DNA from: Thiovulum sp. ES
Lineage (GTDB): Bacteria > Campylobacterota > Campylobacteria > Campylobacterales > Thiovulaceae
Assembly: GCA_000276965.1 (NCBI GenBank)
Contig: AKKQ01000013.1
Coordinates: 1-38,159, forward strand
Direction: 5' to 3'
Length of the DNA: 38,159 nucleotides
A model generated the notes under the pieces. That model saw only the letters and a list, made by a program, of their open reading frames with translations. It ran no database searches and had not been told where the DNA came from. How positions within the stretch are numbered: the first letter of the stretch is position 1; every line of letters starts with the position of its first letter. This document shows, in pieces, positions 1 to 38,159 of the stretch. Both the position numbers and the translations under genes were made by a program.

Positions 1-67
1 TGAAAAGCTCTTTTAAAACTATCAAGCATTCCAATTTTGGGACTGACCTAATTGCTAAAATTTCGCA

Positions 68-241
68 ATGAAGAGAATAAGAAAATATAAAAAATATTCA
101 AGATTATCTGATAGTGAAAAAGAATTTATTTACAGATCATACGGTGAAAATGTTGGTCAAAGAGCCTCGTCAAGAATACTTAAAGTAAGTTTAAGCACAA
201 TCCAAAATAAATTCTTTGCTGAAAAGTTGGGTAGGGATTAA
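68..241 (+). CDS. small basic protein with possible helix-turn-helix
   Basis: An open frame of 57 codons runs from ATG to TAA. The product is rich in Lys and Arg at its start (MKRIRKYKKYSRLSDSEKEF). The segment around residues 31-50 (QRASSRILKVSLSTIQNKFF) reads like a helix-turn-helix with the spacing seen in small transposase or phage repressor subunits. No strong ribosome binding site is visible. I do not recognise a family. It lies just upstream of a predicted defence gene, so it could be a small regulator or a remnant of a mobile element. Confidence 0.35.
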   Translation: MKRIRKYKKYSRLSDSEKEFIYRSYGENVGQRASSRILKVSLSTIQNKFFAEKLGRD

Positions 242-269
242 TTTTGGTGAAATTCTGATAATTAAAATT

Positions 270-295
270 TTGGACATAAAAAAATTTCCTATAAT
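270..295 (+). promoter_or_regulatory. candidate sigma-70 promoter of the DUF262 gene
   Basis: A perfect TATAAT (290-295) lies 38 bases before the start codon of the DUF262 gene. A TTGGAC box (270-275) sits 14 bases upstream, which is short spacing, so the -10 box is the stronger part of the call. An AGGA Shine-Dalgarno at 320-323 is well placed for the ATG at 334. Confidence 0.4.
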
Positions 296-333
296 TAGCA
301 GAATTCAAAATTACATTTTAGGAACTTCTAAAA

Positions 334-2322
334 ATGGACACAACAAGCCTACATGACTATTTAAAAATTGACACAATAAAGAAAATTCCTGTTTATCAGA
401 GAAATTACAGTTGGGGAGAAGAGCAGTGCAAAAGACTTTTAGACGACCTCATCGCTATTGGGAAAAAAGAAGCTGAAATTCATTTTACTGGAATTATTAT
501 GGTAATTCCGTTGGATTTGGAAAACACACATGTTATTGTTGATGGTCAGCAGAGAATTACAACAACTCTTCTTCTCTTAAAAGCTTATTCTGATGTTGTT
601 GATAGCAAAGAGGCAAAAGATTTAATTCGATTTCATTATCTTTATCAGGGAAAAAAGAAAAAACTCTTTCTAAATAAAAAAGATGATGAGGTTTTTTCTA
701 AAATTCTCAAAAATCAAGAAGTTGTCTTTGAACATGAGAAAAGTTTAAAAGTTTATAAAAATTACCAATATTTTAAAGAATTGATTCAGAGTTATCAAAT
801 TACTGATTTTTCAGTTTTGCAAAATGGTCTCCAGCGATTACGATTTACAGTTTTAAGACTTGACCGAGACAAAGAACCGCAAAAGATTTTTGAAACTCTA
901 AATTCTACGGGTCTCCGTTTGCAACAGTCTGATTTGGTAAAAAACTATATTTTTATGCGAGATATTGAGAGGCAAGAGGAACTTTACAAAGATTATTGGC
1001 TTGAAATTGAAGAAAATATTACAGCTGACCATCTTGACTCTTTTGTTAAAAATTATCTGATTATCAAAAATACCGATGAGGTCAAAATTGAAGAAGTCTA
1101 TTCCCAATTTAAGCTTTTTCATGAACGAAATAAATCTTTGACAAATGATGAATTGCTTGATGATTTAAAGCGATATTCAAAATATTATAAAAAAATTGTC
1201 TTTCCAAAAACAAATCGTGATTTAGAAATAGGAGAAGCTCTTGAGTCAATTGAAAATACTGAAAAGCGAGTTTTCTATCCGTTTTTGCTTCAGGCACTCT
1301 ATAAATTTGGTTGTGGTGAGTTAGAAAGAGATGAGTTTTTTAAAATAATCTATCTTCTTGAAAATTATCTTGTTCGTCATGCAGTTTGCGGAGTTCAGTC
1401 AAGTGGTTACAATAAATATGTTCCAAAATTTATCAAGTCTCTTTCAAATTTTGAGAGTTTTGAAAAACAACTTCTTTCAATAAAAGGAAAGCACTCTTTT
1501 ATCGGAAATCGTGAATTTATTGAAAATCTCAAAACTGCAAAAATCTATGAAATTGATGCAATCAAAAGAGGGAAAACTCTACTTTACAAAGTTGAGCAAT
1601 TTCTTTCAAAAGAGAGTGTCAAAAAAGATGATTTGACAATTGAGCATGTCTTACCACAACGACTAAATGATAATTGGCGAAAATATCTTGGTCGCGATTG
1701 GGAACTAATTCACTCCACTTTTGTTCATAATTTAGGAAACTTAACTCTCACAGCTTACAATCGAGAACTCTCAAATAAACTTTTTCCAGTAAAAAAAGAG
1801 TTTTTCAGAGAATCAAATTTATCACTTAATAGCTATTTTCAGGGAATAGAAGTTTGGAACAAAAGAGAAATTGCTGAAAGAAGAGATCACTTAATTCAGT
1901 TGATTTTGCAAATTTTCAAAGAGCCAGAAATGTTTGGTCGGGTTGAGGAAGATAAGAACTTTTTTCTTTCCGATATTCCTGAAAATTTGACAGGTAAAAA
2001 ACCAGATGGATTTAAAATGCTTGGTGAATTGACTCTTTCTCCGCATTGGCGAGGTTTGTATATCGATTTTTTAGTCGCAGTTTATGTAAATTTTGAGAGT
2101 GCTTTTGAAAAACATATTGAATACGGATCATTTGTAAAAGTTGGTCGTGGTAGCGATTTGATTTCTCGAACACAGCAAAAAGGATATTTTAAAGTTTTTG
2201 AAAATGTTTTTGCACACATTCCATCAAACTCAAAACAGATTTTAAATTATATGGTTCGGATTGTCAAAATCCTAAAACTAGAACATCTTTCCGAGGAAAA
2301 AATTCAAATCTTTTTAAAATGA
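334..2322 (+). CDS. DUF262 and DUF1524 (HNH) domain protein, predicted GmrSD-like defence nuclease
   Basis: A 662-residue protein with the two-domain layout of GmrSD-type, modification-dependent restriction enzymes. The N-terminal DUF262 (ParB/sulfiredoxin-like NTPase fold) shows PVYQRNYSW at 19-27 and the signature DGQQR at 70-74. A DUF1524 HNH-type nuclease follows, with TIEHVLPQ (His438) and HNLGNLTLTAYN (465-476). In the family the first domain hydrolyses nucleotides and the second cuts DNA. The C-terminal 130 or so residues (GELTLSPHWRGLY and later) form an extra domain I cannot name. The gene stands alone behind its own promoter, with AGGA 10 bases before the ATG, next to decayed surface-protein DNA, as expected for accessory defence genes. 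Which modification it senses, if any, cannot be read from the sequence. Two copies of the GATGAGGTC motif lie in it. Confidence 0.85.
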   Translation: MDTTSLHDYLKIDTIKKIPVYQRNYSWGEEQCKRLLDDLIAIGKKEAEIHFTGIIMVIPLDLENTHVIVDGQQRITTTLLLLKAYSDVVDSKEAKDLIRFHYLYQGKKKKLFLNKKDDEVFSKILKNQEVVFEHEKSLKVYKNYQYFKELIQSYQITDFSVLQNGLQRLRFTVLRLDRDKEPQKIFETLNSTGLRLQQSDLVKNYIFMRDIERQEELYKDYWLEIEENITADHLDSFVKNYLIIKNTDEVKIEEVYSQFKLFHERNKSLTNDELLDDLKRYSKYYKKIVFPKTNRDLEIGEALESIENTEKRVFYPFLLQALYKFGCGELERDEFFKIIYLLENYLVRHAVCGVQSSGYNKYVPKFIKSLSNFESFEKQLLSIKGKHSFIGNREFIENLKTAKIYEIDAIKRGKTLLYKVEQFLSKESVKKDDLTIEHVLPQRLNDNWRKYLGRDWELIHSTFVHNLGNLTLTAYNRELSNKLFPVKKEFFRESNLSLNSYFQGIEVWNKREIAERRDHLIQLILQIFKEPEMFGRVEEDKNFFLSDIPENLTGKKPDGFKMLGELTLSPHWRGLYIDFLVAVYVNFESAFEKHIEYGSFVKVGRGSDLISRTQQKGYFKVFENVFAHIPSNSKQILNYMVRIVKILKLEHLSEEKIQIFLK

Positions 2323-2381
2323 CGATTTATTACAATATTTAAAATTAAAAGGTGATTTTATGAGAAAGGTTTTTATACCTA

Positions 2382-2390
2382 TTTTTTTTT
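2382..2390 (+). repeat. T9 homopolymer in a signal-peptide coding region
   Basis: Nine consecutive T lie within the signal-peptide codons of the SBBP-repeat gene and put the signal peptide and the body one base out of frame. Such tracts are classic slipped-strand contingency sites in Campylobacterota. Sequencing error in the tract is the alternative. Confidence 0.6.
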
Positions 2391-3882
2391 GAGTTTTTCA
2401 ACTCTTTTTGCTACGGAATGGGGTTATCAAATTGGAACACCTGAAAGTGATTCTGAACCAAGAATAGTAGCTTCTCCAAATGGAGATTTACTTGTTTGTG
2501 GACGAACATACGGAAATTTATATTCAACAAATGCAGGTGGTTCTGATATTTTCTTTGAAAGACTAAACTCTGAAACTGGAAATAAAATTATTGCAGGAAA
2601 ACAGCTTGGAAGTTCTGAAAATGATCAATGTTATGCAATTGCAACGGATTCTTCTTCAAATATGTATATTGCTGGTTGTGTTTCAGGAGCTAATTTTGGA
2701 ACATTTTTAGGCGAATTTGATGGATTTATAGCAAAATACAATAGTAGTGGAACAAAAATCTGGGGGAAACAATTTGGTTCATCTTTAGATGATATTGTTA
2801 AAAATATGGTGATTGACAAGCAGGGGAATATCTATATTTCTGGCTACACAAGGGGTAGTTTTGGAGGTGCACTTATAGGAACTATCGATACATTTATTGC
2901 AAAATATGACAATAGTGGTAATCAAATTTGGGTTAGAAAATTTGGTGCTTCTGGCTCTACTACTTATCCAGAGTTTGCTATTGATTTAGACTCTGATGGA
3001 AATATATATATTTCTGGTCGTACGGATGCAGACCTCTTTGGAACAAATGCAGGAAGTTATGATGTTTGGATTGTTAAATATAGTAATGATGGAACTAGAA
3101 TTTGGGCAAGACAACATGGTTCTGCTGGGAGTGATTACCCATATGATTTAAAAGTTGATAGTTTTGGAAATATCTATATTATTGGCGATACAGTGGGGGA
3201 TTTTGGTGCTATAAATGCAGGTTCTTATGATTTATTTTTTGCAAAATATGACAACAACGGAAATCAAATTTGGGTGAAACAATTTGGTGGTTCAGATCCA
3301 GATTATGGCAGAGCTGTTGAAATTGATTCCTTTGGATATATATATATTGGTGGATATAGTTATTTTGAATTTGGTGGAGGTCTAGGCTCTTTTGATGCTT
3401 TTGTCGCAAAATATGATCAAAATGATCGCCTAATATAGACTAGAAATTTTGGAACAAGTGAGGCTGATTACATCAAAACACTTACATTTGATGAAAATAT
3501 GAATTTATATGTTGCTGGTGAATCAAATGGGAATTTATTCGAGACAAATTCTGGTGGAGCGGATTTCTATGTTAAAAGATACGATTTTATAAATATGGTT
3601 TCAGAAGCTTCACTTGATTTATCAAACTACAAAAGAGTGAAACTTGGTTTTCTTAAAAATTTAGCTAGTGATAGCGACATAGTTTCAAAAGTCCAAGATG
3701 ATTTAGCAAACGGAACAATTTCAATTGGAAATCAATTTATGGAAGATATTTCACTGCAATATGATTTCAATACATCCGAATATATTTATGCAACAGTAGT
3801 TGATACTAACGATGTTTTAAAAATTCGCGGAAATACTTACAACAATTTGACTTTAAAAGTTGATGACATACATTTTAAACAA

Positions 3883-4260
3883 ATGGCTTCGCAATCCCCT
3901 TCCATAACCTCTCCGCTAAGGTAGGTTTGGGAGGGGTCAAGAAGCCATGAGACGACAGTCTCATTATCTATGACAAACTTCCATAGATTTATTATCTCGG
4001 CACTGTCACTATTTTTATAGGAGAAAAAGACCAGGATAATAGATTCTTGGAGAGAATTAGAAAAATTTTAAAACCCTTGTCGGAAACGAGAAGGTTGCAA
4101 GTTAATGCAAAAGTTCCTTTTCTTGCAGATAGAAGTCGTCAGACCTTATCATCATTAATTAGTCTAAGAAAAGTTGTTTAGCTGGTTCTAAACTTGCTTT
4201 TTTAGTCCGTATTTATGAAAAGCGAAGCCTCTTCCATAGTTCGTAAGAATTTGGGAGAGG
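3883..4260 (+). other. structured, hairpin-rich insertion of unknown family
   Basis: About 380 bases with many stems interrupt the SBBP gene. The two ends carry similar hairpins: CCCCTTCC/GGGAGGGG (3896-3903 with 3929-3936) and CCTCTTCC/GGGAGAGG (4228-4235 with 4253-4260), with related loops. Just outside each is one half of an 8-bp inverted repeat, GGCTTCGC (3885-3892) and GCGAAGCC (4222-4229). Inside are ATGAGAC/GTCTCAT with a GACA loop (3947-3964), ATCTATG/CATAGAT (3966-3988), a possible pseudoknot of GACAGT (3954) with ACTGTC (4002), a CTTGT-CGGAA-ACGAG hairpin near 4078, TGCAAG/CTTGCA near 4096-4127, and GTTTAG/CTAAAC near 4178. There is no sensible protein in it. It could be a non-autonomous IS200/IS605-type element, an orphan guide-RNA-like (HEARO/omega) RNA, or an intron remnant; I cannot assign it. 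Confidence 0.55.
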
Positions 4261-4734
4261 TAGATTTCACTAACTCAGGAAATTATAATTGGGTGAATGC
4301 ACCGTCAAGAATGGTTGCAGGTCGTGGATATTGGGTTAAAACAAATGAAGAGCGGTATAACATTAAATCATTGTCAGTTTCTGATTTTAACAATACAATT
4401 ATCGGAGATTATAACTCTTCAGAAATAAATTCATCGAACCTCATCGAACTTTTAAAATTAATGCCGAAAAAACATGAATGGGTTCTTCTTGGAAATGGTG
4501 GTAATGATATAAATATAACCTCGATTGCAGGAACTGAAAATAATTCGACAACTTTCTATTTTGGCGATTTGATTAATAAAAATGAGAATTGTCTTTCTGT
4601 TGTAATTTTTCATTGGAATGCTACCGATGAGGTCTGGATTAATGATTATGTAGATAGTCAAAAAACAGTTTCTACAATTCCTTCATTTTCTGGTTTTTGG
4701 GCGAAACAGACTCTTTGTGATAATTAACATTAGT

Positions 4735-4740
4735 TACAAT
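4735..4740 (+). promoter_or_regulatory. -10 box for the yqeY-like gene
   Basis: TACAAT lies 18 bases before the TTG start and is followed by TCTGAAAAAGG, which supplies the ribosome binding site. The same arrangement (TATAAT then TCTGAAAAAGG then TTG) precedes kdsB at 13468. The predicted 5' leader would be only about 10-12 bases. Confidence 0.4.
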
Positions 4741-4758
4741 TCTGAAAAAGGCTAAATT

Positions 4759-5205
4759 TTGGAACTTTTACGAGATCAAATCCGTTCTGATATTAAAGAT
4801 GCTATGAAGCAAAAAGAGGTTTTTCGTCGTGATACTCTCCGTCTTCTCTCAAGTGCTATGAAACAAATCGAAGTTGATGAGCGAAAAGAACTCTCAAATG
4901 AAGATGTCATCAAAATTATTCAAAAACAGATCAAGCAACGAGAAGAGAGTGCAAAGCAGTATTCTGAGGCAGGTCGAGAAGATTTAGCTGAAAAAGAGAA
5001 TGGCGAAGCTGATATTTTTCGTGCATATTTGCCAAAGCAACTTTCTGATTCTGAATTAGAAGAAAAGATCAGAGAAATTGCAAATCGAATTGGTGCAAAA
5101 TCAATGGCAGATATGGGAAAAATGATGGGAACAGCTACAAAAGAGTTAGCTGGTGTTGCTGACGGAAAACGAATTAATATCGCTGTCAAAACTGTTTTAA
5201 GTTAG
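4759..5205 (+). CDS. GatB/YqeY domain-containing protein
   Basis: A 148-residue helical protein that spans the whole YqeY family (GatB C-terminal-like domain). Family features visible are IRSDIKDAMKQKEVFRRDTLRLL at the N-terminus, EVDERKELSNEDVIKIIQKQ in the middle, and MADMGKMMGTATKELAG near the end, as in the tRNA-amidotransferase tail domain. The family's role is unproven; a tRNA-related function is inferred from the GatB similarity. The start is TTG with AAAAAGG upstream, because no ATG fits the conserved N-terminus. It is followed after 9 bases by a membrane protein gene, probably co-transcribed. Confidence 0.88.
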   Translation: MELLRDQIRSDIKDAMKQKEVFRRDTLRLLSSAMKQIEVDERKELSNEDVIKIIQKQIKQREESAKQYSEAGREDLAEKENGEADIFRAYLPKQLSDSELEEKIREIANRIGAKSMADMGKMMGTATKELAGVADGKRINIAVKTVLS

Positions 5206-5214
5206 GAAAAAACT

Positions 5215-5691
5215 TTGGAAAAAATTGTTGCTGAATACGGAAATATAATTATCTTTTTGCACATTATTAGTGCTGTGATTTGGGTTGGTGGAATGATTGC
5301 TGTCCGAATTGCCGTTCATCCCGCTATGCAAATGATTGCGACTCCTGAACTCCGAATTAGTCGAAGTCTCAATATTATGAAAAATCTTTTTCATCTTGTA
5401 ATTCCTTTCATCATTATTCTCTTAATCACGGGAATTATTTTGACAATTGCAATGCACCGAGGCGAACCGCTAACACATGCAAAAGAGGGAATTTGGTTAG
5501 TTATGCTTATCAACTTTATTGTTATGTATATTCGGCGAGGAAAAGCAGACGAACTTTCTCGACTTGGAAAACCTGAAAATGTTGCAGAAGCAAAAAAAAT
5601 CGCAACTCTACTCTCAAATTACATGATTCCTGTAAATATTGCACTTGGTATTATCGCAATTTACATCGGAGCAATGCTACATTTAGGATAA
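5215..5691 (+). CDS. CopD-like integral membrane protein
   Basis: A 158-residue protein with four predicted membrane helices, at about residues 10-30, 59-80, 95-110 and 135-157. The first helix carries a His followed by a small-residue run (FLHIISAVIWVGGMIAVRIA) as in CopD/DUF2269-type proteins, in which helix-borne His residues may bind heme or copper. The start is TTG and its AGGA overlaps the TAG of the preceding gene, so translation is probably coupled. The substrate cannot be stated from the sequence. A bidirectional terminator follows. Confidence 0.7.
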   Translation: MEKIVAEYGNIIIFLHIISAVIWVGGMIAVRIAVHPAMQMIATPELRISRSLNIMKNLFHLVIPFIIILLITGIILTIAMHRGEPLTHAKEGIWLVMLINFIVMYIRRGKADELSRLGKPENVAEAKKIATLLSNYMIPVNIALGIIAIYIGAMLHLG

Positions 5692-5698
5692 ATTCCAA

Positions 5699-5719
5699 TC
5701 GCCCAAAAGGGCGAGAACT
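5699..5719. terminator. bidirectional terminator hairpin
   Basis: TCGCCC-AAAA-GGGCGA forms a perfect 6-bp stem, followed by GAACTCTTTTT on the plus strand. It lies between the ends of a plus-strand and a minus-strand gene and could serve both. Confidence 0.7.
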
Positions 5720-5723
5720 CTTT

Positions 5724-6302
5724 TTAAAGACTCTTTGGATTCAACTCTTCTGCTAGAAGTGATTCTTCCGCATCTCGCAGATTTTCAAAAGTTTCTGAAA
5801 AATCTTTTAAAGGTCGATAAATGTGGAAAGTATCTCCCTTTTCGTCTTCAAGAATTAGTGATGAGGTCGAACCATTGCTAAATTTCTGAAACCGCAAACA
5901 TACTCGTTTTGAGACTTCACCAATTCGTAAATCTGGATATTTAAAATTTCTCATTTCTCCATAATAGTTGAAACGATACACTCGTAAATCATTTGGAATT
6001 TGCAACTCATTTTCAAAAACAACCTCATCGCCATTTGAGAGAAGAACCGCTTCATCACAATCCATTCCGAGTATATAAAAATCTAGCTCTTTCTCTTCAA
6101 AATCTTTTAAAAATTGCGGAAGAGTTCGCAAATAGACTGTTTTTGCTGATTTGTCCTCAAGATTGGGAATTGAAGCAACCGCTAAGAAAGTTACTATCCC
6201 AACAATGAGAATAACAATTACAAGTTCAAAAAGTGTAAAGCTATCTTTGGCACGATTCAAAAGTGATGTCTTTGTTTTCAGATTCTCCACCCTCTTTGCC
6301 AT
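5724..6302 (-). CDS. type II secretion/type IV pilus-like pseudopilin (GspH-like)
   Basis: It has a class III prepilin signal: a basic leader then SFTLFELVIVILIVG, with the conserved Glu at position +5 of the mature protein and one hydrophobic helix. The residue before the cleavage point is Ser and not the usual Gly. The rest is a soluble domain of about 150 residues without a clear subfamily signature. The gene overlaps the end of gspG. An ATG at 6302 gives a 21-residue leader; a TTG at 6260 (MNRAKDS-FTLFE) would give a more typical short leader, and neither has a good Shine-Dalgarno, so the start is uncertain. It presumably joins GspG in a pseudopilus for secretion or DNA uptake. Confidence 0.7.
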   Translation of the reverse strand: MAKRVENLKTKTSLLNRAKDSFTLFELVIVILIVGIVTFLAVASIPNLEDKSAKTVYLRTLPQFLKDFEEKELDFYILGMDCDEAVLLSNGDEVVFENELQIPNDLRVYRFNYYGEMRNFKYPDLRIGEVSKRVCLRFQKFSNGSTSSLILEDEKGDTFHIYRPLKDFSETFENLRDAEESLLAEELNPKSL

Positions 6303-6666
6303 CAGCACCGAGTGAAATTAAGTTGAAAGAAGAATCGCTATTTGTGTAGATATATTGTCCGCCCCAAGGGTCTTTTGGTAGTCGTCCGTCATCAAGAAAA
6401 CCTGTCGATGGATAATCTGTATATTTCTCTGGATCAGGATTTTTTGCAAGAGCTTCTAATCCCTCTTCTGTCGCAGGATAAACACCATTATAGAGCTTGA
6501 AAGTTTTCAGAGATTCTGAAACACTCTTCATCTGAATACAGACAAGTTTTTTCTTTGCTTCATCACTTTGACCGATGAGATTCGGCATAACGAGACTTGC
6601 AAGAAGACCTAAAATAATGATAACGATCATCAACTCGATCAGAGTCAAACCACTTCTCATTCTCAT
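6241..6666 (-). CDS. gspG: major pseudopilin GspG
   Basis: A 141-residue protein that starts MRMRSG and is cleaved before LTLIELMIVIIILGLL, a canonical prepilin peptidase site. The soluble domain shows GspG hallmarks: NGVYPATEEGLEAL, LPKDPWGGQYIY and the C-terminal LGADGKEGGE loop that binds calcium in the family. It would be the main subunit of a type II secretion pseudopilus. In Campylobacter, relatives of this system (the Cts proteins) drive natural transformation, so a role in DNA uptake is possible. It overlaps the next pseudopilin gene downstream and is separated from plsC by a terminator. Confidence 0.88.
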   Translation of the reverse strand: MRMRSGLTLIELMIVIIILGLLASLVMPNLIGQSDEAKKKLVCIQMKSVSESLKTFKLYNGVYPATEEGLEALAKNPDPEKYTDYPSTGFLDDGRLPKDPWGGQYIYTNSDSSFNLISLGADGKEGGESENKDITFESCQR

Positions 6667-6746
6667 TAAAAATCCTTTAAATTTTTTAAAATTGTAGCTT
6701 ACGAATACTTGAAAAAAATTTTAGAGAAATTTAAATTTGGATGTGG

Positions 6747-6769
6747 AAAAAAGCTCCCCTTTTGGGGGA
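6747..6769 (-). terminator. rho-independent terminator after plsC
   Basis: On the minus strand CCCC-AAAA-GGGG is followed by AGCTTTTTT. It separates the hemN/plsC run from gspG. Confidence 0.75.
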
Positions 6770-6785
6770 AAGATTTTCAAGAGTT

Positions 6786-7469
6786 TTAAGAAGAATCTTT
6801 TTGGAGAATTTCTAACATTTTTTCTCGACTCTCATTGAGCCAATCTTTTTTATCAGTTGCAATAAAAGAGTCAAGAAAATAGACTTCTATGTCGCTTTTT
6901 TCAGAGAGAAAATCACGATTATTAAAAACTTTTTCAGTCCCTTTTATAAGAACTGGCTGGACTCTTAGTCGATACCGATTTGCCACAATTGAAGCTCCAC
7001 TTTTAAATTCCAAAAGAGAGTTTTCAACATTTCGAGTTCCCTCTGGAAAGATTGCAATTGTTCGACCATCTTTTAATCTATCCTCTGTATCTCTAATAAG
7101 TTGGACAATACTTCGTTTTGTTTCTCGAGCAACAGATATCATTTTAGGAACTTTTAAAAGATTTCCATAAAATTTCAAATCAAAAAGCTCTTTTTTTGCA
7201 ACCCAACAAATATCATGCTGTTTTGTAACTTTTTCAATGAGCATTATGTCCATCATACTTTTATGATTTACAATAAACATTGTTGTCTCAAGATGTGGTT
7301 CTCCAAATGTTTTTACTTTTGCACGAGCAAAGAGTAGAATCATGGAGGAAGCTTTCTTTCTCAAAAATGAGTTTATTTTTTTAAATGGAAAAATCAATAA
7401 AACCAAAATACCTAAAAATAGACCTGTAACAAAAGTTACATAAACTGCTCTAATCTTCTTCGCAGACAC
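6786..7469 (-). CDS. plsC: 1-acyl-sn-glycerol-3-phosphate acyltransferase (PlsC family)
   Basis: A 227-residue protein with an N-terminal membrane helix (about 8-28). It has the two acyltransferase motifs: NHKSMMD (68-74; His69 and Asp74 are the HX4D catalytic pair) and FPEGTR (141-146), which binds the phosphate of the glycerol substrate. The reaction adds the second acyl chain to lysophosphatidate to form phosphatidate at the inner membrane. It overlaps the upstream SH3b-protein gene by 20 bases, so the two are co-translated. Confidence 0.9.
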   Translation of the reverse strand: MSAKKIRAVYVTFVTGLFLGILVLLIFPFKKINSFLRKKASSMILLFARAKVKTFGEPHLETTMFIVNHKSMMDIMLIEKVTKQHDICWVAKKELFDLKFYGNLLKVPKMISVARETKRSIVQLIRDTEDRLKDGRTIAIFPEGTRNVENSLLEFKSGASIVANRYRLRVQPVLIKGTEKVFNNRDFLSEKSDIEVYFLDSFIATDKKDWLNESREKMLEILQKDSS

Positions 7470-8604
7470 TTTCTCTCCTTACCCAACCTTCACTATTTTC
7501 AGAAAGCGAAATCTTAATAAAATTATCTCGCTCTGCCACTTTTTCAAAAATTGTTCGTTCTTCAATCTCTTTAAAATTTGTAGAATAGCTCATCGGAATA
7601 ATTTTTATAACTGTTCCGCCCTTTATACAGACACTCTGTTTCGGAATAGATAGAATAATCAAAAAACCGAGCGGAAAAAGTGAAAGAATTATAAATATGT
7701 TTCTTCTAAAAAAGTAAAAAAGTGCTATGAATACAGCAAAAGTAATAATAGCGACAAAGTATTTTATATTTCGATTATGATCGAGTGTTTTTGGTCTCAA
7801 ATCTTTTGCAGTTGTAACCATGTCATCTCGAACATCAATTTCCATAATTTTCTCTTCAAGCTGAAATTTAACAGTATTGAAATATTTCATCTTAAAAGAG
7901 TTATAGTATTTTGGAACAACAATATAATATACCGCCCGACTTTTTAAAAAAGCTTTTGATGAATTTTCAGTCTCATAGCCCTGCTCTTTAATATATGGCT
8001 CTTTAAAATAAATGCCTTTTAAATCACTCTTTTCTGCACTAATAAAAATCGTCAAAATATTATTCTCTTCATCGTATCGATTTGCAAGAGTTTTATCAAT
8101 TGTCAAATTTTCAGCAAAAATTCCAGAGCAATTTTCAATCATTTCGCAGGGGAGATGAATTGAATGAATTTTTCGACCAGAAAGAGATGCGGAATAGGAT
8201 TCGGTTTTTGAGAGATATAGATTTATCCGCGGAGTTGAAACATAAGTATCTGTAACTTTAAAATAGAAAGTGTCATAAACAGAGAGGATTCCGCCCTCAT
8301 CAATCATTTCACGATGAGGTTCATTATTTAAAGAAATTAGACCTTCGGTATCAAAAAATTTATATCTTAATTTATCATATTCCTCGGAGAGAACCCGAGT
8401 TTTTAGAGTAATTGGGAAGATTTGTCCCATATAGACTTTTTGCGGAATCTGATGGTATCCCGTATAAATATCTCTGCCTTTTATCTCGACCTCATCGATA
8501 TTTTCATGAATTTCAACAGTTTTAATTGTATCAAGTCCAAGAATTTCATCAAGATTTTCAGAAAAAAGTGAAGTTGAAAAAAATATAAATAAGATGAACT
8601 TCAA
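7450..8604 (-). CDS. membrane protein with C-terminal SH3b-like domain
   Basis: A 384-residue protein. A signal peptide (MKFILFIFFSTSLFSE) leads into about 250 residues of beta-rich periplasmic sequence faintly like BatD domains. Two adjacent membrane helices follow (about 282-319, KYFVAIITFAVFIALFYFF and FIILSLFPLGFLIILSI). The C-terminal part ends in an SH3b-like fold (VIKIIPMSYSTNF to SEGWVRRESVC). Domains of this type bind cell wall or protein ligands, but no function is known for this arrangement. It lies between hemN and plsC, 9 bases after hemN, and is probably in one transcript with them. Confidence 0.7.
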   Translation of the reverse strand: MKFILFIFFSTSLFSENLDEILGLDTIKTVEIHENIDEVEIKGRDIYTGYHQIPQKVYMGQIFPITLKTRVLSEEYDKLRYKFFDTEGLISLNNEPHREMIDEGGILSVYDTFYFKVTDTYVSTPRINLYLSKTESYSASLSGRKIHSIHLPCEMIENCSGIFAENLTIDKTLANRYDEENNILTIFISAEKSDLKGIYFKEPYIKEQGYETENSSKAFLKSRAVYYIVVPKYYNSFKMKYFNTVKFQLEEKIMEIDVRDDMVTTAKDLRPKTLDHNRNIKYFVAIITFAVFIALFYFFRRNIFIILSLFPLGFLIILSIPKQSVCIKGGTVIKIIPMSYSTNFKEIEERTIFEKVAERDNFIKISLSENSEGWVRRESVCEED

Positions 8605-8613
8605 AATTCACCT

Positions 8614-9984
8614 CTAAACAGTCTTGCTAAAAGTCTTTTTTGACTGAACATGTTTTTTCATGTATGCATCAAAAACCATCGCAATATTCCGAATTATCAA
8701 ACCACCTGTAAAAGTTGTCTCAATCGATTTTTCAGAAATTTCCAAAAGTTCCCCATCAACAAAAACCTGCAACTCTTCCAACTCTTTTTTGAAATAGTCA
8801 TTAAATCTAACTCTGAAATTTTTATTAAAACGAGCAATGTCAAATTTGAAATTACTCATCAATTCCATAATCACATATTTGCGAATTTTGTCATCTTCAG
8901 AGAGTTTTACACCTCTAAAAATTGGCAGTTCACCACGATCAAGTGCCTCTTCATAATCTCTCATCTCTTTAAAATTCTGAATATAATATCCGTCACCTTC
9001 ACCGATTGAAGTTAAACCAATTCCAAGCAGAGTTGCACCACCTTTTGTTGTATAACCTTGGAAGTTTCTGTGAAGTTCTCCCCGCTCAATTGCTAAGAAA
9101 AGTTCATCATTCTCTTTTGCAAAATGATCCATTCCAACCATTTTGTATCCGTTGCTAGTCAAATAGTCAATTGTGTATTTTAAGATTTTCAGTTTTTCCG
9201 CAGGTTCTGGTAGAGTGTGTTCGTCAATTTTTCTCATTGTTTTCATCAACCAAGGAACATGGGCATAGTTAAAAACTGCAAATCTCTCTGGACTCATCGA
9301 GACCGACTTCTCTAAAGTATCTTTAAATTTGTCCAAATTCTGATACGGCAAACCGTAGATGAGGTCGATATTTACAGAGCTAATTCCAGAATTCCGTGCC
9401 AAATCATTGCTCTCTTTTACAATTTCGTATGGCTGGACTCTATGAACTGCCTCTTGCACCTCTTTATCAAAATCCTGAACTCCAAATGAGATCCTATTAA
9501 ATCCTCCCTCTCTCAAAACTTTCATCTGATTTTCATCTAAAAATCGCGGATCAACTTCACAGCTGATTTCTGCATTTTGACTGAAATTTGGGAATGTTTT
9601 TCTTATCATTTTTATAATTCTTTCCAACTCACTTGCTGAAAAAAATGTTGGTGTTCCTCCGCCAAAGTGCATCTGAATCACTTCTCGTGAAGTCTCCATA
9701 TTGCCAGAAAGCAGTTTTAACTCTTTTTCCAAATATCCAATGTATCTCTCTCTTTTGCTCTCTTTTGATGTATAAACAACATTGCAACCACAAAAATAAC
9801 AGGCACTTCGGCAAAACGGTAAATGAAAATAGAGAGAAAGAGGCTTTTCACTCTCTCTTAACTCTTTTAAATACTCATTTTTTACCTCATCGCTACTCTC
9901 AAACTCAACAGCAGTTGGATAGCTTGTGTATCTTGGTCCAGCTTTTGAGAATTTTCCAATCTTTTCAAAATCAATATCTACCAA
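8614..9984 (-). CDS. hemN: oxygen-independent coproporphyrinogen III oxidase HemN
   Basis: A 456-residue radical SAM enzyme. C58-X3-C62-X2-C65 (PFCRSACYFCGC) binds the 4Fe-4S cluster, FGGGTPTF (107-114) binds SAM, and the N-terminal GPRYTSYPT is the HemN signature. It decarboxylates two propionates of coproporphyrinogen III to vinyls without oxygen, in heme synthesis. Length and the C-terminal domain (GLTSIGEGDGYYIQN) fit true HemN and not HemW. The start is TTG, 7 bases after AGGAG on the minus strand. It is transcribed divergently from porC. Confidence 0.93.
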   Translation of the reverse strand: MVDIDFEKIGKFSKAGPRYTSYPTAVEFESSDEVKNEYLKELRESEKPLSLYFHLPFCRSACYFCGCNVVYTSKESKRERYIGYLEKELKLLSGNMETSREVIQMHFGGGTPTFFSASELERIIKMIRKTFPNFSQNAEISCEVDPRFLDENQMKVLREGGFNRISFGVQDFDKEVQEAVHRVQPYEIVKESNDLARNSGISSVNIDLIYGLPYQNLDKFKDTLEKSVSMSPERFAVFNYAHVPWLMKTMRKIDEHTLPEPAEKLKILKYTIDYLTSNGYKMVGMDHFAKENDELFLAIERGELHRNFQGYTTKGGATLLGIGLTSIGEGDGYYIQNFKEMRDYEEALDRGELPIFRGVKLSEDDKIRKYVIMELMSNFKFDIARFNKNFRVRFNDYFKKELEELQVFVDGELLEISEKSIETTFTGGLIIRNIAMVFDAYMKKHVQSKKTFSKTV

Positions 9985-10136
9985 ATTATCACTCCTAATA
10001 TTTAATAACCTTACTTTTAAAAAATTTCTGTTTCGATCTTTTTAAGGTTTGGACGGTTTTTTACCAAAATTCATATAAAAAAGTATATCAGTTTTTGTTT
10101 CTTTAAATTACAATCTCTATTTTGCTTTTAAATTAC

Positions 10137-10166
10137 TTGATATTTTTAACTTTATTTCGGTAAGAT
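10137..10166 (+). promoter_or_regulatory. promoter of the porCDAB operon
   Basis: TTGATA (10137-10142) and TAAGAT (10161-10166) are separated by 18 bases, about 52 bases before the porC start. The remainder of the 230-base gap to hemN is AT-rich, and I see no clear operator in it. Confidence 0.5.
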
Positions 10167-10218
10167 GTTTTGTAAAAGTTTCCAAAAAGAAACAACTAGA
10201 GAAAACGAAAGGATTTCA

Positions 10219-10776
10219 ATGTTAGAGATTCGTTGGCACAGCCGTGCTGGTCAAGGTGCTGTAACAGGTGCTAAGGGTTTAGCTGATGTTATTGCAACAA
10301 CGGGTAAATTTGTTCAAGCATTCGCATTTTACGGCTCGGCTAAAAGGGGAGCGGCTATGACTGCTTACAACCGAGTTGATGACGAAGAGATTATCAATCA
10401 TGAGAAATTCATGAATCCTGACTTTGTTCTTGTTATCGATCCTGCTCTTACTTATACTGATGATATTACTCTTAATGAAAAAGAGGATACAAAATATATC
10501 ATTACGACTCACATGAGTAAAGAGGACCTCATCAAATCTCAACCAAAACTTGAAGGTAAAGAAGTTTATGTTGTTGATTGTATGAGAATTTCTCAAGAAA
10601 AAATCGGTAAAGCAATTCCAAATACTCCAATGCTTGGTGCTTTAATGAAAATTTCTGGAATGTATGATTTGGATTTCTTTAAAAAGAGTATGTTAAGTGT
10701 TCTTGAAAAGTTCCCACAAAAAATCATCGATGCAAATATGGCAGCGATTGAAACAGCTTACAACGAAGTAAATTAG
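10219..10776 (+). CDS. porC: pyruvate:ferredoxin oxidoreductase, gamma subunit
   Basis: A 185-residue gamma subunit of the four-subunit 2-oxoacid:acceptor oxidoreductase family. IRWHSRAGQGAVTGAKGLAD is the family start and FAFYGSAKRGAAMTAYNRV follows. An upstream ATG is in frame at 10165, but the ATG at 10219 matches the family N-terminus and has GAAAGGAT 5 bases before it. It is first of four genes in the order gamma-delta-alpha-beta, which is that of pyruvate oxidoreductase in Helicobacter and relatives; the 2-oxoglutarate enzyme has a different order. The complex converts pyruvate and CoA to acetyl-CoA, CO2 and reduced ferredoxin or flavodoxin, and may run in reverse in autotrophs. Confidence 0.92.
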   Translation: MLEIRWHSRAGQGAVTGAKGLADVIATTGKFVQAFAFYGSAKRGAAMTAYNRVDDEEIINHEKFMNPDFVLVIDPALTYTDDITLNEKEDTKYIITTHMSKEDLIKSQPKLEGKEVYVVDCMRISQEKIGKAIPNTPMLGALMKISGMYDLDFFKKSMLSVLEKFPQKIIDANMAAIETAYNEVN

Positions 10777-10785
10777 GAGACACAT

Positions 10786-11196
10786 ATGGAAAAAAGAGGT
10801 TGGAACGACTTTGACCCTGGTGTAATTCTTTTCTCTTTTGAAAAAGATAAAAAAGTTACAGATATTGCTACGACTCTACCAGAAGATAGACCTTACTCAC
10901 AGAGTAACTCTTTCTCATCAAATCAAGCCTCAGAATGGAGAGTAATTAAACCAGTTTATAACAGAGATAGCTGTATTGATTGTCAATTCTGTTGGATTTA
11001 CTGCCCAGACATGTCTATTATTTCTCGAGATAAAGAGATGAAGGGAATCGATTATGATCACTGTAAAGGTTGTGGAATTTGTGTAGAGGTTTGTCCTACA
11101 AGTCCAAAATCACTACTTATGTTCCAAGAGGCTGAAGATGAGAAAAAAGCTCTTAGTGAATGGCCTACAAAAGAAGATAAAAAAGAGGAGAAGTAA
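10786..11196 (+). CDS. porD: pyruvate:ferredoxin oxidoreductase, delta subunit
   Basis: A 136-residue ferredoxin-like subunit with two 4Fe-4S binding motifs: C63-X2-C66-X2-C69-X3-C73 (SCIDCQFCWIYCPD) and C93-X2-C96-X2-C99-X3-C103 (HCKGCGICVEVCPT). It passes electrons from the catalytic subunits to the external carrier. AGGAGA lies 6 bases before its ATG and it begins 9 bases after porC. Confidence 0.93.
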   Translation: MEKRGWNDFDPGVILFSFEKDKKVTDIATTLPEDRPYSQSNSFSSNQASEWRVIKPVYNRDSCIDCQFCWIYCPDMSIISRDKEMKGIDYDHCKGCGICVEVCPTSPKSLLMFQEAEDEKKALSEWPTKEDKKEEK

Positions 11197-11198
11197 CC

Positions 11199-12425
11199 AT
11201 GGCTGAAAAAATGGAATTAAAATCTGTTGAAGTTTGGGACGGTAACTTAGCTGCGGCTCATTCACTTCGACAAGCACAAGTTGATGTAGTTGCTGCCTAT
11301 CCTATTACACCTTCAACTCCAATTGTTGAAAACTATGCAAGATTTTTAGCAAACGGATATGTCGACGGTGAGTATGTTATGGTTGAGTCAGAACATGCTG
11401 CTATGTCTGGATGTATTGGTGCATCTGCTGCTGGTGGTCGAGTTGCAACTGCGACTTCATCTCAAGGTTATGCACTTATGGTTGAAACTCTTTACCAAGC
11501 TTCTGGTATGAGACTTCCAATTATTCTTCATGTTGTAAATAGAGCTTTAGCTGCTCCGTTGAATGTAAATGGAGACCACTCTGATATGTATCTTGGTCGA
11601 GATACTGGTTGGATTCAACTCGATTCTTTTAAACAACAAGAAGCTTACGATTTAGGTTTAATGGCTTTTAAAATTGGTGAAGATCACGGAATCCGATTAC
11701 CAGTTATGGTTCATCAAGACGGATTCATCTCTTCTCACACAGCTCAAAATATCAACCCTATTGACGATGAGGTCGCTTATAATTTTGTCGGCGAACACCA
11801 ACCGTTCAATGCAATGTTAGACTTTGAGAAACCAGCAACTTATGGTGCACAAACTGAAGAGAATTGGCATTTTGAACACAAAGCTCAACAACACCACGAT
11901 TTAATGACAAAAGTTTTCCCAAAAGTTGAAGAAGTGTTTGCTGAATTCAAAGAGTTGACTGGTCGAGAGTATAAAATGGTTGAAACTTTTGACATGGAAG
12001 ATGCAGATGTTGCAATTATTGCAATGGGAACAACTGTTGAGAGTGCAAGACTCGCTGCTAGACTTTCTCGAAAAGATGGTGTAAAAGCAGGTGTTGTTGG
12101 AATTCGACTTATTCGACCTTTCCCTTTCGAGCAAATTAAAGAAGTTTTAAAAGATGTTAAAGCAATTGGAACACTTGATAGAAGTTCTCCAAATGGAACA
12201 GTTGGAATGCTTCACAATGAGATTTCTGCTGTTGTAATTGAGAACGAGACAGTTCCAGTTATGAAAAACTACATCTACGGTCTTGGTGGTCGAGATATTA
12301 CAATCCAAATGTTAAAAGACATTTTTGCTGAATTAAACGAGAATGCAAAAGCAGGAAAAAGAATTGGTGCAATTCAAACATTCATCAATGTTCGAGGTCC
12401 TGAATTATCTTTCTTAGGAAAATAG
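11199..12425 (+). CDS. porA: pyruvate:ferredoxin oxidoreductase, alpha subunit
   Basis: A 408-residue alpha subunit. The N-terminal pyrimidine-binding domain contains AAYPITPSTPIVE and VESEHAAMSGCIGASAAGGR with the Glu that activates thiamine diphosphate. A transketolase C-terminal-like domain follows (ADVAIIAMGTTVESARLAAR, VGIRLIRPFPFEQIKEVL). It forms the active site together with PorB. It starts 2 bases after porD with GAGGAGAAG as ribosome binding site, so the operon is tightly coupled. Confidence 0.94.
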   Translation: MAEKMELKSVEVWDGNLAAAHSLRQAQVDVVAAYPITPSTPIVENYARFLANGYVDGEYVMVESEHAAMSGCIGASAAGGRVATATSSQGYALMVETLYQASGMRLPIILHVVNRALAAPLNVNGDHSDMYLGRDTGWIQLDSFKQQEAYDLGLMAFKIGEDHGIRLPVMVHQDGFISSHTAQNINPIDDEVAYNFVGEHQPFNAMLDFEKPATYGAQTEENWHFEHKAQQHHDLMTKVFPKVEEVFAEFKELTGREYKMVETFDMEDADVAIIAMGTTVESARLAARLSRKDGVKAGVVGIRLIRPFPFEQIKEVLKDVKAIGTLDRSSPNGTVGMLHNEISAVVIENETVPVMKNYIYGLGGRDITIQMLKDIFAELNENAKAGKRIGAIQTFINVRGPELSFLGK

Positions 12426-12434
12426 GAGAAAAGA

Positions 12435-13394
12435 ATGGCTGAACAAAAGAAAATTAAAAACTTAAAAGAGTTCTCAAAGTCATCTGATAGATTTGAGGGT
12501 TCAAACCTTCTCTGTCCAGGTTGTGCTCACTCTATTATTGTTCGAGAAGTTTTAAATGCTACAAATGATGATTTAATTCTTTCTGCTGCGACAGGTTGTC
12601 TTGAAGTTTCAACTGCTGTTTATCCATTTACATCTTGGGATGCTTCTTGGATTCACATCGGTTTTGAAAATGCAACAACTGCTGTGGCAGGTGCTGAAGC
12701 GATGTATAAAGCTCTAAAAAACAAAGGACGACTACCACAACCTGATAGAACTCCTAAATTTGTAGCTTTTGCGGGTGATGGTGCGACTTACGATATTGGT
12801 TTCCAATGGCTTTCAGGTAGTTTTGAAAGAGGACACAATATTATGCATGTTACACTTGACAACGAGGTTTATGCAAATACTGGTGGTCAAAGTTCATCTT
12901 CAACTCCAATTGGTTCTTCAACAACAACAGCTCCAGCTGGTCGAGTTTCATACGGTGAAAAACGAGTTAAAAAAGACATGATGTCTATCATGGCCGCTCA
13001 CGGTGCTCCATATGTTGCTCAAGTTGCTCCAAACAAATGGAAAGATATGGTGAAGAAAATTCAACACGGTTTTGCTGTTGAAGGTCCTGTTTATATCAAT
13101 GCAATGAGTGCATGTACGACTGAGTGGAGATTTGACCACAAAGATACAATTATGGTTTCTGATGTTGCTGTTGATTCACTTGTTTTCCCTCTTTATGAAA
13201 TTATTGATGGACACACTTGGAATATCACATACAGACCAAAAAATGTTTTACCAGTTAAAGATTATCTTGCACTTCAAGGAAGATTTAAGCATCTTTTTAA
13301 ACCAGAAAACGAACATATTATCGATGAATGGCAAAAAAGAGTTGATCAAGAGTGGGTAAGAATTCAAAGAATGGAAGAAAACTCACCTAGATAA
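12435..13394 (+). CDS. porB: pyruvate:ferredoxin oxidoreductase, beta subunit
   Basis: A 319-residue thiamine diphosphate-binding subunit. CPGC (27-30) and C55 are cluster ligands of the family. GDG (114-116) and DNEVYANTGGQ form the Mg/diphosphate site. It is the last gene of the operon; AGGAGAA precedes its ATG and a GC-rich hairpin lies just after its stop. Confidence 0.94.
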   Translation: MAEQKKIKNLKEFSKSSDRFEGSNLLCPGCAHSIIVREVLNATNDDLILSAATGCLEVSTAVYPFTSWDASWIHIGFENATTAVAGAEAMYKALKNKGRLPQPDRTPKFVAFAGDGATYDIGFQWLSGSFERGHNIMHVTLDNEVYANTGGQSSSSTPIGSSTTTAPAGRVSYGEKRVKKDMMSIMAAHGAPYVAQVAPNKWKDMVKKIQHGFAVEGPVYINAMSACTTEWRFDHKDTIMVSDVAVDSLVFPLYEIIDGHTWNITYRPKNVLPVKDYLALQGRFKHLFKPENEHIIDEWQKRVDQEWVRIQRMEENSPR

Positions 13395-13405
13395 TTTCTC
13401 CGCAC

Positions 13406-13423
13406 TTCCCCTTTTCTGGGGAA
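13406..13423 (+). terminator. hairpin after porB
   Basis: TTCCCC-TTTTCT-GGGGAA gives a 6-bp stem 11 bases after the porB stop. The following T-run is weak (ATTCC), so termination may be partial. Confidence 0.45.
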
Positions 13424-13467
13424 ATTCCAAACAAAACTTATTTTTAATTGTAAAATTATTTGCAAAA

Positions 13468-13473
13468 TATAAT
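13468..13473 (+). promoter_or_regulatory. -10 box for kdsB
   Basis: TATAAT is followed by TCTGAAAAAGGAAAAGA and the TTG start, only 17 bases downstream. The layout matches that before the yqeY-like gene at 4735, suggesting very short 5' leaders. Confidence 0.45.
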
Positions 13474-13490
13474 TCTGAAAAAGGAAAAGA

Positions 13491-14207
13491 TTGAAAAATG
13501 CAATTATTATTCCTGCACGATTACAGTCCAGTCGTTTGCCGAGAAAAGTCCTCCTCGACATTTGTGGAAAAAGTCTAATTCAAAGAGTTTACGAAAAAGT
13601 CAAAGAGAGTAAAAAAGCACAACGAATAATTGTTGCAACAGATAGCGATGAGGTCGCAAAAGTTGTTGAAAATTTTGGAGGTGAAGTTTTTATGACTTCA
13701 GATCAACACAAGTCAGGAACAGACAGAGTCGCAGAAGTTACCCAAAATTTAGATGTAGATTTTGTGGTAAATGTGCAAGGCGATGAACCGCTGATTTCTC
13801 CTGACCTCATCGACAAGATAATTGAGATGTTTGAAAATGATAAAAGTGTGCTTTTTGGAACGGCAAAACATAAAATCAGCGAAGAAGAAGCGAATGATTC
13901 TCATATTGTCAAAGTTGTTACAGATGTTGAGGAAAACGGAATATATTTTTCACGGAGTCGAATTCCATTTCATCGAGACGGCGGACATGAATATTTTCAG
14001 CACATCGGAATTTACGGATACAAAAAAGAGTTTTTGGAAATTTTCACAAAATTGCCTCACGGAAAGTTAGAAGATATGGAAAAACTTGAGCAACTTCGAG
14101 CAATTGAAAATGGATTTAAAATTCGAGTTGTTGAGACTGAATATAAATCAATTGGAGTCGATACCGAAGCCGATTTGGAAAAAGTTAAAAGGATTATTTG
14201 TGGATAA
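13491..14207 (+). CDS. kdsB: 3-deoxy-manno-octulosonate cytidylyltransferase (CMP-Kdo synthetase)
   Basis: A 238-residue nucleotidyltransferase. The N-terminal IIIPARLQSSRLPRKVL is the CTP-binding signature; FVVNVQGDEPLI holds metal-binding residues and HIGIYGYKKEFL is conserved. It joins CMP to Kdo for attachment to lipid A in the cytoplasm. The TTG start follows AAAAAGGAAAAG. It overlaps maf by 8 bases and two GATGAGGTC motifs lie in it, one in each orientation (13647 and 13803). Confidence 0.94.
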   Translation: MKNAIIIPARLQSSRLPRKVLLDICGKSLIQRVYEKVKESKKAQRIIVATDSDEVAKVVENFGGEVFMTSDQHKSGTDRVAEVTQNLDVDFVVNVQGDEPLISPDLIDKIIEMFENDKSVLFGTAKHKISEEEANDSHIVKVVTDVEENGIYFSRSRIPFHRDGGHEYFQHIGIYGYKKEFLEIFTKLPHGKLEDMEKLEQLRAIENGFKIRVVETEYKSIGVDTEADLEKVKRIICG

Positions 14208-14748
14208 ATTATTGCTCTGTTCTGGTTCTGAAACTCGAGCAAATATGTTAAGAGAAAGAGGTATTGACTTCATTCAAAAATCTTCCCTTTTTGATGAAGA
14301 AACAATTATTGAAACCGACCCAAAAAGTTTTGTTTATAAAGCGACAATTGGGAAATACAAATCGTGCTTAAAGAATTCTAGTGAATTCAAAAAAATCCTT
14401 GTTGCGGACACTGTTGTTACTGCAAACGGATTGATTTTAAGAAAAGCAAATTCTGAAAGTGAAGCCCGAAAAATTCTCGAGTTACAAAGCGGAAACTCTG
14501 TTTCAATTCTCACTGCAACAATTCTTAAAAACGGAAATCGTGAAATCATTGATTTGAGTTCCACTGTTTATAAATTTCGGAAATTCGATGAGGTCGCCCT
14601 GAATAAATTTATAGATTCTGGTGAGTGGCGAGGAAAAGCTGGAGCTTGTATGGTCGAAGGATTTTGCGGTAATTTTATTGAGTCTGTTTCTGGTTTTGAG
14701 AGTTGTGCCATGGGTTTAAGTTTTGAAAAAATTGCGAGATTTTTGTGA
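14200..14748 (+). CDS. maf: Maf family nucleoside triphosphate pyrophosphatase
   Basis: A 182-residue Maf protein: LLLCSGSETRANMLRERGI at the start is the nucleotide-binding loop, LVADTVVTANG contains the catalytic Asp, and GAC...GNFIESVSGFESCAMGLS is the typical end. It removes diphosphate from non-canonical or excess dTTP/UTP-like nucleotides. The open frame extends upstream into kdsB, but GTG at 14200 matches the family start and has AAGGA before it. It overlaps kdsB by 8 bases and yidD by 4. Confidence 0.9.
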   Translation: MDKLLLCSGSETRANMLRERGIDFIQKSSLFDEETIIETDPKSFVYKATIGKYKSCLKNSSEFKKILVADTVVTANGLILRKANSESEARKILELQSGNSVSILTATILKNGNREIIDLSSTVYKFRKFDEVALNKFIDSGEWRGKAGACMVEGFCGNFIESVSGFESCAMGLSFEKIARFL

Positions 14749-15077
14749 AGAAAATCATTCAAATTTTCATAAATTTCTACCAAAAATATTTGACACTTCT
14801 TGCATATGGAAGTTGTCGATACTACCCGACTTGTTCGCAATACACAAAAGAGCAATTTCGTTTTAATTCATTTTTTAAAGCTCTCTTTTTTTCATCAAAA
14901 AGAATAGTAACTTGCAATCAACTTTTTATTGGTGGAATCGATTATCCAATTATTCAAAAAGATTTTTTAACTTGTGTCTCCTTTCAAAAAATTGGAAAAA
15001 TTGAATATTGGTTTGTTCCTGTTCCTAAAAAAGAGAAACATTTTTTTGCTGTAAAAGTTATGCAACACTGGAGTTAA
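14745..15077 (+). CDS. yidD: membrane protein insertion efficiency factor YidD
   Basis: A 110-residue YidD/DUF37 protein: FINFYQKYLTLLAYGSCRYY and PTCSQYTKEQFRF carry the conserved Cys residues. It has an amphipathic N-terminus and associates with YidC-dependent insertion at the inner membrane. The GTG start sits in GTGA shared with the maf stop. The C-terminal 40 residues extend beyond the usual 70-90 residue core. It is convergent with uppS with only 5 bases between them and no visible terminator. Confidence 0.88.
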   Translation: MKKIIQIFINFYQKYLTLLAYGSCRYYPTCSQYTKEQFRFNSFFKALFFSSKRIVTCNQLFIGGIDYPIIQKDFLTCVSFQKIGKIEYWFVPVPKKEKHFFAVKVMQHWS

Positions 15078-15082
15078 ATTTT

Positions 15083-15745
15083 TTAAAGTCCGCCAAATCT
15101 TCTTTCCCTGTTTTTAAATTCAAGAACTATTTTTTCTAATTCATTGTGATTAAAATCTGGGAAAAGTGTATCTGTAAAAAAAAGTTCCCCATATGCAATT
15201 TGCCAAAGTAGAAAATTAGAGACTCTTTTTTCTCCACCAGTCCGAATTAAAATATCTATATTCTCTTTTAAATCAAGATTTTTTTGAATATTTTCTTCGC
15301 AAACCTCATCATTATTTTGTAAAACTTTTTTTATGCTACGAACAATTTCATCTTTTCCGCCATAATTTATTGCAAGATTCTGAGTAAGTTCGCTCATATT
15401 TTCAGTCTCTTTTTCGAGATTTTCAATGCTTTTTCTGAGATTTTTTGAAAAAGGAGTTAAATCACCAATTGCACGAAATTTAACACCATTTTCCAAATAT
15501 GTTGAAAGTTCTCTATTTAAATATGTCGATAAAAGCTTCATTAAAAAATCAACTTCTAATTTTGGTCGTTTCCAATTTTCAGTTGAAAAAGCATAGAGAG
15601 TTAAAGAGGAAATTTCATGTTTCTTTGATGCAAAAGTTGTTAAATCTCGAACGACTTCACTTCCAACTCTGTGTCCTTCAGTTCTCTTTTTTCCCTGCCT
15701 TGTAGCCCAACGACCATTTCCGTCCATAATAATTCCGATATTCAC
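15083..15745 (-). CDS. uppS: isoprenyl transferase (undecaprenyl diphosphate synthase)
   Basis: A 220-residue cis-prenyltransferase. IGIIMDGNGRWA has the catalytic Asp8; GHRVGSE, YAFSTENWKRP and the C-terminal RTGGEKRVSNFLLWQ are the conserved blocks. It makes the lipid carrier for peptidoglycan and O-antigen from farnesyl and isopentenyl diphosphates. The GTG start shares its G with the TAG of the upstream HATPase gene, so it is the last gene of the STAS/HATPase run, an unusual coupling. Confidence 0.93.
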   Translation of the reverse strand: MNIGIIMDGNGRWATRQGKKRTEGHRVGSEVVRDLTTFASKKHEISSLTLYAFSTENWKRPKLEVDFLMKLLSTYLNRELSTYLENGVKFRAIGDLTPFSKNLRKSIENLEKETENMSELTQNLAINYGGKDEIVRSIKKVLQNNDEVCEENIQKNLDLKENIDILIRTGGEKRVSNFLLWQIAYGELFFTDTLFPDFNHNELEKIVLEFKNRERRFGGL

Positions 15746-16116
15746 TAAACCCTCTTTTTACAAATAATTTCTGTTCCACACTCTGAAGTCTCTATATCTA
15801 AACAGTCGCAAAGTCTAATTATTGATGGAAAACCAATTCCCAATGTATTTGCTGTGCTGTATCCATCTTTGATTGAGTTTTCAACATCTGAAATTCCTCC
15901 ACCAGAATCAGTAGCAACTATTTCACAATTCTCTTCTTTGAATTGAACTTTTATAGAGCCTTGTGGAGTGTGTTTAGTTATGTTATTTGCTAATTCGGAA
16001 ATTATTGTCATTATTTCAACACAACGAAGTTCTGAAACATTTTGTTGGCAAATATAATTTTGGAATTTTCCCAAAACAATGGAGATTTCGGATTGATTAT
16101 TTATCTCTATGTGCAT
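15745..16116 (-). CDS. RsbT/RsbW-like HATPase (serine kinase-type ATP-binding protein)
   Basis: About 123 residues with a HATPase_c_2 domain: N-box ISELANNITKH, G1 box ATDSGGGI and G2 box TLGIGFPSI. The ATP lid and short length fit RsbT-type switch kinases. In stressosomes RsbT phosphorylates STAS proteins and then activates an output partner. The start is taken as the third ATG of the frame (MHIEINN); earlier ATGs at 16131 and 16125 are possible and overlap the preceding gene. Two STAS genes lie directly upstream and uppS directly downstream. Confidence 0.8.
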   Translation of the reverse strand: MHIEINNQSEISIVLGKFQNYICQQNVSELRCVEIMTIISELANNITKHTPQGSIKVQFKEENCEIVATDSGGGISDVENSIKDGYSTANTLGIGFPSIIRLCDCLDIETSECGTEIICKKRV

Positions 16117-16435
16117 GCAAAGCATCTTCAATATTCAAAGCTGTTTTGAAACTTACCTCATCAACAAAATTAAAGATCATCGAGGCATTCGAAACAGTAA
16201 AACCGCAAAGAATTGATGAAATATTTCCGATTTTGAAAAAATCTACAAACCGCTCCAGCCACTCAATATCTTTAGAGAGGATAAATTCTAGTTTTCCAAT
16301 ATCGATAACAATTTTATGCAACTCAAAGTCTAAAACAACTTTTTGTAATTCCATTCCAAAATCACTATTTTTTCTATCACTCTCCTCTAAAATTACAACA
16401 AGAACATCTTTTGACTTGTAGTAACTACTATCCAT
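16097..16435 (-). CDS. STAS-domain protein
   Basis: A 112-residue single-domain protein. VLVVILEESDR, the central KIVIDIGKLEFILSKDIEWL and SSILCGFTVSNASMIFNFV follow the beta-alpha pattern of STAS (anti-anti-sigma factor) domains. The Ser or Thr that is usually phosphorylated is expected near LEFILSKD, but the match is loose. It lies between an RsbS/RsbR-like STAS gene (8-base overlap) and an RsbT-like kinase gene, which is the main support for a partner-switching role. Confidence 0.68.
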   Translation of the reverse strand: MDSSYYKSKDVLVVILEESDRKNSDFGMELQKVVLDFELHKIVIDIGKLEFILSKDIEWLERFVDFFKIGNISSILCGFTVSNASMIFNFVDEVSFKTALNIEDALHAHRDK

Positions 16436-16868
16436 TAAGTTTCTTCATCACATAACCTGTTTTTTGATAAGCAAGTGAGAGTGCATTTTTAAGAGTTGCG
16501 GTTGTGATGAGATTTTCAATTTCAATTCCAAGATTCACCATTGTTTGTGCAATACTTGGTGAAATTCCTGAAATAATTGTTTCGCAACCCATCAATTTTG
16601 TCGCTTTTGTAATTTTAATAAGATGAGAAGCAACAGCACTATCAACAACAGAAATTCCTAAAATATCAAGAATAATAATTTTTGTCTCATTTGTTTTGAT
16701 GTTATAAAGCATATCTTCCATAAGCTTTTGACTCTTTGCAGAATCTATAAGTCCGATAAGTGGGACCATTGCGATGTCGTCAGCGACATCTAAAACTGGA
16801 ATTCCTGCATTCAATAGTTGTCCTTGTAACTCTTCAATTTTGTTTGTATCTAGTTGTGAAATCGGCAA
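16428..16868 (-). CDS. RsbS/RsbR-type STAS protein
   Basis: A protein of 146 residues closely following the RsbR/RsbS STAS pattern: VLDVADDIAMVPLIGLIDS, IKTNETKIIILDILGISVVD, SAVASHLIKITKATKLMGCE and TIISGISPSIAQTMVNLGIE. The Ser in VVDSAVASH sits where RsbT-type kinases phosphorylate relatives. The open frame continues upstream, but TTG at 16868 has AAAGGAG five bases before it and fits a stand-alone STAS protein. It is first of three overlapping genes (STAS, STAS, HATPase) and divergent from tatD. Confidence 0.8.
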   Translation of the reverse strand: MPISQLDTNKIEELQGQLLNAGIPVLDVADDIAMVPLIGLIDSAKSQKLMEDMLYNIKTNETKIIILDILGISVVDSAVASHLIKITKATKLMGCETIISGISPSIAQTMVNLGIEIENLITTATLKNALSLAYQKTGYVMKKLNG

Positions 16869-16986
16869 AAAAACTCCTTTTACTCCATAAATATATTTTA
16901 AAAATATATCAGAAATTAAAAAAGTTCTATTTTTATTCAAACAAGAATTCTGTAAAATGATAAGAGTTAATTTAGAGGATAATAAA

Positions 16987-17760
16987 ATGTTGATTGATAC
17001 ACATGTCCATCTTGACAATGAGAAGTTTGAAAAAGATTACAATGAGATGTTTAAACGAGCGATAGATGGTGGAGTTGAAAAATTTATAATTCCTGGAGCA
17101 GATCCAAAAGATTTGGTAAAAGCAATTGAGCTTTCAAAAAATGAGAGTGTCTTTTTTGCAGTTGGTGTTCATCCGTATCACATTGATGATTGGGATGAAA
17201 CTATTTTTGAAAAAGTATCAAATCCAAAATGTGTAGCAGTTGGTGAATGTGGTTTAGACTATTTCCGATTACCTGAAGATAAAGTTGAAAAAGAGAAAGT
17301 TATCGAAAAACAGAAAGAGATTTTCCGAAAACAGATCAGAATTGCTAAAAAATTTAAAAAACCAATTATTGTGCATATTCGAGAGGCAAGTGAAGATGCA
17401 AAACAGATTTTATTAGAAGAGAACGGCGATGAGGTCGGAGGAGTTTTGCACTGTTACAATGCGGATAGAACACTTTTAGATTTAGCAGATAGTAATTTCT
17501 ATTTTGGAATTGGTGGAGTTGTTACATTTAAAAATGGAAAAAGATTACAAGCTGTTTTGCCAGATATTCCACGAGAAAAATTATTACTTGAAACAGATGC
17601 CCCATATTTAACACCTCATCCACATCGAGGCGAAAGAAACGAACCTTTTTACACAACTTTTATAGCTGAAAAAGTGGCTGAACTTCTAAATGAAAATATT
17701 GAAACAATTACAAATTTAACAACAAAAAATAGCGAGGAGATTTTTAAATTTCATGAATAA
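16987..17760 (+). CDS. tatD: TatD family metal-dependent deoxyribonuclease
   Basis: A 257-residue TIM-barrel hydrolase. Metal ligands are visible: THVHLD (His6, His8), the Glu in VGECGLDYF, His in IVHIREA, His in LHCYN, and Asp in ETDAPYLTP. The family cleaves DNA 3' ends and may act on damaged DNA or D-aminoacyl-tRNA. An in-frame ATG exists 30 bases upstream (16957), but the ATG at 16987 fits the family and has AGAGGAT before it. It carries a perfect CGATGAGGTCG and overlaps mltD by 8 bases. Confidence 0.92.
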   Translation: MLIDTHVHLDNEKFEKDYNEMFKRAIDGGVEKFIIPGADPKDLVKAIELSKNESVFFAVGVHPYHIDDWDETIFEKVSNPKCVAVGECGLDYFRLPEDKVEKEKVIEKQKEIFRKQIRIAKKFKKPIIVHIREASEDAKQILLEENGDEVGGVLHCYNADRTLLDLADSNFYFGIGGVVTFKNGKRLQAVLPDIPREKLLLETDAPYLTPHPHRGERNEPFYTTFIAEKVAELLNENIETITNLTTKNSEEIFKFHE

Positions 17761-18985
17761 ATTTATATTTTTACTCTTTCCAATTCTTCTTTTTGGAAAT
17801 TTATCTTTTGATAATAGTGTTGATAAACAGATAGAAATTTTAAGAAAATTTGATGTTGATAGCTCATTTTTAAACAATAAACATTTTCAAGACAAATTAA
17901 AAGAGTATAGAACTGATATTAGAAAAGTATATTTTTTTAAAGCTCTAAGTAAAGCTGTTTTATCCTTACCAACAATTAAAAAAATTCTTTCTGAGTCTCG
18001 TATTCCAAATGAGTTTTTATATTTAGCGATGGCAGAGTCGCAACTGAAAACAAAAGCTTATTCAAATAAAAGAGCTGCGGGAATGTGGCAATTTATTCCT
18101 GAAACTGCTCGACTTTATGATTTAAGAATTGATCGCTTTATTGACGAGAGATTAGATATTGTTAAATCAACAAATGTAGCAATTCAGTTTTTAACAGATA
18201 TGCACAAACAATTTGGAAAGTGGTATCTTGCTGCAATAGCTTACAATTGTGGCGAAGGTGCTTTGCGAAGAGCAATTGCAAAAGCTGGAACAGATGATTT
18301 GGAAATTTTAATAAATCCAGATAATCATCTTTTACCAAGAGAGAGCCGAAACTACATTCGTAAGATTCTCTCTTTTGCAATTCTTGAGCAGAGTGAAGAC
18401 CTTTTCTCTTCAGAATACACTTATCTTTTAAATATTGGAAACACTTCATCACTTGCAACCGTTGAAATTGGTGGCGGTGAAACTCTCTCTCGTGTCGCTT
18501 CTCTTATTGGAATGGAAGAGGATGAGCTTATAAATTTAAACACACATATTTTGAAAAGAATTACTCCACTTGATGATAAAAAATATTCTATTCATATTCC
18601 TAGACATAAATTGCCTGTTTTTAGAAAAATGTATCATGAAGTTACAGAAAATGGTTTAGTTTATGTTGTGAAAAGTGGAGACTCGCTCTATGAAATTGGA
18701 CATAGATTTGGAATACCGTATCGAGAGATACAAAAACGAAATGCACTCTTAAACAGCAACCTCTTTATTGGACAAAAACTTATAATTCCAATCGTGTATA
18801 ATTCGGAGTCGGAGAAAGAGAGTAAAGTAGTTAGATTTGCGAAACAGAGTGAATACAATGTTCAGCGAGGCGACACACTCTATTCAATTGCAAGAGAATT
18901 TCGTATAGATGTTGAAAGTCTTATGGAAAAAAATAACCTGCACTCTCCAACAATTCAGATAGGAGAAAAATTAATTGTTGAATAA
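17753..18985 (+). CDS. mltD: membrane-bound lytic murein transglycosylase D with two LysM domains
   Basis: A 410-residue protein. After a signal peptide (MNKFIFLLFPILLFG) comes an SLT domain with catalytic Glu95 in LAMAESQLKTKAYSNKRAAG, then MWQFIPETARLYDLRID and AYNCGEGALRRAI. Two LysM peptidoglycan-binding domains end it (304-346 and 368-410). It cuts the glycan backbone with formation of 1,6-anhydro ends. No lipobox Cys is present, unlike the E. coli lipoprotein. Its stop overlaps the start of rlpA, another septal wall enzyme family. Confidence 0.93.
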   Translation: MNKFIFLLFPILLFGNLSFDNSVDKQIEILRKFDVDSSFLNNKHFQDKLKEYRTDIRKVYFFKALSKAVLSLPTIKKILSESRIPNEFLYLAMAESQLKTKAYSNKRAAGMWQFIPETARLYDLRIDRFIDERLDIVKSTNVAIQFLTDMHKQFGKWYLAAIAYNCGEGALRRAIAKAGTDDLEILINPDNHLLPRESRNYIRKILSFAILEQSEDLFSSEYTYLLNIGNTSSLATVEIGGGETLSRVASLIGMEEDELINLNTHILKRITPLDDKKYSIHIPRHKLPVFRKMYHEVTENGLVYVVKSGDSLYEIGHRFGIPYREIQKRNALLNSNLFIGQKLIIPIVYNSESEKESKVVRFAKQSEYNVQRGDTLYSIAREFRIDVESLMEKNNLHSPTIQIGEKLIVE

Positions 18986-20117
18986 AATATTGCTTTTTAC
19001 TGTATCTTTACTGTTTTTAAGTTCTTGCGGTGGAGATATTCCTAACCCTCTAAAGTCTGATGAGGTCGTGGAAAATGAAAAAGTTCCAGTAGGAAAAAAG
19101 TATCGTGGTTTTGCTCGATGGAATGAGGAGTATATGGAGGGTGAAATTGGAATTACAAATGAACTTTTCAATATGAATTATATTACAGCTTCTCATAGAA
19201 CTTTACCAATTGACACAATGCTTTTTGTAAAAAGTCTTGAGAAAGATAGAAGTATTATTGTTCGTATTTCATCGAACAGCATGAGAGAAAATGATATTGC
19301 TCTTGAACTCTCAAAAATGACATCTGAAAGATTAGGAATTTTTGGAGATGAAACAGCTCTTGTTGAATACAAAGTTATTGGATATGAGCAGAAATTTGAC
19401 GAAAATTATTTAGCTGGAGATGTGAAATTACCAAGTCCAGATAGTGCTAAAAATATAGAGGCAATTCTTGAAGAGAATAGCGAACAGAGTGAAGAGGATA
19501 AAGCGGATTTTGTTTTAACAAAAGTCGAACTCGACAACACAATTGTTGATGAAGAGATTGAGATTAAAGAGACTCCGCAAACTGAGAACAATGAAAGCAA
19601 GATAGAAAACAAAACTGAAATTAGTGCTACTCTCTCAATTATTAGAAATAGCGATTTAGATAGTGATAATGATTTAGAAGTTGAGTTACCAAAAGCAAAT
19701 GAAGATTTTCAAGAATCAAATAACACTTATGAACTCTCTGATTTTAAAGTTATAAATAACGATGAGGTCTCTGAAAAAAGTGAAGTAATTGAACAAAACA
19801 CAACCTCATCCGTAGAAAATAATGAAACAAATAAGACAGTTGTTGAGAAAAAACCAGTTAAAACAGAATACAAACGAGTCTATTATGTTCAGCTTGGTGC
19901 TTATGAATCTTTAGAGAGAGCTGAAAGTTTTATTAAAGAGAAAAATGTAACAATGCCCGAACCTCTTAAAATAATTGTTAGAGAAGATGGAAATTTCTTT
20001 AAAGTTTGGGTTTCTGGTTTTACTAATGAAGATGGAGCTAGAAAATTCTCATCTGAAAAAAAATATTTTGATTCATCTTTCCTTGTTTGGCGAGAAGAGG
20101 AGGTTATTATCGAATGA
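18975..20117 (+). CDS. rlpA: RlpA-like lipoprotein with SPOR domain
   Basis: A 380-residue lipoprotein with signal peptide LLFTVSLLFLSSCGG, whose lipobox Cys is near residue 17. A double-psi beta-barrel follows (about 40-135: YRGFARWNEEYMEGEIGITN, MNYITASHRTLPIDTMLFV). Next is a long acidic, low-complexity linker of about 160 residues and a C-terminal SPOR domain (YYVQLGAYESLERAESFI) that binds denuded glycan at the septum. The His of the barrel is kept, but the usual NDRGPF-type loop is replaced by SSNSMREND, so lytic activity is doubtful. The start is TTG 9 bases after AGGAG, inside the end of mltD. Confidence 0.85.
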   Translation: MLNKILLFTVSLLFLSSCGGDIPNPLKSDEVVENEKVPVGKKYRGFARWNEEYMEGEIGITNELFNMNYITASHRTLPIDTMLFVKSLEKDRSIIVRISSNSMRENDIALELSKMTSERLGIFGDETALVEYKVIGYEQKFDENYLAGDVKLPSPDSAKNIEAILEENSEQSEEDKADFVLTKVELDNTIVDEEIEIKETPQTENNESKIENKTEISATLSIIRNSDLDSDNDLEVELPKANEDFQESNNTYELSDFKVINNDEVSEKSEVIEQNTTSSVENNETNKTVVEKKPVKTEYKRVYYVQLGAYESLERAESFIKEKNVTMPEPLKIIVREDGNFFKVWVSGFTNEDGARKFSSEKKYFDSSFLVWREEEVIIE

Positions 20118-20692
20118 AAATAGAACAGAAACGAAATACAAAAGAGACCCAAGTCTCATTAGAATTAGATTTTAATGGAGATGGAAATTTTAAAATAGAT
20201 TCTGGTGTTGGTTTTTTTGATCATATGCTAGAAGCTCTATCAAAACACTCTCTTATTGATTTTAATTTAAAAGCGGTCGGCGATACTCATATTGATGATC
20301 ATCACACTGTTGAAGATGTTGGAATTGTTATTGGAGAAGCTTTTGCAAAAGGAGTTTATCCCGCAAAAGGAATTGAGCGATATGGAAATGCAACAGTTGT
20401 TATGGACGAAGCTTCTGTAACTTGTGATTTGGATATTAGCAACAGACCATTTTTACACTTTGATTTAGGTGATTTAGATGGCAAAGTTGGAAATTTTGAT
20501 GTTGAACTTGTTGAAGAGTTTTTTCGTGCTTTTGTTCTAAACAGCAGAATTACTTTACACCTTGTTTTAAATCGTGGTAAAAATCGACACCATATCATTG
20601 AAGCATCTTTTAAGGCTCTCGCGGTTGCTCTTCGTCGTGCTTTATCAAAAAATGAGAAACTTAAAATTCCCTCTACAAAAGGTGTGATTTAG
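20114..20692 (+). CDS. hisB: imidazoleglycerol-phosphate dehydratase
   Basis: A 192-residue monofunctional HisB. FFDHMLEALSKHS, DDHHTVEDVGI, and later HFDLGDLDGKVGNF and NRGKNRHHIIEASFKA carry the His/Glu manganese ligands. It performs the sixth histidine step (loss of water from imidazoleglycerol phosphate). The ATG at 20114 overlaps the rlpA stop (ATGA) and has AGGAGG upstream. Its place between envelope genes is typical for this group of bacteria. Confidence 0.95.
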   Translation: MKIEQKRNTKETQVSLELDFNGDGNFKIDSGVGFFDHMLEALSKHSLIDFNLKAVGDTHIDDHHTVEDVGIVIGEAFAKGVYPAKGIERYGNATVVMDEASVTCDLDISNRPFLHFDLGDLDGKVGNFDVELVEEFFRAFVLNSRITLHLVLNRGKNRHHIIEASFKALAVALRRALSKNEKLKIPSTKGVI

Positions 20693-20693
20693 A

Positions 20694-21215
20694 ATGAGTA
20701 AATTGACCATTTTTATCTCTCTTATTTTTATTTTTAATCTGGCAATCTATCTTTTTACGGGATATGATTTAGATTTAAAAAATATAACAGTTGAGCAAAA
20801 GAATCCTCAAATTATTTTGAGAGATTTTAAACTTTTAGAAATTGATAAAAATGGTGCAGTTAAAACAACTCTTTCAGGAACTAGAGGTTTGAGTTATAAA
20901 GATGGAGTTTATAAAATAAAATCTATAACTCTTCTTTCTGTGAATTTTGCAACAGTTGAAACAGTCTCTGGAGACTATGCTTTTTACAGAGACAAGAGTC
21001 TTGATATTTCTGGAAATGTAAAATACAGCAGGTCTGATGGTTCTGAACTTGAGACAAACCGTCTCTCTTATCATGTAAAAGATAATATGTTTCATATTCC
21101 AAACGATTTTATTTTTAAGATGAGTAATACAATTGTTCGTGGAAATAGCCTCTATATTATGCGGAACACAGGAATTATAAATGCTGAAAATATACAGGCT
21201 ACTTTAACACGGTAA
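20694..21215 (+). CDS. lptC: LptC-like lipopolysaccharide export protein
   Basis: A 173-residue protein with an N-terminal membrane helix (about 4-20, IFISLIFIFNLAIYLF) and a beta-jellyroll-like periplasmic domain (LRDFKLLEIDKNGAVKTTLSG, YHVKDNMFHIPNDFIFK). Position right before lptA and the fold pattern support LptC, which passes LPS from the inner-membrane LptBFG complex to LptA. It starts one base after hisB. The kdsC gene that often lies between hisB and lptC in relatives is missing. Confidence 0.82.
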   Translation: MSKLTIFISLIFIFNLAIYLFTGYDLDLKNITVEQKNPQIILRDFKLLEIDKNGAVKTTLSGTRGLSYKDGVYKIKSITLLSVNFATVETVSGDYAFYRDKSLDISGNVKYSRSDGSELETNRLSYHVKDNMFHIPNDFIFKMSNTIVRGNSLYIMRNTGIINAENIQATLTR

Positions 21216-21224
21216 AGGTTTTAA

Positions 21225-21701
21225 ATGTTAAAAATATATACTATTTTGCTCTTTGGGTTTCTCTCCCTCCTTTTTGGTTCAAGCGAGGAAGTCCGAATCG
21301 AAGCAAATATATTTGAAGTTAATGAGAAAGACAAGATTTCAATTTTTAGCGGTGAAGTAAAAATTAGAAAGGGTCGAGATGAGTTGAACTCTTCTGTTCT
21401 AAAAATATATTTTGATGAAGAGAACCAGCCAGAAAGATACGAAATCTTGAACAGTGTATCTTTTAAAATTCATCTCAAAGAGAACTCCACATATTTAGGA
21501 AAAGCAGAAAAAGTAAATCTTTTTCCAAAAACAGATAAATATATCTTTTCAAAAGATGTTGAAATATATGAAATTGAAACTGGTCGAAAAATAGAGGGGG
21601 ATAATGTCTCTCTTGATGGAGAATCTGGTAGTGCTAGAATTGTTGGTGGAAGCAAAAAACCCGTTGTTATGAGTTTTAAAGTCGAAGGAAAAGAGGAGTA
21701 A
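21225..21701 (+). CDS. lptA: LPS transport periplasmic protein LptA
   Basis: A 158-residue protein with a signal peptide (MLKIYTILLFGFLSLLFG) and an OstA/LptA jellyroll (EVRIEANIFEVNEKDKISIF then SGEVKIRKGRDELNSSVLKI). LptA monomers form a bridge that carries LPS across the periplasm to LptD. It sits 9 bases after lptC with AAAGG before the ATG. About 70 bases of AT-rich sequence separate it from tolB. Confidence 0.85.
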   Translation: MLKIYTILLFGFLSLLFGSSEEVRIEANIFEVNEKDKISIFSGEVKIRKGRDELNSSVLKIYFDEENQPERYEILNSVSFKIHLKENSTYLGKAEKVNLFPKTDKYIFSKDVEIYEIETGRKIEGDNVSLDGESGSARIVGGSKKPVVMSFKVEGKEE

Positions 21702-21788
21702 AAAACTCTACACTAAATTTTTCAGATAGGTTTTATCAAAAAATTGCATATGTGATAAACTTTGAGAAAAATTTTAGGAGTAGTATAT

Positions 21789-23060
21789 TTGAAAAAAATA
21801 GTTTTATTTGTTCTATTTTCGATAACTCTTTGGAGTGCAGACTCTACAATTGAAGTGATAAAAAAGGTGAATCAACTTACACCTATTGTTGTTGAAGATG
21901 CAACTGAAAATCCAGAAATTCAATATTTATCAGAAAAATTCCACCGAGTTTTAGTAAATGATTTAAAAGTTTTAACACTTTTTGATGTCAAAGAGAACAG
22001 AGAAAAAACCTCTATTCAAAGTAATAGCCCCGAGTTTAAAAATAGAGAAATATTATATGTTGTGAAATATAAACTCTCGCTTGATGAACTTAAAAGAGTT
22101 GTAGGAGAAATTAAACTTGTTCATTCAGGTTTAAAAAAAGAGCTTTTTCATAAAAAATACACAATTGGAAAAGAGGAACTCTACCCTTTTTTAGCACACA
22201 AAATAACTTCAAATTTGAACGAACATTTTAAAATGCCAAAAATTGATTGGCTTACAAAATATGTCGTTTTTTCAAGATACACAAAACCGAAACACAGTGA
22301 AATTGTTATCGGTGATTACACCCTAACTTATATGAAAACTGTTGTAAAAAATGGTCTAAACCTATTTCCAAAGTGGGCAGACAGCGAACAGAATGAGTTC
22401 TATTTTACAAATTACAACAACAGTGTTCCAACTCTCTACAAAATGAATTACAAAACTGGTGAAGTTAAAAAGATTCTTTCAAGCGAAGGAATGCTTGTTT
22501 GCTCTGATGTATCAAAAGATGGGAAAAAACTCCTCCTAACTCTAGCAAAAAATGGACAACCAGATATTTATCTCCACAATTTAGAGACTGGCGAACAGAA
22601 TGCACTAACAAATTACAGCGGAATCGATGTTTCAGCAAATTTTATTGAAGATGAAAATCGTTTCACTTTTGTTTCTGATCGACTTGGATACCCAAATATT
22701 TTTGCACAACATATCGATGATTTTAATGGAACAACAACGGAACAGCTTGTCTATTATGGAAAAAACAATAACTCCTGCACATCACATGAAAAATATATTG
22801 TTTATAGTAGTCGAGAGAGTCATGATGCTTTTGAAAAAAATACTTTTAATTTGCATCTAATTTCAACAGACACAAATTTTGTTCGACGACTCACAGCGAC
22901 TGGCATGAATCAGTTTCCAAAATTCTCTCCTGATGGTGGTTCAATCCTCTTTATTAAAGAGTTCCAAAATCAGAGTTCTCTCGGAATTATTAGACTTGAA
23001 TATAATGAAAACTTTCTTTTTCCTCTAAGTATTGGCAAAATACAAAGTATTGATTGGTAA
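21789..23060 (+). CDS. tolB: Tol-Pal system beta-propeller protein TolB
   Basis: A 423-residue periplasmic protein: signal peptide (MKKIVLFVLFSITLWS), an N-terminal alpha/beta domain and a C-terminal propeller with WD40-like PD40 repeats (FPKWADSEQNEFYFTNYNNS, DVSKDGKKLLLTLAKNGQPD, FPKFSPDGGSILFIKEF). TolB links the inner-membrane TolQRA motor to Pal during envelope constriction. The frame is open from 21762, but TTG at 21789 starts the signal peptide and has AGGAG 8 bases before it. tolQRA are not in this window. Confidence 0.93.
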   Translation: MKKIVLFVLFSITLWSADSTIEVIKKVNQLTPIVVEDATENPEIQYLSEKFHRVLVNDLKVLTLFDVKENREKTSIQSNSPEFKNREILYVVKYKLSLDELKRVVGEIKLVHSGLKKELFHKKYTIGKEELYPFLAHKITSNLNEHFKMPKIDWLTKYVVFSRYTKPKHSEIVIGDYTLTYMKTVVKNGLNLFPKWADSEQNEFYFTNYNNSVPTLYKMNYKTGEVKKILSSEGMLVCSDVSKDGKKLLLTLAKNGQPDIYLHNLETGEQNALTNYSGIDVSANFIEDENRFTFVSDRLGYPNIFAQHIDDFNGTTTEQLVYYGKNNNSCTSHEKYIVYSSRESHDAFEKNTFNLHLISTDTNFVRRLTATGMNQFPKFSPDGGSILFIKEFQNQSSLGIIRLEYNENFLFPLSIGKIQSIDW

Positions 23061-23069
23061 GGAGATTTT

Positions 23070-23672
23070 ATGTTTTATTCTTTTTTAATTTCTATATTTC
23101 TTCTTTTTGCAGGTTGTGGTGATGATGCTATTCCAAATCCAGCAGTTTCTGAAAACAATGAGACTGAAGAGGATTTTATAATCGGCGATGAAAATGAGAC
23201 TCTGGAAACAGATGTTTTAAATGATGACCTCATCGCAGAAGCAATGGATATGGAGACAAATACAACGGAAGAGAATCCCGCTTTACAACTTGTCGATGAC
23301 ACTACCGAAGGAGTAAATACAATTTTTGAAAGCCTCTTTTTCAATTTTGATAGTTTCCAACTTTCTGAAGAGATGATGACTCTTTTGAAAAAGAATATTG
23401 AAATAATGGAGAAAGAGCGACTTCAGAAAAAAGGGATTATTATCGAGGGAAATTGCGATGAGTGGGGAACGGATGAGTATAATTATGCACTTGGTTTAAA
23501 ACGGGCAAAAGTTATACAAGAAGTTCTCATAATCGAAGGAATTCCAAAAGATAGAATTAGAATAGTTAGTTACGGAGAAAGTAACCCTATGTGTCTCGAA
23601 GATAATAGTGAATGTCGCTCAAAAAATCGTCGAGTAGATTTTAAATTGGAGGATAAATATGAAAAAGATTAG
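23070..23672 (+). CDS. pal: peptidoglycan-associated lipoprotein Pal
   Basis: A 200-residue lipoprotein: lipobox Cys16 in IFLLFAGCGDD, an acidic linker, and a C-terminal OmpA-like domain (FNFDSFQLSEEMMTLL, IIIEGNCDEWGTDEYNYALG, RAKVIQEVLIIEGIPKDRI, SKNRRVDFKL) that binds diaminopimelate in peptidoglycan. It anchors the outer membrane and partners TolB. TAAGGAGA precedes the ATG, and cpoB starts inside its last 14 bases. Confidence 0.94.
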   Translation: MFYSFLISIFLLFAGCGDDAIPNPAVSENNETEEDFIIGDENETLETDVLNDDLIAEAMDMETNTTEENPALQLVDDTTEGVNTIFESLFFNFDSFQLSEEMMTLLKKNIEIMEKERLQKKGIIIEGNCDEWGTDEYNYALGLKRAKVIQEVLIIEGIPKDRIRIVSYGESNPMCLEDNSECRSKNRRVDFKLEDKYEKD

Positions 23673-24681
23673 TTTATCAATTGCTCTTTCAGCTTCTCTT
23701 TTTGGTGAAGTTTCGGTTTTTGGTGCTGGTGATTTGGATTCAAAAAATCCTTATGGGTTGAGCAAAACAGAGAAGAAAATTGTTGAAAATCGCGATGCAA
23801 TTGAGAGTTTAGAGAAAAAAGATAGAAAGCTAGATTCCGATATTGATTCTCTTGAAGGAAACATAAAAGCTCTACAATCACTTATAAATTCAGTCGGAAA
23901 ACAGAACAATGAACACCGAACTAAAATTGATAAGTTGATGGAAGATTTGCGAGAAAATCATCTTATCACCGAAATAAAATACAAAGAGATTGCTGAAAAT
24001 ATAAACTCGACTAAAAACAAAGTTAAGCAGAGTGAAGTTGAGACAAAAAAGAGTCTGAATGTAAAAATCGAGGAGAGTTTTGCTCATGTCAATTCTGTTT
24101 TAGAGAAGCAAGAAAAGAGAATTGAGACGATTGATAAAAGTATTGAAAAAGATTTTCGAGAAATTCAGAAAAAACTGAAAACAATCCAGAAAAATTTAGA
24201 GAAAATTTCAAGTGAATATGTTTCTCAAAAACAGCTCGATTTTCTTGTCAATGAATTCAATACTTTCAAAAAGACTGTAATTGGCGAATTTGAAAATTTG
24301 GCAAAAACCCGAGACAATTATTACGATTTTTCAAAACATGACAATCCAGATATTTTTGATGAAGCGGAACGAATTTTCAATTTGGGTCAATACAAAGAGG
24401 CGATTCGATATTTCAAGCACCTCATCAGCAATCACTACAGACCTGCAACAGACAACTTTTTTATTGGACAAAGTTATTATTATTTGGGTGAATATGAACT
24501 CGCAATAACCCATTTTAAAGAGAGTGTTTCAATTTATGACAAAAGCAGTTTTATGCCGACTCTACTTTTGCATTCAGCAAAATCCCTCGAAAATCTTGGA
24601 CGAAAAGATGAAGCAAAAACTTTTTACACAATTTTAAAAACTCAATATTCGGATTCTCCTGAAAGTGCAAAAGTTCCATAA
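23659..24681 (+). CDS. cpoB: CpoB/YbgF-like coiled-coil and TPR protein
   Basis: A 340-residue periplasmic protein: signal peptide (MKKISLSIALSASLFGEVSV), a long charged coiled coil (about 40-210) and C-terminal TPR repeats (FDEAERIFNLGQYKEAIRYF, FIGQSYYYLGEYELAITHF, LHSAKSLENLGRKDEAKTFY). It coordinates wall synthesis with Tol-Pal. The coiled coil is much longer than in E. coli CpoB. It overlaps pal by 14 bases and the next gene by 17. Confidence 0.85.
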   Translation: MKKISLSIALSASLFGEVSVFGAGDLDSKNPYGLSKTEKKIVENRDAIESLEKKDRKLDSDIDSLEGNIKALQSLINSVGKQNNEHRTKIDKLMEDLRENHLITEIKYKEIAENINSTKNKVKQSEVETKKSLNVKIEESFAHVNSVLEKQEKRIETIDKSIEKDFREIQKKLKTIQKNLEKISSEYVSQKQLDFLVNEFNTFKKTVIGEFENLAKTRDNYYDFSKHDNPDIFDEAERIFNLGQYKEAIRYFKHLISNHYRPATDNFFIGQSYYYLGEYELAITHFKESVSIYDKSSFMPTLLLHSAKSLENLGRKDEAKTFYTILKTQYSDSPESAKVP

Positions 24682-25138
24682 TGTTGAAATTGGAGGGGCG
24701 ACTCTCCATGATGTTGAGCAGATAGAGAAACTTCTTGAAAAGGAAGTTGAAAAAGGTGTAATCCTCTATCGTTCCACTGATGAAATTGCTCAAAATATCC
24801 GTTCATATATCATCGCAAAAATTGGGAACGAGATTGTCGGAGTTGTGAGTCTCTACATATATTCAAAGGAACTTTCTGAATTTCGTTCGCTTTTTGTCTC
24901 TGAAAATATTCGGAAAAGTGGAGTCGGTCGGAAATTGATTCAGCACGGAATTGAAATTGGAAAAAATTTGGGCTTAAAAGAGTTTCTTGTTCTCACATAT
25001 AAAAAAGATTTTTTCTTAAAACTCGGTTTTTATGAAATTGAAAAGAGTGAAATTCCAAACGGAAAAATTTGGGCAGATTGTGTTAAGTGTCAATATTTTC
25101 CTGTTTGCGATGAGGTCGCACTTCTTTTTAAAGCTTAA
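24665..25138 (+). CDS. GNAT acetyltransferase, probable N-acetylglutamate synthase (short ArgA type)
   Basis: A 157-residue GNAT protein. LFVSENIRKSGVGRKLIQHG is the acetyl-CoA pyrophosphate loop, and VLTYKKDFFLKLGFYEIEKS is the usual end of the fold. The tail WADCVKCQYFPVCDEVALLF, with three Cys, is typical of short N-acetylglutamate synthases that lack the kinase domain, which start arginine synthesis by acetylating glutamate. The GTG start overlaps the cpoB end by 17 bases. Assignment rests on the tail motif; another small-molecule acetyltransferase cannot be excluded. Confidence 0.75.
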   Translation: MQKFHNVEIGGATLHDVEQIEKLLEKEVEKGVILYRSTDEIAQNIRSYIIAKIGNEIVGVVSLYIYSKELSEFRSLFVSENIRKSGVGRKLIQHGIEIGKNLGLKEFLVLTYKKDFFLKLGFYEIEKSEIPNGKIWADCVKCQYFPVCDEVALLFKA

Positions 25139-25140
25139 AT

Positions 25141-25160
25141 TTGTCGGGATAATCCGACAA
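25141..25160. terminator. bidirectional terminator hairpin
   Basis: TTGTCGG-GATAAT-CCGACAA gives a 7-bp perfect stem followed by TTCTAATTTT. It lies between the ends of the acetyltransferase gene and the minus-strand pseudopilin gene. Confidence 0.65.
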
Positions 25161-25162
25161 TT

Positions 25163-25768
25163 CTAATTTTCAGAACTTTTATTAGATTCGTTTGAATCCT
25201 CTTTCACATCAGTACTTTTGCTTTTTGAACCAGAAGCAGATGAAGTTGAAAACTTTGGTAACTCAATTGCAAAAATTTTTGAATTGTTTATATCTTTTGT
25301 TGAAACAATTATTCCATCATTTGCTTTTGAGACATAGGCACGAAAATTTTCCAAATCTCGCCAAATAACATCAAATCTAACTAAATGCAATTTATCTTGA
25401 ATAACAGGTAGAACAAAAGTTTCTGGAGATTCTGCACGAACAAGAATGTGAATTTCAGGCTCTAAATACCATTTTACATAAGCTTTATAAGAGTTGTAGA
25501 GTGAATTTTTAGTTCGCATGTGAAGAACCATATTTTCGGAATTTCGTTTCTCAATTGAAAACTCTTCAGAACCAAAAAGGTCTTTTCGTAGCAAAGAGAT
25601 TAGGAGTTCTTTTTGCTCAAATCGTTTATCTCTCTCTTTGAGAAGAGAGTTGGAAAACCGAAGTTCTCCAGTTATTGAATACAGAAAAGTTATCAAAATT
25701 CCAAAAAGGAAAATTGCAAGAACTAATTCTATAAGAGTAAGAGCTTTTCTACTTTTTGTAAGGAACAA
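25163..25768 (-). CDS. prepilin-type pseudopilin (GspJ/minor pilin-like)
   Basis: A 201-residue protein. A short basic leader MFLTKSRKA is followed by LTLIELVLAIFLFGILITFL, a class III prepilin signal with Ala in place of Gly before the cut. The soluble domain (about 30-180) has no clear signature; the last 25 residues are Ser-rich low complexity. The TTG start overlaps the rhodanese gene by 20 bases. Its size suggests a minor pseudopilin of the type II secretion, type IV pilus or competence class. Confidence 0.75.
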   Translation of the reverse strand: MFLTKSRKALTLIELVLAIFLFGILITFLYSITGELRFSNSLLKERDKRFEQKELLISLLRKDLFGSEEFSIEKRNSENMVLHMRTKNSLYNSYKAYVKWYLEPEIHILVRAESPETFVLPVIQDKLHLVRFDVIWRDLENFRAYVSKANDGIIVSTKDINNSKIFAIELPKFSTSSASGSKSKSTDVKEDSNESNKSSEN

Positions 25769-26099
25769 TTTCGTAGCTTTTTTGAGCTAAAACATAATGA
25801 ATTCCACCAGCAAGATTGATAGGCTTGTATCCACTCTGTGCAAGATAATTTGCAATTTGTCCTGTTCGGCTACCAGTTCGGCAGATAAGCATAAATTCAT
25901 TATCTTTTCCCTTACCAATAATTCCGTGAAGTTCAGCTAAAAAACTCTCGATATTGTAATTTCCCATTTCATCAAAAAATGTAATTGTATGGCTTTTTTC
26001 TAGAATTCCTGTTTGAATCCACTCTTGTTCTGTTCTGATGTCGATAATTGGTAATTTTCGTTTCTCTCTAAAGAGGTCTTTTGTAGGGTAAGCATTCAT
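25749..26099 (-). CDS. cytoplasmic rhodanese-like protein
   Basis: A 116-residue single-domain rhodanese. LPIIDIRTEQEWIQTGILEK and the active-site loop CRTGSRTG with Cys73 are present. There is no signal peptide, unlike its neighbour, so it probably works in the cytoplasm in sulfane sulfur transfer. It starts one base after the neighbour's stop and is about 40 percent identical to it by eye, suggesting a tandem duplication. Confidence 0.85.
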   Translation of the reverse strand: MNAYPTKDLFREKRKLPIIDIRTEQEWIQTGILEKSHTITFFDEMGNYNIESFLAELHGIIGKGKDNEFMLICRTGSRTGQIANYLAQSGYKPINLAGGIHYVLAQKSYEIVPYKK

Positions 26100-26100
26100 G

Positions 26101-26523
26101 TTATTGTATATATCCTTTATTTGGTAAATATTTTACTGGTTGAATTCCAACTTTTTTTGTGGCATAGTTCATTCCGCCAACAAGATTGACAACGTTGTAG
26201 CCGTTTTGTCCAAGAAATCTTGAGACAGTCTTTGTTCGACTTCCACTTCTGCAAATGAGGGCAAACTTTTCACCTTTTTCGACAACACTATTTAGCTGTC
26301 TTAAAAAAAGCCTGACATTGTAACTCCCATCATCATAAAAAAATGTGATTGGATAAACACCAGAAAGAACTCCGCTCTGTCTCCATTCGCTTTCTGTTCT
26401 AATATCAATGATTTTGATACCTGAATTGATAAGCTCTCGTGTCGGATAGCTCTGTTCTACTCCACTAAAAAGAGAGCTTGAAAACAGAAAAGAGAAGATC
26501 GTCGTAAAAAGAAATCTATTCAA
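26101..26523 (-). CDS. exported rhodanese-like protein
   Basis: A 140-residue rhodanese with a signal peptide (MNRFLFTTIFSFLFSSSLFS), hence periplasmic. IKIIDIRTESEWRQSGVLSG and the loop CRSGSRTK with Cys91 define the active site. It is followed directly by a cytoplasmic paralogue. Paired rhodaneses on both sides of the membrane would suit a sulfur-oxidising organism, but this is inference. Confidence 0.85.
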   Translation of the reverse strand: MNRFLFTTIFSFLFSSSLFSGVEQSYPTRELINSGIKIIDIRTESEWRQSGVLSGVYPITFFYDDGSYNVRLFLRQLNSVVEKGEKFALICRSGSRTKTVSRFLGQNGYNVVNLVGGMNYATKKVGIQPVKYLPNKGYIQ

Positions 26524-26555
26524 ATATAACTCCTAATATTTTGGAATTTAATATT

Positions 26556-27407
26556 CTACAAAATTTGTTTGAAAAAATCTACTATTTTGCTTTCATCACT
26601 CAAAATTCGTTCAAATTCTAACTTATTTTTCAAAAAAGTTTCAATTTTTTCTTGTGAAAAGCTGTTTAAAACTGGAATTCCATACTTTTCTAAGATTTTT
26701 CTACTATTAGAATCTCGATCATCTCTCTCAAAAAATATGGGATTTCCACCACTTGCCAAAACATTTAAAGCTGTTTGAGTTGATGAGGTAACAACATTTT
26801 TACTTTTTTGTATCACCTCATCGTAATCTTCAGTTTCCCAAACTTTCTCAAAAACTTTCTCTAAATCATCTTCATAACCTAAAAAGAAGTAGAAACCTAA
26901 AATAATTTGCCACCTGCTCTTTTCTTGAAAATATTTCAAAATATCCTTGTCATAATCGTCATCGCCGAAGAAAAAAGTCGTCTCAATACTCTTTTGGAAA
27001 TCTCCAAAAAACTTTTTTGAAACTGGATTTGCATTGAGAACCAAATCAGAATTTTCTAAATATGGTGAAATTACATATTCGCCTTTTTTTGGTTTATATT
27101 CTGGATCATCTGTAACTCGAATAAATTTTGAGAAAAAATCTATCATTCCCTCAAGTTCGCCCTCATTCTCTTCAGTTGAATCGTAAATTAGAATATCTCC
27201 ATACTCTGCAACATTCGGAATATTCCGAAAAACATCGATTCCAACCGCTCCATCAATTCCAAAATTGCGACTTCCCGATGCAATCCTATAATCGCTTGTT
27301 AAAAGTGTGATTTTGTACTCACTCAAAGCTTCTATAATTGCAACTGCTTTTCTAAATCTGTTCAATCCAAATCGGTGTCCTGTATGAACATAGTAATAAA
27401 TATTTGC
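26556..27407 (-). CDS. PseG/GT28-like predicted sugar-transfer protein
   Basis: A protein of about 283 residues. YYYVHTGHRFGLNRFRKA near the start resembles the glycine-rich donor loop of GT28/PseG-type proteins, and VTSSTQTALNVLASGGNPIF near residue 225 resembles their nucleotide-sugar-binding half (compare the SGGST segment of MurG relatives). The middle is acidic and divergent. The frame opens at 27452, but TTG at 27407 has AAAAGGAAT ahead of it and fits the fold start. Substrate unknown; the GT-B assignment is by pattern only. Confidence 0.5.
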   Translation of the reverse strand, partial: ANIYYYVHTGHRFGLNRFRKAVAIIEALSEYKITLLTSDYRIASGSRNFGIDGAVGIDVFRNIPNVAEYGDILIYDSTEENEGELEGMIDFFSKFIRVTDDPEYKPKKGEYVISPYLENSDLVLNANPVSKKFFGDFQKSIETTFFFGDDDYDKDILKYFQEKSRWQIILGFYFFLGYEDDLEKVFEKVWETEDYDEVIQKSKNVVTSSTQTALNVLASGGNPIFFERDDRDSNSRKILEKYGIPVLNSFSQEKIETFLKNKLEFERILSDESKIVDFFKQIL

Positions 27408-27463
27408 CAATACTATTCCTTTTTTTTCTAATTTTTCAATTCTATCACACAACTTCTATGTGC

Positions 27464-27469
27464 TATAAT
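27464..27469 (+). promoter_or_regulatory. -10 box for fliL
   Basis: TATAAT preceded by GC lies 38 bases before the fliL GTG, in the gap to the divergent glycosyltransferase-like gene. No good -35 box is apparent. Confidence 0.45.
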
Positions 27470-27507
27470 TCAGATACCTACATTGCAAAACTTTAAAGGA
27501 GATTTTC

Positions 27508-28062
27508 GTGGCTGAAGAGACAGAAAACACGGAAGAAGAGAAAAAAGAGGAGAAGAAGAGTAATCCAATGATGATCATCATCGGTGGAGTTCTTGTTCTT
27601 TTACTTGTTATCGGTGGAGTTCTTGCTTTTTTACTGTCTGGCGGTGAAGAAGAGGAAATGGCTAAAAATGGTCCAACTGCATCAGCGGGAGCCAATGGTG
27701 GTGAAGCTGAAGAGAGACCCTCGACTTTTAACAGTCCTCGACGAAAAAGTAGTTTAGAAGTTGGTCCAATGTATGAGATGGATCAGTTTATTGTAAATCT
27801 TATGAGTGATGGCGGTCGAAGATACTTAAAAATCAAAGTAAATCTTGAGCTTGAAGACGAATCTATGGTTGAAGAAATCACTTCTAAATTGCCTGTTTTA
27901 AGAGATACAATTATTAGAATTGCAAGTTCAAAAAGTCTTGAAGAAATCTCTACTCAAAAGGGTAAAGATGGTCTCAAAGATCAAATCGTAAATGAGATTA
28001 ATGCAAATATGAAAGATGGTAAAATCAATAACATCTACTTCACAGATTTTGTAGTTCAGTAA
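27508..28062 (+). CDS. fliL: flagellar basal body-associated protein FliL
   Basis: A 184-residue protein. An acidic cytoplasmic N-terminus (about 1-20) is followed by one membrane helix (MMIIIGGVLVLLLVIGGVLA) and a periplasmic FliL domain (YEMDQFIVNLMSDGGRRYLK, SMVEEITSKLPVLRDTIIRI, NIYFTDFVVQ). FliL surrounds the stator units of the flagellar motor. The start is GTG with AAAGGAG 7 bases before it. It is a single gene outside a flagellar cluster. Confidence 0.93.
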   Translation: MAEETENTEEEKKEEKKSNPMMIIIGGVLVLLLVIGGVLAFLLSGGEEEEMAKNGPTASAGANGGEAEERPSTFNSPRRKSSLEVGPMYEMDQFIVNLMSDGGRRYLKIKVNLELEDESMVEEITSKLPVLRDTIIRIASSKSLEEISTQKGKDGLKDQIVNEINANMKDGKINNIYFTDFVVQ

Positions 28063-28066
28063 AAGA

Positions 28067-28089
28067 ATCTCCGAGACTCTCTCGGAGAT
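28067..28089 (+). terminator. hairpin after fliL
   Basis: ATCTCCGAGA-CTC-TCTCGGAGAT is a perfect 10-bp stem five bases after the fliL stop. The T-run after it is short (GTTTCCATT). Confidence 0.7.
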
Positions 28090-28098
28090 GTTTCCATT

Positions 28099-28431
28099 AT
28101 GAAAAAAACTCTATTTTTCATCTCATCATCTCTTTTAATTCTCTTTTTTTATATAAAATTTAAAAACGACATTCCTGATAATATTCCTCAAAGAGAAAAT
28201 TTAACACTAAAAAAAGTGGAAAACATACAAAAACCAAATATAATAGAAAAAAATAAAATAGAATTATTAAAAATAGACAATAAAAAAATTAAACGAGGTA
28301 GGGATTTATCCCGAAATAGTATAACAAATAAGCAAAAACAGAGAGCCTATAATTCGAGATATTTTAAAAAGAAAATGGCTATTTCAAACATGATTGATAA
28401 AATTGAAAAGGAAAAATATCATGAAAAATAA
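28099..28431 (+). CDS. small basic membrane-anchored protein
   Basis: A 110-residue protein with one N-terminal membrane helix (about 4-20, TLFFISSSLLILFFYI) and a Lys/Asn/Ile-rich basic remainder. No family is recognised. It starts just after the fliL terminator hairpin and its end overlaps the start of the giant repeat-protein gene by 11 bases, so the two are probably co-translated. It may be a helper of the giant protein. Confidence 0.55.
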   Translation: MKKTLFFISSSLLILFFYIKFKNDIPDNIPQRENLTLKKVENIQKPNIIEKNKIELLKIDNKKIKRGRDLSRNSITNKQKQRAYNSRYFKKKMAISNMIDKIEKEKYHEK

Positions 28432-31400
28432 ATTACTAATTTTTATATTACTACCAATTTTTCTTTGGAGTTTAGATTCCCCTCCAGGTGTGCCTAGTTT
28501 AAATACAGACACAACAGAAGAAGATAATACAAGTTTAGAAAATAATCTTGATGAAAATACATCACTCCCACCAGAAACACCAGATGTTGAAAGTGAAAAT
28601 GAGATCAATTTTCCACCAACATTTATAAATATTCCAGAAGATGAAATAAATATTCCGCCAGAAATTCCAAATGTGGAAAGTGAGACAAACACAACAGTTC
28701 CGCCAGAAATTCCAAATGTGGAAAGTGAGACAAACACAACAGTTCCGCCAGAAATTCCAAATGTGGAAAGTGAGACAAACACAACAGTTCCGCCAGAAAT
28801 TCCAAATGTGGAAAGTGAGACAAACACAACAGTTCCGCCAACTCTTCCAAATGTGGAAAGTGAGACAAACACAACAGTTCCTCCAACTCTTCCAAATGTA
28901 GAAATTGAGACAAACACAACAGTTCCTCCAACTCTTCCAAATGTAGAAATTGAGACAAACACAACAGTTCCTCCTACCCGTCCAGATGTCGAGACAAATC
29001 TAACGATTGAATTTCCAAACGACCTCATCGATATTGAGATAAATGGAACAATTGTTTTTCCGTTTATTCGTCCAGACACAAATACAAGTGATTTAAACAT
29101 TTCATACATTTCTGGGAAAATTGTTCCGCCAAAAAACGGGGAAATAGAGATTATTTTTTCGCCTCTTTCTGGTGAAACTCCGATTAAAGCAGATGTTCGA
29201 GATAGTTGGTGGGTTGCAAAAGTGCCAGAAGAAGAAAAAAGATACCTTGTTTCTGTGCGATATTTTGAAGATGAAATTGAGACAATTTTTTATCTTGATT
29301 GGGAAACTTTTTCTTTAAATCAAAAGGACTCCTCTATTTTTATACAAGAGTCTGAAAACGATATGTCAATTCCTAAAGATACAACTCTTTTTGTCTCAAA
29401 AAAACTAGATTATGACTCAAACAGAACGGTTTATTTATCTGAAGAAATTGAGAATTTAACAAAATTTAGTGGAGATATAAATGGTTCAACAAGCGGAATT
29501 CTTCTTGAAGCTACTGATATAAAAACAGGAAAACTTTTCACTTTTGAAGAGGCAATATCTGAAGAGAAATTTGGATTCCGAGTTCCAAAAGATGGAAATT
29601 ATACAGTTGGAATTGTTACAGAATTTGAAAAACTCTATCTTTTTGTTGATGAAAATTCAAGTCGTCTCTATTCTGAAACCGAAATTCAATTTGATGGCGA
29701 TATTCCAATTTTGCCAAAATATTTTGATAGCAATTTTGAACAAAATTTAAGTTTGGATTTGAATGAATATATAGCTTCTCAATATTATGTTTCAGGACAA
29801 ATTATCTCTGATAAAAATGTAACGATGTCCATATATTCATCAAAAGGCTCTTTTTTAAAAGAGGTGAAATTGTATGGAAGCAGTGAATTTGAGACAAAAA
29901 TTGGTAGAGATTTACTTGGACAAGAGCTATTTTTTATATTTAATGATGGAGTTTCAAACTACTGTTTTGATTCAAGTGAAAATATTCTGAAAGTTTTAAG
30001 AGATGATGATTGGGTTGGAAAAATTCCTGATCCAGAAAAATTTCCACCAATTGAAATTACCTCAAATATGACTAAGAATTTATATTTTAATTTAAACAAT
30101 ATTCTTGTTTTTAGAGTTTCTGGAGAGGTTTTTATTCCAACTTCACTTTCTGATAAATCTGTAACTCTTAAATTTATAACTGAAAATGGTGAGATTTTTC
30201 AATCTGTTGTCTCAAACAGTTTTTATGAAATAGAATTTGATGATTTTGTAACAATTTCTGAACACTGGATTGAGACAGATGGAATGCGATTTTCTCTCTC
30301 TGATATAACAAATAAAAATTCACTTCAATACGATGAGGTCGGCGAAACTTTTCAAATCTCTGAAGATTTGACAATAGACATAAACCTAGAATATATTTTT
30401 GGAAATAGAAATACGGTTTCGGGAGTGGTCTCTTTACCAATTGAAGTTGAAAAAGCTTCAATATTCTTTTTAGATTCCGAAACCAGCAAAACTTTAGGGT
30501 TTTTTGAAACAAATTCATCACACTCATATTCAGTTCCGCTAAAACTTTTTGAGAGTTATGAACACGAAATCATCATTAAAACTGAATTATTAATTGATGG
30601 AGAATTATCAAATTACTACTTAAAAGATGGTGGTCTTGTCTCAGAAGAGGATGTTTCTTGGACATCTCTTGGAGGTGATTGGATACTTGAGAAAAATTCG
30701 ACTGGATTTTTTAAACTTTCAGATTCTTATCTAAATACACAAATTGATTTAGACTTTTTAACGGCAGTCGCAGATTTGTTGAGCGAAAAAGTTTCATTTT
30801 CTGGAAACATAATTTCAAGCGGTGATTATCCAATATCCATTGAATTTTTCAAAAAAGGGATCGATCAAGCGATCAAAAGAATCAGTTTTGAAAAACCAGA
30901 AGAGACTCAAAGTTTTGAAACAAGCACAATTGGTTTTGAAGAGTACTCAATCGTGATTTTAGAGGAAAGAGATAGTGGAATTTTAAGATGGACTTATAAT
31001 CCAAAAGGTTCAGGCTTAAAGTTTTCAAATGATTTTGACTATTTTACAACTTCGGAAGATTCAAACTCATTTACAATGGAAATCACTCCAACAATTGAAA
31101 ATGCGACAAAAATCTATGGAATTCTCTCAAATTTAGGATCTTTTAATTTAAAAATTGTGGCAGTCTCTTTAAGCGGAGAAACAGTTGGCGAAACAGTCCC
31201 TGATGAAAACGGAAATTATGAAATTTTACTATTTGGTGCAGATGTTGGCGATGAGGTAATTTTAAAAATTGTAGATACTGAGAGTGGTCAGAGTTGGTTT
31301 AGCGGAAGCAATCCTGCAATTGTTGGAACTGAAAATATCGAAATTGAAACGACAAATTGGGAAGATATTGGAATTAATACAATAATTTTAAAAGAGAGTA

Positions 31401-34387
31401 ACAAGCAGGACTTTTCTAGTTGGAGCGAACTTGTCGAAGCTTTTGAAAGCAGTAGAACTGAAATAGTTGGAACAGTTTTAAATGGAGAAATTGAACGAAT
31501 ATTTGCAATAAATTTAGAAAATGGCGGACTCTTTTCAACTGAAGTTTTGAATTCATTTTTCTCAATTTTTCCAGAAAGTTCGGGAAGTTTTTCAATTTTC
31601 TTTACAAAAGATTCTGAAACATATTTTTACAATCCTGAAACAGGAATATTTTTCTTAGCCTCAACTGTAAATTGGAAAGAGCAAAACGGAAAACCTATTC
31701 CAGATTCTGAAAAAGTTGGAATTATAGAAGTTGAAAATGGATACAAAGAGAATTTAGAGATTGATGTTTCCAGAATTTCAAACTCAATTTCTGAAATAAG
31801 CGGAACTCTAATTTTAAAAAGAGATGACATTTTGACATCAGAAAAAGAGCTTGAGATTTTTCTACTTTCAGAAAACAGTGAAATTTTAGGTGAGATGAAA
31901 ATAGAAGAAGATCCGACACCTGTTGATGAAGACTCAATTTCTTACAATTTTACTGGACTCTCAAATATAGATTCTGGAGAATTCTGGAATTTCAGTTTCA
32001 AGCTTTCAGAAAATGGAGAAACAAAAATTTCAAAAACCGAAACTGTAAAAGTAACATCACTTGAAAATATAGAGATAGATTTAAGCAGTTGGGGAGATGA
32101 TTGGAAAAGGGTTTCTGGAAAAATTGTTTCACCACTCGATTTTAACTCGTCAAAAGATGAAAATAGCATTTTAGTAACTCTTTTTGATGCTGAAAATGGA
32201 GAATATTTCTCTTCGGTTGAAATTGCAGAAGATGGGAATTTCTCAATTCCAATTTTTGACGGAGGAAACTTTATTTTTAAAGTCTCTTTTTTGGGTGAAA
32301 TAGATCGAGAATTCTATTTAGATTTTGAAAACCCAAACAGTAGAATTTTTAATACTCTTCGTGTGGATGAGGTCTATTTCCGAGAAATTGGCGAAAGTAT
32401 GATTGCTGATGTTGGTTTTACATCTTTTTCTGAAAATGAGAGTTTAGAAATAATAGTTATTGATAAATTAGGTTGGGAAGTTTCTGGGGAAGTTGTTTTG
32501 CCAATTGAGACAGAAGGGTTTATAAATTTCAAGAATTACTCAAACGGAATAGAGTATTGGGCAAATTTAGAAGCTGGTTATTTCAATATTTCAAATGTAA
32601 AAGAGGGTAACTATTCTGTTTCTATTGAATTTTTTGAAGAGGAGAAAAAACATATATTTTTCATGACCTCATCGCTACCAATTTCAAGCAGAGAGATTTA
32701 TTGGAGTTTTGACGGCGAAAGATATAAACCTGAAGGAGTTGAAAGATTTGAAATTGCAGAAAACAAGTATTTCAATTTTGATCTTTCTGAAGCTTTGGAA
32801 AATGAGATAAGTTTCAGAATTCGTGGTGAAATAGCTGATGCAAATTTTACATATGGTGAAATCTTTGTTCCAAATACCTCTATAAATTACCGTTTTACAG
32901 ATTTTAATTTGGAAATTCCTCCGCGAGATGACTATTTCTTACTTTTAAATATAAATGATCGGGAATACTTTTATAACAATTCAGAAATTTTAGATAGTGA
33001 TGTTGAGTGGTTCGCACTTGATTCAAACGGTTCAAATATTTGTCCAGTCGATGGAACTTGGAATTGTGATTGGGAAAATTCCCAAAATTGGATTTGGTAT
33101 CCAGAAGTCTCCTCTTTTTCGATTTCAGCCGATACAAATTTATCTCTGCAAAAACCTGTTGAAAGTAGAATTTCTGCTCAAATAGAACTTGGAAATGATT
33201 TTGCAAATGAGAGCGGAACAATTTCGCTGTATAAATGGAATGGTGGAGTTTCAGAAAGTTATGATTTTACAACTCTTGAAAATGGTGTTTTGCCAATTTC
33301 ATTTTTTAGTAGTGGTGGAATTGATTGGCGGTTTGAGATTTCAAATTCACTTTTCCACTTTGCAATTACTGAAGATTCTCTAATTCGCAATGAAAACTCT
33401 TGGAATGGTCTGAACCCAAAAAGTGAAACTCTTCATGATTTTTCAACCGACTTAGATTTTGGAACAATCGCACTGCCAAAACAGAATAGTGTGAAGTTTT
33501 CAATTTTAAATCTTGATGAAAAAGAGCGAATTTCAATCCGACTCAAAGATGAAGAGGGAAATTCATATGATGAATTGAATTCAAAAATGGTTTGGAGCAG
33601 TGAAGTTTTTTCAGATTCTGTGGATTTTCTTGTTCCAAATGGAAAATATAAAATCTCTCTTTATCCAGAAAATCACGATTCTGGTTTTGTTACAGAAATT
33701 ATAGAAAATAATATTTCAAATTTTGGTTGGGAAAACGATCCAATTTTTGTTGAAATTACAAGCGAAACAGAGTTTATTTTAGAGTTAGAATCAAATGCGG
33801 ATTTAAAGACTCTTTCAGGAACTGTTGAACTTTTTGACGGAAATTTTGAGAGTGGTTGGATTGAAGTTTGGAACGAGAATACAAGAAAAGGTGGAGTTGT
33901 TTCAGAAAATGGGGACTTCCAAATTTCTGGGCTAAAACCCTCTAGTGATTACCAAATATCTTTTACATCTTGGGAGTTTGAGGGATACACAACAAGTGAA
34001 AATTTAGGGGCTTGGATTGTTGGAGATTATCAAAATTTCAATTTTTCAAACGGTTTAAATACTTGGAGGATTTACGGTTCAATTTCTGGAGTTGATGAGA
34101 ATATTTCTGGTGGATATGCAATTCTTTCACACTTTGAAGAGATAAGTGAAGAGTGGGTTGTTGTTTCAAAAAGAGAGACAAATGGAGATTTTGAATTTCA
34201 AAAAGTTCCAGAAATTACAGAGGCAACAGAAAAATATATTGTGATGTATGGAACAGAGATTGAGAATGAGAGTGGCGGAAAAAGTTTTAAAATTTATAAT
34301 GCAACAACGGTAGATGAAGAGATTATTGAAAATATTGGTGAAAGAAACGAGACAATTTCAATAGAATTTTCAATTTCAGGAGAGTAA
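28421..34387 (+). CDS. giant secreted acidic repeat protein
   Basis: A 1988-residue protein. A signal peptide (MKNKLLIFILLPIFLWS) is followed by a Pro/Thr/Glu stalk with seven 15-residue tandem repeats (PPEIPNVESETNTTV and variants, residues about 79-183). Then come about 1750 residues of diverged beta-sandwich-like repeats of 100-130 residues. Recurrent marks are a VSGxI or SGxV start, a GxYxxxV strand, and a linker with an aspartate or serine before Trp and then a PxPEKF-like stretch (examples DDWVGKIPDPEKFPPIEI, VNWKEQNGKPIPDSEKVGI, IYWSFDGERYKPEGVERFEI). It is strongly acidic, with no sortase or autotransporter end. The repeats resemble carboxypeptidase-regulatory/Ig-like folds of adhesins and surface layers. 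ATG at 28421 has AAAGGAAAAA before it; the frame is open from 28394. Function unknown. Confidence 0.8.
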   Translation: MKNKLLIFILLPIFLWSLDSPPGVPSLNTDTTEEDNTSLENNLDENTSLPPETPDVESENEINFPPTFINIPEDEINIPPEIPNVESETNTTVPPEIPNVESETNTTVPPEIPNVESETNTTVPPEIPNVESETNTTVPPTLPNVESETNTTVPPTLPNVEIETNTTVPPTLPNVEIETNTTVPPTRPDVETNLTIEFPNDLIDIEINGTIVFPFIRPDTNTSDLNISYISGKIVPPKNGEIEIIFSPLSGETPIKADVRDSWWVAKVPEEEKRYLVSVRYFEDEIETIFYLDWETFSLNQKDSSIFIQESENDMSIPKDTTLFVSKKLDYDSNRTVYLSEEIENLTKFSGDINGSTSGILLEATDIKTGKLFTFEEAISEEKFGFRVPKDGNYTVGIVTEFEKLYLFVDENSSRLYSETEIQFDGDIPILPKYFDSNFEQNLSLDLNEYIASQYYVSGQIISDKNVTMSIYSSKGSFLKEVKLYGSSEFETKIGRDLLGQELFFIFNDGVSNYCFDSSENILKVLRDDDWVGKIPDPEKFPPIEITSNMTKNLYFNLNNILVFRVSGEVFIPTSLSDKSVTLKFITENGEIFQSVVSNSFYEIEFDDFVTISEHWIETDGMRFSLSDITNKNSLQYDEVGETFQISEDLTIDINLEYIFGNRNTVSGVVSLPIEVEKASIFFLDSETSKTLGFFETNSSHSYSVPLKLFESYEHEIIIKTELLIDGELSNYYLKDGGLVSEEDVSWTSLGGDWILEKNSTGFFKLSDSYLNTQIDLDFLTAVADLLSEKVSFSGNIISSGDYPISIEFFKKGIDQAIKRISFEKPEETQSFETSTIGFEEYSIVILEERDSGILRWTYNPKGSGLKFSNDFDYFTTSEDSNSFTMEITPTIENATKIYGILSNLGSFNLKIVAVSLSGETVGETVPDENGNYEILLFGADVGDEVILKIVDTESGQSWFSGSNPAIVGTENIEIETTNWEDIGINTIILKESNKQDFSSWSELVEAFESSRTEIVGTVLNGEIERIFAINLENGGLFSTEVLNSFFSIFPESSGSFSIFFTKDSETYFYNPETGIFFLASTVNWKEQNGKPIPDSEKVGIIEVENGYKENLEIDVSRISNSISEISGTLILKRDDILTSEKELEIFLLSENSEILGEMKIEEDPTPVDEDSISYNFTGLSNIDSGEFWNFSFKLSENGETKISKTETVKVTSLENIEIDLSSWGDDWKRVSGKIVSPLDFNSSKDENSILVTLFDAENGEYFSSVEIAEDGNFSIPIFDGGNFIFKVSFLGEIDREFYLDFENPNSRIFNTLRVDEVYFREIGESMIADVGFTSFSENESLEIIVIDKLGWEVSGEVVLPIETEGFINFKNYSNGIEYWANLEAGYFNISNVKEGNYSVSIEFFEEEKKHIFFMTSSLPISSREIYWSFDGERYKPEGVERFEIAENKYFNFDLSEALENEISFRIRGEIADANFTYGEIFVPNTSINYRFTDFNLEIPPRDDYFLLLNINDREYFYNNSEILDSDVEWFALDSNGSNICPVDGTWNCDWENSQNWIWYPEVSSFSISADTNLSLQKPVESRISAQIELGNDFANESGTISLYKWNGGVSESYDFTTLENGVLPISFFSSGGIDWRFEISNSLFHFAITEDSLIRNENSWNGLNPKSETLHDFSTDLDFGTIALPKQNSVKFSILNLDEKERISIRLKDEEGNSYDELNSKMVWSSEVFSDSVDFLVPNGKYKISLYPENHDSGFVTEIIENNISNFGWENDPIFVEITSETEFILELESNADLKTLSGTVELFDGNFESGWIEVWNENTRKGGVVSENGDFQISGLKPSSDYQISFTSWEFEGYTTSENLGAWIVGDYQNFNFSNGLNTWRIYGSISGVDENISGGYAILSHFEEISEEWVVVSKRETNGDFEFQKVPEITEATEKYIVMYGTEIENESGGKSFKIYNATTVDEEIIENIGERNETISIEFSISGE
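28655..28969 (+). repeat. seven 45-bp tandem repeats coding for a Pro/Thr stalk
   Basis: Seven direct units of 45 bp start at 28655, each encoding PP(E/T)(I/L)PNVE(S/I)ETNTTV. The first four are almost identical at DNA level and the last three differ in shared ways, as expected from recent internal duplication. An eighth, degenerate unit follows. Since 45 is a multiple of three, copy-number change alters stalk length and keeps the frame. Confidence 0.95.
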
Positions 34388-34747
34388 ATGATAATAATTG
34401 GTTCAAAAGAGTTAGAGAGTGAAAAATTCCATTTTGTAAAAAATATCGATGAGGTCGGAAAAACTCCGCCAAATTCCACAATTCTGATAGATTTCAATAT
34501 GAAAATTATCAAATTTGCAAGAGAAAATTCTGTTTCAATTGCTGTGAGAGTTTTAAATACAAGCGAAGCAATTCTTTCGGAAAATCTAGGAGTTCAATTT
34601 ATAGTTTCAAATTTTCAATTGGCAGGAGAAATTCAGGAAATTGCTGACAAATATATTTATGATGCAAAAATATTGACACCAATTAGAAATTTTGGCGAAT
34701 TAGAGCAAATAGCAAAAAGGGGAATCGATGGTGCAATCTTCCTCTAA
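34388..34747 (+). CDS. small conserved protein preceding mnmA
   Basis: A 119-residue soluble protein (MIIIGSKELESEKFHFVKNI, ILIDFNMKIIKFARENSVSI, LGVQFIVSNFQLAGEIQEIA). The alternating strands and helices suggest a small Rossmann-like fold. It begins immediately after the giant gene and overlaps mnmA by 20 bases. I recognise no known activity; its tight link to mnmA suggests a role in tRNA thiolation or only a shared transcript. It contains a perfect CGATGAGGTCG. Confidence 0.7.
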   Translation: MIIIGSKELESEKFHFVKNIDEVGKTPPNSTILIDFNMKIIKFARENSVSIAVRVLNTSEAILSENLGVQFIVSNFQLAGEIQEIADKYIYDAKILTPIRNFGELEQIAKRGIDGAIFL

Positions 34748-35759
34748 ATTTGTAGTAATTGGACTTTCTGGTGGCATTGATTCCTCTTACTCTGCTTATC
34801 TTTTAAAAAAAGAGGGGTATCGAGTCGAGGGTGTCTATTTTCGTGTGCATGATTTGGAAGATGATTTCCAGAAAAATTTGGAAAGAGTCAAAAAAGTAGC
34901 AACATTTTTAGATATAAAACTCCACATTTTAGATTTTCGTGAAAAATTTCGTGAAACAGTTTTTGATCCTTTTATCAAAAGTTATATAGATGGTGAAACT
35001 CCAAATCCATGTATAAATTGTAATCGGGAAATTAAATTTGGTGAAATGTTCGACTTTGCACAAAGTATCGGAGCTGACCTCATCGCTACTGGACACTATT
35101 TAAAACATGACGGAAAATTTATTTACGAAGCATTAGATGATAATAAAGATCAGAGCTATTTTCTTTTTGATATTGACAAATCCCTACTTTTAAAATTGAT
35201 TTTTCCACTTTCAAATCTCAAAAAAAGTGAAGTAAAAGAGTCTGCAAAAAAGATTCCTGAACTTTATGAAATTGCCACTGCGGTAGAGAGTCGAGAAATC
35301 TGTTTTGTTGAAAACACATATTTGGAAATTTTAGAAGAGAAAAATAGAATTGATTTAGAGGGAGATGTTTTAAATTCAAGTGGTGAAATTATCGGAAAAC
35401 ATCGCGGATATATGCACTATACAATTGGAAAACGACGAGGCTTCACTCTTAAAGTAGCACATGAACCACACTATGTTTTGAAAATAATTCCTGAAAAAAA
35501 TCACATTATTGTTGGAAAACGAGAAGAGTTAGCAGAAACAAAAGTTTCACTCAAAAATTTAAATATGTCCATCCCTAATACTGATTTTGAAGCAACTGTA
35601 AAATTGCGATTCCGCTCAAAACCGTTGCCTTGTCAAGTTCAGATTTCCAATGGAAAAGCAGAAGTTCAGCTTTTTGAACCAGTTTTTGGATTGGCAAAAG
35701 GTCAAGCAGGAGTTTTTTATCGAGATGGAAAACTTCTTGGCGGTGGCTGGATAGAATAG
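34728..35759 (+). CDS. mnmA: tRNA-specific 2-thiouridylase MnmA
   Basis: A 343-residue enzyme. The PP-loop SGGIDS (14-19) binds ATP. Cys95 (TPNPCINCNREIKFG) and Cys192 (SREICFVE) are the catalytic pair, and GKHRGYMHYTIGKRRGF is the conserved tRNA-binding segment. It puts sulfur on U34 of Lys, Glu and Gln tRNAs using sulfur relayed from a cysteine desulfurase. The start overlaps the preceding small gene. A terminator hairpin follows. Confidence 0.95.
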   Translation: MVQSSSKFVVIGLSGGIDSSYSAYLLKKEGYRVEGVYFRVHDLEDDFQKNLERVKKVATFLDIKLHILDFREKFRETVFDPFIKSYIDGETPNPCINCNREIKFGEMFDFAQSIGADLIATGHYLKHDGKFIYEALDDNKDQSYFLFDIDKSLLLKLIFPLSNLKKSEVKESAKKIPELYEIATAVESREICFVENTYLEILEEKNRIDLEGDVLNSSGEIIGKHRGYMHYTIGKRRGFTLKVAHEPHYVLKIIPEKNHIIVGKREELAETKVSLKNLNMSIPNTDFEATVKLRFRSKPLPCQVQISNGKAEVQLFEPVFGLAKGQAGVFYRDGKLLGGGWIE

Positions 35760-35781
35760 AGATCTATTTAAAAAATAATTT

Positions 35782-35815
35782 GCAAAGCGATGATTTTTAT
35801 CACTTTGCTATTTTT
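35782..35815 (+). terminator. terminator after mnmA
   Basis: GCAAAG(C)GAT...ATC(A)CTTTGC forms a stem with one mismatch, followed by TATTTTT, about 22 bases after the mnmA stop. Confidence 0.65.
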
Positions 35816-35927
35816 AGCAATTGTTCCAAATTCAGAAATTTAAACAGGTCAAGAATTCACACAAATTATAGAAACCTCTGATTTTCTCATTGACATTCTG
35901 AAATTCCAAACTTTTAAATAAGTTGTT

Positions 35928-36656
35928 TTAAAGAATTGTTTGGAGTTTCCATTTGAGTTGGTTGTAAGTATTTTTCATTTCAAGACAAAACTCTTTTCCC
36001 GATGAGGTCGGTCGCCAAATTCCATTTTCATCTCGAAATTGAAAACCTTTTTTCTCTAAAACCAAGTTCATTTCTGCTCCAGAAACTCCAATCAAAATTC
36101 CGAGTTCAGTCGGCAAAAAATATGATTTTGAAAAGTCGATTTCTAAAAGTTTTGTTGGTGATTTCTCTTTCAAAATTCTTTCCAAAATCAAAAGCCGAAA
36201 AGGTTTCTCTTTTTCAACTAAATCAACAATTTTCAAAGCTGTTTCTGTTTCCGAAAGCATTTCAGAAAGTGAAAAACTTTCAATTTCTAAAACTTCATTT
36301 TGCAAAGAGTAAGAACCAGTTTGTAAAATTTCCTCAATCACTTCATCACACCAAACAGCAAAATGTGGATCAAGCCAACGAGCAAAAGCAATTATTAGCT
36401 TTTTATGAATCCAAGTTCCTTGTTCTTGAGCATTTCCACCCTGCTTAACTACCACCAATTTATCGTTAGGATTTTCGTTATGTGAATTCCCATAACGATT
36501 AATTGCCTTCATGTAAGATTTTGTATCTTTGAGTCGTAACCAATCAGCAGGTAATTTATTGAAATATTTGGCAATTTGAGTTGCATTAATATAGAGAGAA
36601 CTTGAATTTTCAAAAATGACTTCTATCTCTTCGTAGTTTTTTGATATAATTTGCAT
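35928..36656 (-). CDS. KilA-N domain protein
   Basis: A 242-residue protein. The first 115 residues form a KilA-N DNA-binding domain: INATQIAKYFNKLPADWLRL, then GGNAQEQGTWIHKKLIIAFA and RWLDPHFAVWCDEVIEEIL. The rest is a helical region and a C-terminal part ending RDENGIWRPTSSGKEFCLEM, as in phage antirepressor-like proteins. Such genes come from phages and mobile elements. It lies downstream of a small HTH gene in the same direction, separated by an inverted repeat. One GATGAGGTC copy at 36001 reads Thr-Ser-Ser. Confidence 0.8.
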   Translation of the reverse strand: MQIISKNYEEIEVIFENSSSLYINATQIAKYFNKLPADWLRLKDTKSYMKAINRYGNSHNENPNDKLVVVKQGGNAQEQGTWIHKKLIIAFARWLDPHFAVWCDEVIEEILQTGSYSLQNEVLEIESFSLSEMLSETETALKIVDLVEKEKPFRLLILERILKEKSPTKLLEIDFSKSYFLPTELGILIGVSGAEMNLVLEKKGFQFRDENGIWRPTSSGKEFCLEMKNTYNQLKWKLQTIL

Positions 36657-36680
36657 TGCAAAATCCTAATATTTTGTATT

Positions 36681-36722
36681 GTCCAAGCTAAATTTGAATT
36701 AAGAAGCTATTTAGTTTTGGAC
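36681..36722. promoter_or_regulatory. inverted repeat between HTH and KilA-N genes, possible operator
   Basis: Arms GTCCAA-G-CTAAA (36681-36692) and TTTAG-TT-TTGGAC (36710-36722) are complementary apart from the single offset, with 17 bases between them. They lie in the 88-base gap just before the KilA-N gene. No T-run follows on either strand, so an operator or regulatory hairpin fits better than a terminator. Confidence 0.45.
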
Positions 36723-36744
36723 TAGCAGAATTGTATCACAACTT

Positions 36745-36978
36745 CTATTTTTTGTATTGATTATTTAATTCAAGGATTTTTTCTACTGAATTTCGATATT
36801 CGTCACAATTTCTTCTTTCTTTTAAAACTTCAAAGAAATTGTTTGTCCAAGTCGGAAATTTATTTTCTTTTTTCCAAGTCGAAACAGTATTTTGAGAAAC
36901 TCCAATTATTTCAGCTAGTTTTTTTTGATTTACTCCCAAGTCTTCACAAATTTGTTCAATTGGATTTTCTTTCTCCAA
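36745..36978 (-). CDS. small HTH (XRE/Cro-like) DNA-binding protein
   Basis: A 77-residue protein. The segment LGVNQKKLAEIIGVSQNTVS (about 14-33) is a clear helix-turn-helix, followed by WKKENKFPTW. The remainder is helical. It resembles small phage repressors or Cro-like proteins and sits upstream of the KilA-N gene in the same direction, so it may control it through the inverted repeat between them. Confidence 0.75.
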   Translation of the reverse strand: MEKENPIEQICEDLGVNQKKLAEIIGVSQNTVSTWKKENKFPTWTNNFFEVLKERRNCDEYRNSVEKILELNNQYKK

Positions 36979-37236
36979 AATTCAAAAACCCTCCATGCAC
37001 TTTTTGAAATTTTATCACTTTGTTGTTTTCTGAATTAAGTTTTTAAAATTTATTTTATGATAGGATTCCGTCCCACAAAAAAATATCCGTATAATTAAAT
37101 ACAATAAATAACTTCACATGCCCTTATGCTATAACTTTAAATTAATTATTTCTTAAATATTTTTATTAGTCTCATAATTATATTTTATTTTAATGGGGGA
37201 TATAATTACGGCAAATTTTTATACAAAGGTTTTGAA
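36979..37236. other. AT-rich intergenic region
   Basis: About 258 bases very rich in A and T between a minus-strand HTH gene and a plus-strand bacteriocin-like gene. It must hold divergent promoters. TATAAT-like boxes occur at about 37092 and 37201. No gene, repeat or RNA structure is apparent. Confidence 0.5.
37201..37206 (+). promoter_or_regulatory. -10 box of the bacteriocin-like gene
   Basis: TATAAT lies 31 bases before the ATG at 37237 and follows a GGGGGA stretch. AAAGG at 37225-37229 is the ribosome binding site. Confidence 0.5.
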
Positions 37237-37685
37237 ATGAAAAAATTCATTTTAGTGTTCTCTCTCTTTTTCGGGAGCAGTCTTCTTTCAGCAAACTCAT
37301 TAGCAGTTTCTGATCAACAGTTCCTTTTTGGAAAAACTCAAAATGTTGAAGCTCAACTTGTTTCTAATGACGAAATGGCTACAAACAGAGGGTCAGGTGG
37401 GGCTGGATAGGTTCTATAACTTCGGTGGCAATACATGTTGGAATAAAAGTAGCAACTGGAAAAGCCAATGAAATTACTTTTAAAAGTGTTGCAATTAATG
37501 CTGTTGCAGGCTTTATTAATCCAATTGGAGATGTACCTATTGGAAATCTAGGAACATTGACAGCTAAAGAAATTGGCAAACAAGTAATAAGTAGCAAGTT
37601 TGAAAATTTAGGTGCTTATGGAGCTCAAACACTATCTTCTGCAATTATTGAAAGTCAAATATCTAAACAACTTAGTAAGAGATGA
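37237..37685 (+). pseudogene. bacteriocin-like secreted precursor, split by a 1-nt frame offset
   Basis: The ATG at 37237 starts a signal peptide (MKKFILVFSLFFGSSLLSAN), a leader (SLAVSDQQFLFGKTQNVEAQ, LVSNDEMATNRG) and a Gly-rich stretch ending at TAG (37408-37410). The next frame, open through GGWIGSITSVAIHVGIKVAT and AVAGFINPIGDVPIG to the TGA at 37683, would follow directly if the GTGGGG run at 37397-37402 had one more G. The joined product of about 150 residues has a leader and a hydrophobic Gly/Ala-rich mature part, as in class II bacteriocin-like peptides. The break could be a mutation, slippage in the G run, a -1 ribosomal frameshift or a sequencing error. The TGA overlaps the start of the following lipoprotein gene. 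Confidence 0.55.
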
Positions 37686-38159
37686 TAATAAAATACTTAA
37701 TATTTCCATTTGCATTCGTATTTTTTTTTTCTTGTAGTGAAAAAAATAAAATTACCCAAATAGCTCAAACAGACAACTTCAGTATTATAGGAATTTATGA
37801 TGTTGATGTTGAAAACAAAGATATCATAAATAATATTTTATACTCCACACTTTTTTCTACTGAAATTGCACTAATAATGTATAATCCTCTATGGCTTATT
37901 CCTAGTGCAATTAGCTTATATTATTTAAAAAACAACTTTTTAGAATTACACTCTCTATCTTTAGAAGACTTAGAAAATATGGAAAATAAATTCAATAAAG
38001 AAAAACTTCTTTTTATAAATTCAAGTTTGATAAAACTTGACAAAAGATACAAAGACACTAGAAAACTTAAATATAAAAAGTTATCTTTTAAAAAAATAAT
38101 ATTAGAAAATAATTTAGATTATGGAATAGTTGCTTTAATTGATACAAACTCAACTTCGT
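37682..38159 (+). CDS. putative lipoprotein, partial (runs off the window)
   Basis: The ATG at 37682 overlaps the TGA of the preceding frame (ATGA), so it is translationally coupled to it. The frame is open to the window end: 159 codons without stop. The start MIIKYLIFPFAFVFFFSCSE is a lipoprotein signal with Cys18. A hydrophobic segment at about 63-81 (EIALIMYNPLWLIPSAISL) may be a membrane helix; the rest is Lys/Leu/Asn-rich. A T10 run (37721-37730) lies in the signal-peptide codons and is in frame here. Position directly after a bacteriocin-like gene suggests an immunity or accessory role. Confidence 0.65.
   Translation, partial: MIIKYLIFPFAFVFFFSCSEKNKITQIAQTDNFSIIGIYDVDVENKDIINNILYSTLFSTEIALIMYNPLWLIPSAISLYYLKNNFLELHSLSLEDLENMENKFNKEKLLFINSSLIKLDKRYKDTRKLKYKKLSFKKIILENNLDYGIVALIDTNSTS

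What the first reader, a model, noticed from the sequence alone, without database searches (positions are those of the whole stretch)
3883..4260. Hairpin-rich element with matching end hairpins and inverted termini
Seen: two similar end hairpins (CCCCTTCC/GGGAGGGG and CCTCTTCC/GGGAGAGG, with related loops), an 8-bp inverted repeat GGCTTCGC/GCGAAGCC outside them, at least five internal stems and a possible pseudoknot, and no protein. It interrupts a secreted-protein gene. Subterminal palindromes fit a non-autonomous IS200/IS605-type element; the internal structure fits a guide-RNA-like or other ncRNA.
Basis: partly seen in the sequence, partly recalled or inferred. Interest (0 to 1): 0.68.

Follow-up and report, generated by a model that had tools for sequence, protein, structure and literature searches.

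The report
Transposon remnant carrying a guide RNA
A 392-base, protein-free jumping element of the IS605 type sits in a broken gene of a Thiovulum-like sulfur bacterium and still carries the folded guide-RNA scaffold that normally steers the transposon's DNA-cutting enzyme; it is a clear new example of a known kind of element, not a new kind.

Summary
The segment, refined to 3879-4270, is a complete non-autonomous IS200/IS605-type element (a PATE). It is one of at least four near-identical copies in the genome (97-98% identity over the matched parts). Its first 70 and last ~215 bases are the ends of a larger element encoding a TnpB-family protein; in the sister Ca. Thiovulum karukerense that element also has an adjacent, divergent Y1 transposase. 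The last ~200 bases fold into a structure with compensatory changes shared with TnpB elements of Bacillota (95.6% of pair cells kept). This is the position of a TnpB omegaRNA, ending at the right end so that the 3' flank would be the guide. The family inserts after TTTGA in both phyla; the window copy has TTTAA. Next to the left end the host gene has lost about 45-60 codons that homologues keep. Expression and activity are not shown, and the only full-length TnpB frame found has Gly for the RuvC-III Asp. Verdict: new member of a known kind.

The parts
3874..3878 (+). Left cleavage/target site (C_L, presumed TAM). TTTAA here; TTTGA or NTTGA in nearly all other copies, so a G-to-A variant in this copy.
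   Evidence: Alignment of 15 left ends of the genome; TTTGA also precedes the left end in Bacillus plasmid elements and in Ca. Thiovulum karukerense.
3879..4270 (+). Complete non-autonomous IS605-type element (PATE), 392 nt
   Evidence: Copies share this stretch and diverge outside it; removing exactly 3879-4270 joins the two host reading frames without a stop, moving the left border by one base does not.
3879..3948 (+). Left end: foot ACAAAT (CAA complementary to TTG of the target), outer stem GGCTTC 3885-3890 / GAAGCC 3941-3946, inner stem CCCCTTCC 3896-3903 / GGGAGGGG 3929-3936
   Evidence: Fold; 86-88% identical to left ends of the tnpB elements; pairing of foot and target is inference from sequence.
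3949..4055 (+). Filler specific to the short elements, not seen in the tnpB elements; forms its own stem ATTTATTATC/GATAATAGAT; origin unknown
   Evidence: 98-100% identical among C13, C38, C75, C4; 65% with a diverged copy C50.
4056..4178 (+). Remnant of the last 41 codons of tnpB (stop 4179-4181), 83% identical to P0001 residues 396-436
   Evidence: Protein search of own genome.
4072..4270 (+). Predicted TnpB omegaRNA (reRNA) scaffold: stems P1 4075-4094, P2 4095-4128 (two nested helices), and the right-end hairpin
   Evidence: Consensus structure with compensatory changes across 16 sequences from two phyla; covariance-model score 198 bits (the sequence is in the training set).
4228..4260 (+). 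Right-end hairpin CCTCTTCC/GGGAGAGG; GAAG at its foot (4224-4227) complementary to TTC of the right cleavage site
   Evidence: Sequence; 5 of 8 pairs show changes on both sides; foot/cleavage-site pairing is inference.
4265..4270 (+). Right cleavage site (C_R) TTTCAC, last bases of the element
   Evidence: Nine of eleven right ends finish ...GATTTCAC before unrelated sequence (one GATTTCGC, one GATTTCAT); Bacillota elements end GGTTCAC.
4271..4290 (+). Presumed guide of the RNA (TAACTCAGGAAATTATAATT), taken from the host gene; about 16-20 nt expected
   Evidence: Position follows the known TnpB architecture; inference. No second match beside a TTTGA in the genome at up to 3 mismatches.
2389..4727 (+). 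Host gene: SBBP beta-propeller-repeat protein, now a pseudogene (in-frame TAG at 3436-3438, this insertion, and 45-60 codons missing at the left junction)
   Evidence: ORFs and Pfam SBBP; alignment to three intact homologues L077, L078, L079.

Best explanation
The segment is a non-autonomous IS605-family element: the two ends of a tnpA-tnpB transposon joined across a short filler. It was presumably moved in trans by a Y1 transposase that recognises the two end hairpins, cuts after TTTGA at the left and after TTTCAC at the right, and pastes the single-stranded circle 3' of another TTTGA. Its right half is a TnpB omegaRNA scaffold. Because the element lies in the same direction as the host gene, read-through transcription would give an RNA ending in host sequence; a TnpB made elsewhere in the cell could trim it and use it to cut copies of the locus that have lost the element, so that repair copies the element back. 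Shown here: element identity, borders, copies, target, parent, conservation of RNA structure. Inferred: mobilisation in trans, transcription, processing, loading into TnpB, cutting. The confidence given is for identity and architecture; that the RNA of the short copies is actually used in trans I put at about 0.35-0.4. In this copy the changed target base and the loss of host sequence beside the left end make it likely that it is now fixed.
For: Copies: C13, C38 complete; C75, C4 cut by contig ends; a diverged C50; further isolated ends of the same type. Parent: 436-aa TnpB-family frame between the same left and right ends in C41 (NCBIfam guided_TnpB E = 5.7e-26, 91.7 bits, below the cut-off of 100). 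Sister species: same left end, Y1 transposase (Pfam Y1_Tnp E = 1.4e-36) and tnpB 73% identical, divergent. Target TTTGA in Thiovulum and in Bacillus elements. RNA: 95.6% of pair cells kept, 57 cells with changes on both sides, covariation score 0.454 against 0.177 +/- 0.018 in shuffles and at most 0.095 for slid structures. The diverged short copy C50 keeps the omegaRNA part (88-93%) much better than the filler (63-65%).
Against: No expression data. The only full-length TnpB frame found (C41) has Gly where eight relatives have the RuvC-III Asp; C8 and C35 keep the Asp but are broken by stops or frameshifts. This family's own tnpA is found only as a fragment (C19), so present-day mobility and cutting are doubtful, although the assembly is broken at just these repeats. 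The window copy and C8 share a broken pair in helix 3 (G-C to U-C). Conservation of the omegaRNA part in C50 could also come from recombination with tnpB copies.
Confidence: 0.92

Rival explanations
1. It is a PATE, but the guide-RNA part is an inert passenger: the right end simply has to be kept for transposition and the tnpB tail came along in the deletion that made the element. (A rival about function only, not about identity.)
For: Right-end sequences are needed for transposition anyway; 41 codons of tnpB remain in frame without a usual start; possible loss of active TnpB; the window copy has a broken pair in helix 3. A PATE-like IS605 element of Halanaerobium likewise keeps the last 58 nt of tnpB plus the right end (PMC7290912).
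Against: The retained part begins close to the 5' edge of the covarying RNA (4056 against P1 at 4075), about 170 nt upstream of the right hairpin, more than a Y1 transposase should need (established knowledge of IS608/ISDra2); the diverged short copy C50 keeps it best.
Confidence: 0.5
2. The two flanks of the element in this contig belong to different copies and were joined by the assembler through the repeat, which would explain the missing host codons. (A rival about the junction, not about the element.)
For: The genome is in 206 contigs, many of which end inside such elements; 45-60 codons are missing at the left junction.
Against: Both flanks encode parts of the same protein family in the right order and in frame, and no other left-end contig carries the expected ...GGAATTTGA or GAATTTGA flank.
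Confidence: 0.1
3. A cellular structured ncRNA or riboswitch unrelated to transposons.
For: Strong folding.
Against: Multicopy with fixed borders and different flanks, inside a reading frame, shared with tnpB elements; no Rfam match even at E = 1.
Confidence: 0.01
4. Part of the coding sequence of the host protein that only looks structured.
For: The reading frame continues 46 bases into the element.
Against: Three homologues have continuous coding sequence without it; other copies lie in unrelated contexts.
Confidence: 0.01

Closest known systems
PATEs (palindrome-associated transposable elements) of Haloquadratum walsbyi (PMC3119063)
   Same: Transposase-free, subterminal palindromes, no terminal inverted repeats, no target duplication, ends related to IS605-type elements, homogeneous expansion of one type.
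   Different: Here in Campylobacterota, and the retained right part is shown to be a covarying omegaRNA; that paper predates the omegaRNA concept.
PATE-like ends-only IS605 element of Halanaerobium hydrogeniformans (PMC7290912)
   Same: Left-end hairpin plus the end of tnpB (58 nt) plus the whole right end, 271 nt.
   Different: Single copy there, RNA not analysed; here at least four copies with a 107-nt filler and 123 nt of tnpB.
TnpB omegaRNA / reRNA of IS200/IS605 elements (PMC10278001)
   Same: RNA overlaps the 3' end of tnpB and ends at the right end; guide from the 3' flank.
   Different: Here carried without tnpB, so it would need transcription from outside and TnpB in trans.
IS605-type elements of Bacillus subtilis plasmids (L062, L063)
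   Same: TnpB about 53% identical to P0001, target TTTGA, right end ...TTCAC, same P1/P2/right-hairpin structure.
   Different: Autonomous, with tnpA and tnpB; another phylum.

Membership tests
IS200/IS605 family (non-autonomous derivative, PATE) | Imperfect subterminal hairpins at both ends, no terminal inverted repeats | tested here: met
IS200/IS605 family (non-autonomous derivative, PATE) | Multiple copies with fixed borders, no target-site duplication, fixed 4-5 nt target 5' of the left end | tested here: met
   borders after TTTGA and at TTTCAC, flanks differ, no duplication seen. The window copy itself has TTTAA.
IS200/IS605 family (non-autonomous derivative, PATE) | Ends shared with an element encoding a Y1 (HUH) TnpA and/or TnpB | tested here: met
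   tnpB in C41; tnpA and tnpB in the sister species with the same left end.
IS200/IS605 family (non-autonomous derivative, PATE) | Base pairing of hairpin-foot guides (G_L, G_R) with cleavage sites C_L, C_R | tested here: inconclusive
   ACAA/TTTGA and GAAG/TTTCAC are complementary by eye in Thiovulum and Bacillus; not tested statistically or biochemically.
IS200/IS605 family (non-autonomous derivative, PATE) | Mobilisation in trans by TnpA | not testable with these tools
   Own tnpA of this family seen only as a fragment.
TnpB omegaRNA (OMEGA system) | Conserved RNA structure overlapping the tnpB 3' end and ending at the right end | tested here: met
   24 pairs, 95.6% of cells paired, 10 pairs with changes on both sides.
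TnpB omegaRNA (OMEGA system) | Transcribed and processed, 3' guide from the flank, RNA-guided cutting next to the TAM | not testable with these tools
   Needs RNA sequencing and biochemistry.
TnpB omegaRNA (OMEGA system) | Intact TnpB nuclease with D-E-D RuvC triad available in the cell | tested here: inconclusive
   C41 frame intact but third Asp is Gly; C8 and C35 keep Asp but are interrupted; C47/C48 run off contig ends.
Rfam RNA family | Match to any of 4227 covariance models | tested here: not met
   none at gathering score in the window, none at E <= 1 in 3850-4300.

The most novel reading that the evidence does not exclude
The short elements are RNA-guided hitchhikers: stand-alone omegaRNA transposons selected to keep the guide scaffold so that a TnpB supplied in trans restores them after excision, a gene-drive-like miniature element.
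Probability: 0.35. Interest if true: 0.6.

Novelty: new member of a known kind. Interest (0 to 1): 0.42.

Why it matters
It shows a transposon family shared between Campylobacterota (only Thiovulum-like genomes among about 450 of the phylum sampled) and Bacillota, with a guide-RNA scaffold kept by protein-free copies. If those copies make usable guides, the strategy by which TnpB transposons restore themselves after excision would extend to their non-autonomous parasites. It also supplies a covariation-supported omegaRNA family absent from Rfam.

Tried and rejected
Rfam at gathering score and at E = 1: nothing. tRNA/tmRNA: none. The other two TnpA genes of the genome (C72, C73) belong to a different IS605 element with different ends, so they are not the evident mobiliser. 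The 64-codon frame in the short copies matches no protein family and is broken in C50. A promoter or terminator inside the element is not supported: counts equal those of shuffles. A second genomic site matching TTTGA plus the guide was not found. Viral contigs hold no relative by the pattern search, phage records only distant ones. The element itself is not in PLSDB plasmids. A TldR-type (nuclease-dead regulator) reading of the Asp-to-Gly TnpB was considered and set aside because that copy keeps its transposon ends and omegaRNA. Literature: PATE and omegaRNA papers were read; the library does not hold two main papers on TnpB transposon spread and diversity, so earlier reports of omegaRNA-bearing PATEs there cannot be excluded.

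Full report
Observation. The + strand folds at -126.9 kcal/mol against -87.5 +/- 5.8 for shuffles, z = -6.8. The 8-bp 'inverted repeat' exists, but its right half lies at the foot of the right hairpin and its left half pairs better with GAAGCC inside the left end, so the element has no true inverted termini.

Copies and borders. A search of the window's own genome (2.08 Mb, 206 contigs) gives 24 matches at E below 1e-4, the window included. Four short copies are nearly identical: C13 (window), C38, C75 and C4, the last two cut by contig ends; C50 holds a diverged fifth. Left ends start after TTTGA or NTTGA in nearly all of 15 sites; nine of eleven right ends finish ...GATTTCAC before unrelated sequence. 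This fixes the window element at 3879-4270, 392 nt. Removing exactly this stretch joins the host frames without a stop; moving the left border by one base does not.

Parent. In C41 the same left end (2-74) and right end (to 1529) enclose a 436-aa frame. It matches NCBIfam guided_TnpB at 5.7e-26 (91.7 bits, cut-off 100) and Pfam OrfB_IS605 at 3.4e-5, both below the curated cut-offs; the family lacks the usual zinc-finger cysteines (by eye), which may be why. Relatives annotated as RNA-guided endonuclease TnpB lie next to tnpA on Bacillus subtilis plasmids at about 53% identity. In Ca. Thiovulum karukerense the same left end is followed by a reverse-strand Y1 transposase and a forward tnpB 73% identical, the IS605 arrangement. 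Among 397 sampled genomes of the phylum no other has the protein at E <= 1e-40 (the sister genome was evidently not in that sample), while Bacillota have it sporadically. Horizontal transfer is the likely reason (inference).

The RNA. The short element shares with the tnpB elements the 3' end from 4056 on: the last 41 tnpB codons and the right end. An alignment of 16 such tails from Thiovulum and Bacillota gives four helices: P1 (4075-4094), two nested helices of P2 (4095-4128) and the right-end hairpin. 95.6% of pair cells are standard pairs; 57 cells carry changes on both sides against 22.7 +/- 3.2 in shuffles; slid structures fall to 40-57% paired. The structure was derived from this alignment, so the slide control leans in its favour, but compensatory changes between phyla in P1, P2 and the right hairpin are plain in the table. 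P1 and P2 lie in the tnpB coding sequence, so protein constraint acts there too. The position is that of a TnpB omegaRNA (known architecture; PMC10278001). The guide would be 4271 onward. The genome has no second site matching TTTGA plus that guide within three mismatches, as expected if the only target is the emptied site itself.

Recognition. By eye, the foot of the left hairpin (ACAA) is complementary to TTG of TTTGA, and the foot of the right hairpin (GAAG) to TTC of TTTCAC; Bacillus elements show the same (ACAA/TTTGA, GAAG/TTCAC). This fits the known IS200/IS605 scheme but was not tested statistically. The window copy has TTTAA, which weakens the left match; together with decay of the host gene (TAG at 3436-3438) this copy is probably immobile (inference).

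Host gene and junction. The element lies in an SBBP-repeat protein gene. Three homologues have about 45-60 more codons between the NNLTLKV block and the GNYNWV block, so host DNA left of the element is gone. The right flank, T AAC TCA ..., fits an original site TTT GA|T AAC in a GWEFDN context (inference from the homologues' GWEWDG and GWEYNG). Possible causes: a one-ended transposase event joining the left end to an upstream TTTAA, an ordinary deletion ending at the element, or an assembly join. The data do not decide.

Activity. The only full-length TnpB frame has Gly for the third catalytic Asp (HAGLSASYN against HADLSASYN in relatives and in broken copies C8 and C35). Other copies are broken or run off contigs. 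Whether any active TnpB or matching TnpA remains is open; the assembly fails exactly at these repeats.

Known or new. PATEs are known from Haloquadratum (PMC3119063), and a PATE-like IS605 remnant with the end of tnpB and the whole right end from Halanaerobium (PMC7290912). This is a new, well-supported member of that kind. What it adds is direct covariation evidence that the protein-free copies carry the guide scaffold.

Noticed in passing
L009 (C41) 123-1433: The only full-length TnpB frame of the family in the genome has Gly in place of the conserved RuvC-III Asp; the broken copies C8 and C35 keep the Asp. Decay, sequencing error or a nuclease-dead variant.
   Followed up: partly
window 3436-3438: In-frame TAG in the SBBP gene upstream of the element, where the repeat pattern expects TGG (Trp).
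   Followed up: no
window 3860-3880 and homologues L077, L078, L079: About 45-60 codons of the host gene are missing directly left of the element.
   Followed up: partly
L053 (C72), L054 (C73): A second, different IS605-type element (tnpA plus zinc-finger tnpB, GC-rich right-end hairpin CCCGCCCTAAAGGGCGAGGG) in the same genome, in two copies.
   Followed up: partly
L044: A contig labelled Chryseobacterium sp. ISL-80 carries a TnpB element about 95% identical in DNA to one of Bacillus sp. ISL-55, and its genome is grouped with Bacillus: probably mislabelled.
   Followed up: no
window 3949-4055: The filler of the short elements is of unknown origin and has no match outside them in the genome.
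   Followed up: partly
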